Part shown: positions 1 to 10,545 of the stretch, piece by piece
Position numbering within the stretch: the first letter of the stretch is position 1
How the letters are laid out: each line of letters opens with the position of its first letter
The notes under the pieces: generated by a model
The model's database searches: none
Told to the model about the DNA's origin: nothing
The model's input: only the letters and a program-made list of their open reading frames with translations
Translations under genes and position numbers: made by a program
From: Faecalimonas sp.
GTDB taxonomy: Bacteria; Bacillota_A; Clostridia; Lachnospirales; Lachnospiraceae
DNA length: 10,545 nt
Direction: 5' to 3'
Assembly (NCBI GenBank): GCA_026169575.1
Contig: JAPFCT010000068.1
Location: 1-10,545 of the forward strand

Positions 1-489
1 CTTCCCAACCGTTGTCGGCTGCGCCGGCTGAAAATGTGTAAAGGCCAGCGTCGGAAGTTCTTTGTACTCCCCGGCAAATTTTGCAAGCTCCGCGATCACA
101 TTGACAAGCTTTTTCTTGACGATCTTCAGCGCCTCTGCCATCACAATAATATCTGTATTGTCTCCAACATAGCAGGAAGTCGCTCCTAGATGAATGATCC
201 CTTTTGCTTTTGGGCACTGTTGTCCATACGCATATACATGTGCCATCACATCATGTCGGACAACCTTTTCACGGGCTCTTGCCACATCATAATTGATGTT
301 GTCTGCATTCGCCTTCATTTCCTCAATCTGCTCTTCTGTAATATTCAGACCAAGTTCTCTTTCTGTTTCTGCAAGCGCGATCCACAATTTTCTCCATGTA
401 CGGAATTTCATATCCGGCGAAAAGACAAACTGCATCTCCTTACTTGCATAGCGCTCTGACAACGGGCTTTGATATCTGTCTGTGCTCAT
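1..489 (-). CDS. purB: Adenylosuccinate lyase, N-terminal part (runs off the left edge)
   Basis: Adenylosuccinate lyase is a cytosolic homotetramer of the fumarase/aspartase superfamily. It releases fumarate from SAICAR (giving AICAR) and from adenylosuccinate (giving AMP), so it acts twice in purine synthesis. Only the first 163 residues are present. Reading from the ATG at 489, the protein begins [16 protein letters not shown], typical of the clostridial form. RHDVMAH (residues 78-84) carries the conserved His79 equivalent to the B. subtilis active-site His68. HLGATS (100-105) is the substrate-binding loop, and [10 protein letters not shown] (151-160) holds the second catalytic His (H152). 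The reading frame is open to base 1 with no stop, so the break is the window edge and not a truncation. The start is supported by AGAAGGAG at 499-506, 9 nt upstream. It lies 25 bp downstream of the purC stop, clearly in the same transcription unit. Recognition is strong. Confidence 0.96.
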
Positions 490-514
490 ATTACCATTCT
501 CCTTCTACTCTTCT

Positions 515-1225
515 CTATAATAATCCCAGACGGCGGAAGACTTCTTCATAAGCTTCCTCGACATTCCCCATATCTCGGCGGAATCTGTCTTTGTCAAGTT
601 TCTCATTTGTCTCCACATCCCAGAGCCTGCACGTATCCGGTGAGATTTCATCTGCAAGAATGACAGTTCCATCCAAAAGACGGCCAAACTCAATCTTAAA
701 GTCGATCAGTTTCATTCCTGCCTCTAGAAAATATGCTTTCAGGATTTCATTTACTTTCTTTGCATAAGTACGGATCGTATCAATCTCTTTCTGGTCTGCA
801 AGGCCCAGCGCCAGCGCATAATCATCATTGATAAACGGATCGCCAAGATCGTCGTTCTTATAGCTGAATTCCAAGATCGGGCAGAGAAGTTCTCTTCCTT
901 CCTCAACGCCCATCCGTTTTGAAAAGCTTCCTGCTGCCACATTTCGCACGATCACTTCAAGCGGTACGATCTCCACCCTTTTTACCGCTGTCTCACGGTC
1001 ATTCAGCTCCTCTACAAAATGGGTCGGAATTCCCTCCTTTTCCATCATTTTAAACACATGGTTTGTCATCCGGTTGTTGACGACACCTTTTCCGGAAATC
1101 GTCCCCTTCTTCTCTCCATTAAATGCTGTCGCGTCATCTTTGTAAGATACGATCACCACCTCAGGGTCTTCTGTCAGAAATACTTTTTTTGCTTTTCCCT
1201 CATAGAGTTGTTCCATTTTTTTCAT
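515..1225 (-). CDS. purC: SAICAR synthetase (phosphoribosylaminoimidazole-succinocarboxamide synthase)
   Basis: PurC joins aspartate to CAIR with ATP to form SAICAR, the substrate of the next gene's enzyme. The 236-residue length is normal for a bacterial monofunctional Pur[10 protein letters not shown] (residues 8-16) is the N-terminal ATP-binding strand and loop; [14 protein letters not shown] (87-100) and LIDFKIEFG (173-181) are the two family signatures; [14 protein letters not shown] (190-203) carries the C-terminal active-site acidic residues. Nothing essential is missing. The ATG at 1225 is preceded by AAGGAA at a rather long distance. A second ATG three codons in (1216) is a possible alternative start. 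The gene starts 32 bp after the stop of the TPR gene and ends 25 bp before purB. I see no intrinsic terminator, PurR-type box or purine riboswitch in the 32-bp gap, so it may be transcribed from upstream. Confidence 0.97.
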
Positions 1226-1257
1226 ACGCTTTCACCAGTTCCTTTCTTCTTTTTTGA

Positions 1258-2034
1258 TCAGCAAAGCTGACTTCTCCGGTATGCGGCCTTTATTTTCTCA
1301 GCCCCCGGCAGTTTTTCCTTTCCTTCTGCGCGCCTTTCCTGCATATATATCTCAAGTTCTTCCATCAGTTCCCGGTGCACTTTCGGATATACTGTATTTT
1401 TTAGCAGGAAAAGTTCATATTCCTCCCGCGTATATGCTTTATATGCACAGTAAATATACGCTTTGACGATTGAAGGTTCCTTATATGTCTGGAATGCTTT
1501 TTCATACATCTCCATCGCCTCCCGGTACAGAAACTGCCTGCCGTATGCTGATCCGAGACACGCATACACTTTTCCATAAAAAGCATCTTCCACTGAATCA
1601 TCTTGTTCTCCATAAAGAATCGACTGATATACAAGGATCGCATCTTCAAATTCCCGGTTTTCCAGAAGATTGTCCGCCTTATATTTCTGCCGCTCGATCT
1701 CTTTCTGATTCTTCAGCCGGTCGAGGATATTCTGGATCTGCTGAAGTTCCCCCGCCGTATAGATGGAAGAACTCGACAGGATCCGCATGACAAAACGCTC
1801 TTCGGAACTGTGCTTCTGCAGCATGAGCCGGAGCTGGTCTGCCAGTCTGCAAAGCCCAAGTTCTGTCTCGATCCAGTCACAGAGCCTCTCATTGACGATC
1901 GTATAGTCGATCAGATAAAGATTATTGGAAAGATAATAGCAGAGTTCCTCCAGCGTATAAATCCTGCAGTGGATCCGCGACACTTCATATGGCTGTTTTG
2001 CACGTCTTTTATTACATAGTATCAAACTGCTCAT
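1258..2034 (-). CDS. TPR-like helical protein, third gene of the Hsp70-like cluster
   Basis: A 258-residue protein of unknown function that I predict to be all-helical and soluble: no signal peptide or membrane segment is visible. The N-terminal part (about 20-75) is helical and rich in Leu, Tyr and Cys. Residues 95-120 look like a charged helix leading into tetratricopeptide-like units. One unit is at about 117-143 (ADNLLENREFEDAILVYQSI), a second at about 152-185 (ACLGSAYGRQFLYREAMEMY), and a weaker one at 188-212. The tail is highly charged. TPR units usually bind peptides or partner proteins; no catalytic motif is seen. The ATG at 2034 has AGGAGG 5 nt upstream and overlaps the end of the preceding gene by 23 bp, which suggests translational coupling and fixed-ratio production with the Hsp70-like protein. 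Acting as a TPR co-factor of that protein is inference from context. Confidence 0.85.
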   Translation of the reverse strand: MSSLILCNKRRAKQPYEVSRIHCRIYTLEELCYYLSNNLYLIDYTIVNERLCDWIETELGLCRLADQLRLMLQKHSSEERFVMRILSSSSIYTAGELQQIQNILDRLKNQKEIERQKYKADNLLENREFEDAILVYQSILYGEQDDSVEDAFYGKVYACLGSAYGRQFLYREAMEMYEKAFQTYKEPSIVKAYIYCAYKAYTREEYELFLLKNTVYPKVHRELMEELEIYMQERRAEGKEKLPGAEKIKAAYRRSQLC

Positions 2035-3304
2035 TTCTTCCTCCTAAATAGATCGTATGCTCTTTCACAAAATCGGTCGCTGGGAAAAATTCTCCGAATC
2101 CAACATCTTTAAATAAGATCTTACATACATTTTCTTCGACAAAGATCACTTCCACCTGAAGCCGTATAGTATATTTTGCACGCCTCGGAAGTTCATCTAC
2201 TTTCACGCGCTCGATTCTGGCTGTGCCGGTCAGAAGTGATTCTACTTTTATTTCAATGTCGCTGGTATCTTCCAAAAGAACCTCCCACTGTCCGTCGCCT
2301 TCATACCAGTGTCTTCCCCACGGCACAAGAGGATACCACTCTTCTTTTCCGTGGTGACGCATCTGAATGGAGATCTGCTCTTTCAATTTACTTTCATCCA
2401 GATATACCGGTGCTTCCTGATCTTTTGTCTGCTCTTCCTGCCCGCGCTGGTACGCTGTATAGCACGCACCTTTGCTGTAAAGATTATTTCCAAGAAATGC
2501 CCTTCTTCCGTTGCACAGCACTTTCAGCGAATTCGGATACCAGTTATTCTCAAATCCTTCTCCCATCAGAAAGACAGAAGAGACGATTTTTTTCTCAAAT
2601 ACACTCTCGATAAACTTCTGAAAACGGAAATCTGCCATTTTTGCCTGCTCCACATTGAGCACCGGATAGACTGCCTTTAGTTCCTCCATCTGGGCACTTG
2701 CCACTTCATCAACCGTGACAAAGGTCTGTTTCTTCTGTTTTGCACCCGACGCGATCTGGCTTAACATATATGCTTTGATCTGCCGTTTGTCACAATAAAA
2801 CAATGCGGACTCATACTGCCAGAGTTCCTTCGGCTGGTAAAACATGAAGTAACAGTAGCTTTCCTTATAATCCTGCACATGGATCCGCTGTCGTTCAATC
2901 CCCATCCGCTGACCGATCCCTTTTAACATCCTTGCAATGTCCGGGCTCATCTGCGGCACACAAAAGACAATGGAATCGATCTTGTCAAACCGCTGAAGTG
3001 TCAGGCGGATAAACTTTGCCAGAAGCCAGACTGCATCATAGGTTCTCCGTCCGAGATGGATTTTCATCCCATGCATACTTTTCGTAAGCAGATCCGATGC
3101 CATCGCACCATCTTTTTGTTTTGCATGTGCACGCGCTTCTTCCCCGATATACCATGTATCATTTTTACAACCGATCACAAGCGGGATTTGATATTCACCG
3201 GATTCATTTTTCACCGCCTCCGGTTCATGCTGCGTTTCATTATAGTAGCTGATCTGGCATCCTTCCTCACTCAGATCATATCCAATCATACTGCCTTGTC
3301 CCAT
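2012..3304 (-). CDS. Divergent Hsp70/actin-fold protein (resembles DUF5716)
   Basis: A 430-residue cytosolic protein with the layout of an Hsp70 nucleotide-binding domain plus a beta-rich tail. IGYDLSEEGCQISYY (7-21) sits where the phosphate-1 hairpin should be. YQIPLVIG...YIGEEARAH (38-60) matches the Hsp70 'P-S-V-V...VGEEAK' stretch. IVFCVPQMSPDIARMLKGIG (112-131) matches 'VITVPAYF...AGR', followed by VQDYKESYCYF in place of 'NEPTAAALAYG'. VFLMGEGFENNWYP...LYSKGACYTA (244-284) matches the adenosine motif and the final 'GAA' helix. The phosphate-2 motif (DLGGGT) is replaced by YCDKRQIKAYML (170-181), so ATP hydrolysis is doubtful. Residues 300-430 look like a beta-sandwich containing KDVGFGEFFPATDF. 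I recall the family as DUF5716, unverified. The start is set at ATG 3304, 8 nt after AAGGGG; a GTG at 3313 overlaps that site and is less likely. The gene begins 15 bp after the stop of the giant protein gene. Confidence 0.85.
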   Translation of the reverse strand: MGQGSMIGYDLSEEGCQISYYNETQHEPEAVKNESGEYQIPLVIGCKNDTWYIGEEARAHAKQKDGAMASDLLTKSMHGMKIHLGRRTYDAVWLLAKFIRLTLQRFDKIDSIVFCVPQMSPDIARMLKGIGQRMGIERQRIHVQDYKESYCYFMFYQPKELWQYESALFYCDKRQIKAYMLSQIASGAKQKKQTFVTVDEVASAQMEELKAVYPVLNVEQAKMADFRFQKFIESVFEKKIVSSVFLMGEGFENNWYPNSLKVLCNGRRAFLGNNLYSKGACYTAYQRGQEEQTKDQEAPVYLDESKLKEQISIQMRHHGKEEWYPLVPWGRHWYEGDGQWEVLLEDTSDIEIKVESLLTGTARIERVKVDELPRRAKYTIRLQVEVIFVEENVCKILFKDVGFGEFFPATDFVKEHTIYLGGRNEQFDTM

Positions 3305-3312
3305 AGTTTTCA

Positions 3313-3318
3313 CCCCTT
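3313..3318 (-). promoter_or_regulatory. Ribosome binding site deciding the start of the Hsp70-like gene
   Basis: AAGGGG on the minus strand lies 8 nt before ATG 3304. The upstream in-frame GTG (3311-3313) overlaps the site and has no other Shine-Dalgarno sequence in front, so the ATG is preferred. Confidence 0.6.
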
Positions 3319-3319
3319 A

Positions 3320-6300
3320 TCAATAAATTGGAAACAGAAGTTCTGCCGTCTGCTCTTCCTCAGCAAACCGCTCCGCCAGTTCCTGTTTTTCATTTTCCCG
3401 GATCAGCTGATTGATTCTCATATATTTCCCGATCTCATTTTTCCGGTCTACCTTGCCGCAGGATGACTTCGCAGTTCGGATCTCTCCATCTTCCCCCGAC
3501 TCTACAAAATAATACCGGAGTTCTTCTCCTTCAAAGAGGATCATCGATTTTACATACACATTTTCATACACCGGTCCAAGTACTTCCTGACGGTACTCCC
3601 CGGTCTCCTCCCCATCCCGGATGAGCTGGTAGCGGAAAGTTACCTTTCCCTTCTTCTTTGCATAATACGATACCATCGTCTTATCATACAGCTGAAGTTC
3701 TTTTAACCACTCTCTGCTGTACTTCAAAAAGAACGGGAAATAAATCTGACGGATACTCAGCTCGCGAAGGAATGTCAAAAGCATGTTTTCCTGCGTCTCT
3801 CCCCACGCGTGATCCGCATAATATTGAAGCGCCGCGATCTGGCACACTTCCGGTATCACAGACTGGTGATGGTATTCCATGCATAAGATCTCCATCACCT
3901 CATCCGCAATCTCTCTTTTTTTCGTGACAAACTCTCTGCACGCGTAAACAAGATATGCCCATTTCAAACGATAATACGGTTTGCCATAATAATAATCCAA
4001 AAAGATCTCCGGTTCTCCGAACATCTGCTCCGAAAACAGCATCTGTGTCAGGATGCGCTCCGCAAGCTGGAACGTCTGTATCTCATATTCTCTTGCCGCC
4101 TTCCACAAACGTTTCATATCCCTTGTCGGTCCGCAGTAATAGTTTGCCAGATACGTAAGGACTGCTTTATCATAATAATCTTCCAGGAACAGAGAGAAGG
4201 CAAGATAGGTAAGAAAATCATTTTCCGCGTAATTGTCTTCTCTGATCTTTTTGCTGCACAAATGGAATACTTCCTCATGTTCATATTCTTCCATCCCGTT
4301 CTCCTGCACCAGCTCAAATGTCAGCGGCACATGGTTCTGTTCATCCTCCGTCTCCTGTTCCTGCTTCTGCCTGCACAGCTCCAGATAATATTTATCATAA
4401 AAAAGGCGTCTGCTTTCATAAGTCACCGACTCTATATAATGGATCCCGTTTCTGCCTTCCCAGACAATGCGGTCTCCCTTAGAATACAGATGGATCTGTG
4501 CTTTTCCATCGATCACGGAAACTCTGTTCGCGACCTCTCCTTCCGCATTGATCACGATCACTGATTTCATCCGGTCAGACTGGACTGTCACTTCGTAGAC
4601 ATGACAGATATCATTTAAAGCTTCCCGGCGTTCCGGCGTCAGATTCTCTTCATTCAAAAAACGTTTATATATGATCCGCAAAGGCTCTGTAATATGTCTT
4701 CTCTCCAGTTGGGCAAGTGCAAACCGTTCCATCTTCTCGCGGTACTGGCCGTACAGTTCACTTGTCTCATCCACATGCATGATCACATTTGCGTAAAGCA
4801 CCGCAAGCTTCGTATAATCCAGAACAGAACCATGCAGAAAATATAAATAGATCGGCTTCGGAAGCGGTTCTTTCGCCTTCTCTCCGTGGATCGTGATCAT
4901 ATAAGATTCGTAGAGCTGGGCAATCTTCAGCCCTTCCTTCACCGCCCGCTCATACCATATGAAATATTCTCCATCCAGCCGGCTTCCTTTGATCAGCATT
5001 GTGCAGACTGCATTCAGGATCATCGGATCCGGATATTGTTCATATGCTTTCCCGAGTATCTGATAGATATCTTTATCAAATCCTTTCAGCTGTGTCGCGA
5101 GATTTGCGATATACAGTGCAGCTTCTTCTGTAAGGAGTCCATATTTCGCAGCAAAAGAAAATACCCGGATCTCAAATTTTCCAAGCTTCTTAATAGATTC
5201 CGGATGCTTTCTGTAACAGCGGTAAGCCAGCAGGTAAAATACGACACTGTTTGCCCCCTTCTGATACTGCTCCTCGAGACGTAAGATCTTATCCTGCCCT
5301 CCCTGACAGAGTTCGTCCAATTCTAACAAGACACATAAAATCTGCCATGAATCCTGATTCTTTGCATACATCCTCCGGATATCTTCGACTGTCTTTTTCG
5401 TATATGCCTCTTCTCCCCTGCAGATTGCAGTCAGGTAGAGATAGTATGCATCCATCTCAAACTTCTTGTTCAGAGAAAATCTGCTGTAACTGTACTTATC
5501 AAGCTTTTCCCTGGCTTCTTTTTTCTTACCTTCCATGACTGCAAGCTGCGCCTGGAACAAAAGATACAGATCATTCTCCGGATCCTGCTCCTGCAATTTC
5601 AGAACATACTTCCCTGCTTCTTCGATCCATACTTCTCTTTCAGATCTTCCAGCCTCACATTCTAAATAGGAAAGTAAAAGCTGTGCCCATTCTTTTGTCT
5701 CTTTTCTGTGATCGTTTGGTTTTACCGCATTTTGGGAAACAACTACCGTATATACCAGCGTCTCATATGGTGTGCGGATCGTGATCTCTCCGTAGTTCTT
5801 TCCGTTGTGTAGTTTTTCATCGTCGATCACATATTCCAGCTGGTACCGGCTGCCCACGAAATCTTCTGTGGAAAAACGATTCTGCACAAGGCAGAGAAAC
5901 TCCCCTTTTGCCTCCACAGTCATTTCCATATAGCCCCATGTATTTTTTGTGATCCGGATCACTTCTTTTTTAGAAGTATCCAGATCTGAGAAAACCTCTT
6001 TTTCTTCCGTCAAAGTCAGAAAAATGCGTTCTTTCTGCTTTGTACCGACTAAGAATTCTTCCAGCCCCTGCTCGTCCAGAGACCACTTTCTCATATTGCT
6101 GTATAAATTTCTCCACCGCTTCTCTTCATATTTCAAAATCTGATAGAAATCTCTTGACCGGAACAGTCTTGCTGCTTCCAGATAGTCTTTCTCTGCCAGT
6201 CTCCGGAAGCTTTCCATATCCTGCACTTTGCCGACAGATGTCATGACATACGGCTTCTCTATGATCGCAGTAAACGGAAGTTCAAATTCTCCCCCGCTGC

Positions 6301-6604
6301 ATACGATCGTAAAATGCCCTTTCTCTATCTGTCCCGGACGCATCCCGGACGCATCGTATGTGAAATGGATCTTGATCTGATGCCCCTCAAATCCAGGTTC
6401 ACTGCAATGCATGCGAAAAGAAGAGGCATAGACAAGACCTCTTACGTCTCCCTCTTCTTCGTTCTCTATAAAAAATTCTCCATGATAGACTTCGCCTTCC
6501 CCGATCTTCATTGAGATCTTCGTTTCAGGAAGACGGATCCTCGGCTGCACTGCCCGAAAATCCCCCTCTGAGAAATGTTTGATTTTATTCTTCAAATCGT
6601 TCAC
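3320..6604 (-). CDS. Giant Ig-like/helical-repeat protein (resembles DUF5717)
   Basis: A 1094-residue protein of unknown function with no signal peptide or membrane segment, so probably cytosolic. The layout from the sequence: a first beta-sandwich-like domain at about 20-117 (alternating strands, with YDASGMRPGQIEKGHF at 83-98), a helical linker at 125-190, a second beta domain at about 190-295 ending in GEITIRTPYETLVYTVVVS, then a long region of helix-turn-helix units like TPR repeats. A short beta insert follows at about 690-750 (VIVINAEGEVANRVSV), then more helices, a beta domain around 985-1060 (VTFRYQLI..., ILFEGEELRYYFVE) and a charged C-terminal helix. No nucleotide-binding or hydrolase motif is visible. 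I recall similar Lachnospiraceae proteins as DUF5717, unverified. The GTG at 6604 lies inside AGGTGA (6601-6606); TTG 6595, 5 nt after that site, is an equally good start and would remove three residues. It is the first gene of the cluster, about 40 nt after the promoter; a scaffold role is inference. Confidence 0.87.
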   Translation of the reverse strand: MNDLKNKIKHFSEGDFRAVQPRIRLPETKISMKIGEGEVYHGEFFIENEEEGDVRGLVYASSFRMHCSEPGFEGHQIKIHFTYDASGMRPGQIEKGHFTIVCSGGEFELPFTAIIEKPYVMTSVGKVQDMESFRRLAEKDYLEAARLFRSRDFYQILKYEEKRWRNLYSNMRKWSLDEQGLEEFLVGTKQKERIFLTLTEEKEVFSDLDTSKKEVIRITKNTWGYMEMTVEAKGEFLCLVQNRFSTEDFVGSRYQLEYVIDDEKLHNGKNYGEITIRTPYETLVYTVVVSQNAVKPNDHRKETKEWAQLLLSYLECEAGRSEREVWIEEAGKYVLKLQEQDPENDLYLLFQAQLAVMEGKKKEAREKLDKYSYSRFSLNKKFEMDAYYLYLTAICRGEEAYTKKTVEDIRRMYAKNQDSWQILCVLLELDELCQGGQDKILRLEEQYQKGANSVVFYLLAYRCYRKHPESIKKLGKFEIRVFSFAAKYGLLTEEAALYIANLATQLKGFDKDIYQILGKAYEQYPDPMILNAVCTMLIKGSRLDGEYFIWYERAVKEGLKIAQLYESYMITIHGEKAKEPLPKPIYLYFLHGSVLDYTKLAVLYANVIMHVDETSELYGQYREKMERFALAQLERRHITEPLRIIYKRFLNEENLTPERREALNDICHVYEVTVQSDRMKSVIVINAEGEVANRVSVIDGKAQIHLYSKGDRIVWEGRNGIHYIESVTYESRRLFYDKYYLELCRQKQEQETEDEQNHVPLTFELVQENGMEEYEHEEVFHLCSKKIREDNYAENDFLTYLAFSLFLEDYYDKAVLTYLANYYCGPTRDMKRLWKAAREYEIQTFQLAERILTQMLFSEQMFGEPEIFLDYYYGKPYYRLKWAYLVYACREFVTKKREIADEVMEILCMEYHHQSVIPEVCQIAALQYYADHAWGETQENMLLTFLRELSIRQIYFPFFLKYSREWLKELQLYDKTMVSYYAKKKGKVTFRYQLIRDGEETGEYRQEVLGPVYENVYVKSMILFEGEELRYYFVESGEDGEIRTAKSSCGKVDRKNEIGKYMRINQLIRENEKQELAERFAEEEQTAELLFPIY
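6333..6355. repeat. Perfect 11-bp tandem duplication inside the giant gene
   Basis: CCGGACGCATC occurs twice back to back at 6334-6344 and 6345-6355 (the match extends one base left, to 6333). Eleven is not a multiple of three, so the two copies are read in different frames, as DASG and MRPG on the coding strand. Loss or gain of one unit would break the reading frame near codon 86. Confidence 0.9.
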
Positions 6605-6651
6605 CTACTTGTCGTTTCTTACATTGCTTTTTCTTCATCGCATGATAATAA

Positions 6652-6681
6652 ATTATAGCATTATCCCCTATCTTCTTGCAA
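6652..6681 (-). promoter_or_regulatory. Sigma-A extended -10 promoter for the giant/Hsp70-like/TPR cluster
   Basis: On the minus strand TTGCAA (6676-6681) and a perfect TATAAT (6652-6657) are 18 bp apart, and TGC immediately before the -10 gives an extended -10. Transcription would begin near 6645, leaving a leader of about 40 nt before GTG 6604. This is the clearest promoter between the phosphatase gene and the left edge of the window. Confidence 0.7.
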
Positions 6682-6685
6682 TGCT
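6657..6685. promoter_or_regulatory. Inverted repeat bracketing the promoter spacer (possible operator)
   Basis: AGCATT (6657-6662) and its exact reverse complement AATGCT (6680-6685) are separated by 17 bp, 23 bp centre to centre. One arm touches the -10 box and the other overlaps the -35 box, where a dimeric repressor could bind. There is no T-run after it on either strand, so it is not an intrinsic terminator. Six-base arms can occur by chance. Confidence 0.3.
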
Positions 6686-6689
6686 TTCG

Positions 6690-7505
6690 TTACAGACTTT
6701 TCAGATACTTTTCCTGCAGCGCTGCTCTTTTTTCTTTTGTCAGACCAGTCTCTTCACGGAGGTAGCGGTCGATCCCTCCAAAATTTTGATCAATCTGCGC
6801 AAATACCGCTTCCAGATAGGATCTTTTCACCGATAACATCTGACAGACAGCCTCACCTGCACCTTCCTGCGAAAACATCCCCGCCACTCTTTCTACAATC
6901 TGATCTACTTCCTCTTTCAGGAAACAGTTCGTCATAAGATAATCCGAAAAGATTTGTTCCCGTTCTACGCCAAGCGCACTTAAAAGCAATGCGGTGCCGA
7001 CACCTACCCGGTCTTTTCCTGCCGTGCAATGCCACAGCACAGCTCCTTCCCGGTGTTCTAAAAGCAGGTCAAAGAATTTTGCATAATTTTCCCGCACTTC
7101 TTTCTGTAAAACCATGTGCGCATAGAGATTCGCCATATACTGATCTCCGCCTGCACCCGATTTCATGATCTGCCCGATCATCTGGTCGATCTGTTCTCCC
7201 TTTCCTTCTTTCTCTCTTGTAATCCCTACCAGCTGCTCCCCGAGAATGGGATTGGAAATATATTCCACACCCTCCATGACAGGATCCGGCTTTTCCTGAC
7301 GCTCTGTCTCTGTACGGAAATCAATCACTGTTTTCAGATGATACTCCTTTATCAGTCTGTCTTGATCCGCCTTTGTAATTCCGGCAAGCGCACCGCTCCG
7401 GATCAGCATGTGTTCTTTTATCACACGCTGATCCGCCGTCGGTATTCCACCCAGATCTCTTGTATTTTGTGCCCCCTGCAGATTTATTTTTTTAAACCGG
7501 TACAT
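6690..7505 (-). CDS. Tyrosine/dual-specificity phosphatase, PtpB/LipA-like (Y_phosphatase3 family)
   Basis: A 271-residue cytosolic cysteine-based phosphatase. The P-loop HCTAGKDR at 159-166 holds the nucleophile Cys160 and Arg166 of the CX5R motif; the Lys and Asp inside the loop are typical of the Mycobacterium PtpB/Listeria LipA branch, whose members act on phosphotyrosine and in some cases phosphoinositides. NTRDLGG (14-20) and VIDFRTETER (60-69) are the other conserved segments of this family. No signal peptide is visible, so it probably acts inside the cell, unlike secreted PtpB. ATG 7505 has GGGGAG about 6 nt upstream and its own promoter 30 bases further up. It ends 85 bp before the next gene and appears to be monocistronic; I see no clear terminator after it. 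The physiological substrate cannot be read from the sequence, and no tyrosine kinase gene is present here. Confidence 0.92.
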   Translation of the reverse strand: MYRFKKINLQGAQNTRDLGGIPTADQRVIKEHMLIRSGALAGITKADQDRLIKEYHLKTVIDFRTETERQEKPDPVMEGVEYISNPILGEQLVGITREKEGKGEQIDQMIGQIMKSGAGGDQYMANLYAHMVLQKEVRENYAKFFDLLLEHREGAVLWHCTAGKDRVGVGTALLLSALGVEREQIFSDYLMTNCFLKEEVDQIVERVAGMFSQEGAGEAVCQMLSVKRSYLEAVFAQIDQNFGGIDRYLREETGLTKEKRAALQEKYLKSL

Positions 7506-7534
7506 TGTTTTCTCCCCTTTTTTGTTTTCTTTCT

Positions 7535-7563
7535 ATCATACCACCGGTTCAAATTTTCCTCAA
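7535..7563 (-). promoter_or_regulatory. Extended -10 promoter for the phosphatase gene
   Basis: On the minus strand TTGAGG (7558-7563) and TATGAT (7535-7540) are 17 bp apart, with TGG directly before the -10. The start of transcription would be near 7528, giving a short leader that contains the GGGGAG ribosome binding site. The 147-bp gap between the permease stop and this gene holds nothing else I can support. Confidence 0.6.
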
Positions 7564-7652
7564 TCTTTTTCCGGCACTTTCACCAGTACGCTCCCCCTTG
7601 TATTTGCATCGGATCTTCTTTTCTGTTCCATTTTGCCCCGCTTTTACGACAA

Positions 7653-9644
7653 TTACTCTACGATCTTGTAATATTCTCTGGCAGTCACTATAAAGATTGC
7701 GATATAGAACACCGCAAAGAGGAGAACTGCAGCCCCGGTACAACCAAGAAACAACGTTGTATTTGTAAATCCAAATCCTGCCAGCAGTTTGGTCAGCACC
7801 TTGAAAGCCACTACGATATGGAGAATCGCGCCGCCAAGCGGCAGAAAGAATACAAGCAGGATCTGACTCTTGATCGAAGTTCTTACCTCTTTTTTGCTCA
7901 TCCCTACCTTCTGCATGATCTGATACCGTTCCTGGTCTTCATATCCTTCGGAAATCTGTTTATAATAAATGATCAGTACAGTCGCCATCAAAAACAGTGT
8001 TCCCAGATAGATCCCGATAAATAACAATCCTCCATACAGCTGAAACATGCCTGCCTTCCCTTCCTGCCTCGTCTCATAAAATCCCGGGATCCCGGATGCC
8101 GCGAACTGTCCGTGCAACTCTCCGATTGCCTTTTCACAGTCCTGCTCCCTTCCATTCATATCGAACTGCAGTGTGCAGGAGACACTGGAAGCCTCTCTTA
8201 CAAACTCCTCTGTCATTCCACTTTCCTGATATACCTCCCCAAGAATCGTATTGATCGAGTCCACATCCGGCAAGACTACAAAATAGTTATCTGCCATATT
8301 CTGTGTAATCCCTTCCTCAAGTTTTAATTCTTTTACCTGCTGCACAACACGATACTTATGTTCTCCAAAAGAAATCCTCCCCGGAAGTTCTTTCGTTTTA
8401 TCAGATACATATACAAGCGCCTCATCCTGCGCAAGCGATACCGACATTTCTTCCATCCGGTTATAATCTTCCAGCGGGATCAGATATACCTGACACACAT
8501 CTATCATATCCGACTGACTTGCCTCGGCCTGCCGGAGAAACCGTTCTCCATCGAGCACCGAGACGATTGCCCCGGAATGATATTCCATCATTTTATCTGT
8601 CTCCACATCATATTTCTTACAAATTTCTTCCACCATCTGACGTATCCGCGCATCCTGCTCCGGCGTAGAAAGCCTGCTTATGACCCGGCTCTCACTTGGA
8701 TAGCGGGAACGGATCACATCATCAATTCCAAGATATAAGGATGCTGTCGCTGAGATCATAACAAGCACGATCGTACTTAAAATACAGATATTGGCAAGTC
8801 CTGCCCCATTCTGCTTCATCCGGTAGATCATCCCTGATACCGAAACAAAGTGTTTTGTCTGGTAATAAAAATGTCTGTTTCCTTTCAGTAATTTCAAAAA
8901 CGCAATACTTCCTGCAATAAACAATGCATACGTTCCGATGATCACACAGATCACCGCAAGGAAAAACTTCGGAATTGCCTCCAGCGGCGACTCTGTTGTC
9001 AGCGCAATAGAATATCCCGTCCCAAGAAACAAGATTCCTGCAAGTGCAAGAAACAGTTTTGTTTTCGGTTCTTTTTCTCCTTCTTTCCCTGCCCGCAAAA
9101 GTTCTGACGGGTTGGAAAGACGGATCTGCAGCAGATTATAGCAGAGTGTCAGAGCAAAGATCCCCAAAAACAGCAGAACCGTCGAAGAAACCGTCTCCCA
9201 GTGAAACTCTGCCTCCATCCCGGTTTCAAACCGCAATAATTTCTGCAGGCACAGATACATCAGCTTTTCAAACGTAATTCCTGCAAGAATCCCGCCTGCA
9301 ATACCTGAAAATGCCGTCACAAGCGTTTCCATCACCATCATTTTCGCGATATGCGGTTTCCCCATTCCCAAAATATTATAGACACCGATCTCCTTTTTCC
9401 GGCGTTTCATCAGAAAACTGTTCGTATAAAACAAGAACAGTACGGAAAAAACTACGACGACCGACACGGAGCATTCCAATACGTTCTGCAACGCTCCGTC
9501 ACTGACCGACTTCCCGTTTGCAAGTCCGAGAAGAATATAATACATCATTACCGTCACGACTGCTGTCAGAATGTACGGCACATACGTTTTCTTATTATTC
9601 TTCAGATTGGTCAGAGCCAGCCTGATATAAACTGATCTACTCAC
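7653..9644 (-). CDS. BceB-type FtsX-family ABC transporter permease
   Basis: A 663-residue membrane protein with ten predicted TM segments: about 21-41, 58-78, 105-126, 152-174, 197-215, 226-250, 284-306, then after a domain of some 230 residues three more at about 537-560, 593-612 and 632-655. This 7+3 layout with a large extracytoplasmic domain between TM7 and TM8 is the hallmark of BceB/VraG/YxdM permeases, which sense peptide antibiotics, free their lipid II-cycle targets and signal to a BceS-type kinase. RRKKEIGVYNILGMGK (81-96) and KVGMSKKEV after TM8 are the cytoplasmic FtsX coupling segments. The start is GTG 9644, 5 nt after GGGAGGTGA; an upstream in-frame TTG (9665) would place the start before that site. 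The gene overlaps the ATPase gene by 8 bp (GTGAGTAG), so the two are coupled. The substrate is not readable; peptide-antibiotic resistance is inferred from the family. Confidence 0.9.
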   Translation of the reverse strand: MSRSVYIRLALTNLKNNKKTYVPYILTAVVTVMMYYILLGLANGKSVSDGALQNVLECSVSVVVVFSVLFLFYTNSFLMKRRKKEIGVYNILGMGKPHIAKMMVMETLVTAFSGIAGGILAGITFEKLMYLCLQKLLRFETGMEAEFHWETVSSTVLLFLGIFALTLCYNLLQIRLSNPSELLRAGKEGEKEPKTKLFLALAGILFLGTGYSIALTTESPLEAIPKFFLAVICVIIGTYALFIAGSIAFLKLLKGNRHFYYQTKHFVSVSGMIYRMKQNGAGLANICILSTIVLVMISATASLYLGIDDVIRSRYPSESRVISRLSTPEQDARIRQMVEEICKKYDVETDKMMEYHSGAIVSVLDGERFLRQAEASQSDMIDVCQVYLIPLEDYNRMEEMSVSLAQDEALVYVSDKTKELPGRISFGEHKYRVVQQVKELKLEEGITQNMADNYFVVLPDVDSINTILGEVYQESGMTEEFVREASSVSCTLQFDMNGREQDCEKAIGELHGQFAASGIPGFYETRQEGKAGMFQLYGGLLFIGIYLGTLFLMATVLIIYYKQISEGYEDQERYQIMQKVGMSKKEVRTSIKSQILLVFFLPLGGAILHIVVAFKVLTKLLAGFGFTNTTLFLGCTGAAVLLFAVFYIAIFIVTAREYYKIVE

Positions 9645-10404
9645 CTTGTTCACCTCCCGTAGCAAGAACCGTCAGTGTGTCAGAAATCTTCTGATACATC
9701 TGCTCATTCGACAGATTCCCGCGGTAAAGCTGGTGAAACACCTCTCCATCCTTGATAAACAGCACTCTTTTTGCAGTGCTGGCCGCTTTGATACTGTGCG
9801 TCACCATCAGGATCGTCTGCCCATTTGCATTGATCTCATGGAACAGATCCAGCAGTTCATCTGCCGATCTTGAATCAAGCGCTCCGGTCGGTTCATCTGC
9901 CAGGATCAACTGTGGCTTTGTGATCAGCGCTCTCGCAACTGCCGCCCGCTGTTTTTGTCCCCCGGATACCTCATACGGAAATTTGTTTAAAAGTTTATCG
10001 ATTCCAAGCTGGGCAGCGACCGGCTCCAGACGGCGCGCCATCTCCGGATACTTCTTGCCGGAAAGTACCAGTGGAAGGAAAATATTATCCTGAAGCGAAA
10101 AAGTGTCAAGCAGATTAAAATCCTGGAAAACAAATCCTAAATTCTGTCTCCGGAATGCCGCCATTTCTTTTTCCCTGACCGTTCCCAGATCCCTCCCTTT
10201 CAGAAAGACTTTGCCTCCCGTCGGCCGGTCAAGCGCTGCCAGTATGTTTAGCAATGTCGTTTTTCCAGAACCAGATTCTCCCATGATTGCCACATATTCC
10301 CCTGACTCCACAGAAAAACTCACATTCCTGAGCGCTTCCACCTGGGTTCCGCCAAATTTTGTTGTATAGATTTTTTTCAAATTATTTACTTCCAATAATG
10401 TCAT
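9637..10404 (-). CDS. ABC transporter ATP-binding protein, BceA/MacB-like
   Basis: A 255-residue ATPase that powers the adjoining permease. All nucleotide-binding motifs are intact: Walker A GESGSGKT (42-49), Q-loop Gln94 in FVFQDFNLLD, signature VSGGQ (146-150), Walker B LILADE (166-171), D-loop GALD, and H-loop His203 in THS. The pattern 'FNLLDTFSLQDNI' and the length fit the LolD/MacB/BceA group of FtsX-linked ATPases. The start is ATG 10404, with AGGAGG 8 nt upstream (10413-10418). The open frame continues 30 codons further upstream to 10494, but that stretch covers the predicted -10 box and leader, so the longer start is rejected. It is the first gene of a two-gene operon and overlaps the permease by 8 bp. 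Regulation by a response regulator at the repeats upstream is inferred. Confidence 0.93.
   Translation of the reverse strand: MTLLEVNNLKKIYTTKFGGTQVEALRNVSFSVESGEYVAIMGESGSGKTTLLNILAALDRPTGGKVFLKGRDLGTVREKEMAAFRRQNLGFVFQDFNLLDTFSLQDNIFLPLVLSGKKYPEMARRLEPVAAQLGIDKLLNKFPYEVSGGQKQRAAVARALITKPQLILADEPTGALDSRSADELLDLFHEINANGQTILMVTHSIKAASTAKRVLFIKDGEVFHQLYRGNLSNEQMYQKISDTLTVLATGGEQGE
9650..9658 (-). promoter_or_regulatory. Ribosome binding site deciding the permease start
   Basis: GGGAGGTGA on the minus strand, inside the end of the ATPase gene, lies 5 nt before GTG 9644. Its strength and spacing fix the permease start at this GTG and not at TTG 9665. Confidence 0.75.
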
Positions 10405-10437
10405 ATACGTTTCCTCCTGTCTTTCACTTACAACCTC

Positions 10438-10443
10438 ATTATA
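10438..10443 (-). promoter_or_regulatory. -10 box of the ABC transporter operon
   Basis: A perfect TATAAT on the minus strand, 33 bases before ATG 10404. There is no good -35 hexamer at 16-18 bp (the best are GGCAGA/TGGCAG-like), which is typical of a promoter that needs an activator. Transcription would start near 10431. Confidence 0.55.
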
Positions 10444-10475
10444 CCGGATATCTGTTTCTCTCTGCCATCGTTTTC

Positions 10476-10505
10476 CCTTACAATTCCGACTCATACCTTA
10501 CATTT
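10476..10505 (-). promoter_or_regulatory. Two direct repeats AAWTGTAAGG, probable response-regulator sites
   Basis: On the minus strand AAATGTAAGG (10496-10505) and AATTGTAAGG (10476-10485) differ at one base and start exactly 20 bp apart, two helical turns. They lie upstream of the -35 position, about 45 to 75 bases before the predicted start of transcription, where tandem sites for an activating OmpR-type regulator are expected. A BceR-like regulator is the natural candidate given the transporter downstream, but its gene is not in the window. Confidence 0.45.
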
Positions 10506-10517
10506 TTGAAAGAAAAC

Positions 10518-10545
10518 AAAAAACTCCGGACAGTATGTTCTTTCC
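10518..10545 (-). terminator. Possible 3' arm and T-run of an upstream gene's terminator (cut by the window edge)
   Basis: Reading the minus strand, CTGTCCGGAG (10524-10533) runs directly into six T residues (10518-10523), then GTTTTC. This is what the descending arm and T-tract of an intrinsic terminator look like. The matching ascending arm would lie beyond 10545, so the hairpin cannot be confirmed. If real, it separates the ABC operon from an upstream minus-strand gene. Confidence 0.25.

Follow-up and report, generated by a model that had tools for sequence, protein, structure and literature searches.

A DUF5717, DUF5716, and TPR-like gene operon of Lachnospiraceae with a predicted catalytically dead Hsp70 as a probable remnant of a multi-Hsp70 machine

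Described Hsp70 systems and their comparison with the operon

Ssz1 of the eukaryotic ribosome-associated complex (RAC) has an Hsp70 fold, is lidless, does not hydrolyse ATP, and does not perform the canonical cycle (PMC7083937). One theme of the GAP1-N2 GTPase-centred systems combines HSP70 and GrpE in one neighbourhood with another HSP70 and with a beta-repeat protein that is fused to DnaJ or TPR (eLife 2020, PMC7159879). The third system to be compared is the housekeeping DnaK/GrpE/DnaJ machine.

The window is the whole stretch of DNA that was analysed (10,545 nucleotides). It contains a tight minus-strand operon of three genes. Gene A encodes 1094 aa and belongs to DUF5717, gene B encodes 433 aa and belongs to DUF5716, and gene C encodes a TPR-like protein of 258 aa. 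We estimate a probability of about two in three that A-B-C derives from a larger multi-Hsp70 machine by reduction and loss of the ATPases and serves as an Ssz1-like, non-hydrolysing chaperone scaffold. The larger machine is represented by a seven-gene operon, referred to as the full operon.

Protein B resembles Ssz1 because it too is predicted to have the Hsp70 fold without a lid, and its ATP-hydrolysis motifs are predicted to be lost. However, Ssz1 still binds ATP whereas B of the reduced operon is without the standard phosphate loops, and in the tree B falls beside an Hsp70 from bacterial operons. No Zuo1-like J-protein was recognised among A, B, and C or among the scanned proteins of the full operon, which leaves the RAC analogy without its Zuo1. 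In contrast to the GAP1-N2 theme, the operon has no adjoining GAP1-N2 and is near-universal in one family, and the full operon has three motif-complete Hsp70s together with the dead one. The full operon shares Hsp70 and GrpE domains with DnaK/GrpE/DnaJ, but DnaK/GrpE are located at a separate locus and the reduced operon has no motif-complete Hsp70.

Database names ("DUF5716/DUF5717 family protein") exist for DUF5716 (PF18980) and DUF5717 (PF18984/PF18983), of which B and A are clear members, and their Pfam descriptions give unknown function only. The open-access papers searched connect DUF5716 and DUF5717 neither with Hsp70 nor with one another, nor with the full operon; the match listed for the two families concerns human mismatch repair and curcuma. 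Among the open-access matches listed, no description of the seven-gene operon was found, and the ten of 135 Tn-seq matches listed include no work on Lachnospiraceae. Since both families had already been named, what appears undescribed is confined to the system and its connection to Hsp70.

Layout of the operon and features of proteins A and C

The features of the operon are shown in Table 1. The 15-bp gap and the 23-bp overlap that had been reported for the three genes were both recovered from the ORF coordinates; the gap is 15 bp when B starts at its ATG, which is preceded by AAGGGGTG. AGGAGG precedes C, and the overlap suggests that B and C may be translationally coupled. The longest ORF of A starts from a GTG codon and the alternative TTG codon gives 1091 aa. 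The TTG is probably the start of A because AGGTG is located ~6 nt upstream and the conserved sequence begins there.

The promoter-like site upstream of A matches 10/12 consensus positions and is the best site on the minus strand. The region contains 15 promoter-like sites compared to 10.0 +/- 3.2 in shuffles, so the argument for this promoter is its position and not its score.

Table 1. Coordinates of the operon features in the window.
Feature	Position	Strand	Basis
ORF A	3320-6604	minus	ORF list
ORF B	2012-3313	minus	ORF list
Gene A (DUF5717, scaffold-like)	3320..6595	-	PF18984 735 bits, PF18983 295 bits; ribosome-binding site spacing
Gene B (DUF5716, predicted catalytically degenerate Hsp70)	2012..3304	-	ATG start 3304; profile, motifs, AlphaFold2 model
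Gene C, N-terminal domain and TPR-like repeats, 258 aa	1258..2034	-	full-operon C profile match, E 5.8e-22
B/C overlap, 23 bp	2012..2034	-	ORF coordinates, sequence
Promoter-like site TTGCAA-18-TATAAT, TG extension, upstream of A	6652..6681	-	consensus scan only
A: Ig-like (PapD/ASH-like) beta domain 1, residues 22-121	6242..6541	-	AlphaFold2
A: Ig-like beta domain 2, residues 195-292	5729..6022	-	AlphaFold2
A: first block of TPR-like helical repeats, residues 296-667	4604..5719	-	AlphaFold2
A: small beta domain, residues 669-733	4406..4600	-	AlphaFold2
A: second block of helical repeats, residues 763-970	3695..4318	-	AlphaFold2
A: C-terminal beta domain, residues 974-1050	3455..3685	-	AlphaFold2
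B: Hsp70-type nucleotide-binding domain (NBD), standard phosphate loops absent	2429..3295	-	AlphaFold2
B: SBD-beta-like sandwich with DxGFG motif, no lid after	2048..2416	-	AlphaFold2, conservation

Protein A is a member of DUF5717 with scores over the curated Pfam cut-off (PF18984, 735.4 bits; PF18983, 295.2 bits), and the PDB sequence search with its profile gave no useful match. The beta domains and helical repeats that had been proposed for A are seen in the AlphaFold2 model (mean pLDDT 82.4), with a pTM of 0.43 that is too low to fix how the domains are arranged. The TPR-like units that had been proposed for C stay below the cut-off in the window (TPR_10, 21.5 of 27.5 bits), and the homologue of C in the full operon L120 shows them clearly, with a score over the cut-off (TPR_19, 72.9 bits). 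Scanning against NCBIfam produced no match for A or B, and for C nothing beyond noise under the threshold.

Predicted fold and lost catalytic residues of protein B

Protein B is a member of DUF5716 (348.7 bits, over the curated Pfam cut-off) and scores only 10.8 bits against Pfam HSP70, under the cut-off of 20.6 bits. The PDB sequence search with the profile of window B gave E-values of 0.26 or worse (DnaK 0.44), which leave the fold open by sequence alone. The orthologous B of the L120 full operon reaches 53.4 bits against HSP70, over the cut-off, and reaches DnaK in the PDB sequence search (E 5.7e-11).

Such ambiguous scores, together with an actin-type core in common, would also suit another actin-superfamily protein, i.e., an MreB/FtsA-like filament former instead of a degenerate Hsp70. 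This identity is disfavoured and hardly credible given the AlphaFold2 model of B (pLDDT 85), which exhibits an actin-type NBD followed by an SBD-beta sandwich. The best 50 PDB structural matches listed are all Hsp70-type, and Ssz1 is among the best structural matches. MreB/FtsA do not occur among the matches listed, although a lower-ranking family would not appear in a top-50 table. The B clade is also the sister of Hsp70-2 from the same operons with a support of 1.0 (FastTree, DnaK-rooted), a grouping that indicates common descent of B with Hsp70 proteins. Both the predicted fold and the tree identify B as an Hsp70. The Hsp70-like segments noticed in the initial annotation are borne out by the predicted fold despite the low Pfam score, and the actin/Hsp70 fold on which that annotation had staked its proposal is the fold of the model.

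The chain of the B model ends after SBD-beta without an SBD-alpha lid. The residues Lys70, Thr199, and Asp201 are retained in 0/80 B proteins (40 reduced and 40 full-operon). The standard phosphate-1 and phosphate-2 motifs are present in 0/40 reduced B and 0/40 full-operon B, compared to all 111 Hsp70-1/2/3 proteins and 13-14 of the 14 DnaK-class proteins. Full-operon B retains Asp8 (38/40), Gly10 (38/40), and Asp194 (39/40), so full-operon B may still bind nucleotide; reduced B retains Asp8 in 18/40 and Asp194 in 7/40. By these residue counts, the decay of B is graded between the full-operon and reduced forms, and the prediction is that B has no catalytic activity. The trio itself would then be no Hsp70 engine.

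In 23/23 diverse reduced B, the adenosine side of the cleft keeps the residues G251, F254, G282, and A283 unchanged despite the lost phosphate loops. This invariance is consistent with a cleft re-purposed for another ligand, where A-B-C would be a small-molecule or peptide sensor and not a chaperone. We consider such a sensor improbable, since the invariant residues may be purely structural, and D403, G405, and G407 of SBD-beta are equally invariant in the diverse reduced B.

The full operon, its reduction, and the distribution of the trio

The homologous locus was identified in 50 genomes of the same order (29 complete and 21 partial) with the gene order A, Hsp70, GrpE-domain protein, B, Hsp70, Hsp70/VWA, and C. 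The window A-B-C is collinear with this operon minus four genes. Hsp70-1, Hsp70-2, and Hsp70-3/VWA are motif-complete. In the L120 operon, which was checked by Pfam, one Hsp70 carries a VWA domain and the Hsp70 matches end at profile positions 477-509 of 599, short of the lid. The Hsp70-like system proposed in the initial annotation is therefore right by descent, as related genomes carry the same three genes in the same order in an operon that also encodes a GrpE-domain protein and three motif-complete Hsp70s. The proposal is supported with two corrections: B is predicted to be dead, and both DUF families already have names.

Phylogenetically, reduced B branches from within full-operon B (AU p 1.7e-5), which favours loss. 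Points against a reduced, ATPase-less machine are the graded decay of B, the long branches of L126 and L127 in the B tree, the C tree, which places reduced C in one clade with a support of only 0.373, and the midpoint-rooted A tree, where L121 falls within the reduced group (weak node, 0.461).

In the preferred reading of a reduced machine, A would be the scaffold with its Ig-like and TPR-like arrays. B would dock on A as a structural subunit or as a low-affinity, non-cycling peptide binder via the lidless SBD-beta, a role modelled on Ssz1 in RAC; client binding by this domain is assumed from the model. C would be a TPR adaptor attached to B. We infer a single complex of A, B, and C, and the natural B-C fusion in one genome is one hint of it. 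The complex would be tethered to the membrane where the two-TM coiled-coil gene U is retained, and the ATP-driven step may have been either lost or supplied by housekeeping DnaK/GrpE.

Lachnospiraceae are common gut bacteria. Among their sampled genomes, DUF5716 was identified in 195/200, and the reduced operon is nearly universal and almost always single-copy. It is thus a core operon without assigned function. We tentatively propose that this core system is a bacterial counterpart of RAC, in which an Ig/TPR scaffold carries a dead, lidless Hsp70, and that it was left after the seven-gene machine (three active Hsp70s, dead Hsp70, GrpE-domain protein, VWA module, and TPR adaptor) shed all of its motors, with the dead subunit and not the ATPases being indispensable. 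The Hsp70 link makes the orphan families DUF5716 and DUF5717 a testable chaperone system. The series from full to reduced operon shows which components an Hsp70 machine can lose. It also suggests that active paralogues can disappear while a catalytically dead Hsp70 persists, which makes the role of a pseudo-Hsp70 directly testable in culturable bacteria.

The lost Hsp70s might instead have been replaced by DnaK, with A-B-C as a co-chaperone of the housekeeping DnaK-GrpE-DnaJ that would recruit DnaK, or stimulate it, at a place determined by A (and U), as RAC does for Ssb. Each of the 8 reduced genomes examined has one GrpE and a DnaK-type Hsp70 (in G499, one whole copy and two pieces), and a dead lidless Hsp70 that acts alongside an active one has been described (PMC7083937). 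However, none of A, B, and C has a J-domain match in Pfam, and we regard this co-chaperone as rather unlikely. The ten full-operon proteins scanned also gave no J-domain match, and the HPD triplets in six full loci lie in Hsp70-2, ValS, and Hsp70-3.

A phage-defence or conflict module akin to the HSP70/GrpE theme of GAP1-N2 GTPase systems would share HSP70, GrpE, a second HSP70 without a peptide-binding domain, and an FNIII-repeat protein fused to DnaJ or TPR, as listed in PMC7159879. Defence islands are patchy, whereas the operon is found nearly always once per genome in almost the whole family and its distances track purB. GAP1-N2 (PF20013) was identified in 1/14 genomes, on contig C9, and the operon of that genome is on C3. 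A defence module is very improbable, and this identity was rejected on the lack of a PADLOC match for A, B, and C and on the near-universal presence.

GrpE was identified in 93/100 Lachnospiraceae genomes, with more than one match in seven (G307, G314, G340, G348, G363, G369, and G370). The extra-GrpE loci of four of these (G370, G363, G369, and G340) were read as candidates for a full operon within the family and contain no A, B, or C gene. The extra GrpE adjoins a different Hsp70 in three of these four, and no Hsp70 was seen in G363.

The conservation of the three genes together that had been expected was found in 79/80 related loci: A and B are present in 80/80 and C in 79/80, where locus L007 ends before C. 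PF18980 was identified in 4/299 genomes of the phylum and PF18983 in 10/291 genomes of the class, all of which are also positives of the order; both samples are thin and contained no full-operon genomes. The neighbours of the 80 close loci, named by eye, include purB (64), amino-acid ABC transporter parts (56-57), purF (49), and MoxR-like and DUF58-like genes (17 each). These neighbours vary and indicate no function.

The A-B-C trio in the window and across Lachnospiraceae

The trio consists of A (DUF5717; PF18984/PF18983), B (DUF5716; PF18980), and C (TPR-like). A and B are separated by a gap of 15 bp, B and C overlap by 23 bp, and each of these two junctions has a good ribosome-binding site. 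TTG 6595 is a better start for A. The promoter-like sites in that region number 15 against 10.0 +/- 3.2 in shuffles, which is just somewhat more.

Coordinates of the trio and of the promoter-like site in the window
Feature	Position	Strand	Length
A	3320-6604	minus	1094 aa
B	2012-3313	minus	433 aa; 430 aa if begun at ATG 3304
C	1258-2034	minus	258 aa
Promoter-like site TTGCAA-18-TATAAT	6681-6652		

In the Pfam scan, A scores as DUF5717 with 735 and 295 bits and B scores as DUF5716 with 349 bits. The HSP70 model reaches 10.8 bits on B, under the cut-off, and TPR on C is sub-threshold. The neighbours of the trio are a tyrosine-phosphatase-family gene and purC (both by Pfam), and a further one that we take to be purB. 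Faecalimonas umbilicata is the closest named genome among the matches listed (B 93%). An ABC ATPase paired with an FtsX-type permease occupies 7653-10494 of the window; in 15 of the 80 close loci, a member of the permease's cluster is likewise found in the vicinity of A.

The close-relative set consists of the best 80 of 169 confirmed loci from named genomes, found via the conserved peptides of B. A and B are present in all 80 loci and C in 79; the sequence of the remaining locus (L007) stops ahead of C. Another 20 family loci (L208-L227) exhibit A, B, and C on the same strand and in order, with one extra ORF between A and B in L221. Computation also revealed a natural B-C fusion, a single 709-residue frame at L224:7815-9944. 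Near-universality in the family was established computationally, with PF18980 present in 195 of 200 genomes sampled from the family of Extibacter muris, as a single match in each positive genome except G431 and G439 (two each). Among the 56 loci where all four genes are complete, identities calculated pair by pair for the trio genes correlate among themselves at 0.91-0.94 and with those of purB at 0.67-0.73, the pattern expected under mostly vertical inheritance.

Genes named by eye as MoxR-type ATPase, DUF58-like, and transglutaminase-like lie immediately 5' of A in L006:2110-6014 and L024:2349-6539. MoxR-type and DUF58-like clusters occur in 17/80 loci and transglutaminase-like genes in 22/80. 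A valS-like gene (by eye) is near the operon in L211, L222, L223, L224, L123, and L130; its presence in some family and some full-operon loci hints at an old chromosomal position.

The larger seven-gene operon

The PF18980 search of the order matched 89 of 196 genomes, and the DUF5717 search matched 93 of 196, with most genomes shared between the two sets. The 89 were split by match strength into 23 of reduced type (the trio) and a further 66, most of which have a pair of weak matches side by side. Loci were retrieved from 50 of the 66 and from two reduced genomes (G499 and G548). The full operon runs in one direction as A, Hsp70-1 (about 558 aa), a GrpE-domain protein (mostly 500-645 aa, GrpE domain C-terminal), B, Hsp70-2 (about 546 aa), Hsp70-3 (about 690 aa, VWA domain C-terminal), and C, sometimes with U last. 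With hits above 40 bits, 23 of the 50 loci are complete from A to C and six more from A to U; one has no recognised C, and the remaining 20 are contiguous pieces that keep this gene order, a contig end truncating some of them. Members split over both strands were found in none of the 50.

Pfam scans covered seven L120 proteins and three L123 proteins; the other loci were classed by in-house profiles. The HSP70 scores in L120 are 263 (Hsp70-1), 215 (Hsp70-2), and 309 bits (Hsp70-3), and its B matches both DUF5716 (116 bits) and HSP70 (53 bits). The L120/L123 proteins gave GrpE matches of 42.5 and 37.6 bits and a VWA match of 39.8 bits.

The trio was found by computation to share common ancestry and gene order with this multi-Hsp70/GrpE operon. 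Profiles of full-operon proteins only match A, B, and C of the window at 1.4e-63, 6.8e-44, and 5.8e-22 and recover the reduced relatives (A 82/82, B 81/81, C 80/80), and they matched no shuffled sequences.

Among the full-operon lineages, L121 (G503) stands nearest to the reduced form. Within 3860-6384 and 9514-10353, its Hsp70-3/VWA and C each appear as two ORFs, and its GrpE-domain protein is short (279 aa), which would reflect either ongoing decay or an assembly error.

Loss of catalytic residues in B and direction of change

The fold of B and the loss of its catalytic motifs were established computationally. The alignment consists of 205 proteins: 14 DnaK-class, 34 Hsp70-1, 40 sampled Hsp70-2, 37 Hsp70-3, 40 sampled full-operon B, and 40 sampled reduced B. 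All scored residues are retained in Hsp70-1, -2, and -3. The standard phosphate-1 or phosphate-2 motif was found in 0/40 full-operon B and 0/40 reduced B, and Lys70, Thr199, and Asp201 are absent from all 80. Retention in full-operon and reduced B, respectively, is 8/40 and 0/40 for Glu171, 38/40 and 18/40 for Asp8, 38/40 and 8/40 for Gly10, and 39/40 and 7/40 for Asp194. Judged from sequence, the decay is graded from full-operon B to reduced B, and B is predicted by motif to be catalytically dead. Gly342 of the adenosine motif is retained in 80/80 B. G251, F254, G282, and A283, and likewise D403, G405, and G407 of SBD-beta, are invariant in 23 mostly distant reduced B.

The FastTree tree of the 205 NBDs exhibits Hsp70-2 as sister of all B, reduced B included (support 1.0). 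On this topology, B would be a tandem duplicate of an Hsp70-2-like gene that then decayed. Reduced B is nested within B beside L121 (0.999). The IQ-TREE tree, built under a mixture model from 48 rows (18 full-operon B, 22 reduced B, and 8 Hsp70-2), exhibits reduced B as a single clade (100/100) with L121 as sister (100/99) and L123, L132, L167, and L168 next outward (99/97). Constraining full-operon B to one clade was rejected (p-AU 1.7e-5), with caution for the long branches of L126 and L127. The midpoint-rooted A tree places reduced A with L121, weakly even within the reduced group (0.461), joined then by L123/L167/L168 (0.999). With a support of 0.373, the C tree carries no information on this point. 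From the B and A trees, the simplest history would be that the three Hsp70 genes (Hsp70-1, -2, and -3) and the gene for the GrpE-domain protein were lost once on the line leading to Lachnospiraceae. Consistent with this history, the Hsp70-1 query matched 0/150 family genomes at E 1e-60; this family-wide search covered Hsp70-1 among the three Hsp70s. As control, 7/7 full-operon genomes (one being the query's own) and 0/5 others were positive.

One GrpE was counted in each of eight reduced genomes tested and two in each of four full-operon genomes, the second inside the operon. In a wider sample, GrpE was found in 93/100 family genomes, seven with more than one hit; no A, B, or C gene was present at the four multi-GrpE loci read from these seven. 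The A of L126 (G499) is just 853 aa, its N-terminal Ig part seemingly missing (by eye), and its divergent B has the longest branch in the B tree.

Proposed working and related systems

The model of A (pLDDT 82.4, pTM 0.43) comprises a pair of PapD/ASH-type Ig-like domains, two blocks of helical repeats, and two beta domains of small size. In Foldseek it matched ciliary central-pair and SPD-2 proteins best, and the TM-scores of all these matches are low. No TM-like segment was found in A, B, or C of the window. U is a coiled-coil-like protein, and the four copies examined each have two TM-like segments. It is present in 7/50 full loci, follows C in L127 and in 8/20 of L208-L227, and had no match among L001-L080, the closer relatives of the window.

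We propose that A would act as a scaffold, B as an Ssz1-like non-cycling subunit that is peptide-binding or structural, C as a TPR adaptor bound to B, and U, where present, as a membrane tether. The proposed Lachnospiraceae complex would either borrow DnaK or operate without ATP. Ssz1, which has no lid, is described in PMC7083937 as binding ATP without hydrolysing it.

The Pfam families DUF5716 and DUF5717 are already known; no description of the A-B-C or full operon was found in the open-licence literature searched. Of the described neighbourhoods found, the HSP70/GrpE theme in GAP1-N2 systems (PMC7159879) comes nearest; it differs by its GTPase/GAP1 core. GAP1-N2 was not found beside the operon. 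L187, L188, L230, and L231 exhibit a different accessory system, where an Hsp70 of about 510-570 aa is followed by a J-domain-like protein (read by eye) with SPE, PPE, or RPE at the HPD position. A short protein with a GrpE match precedes the accessory Hsp70 in L230 and L231.
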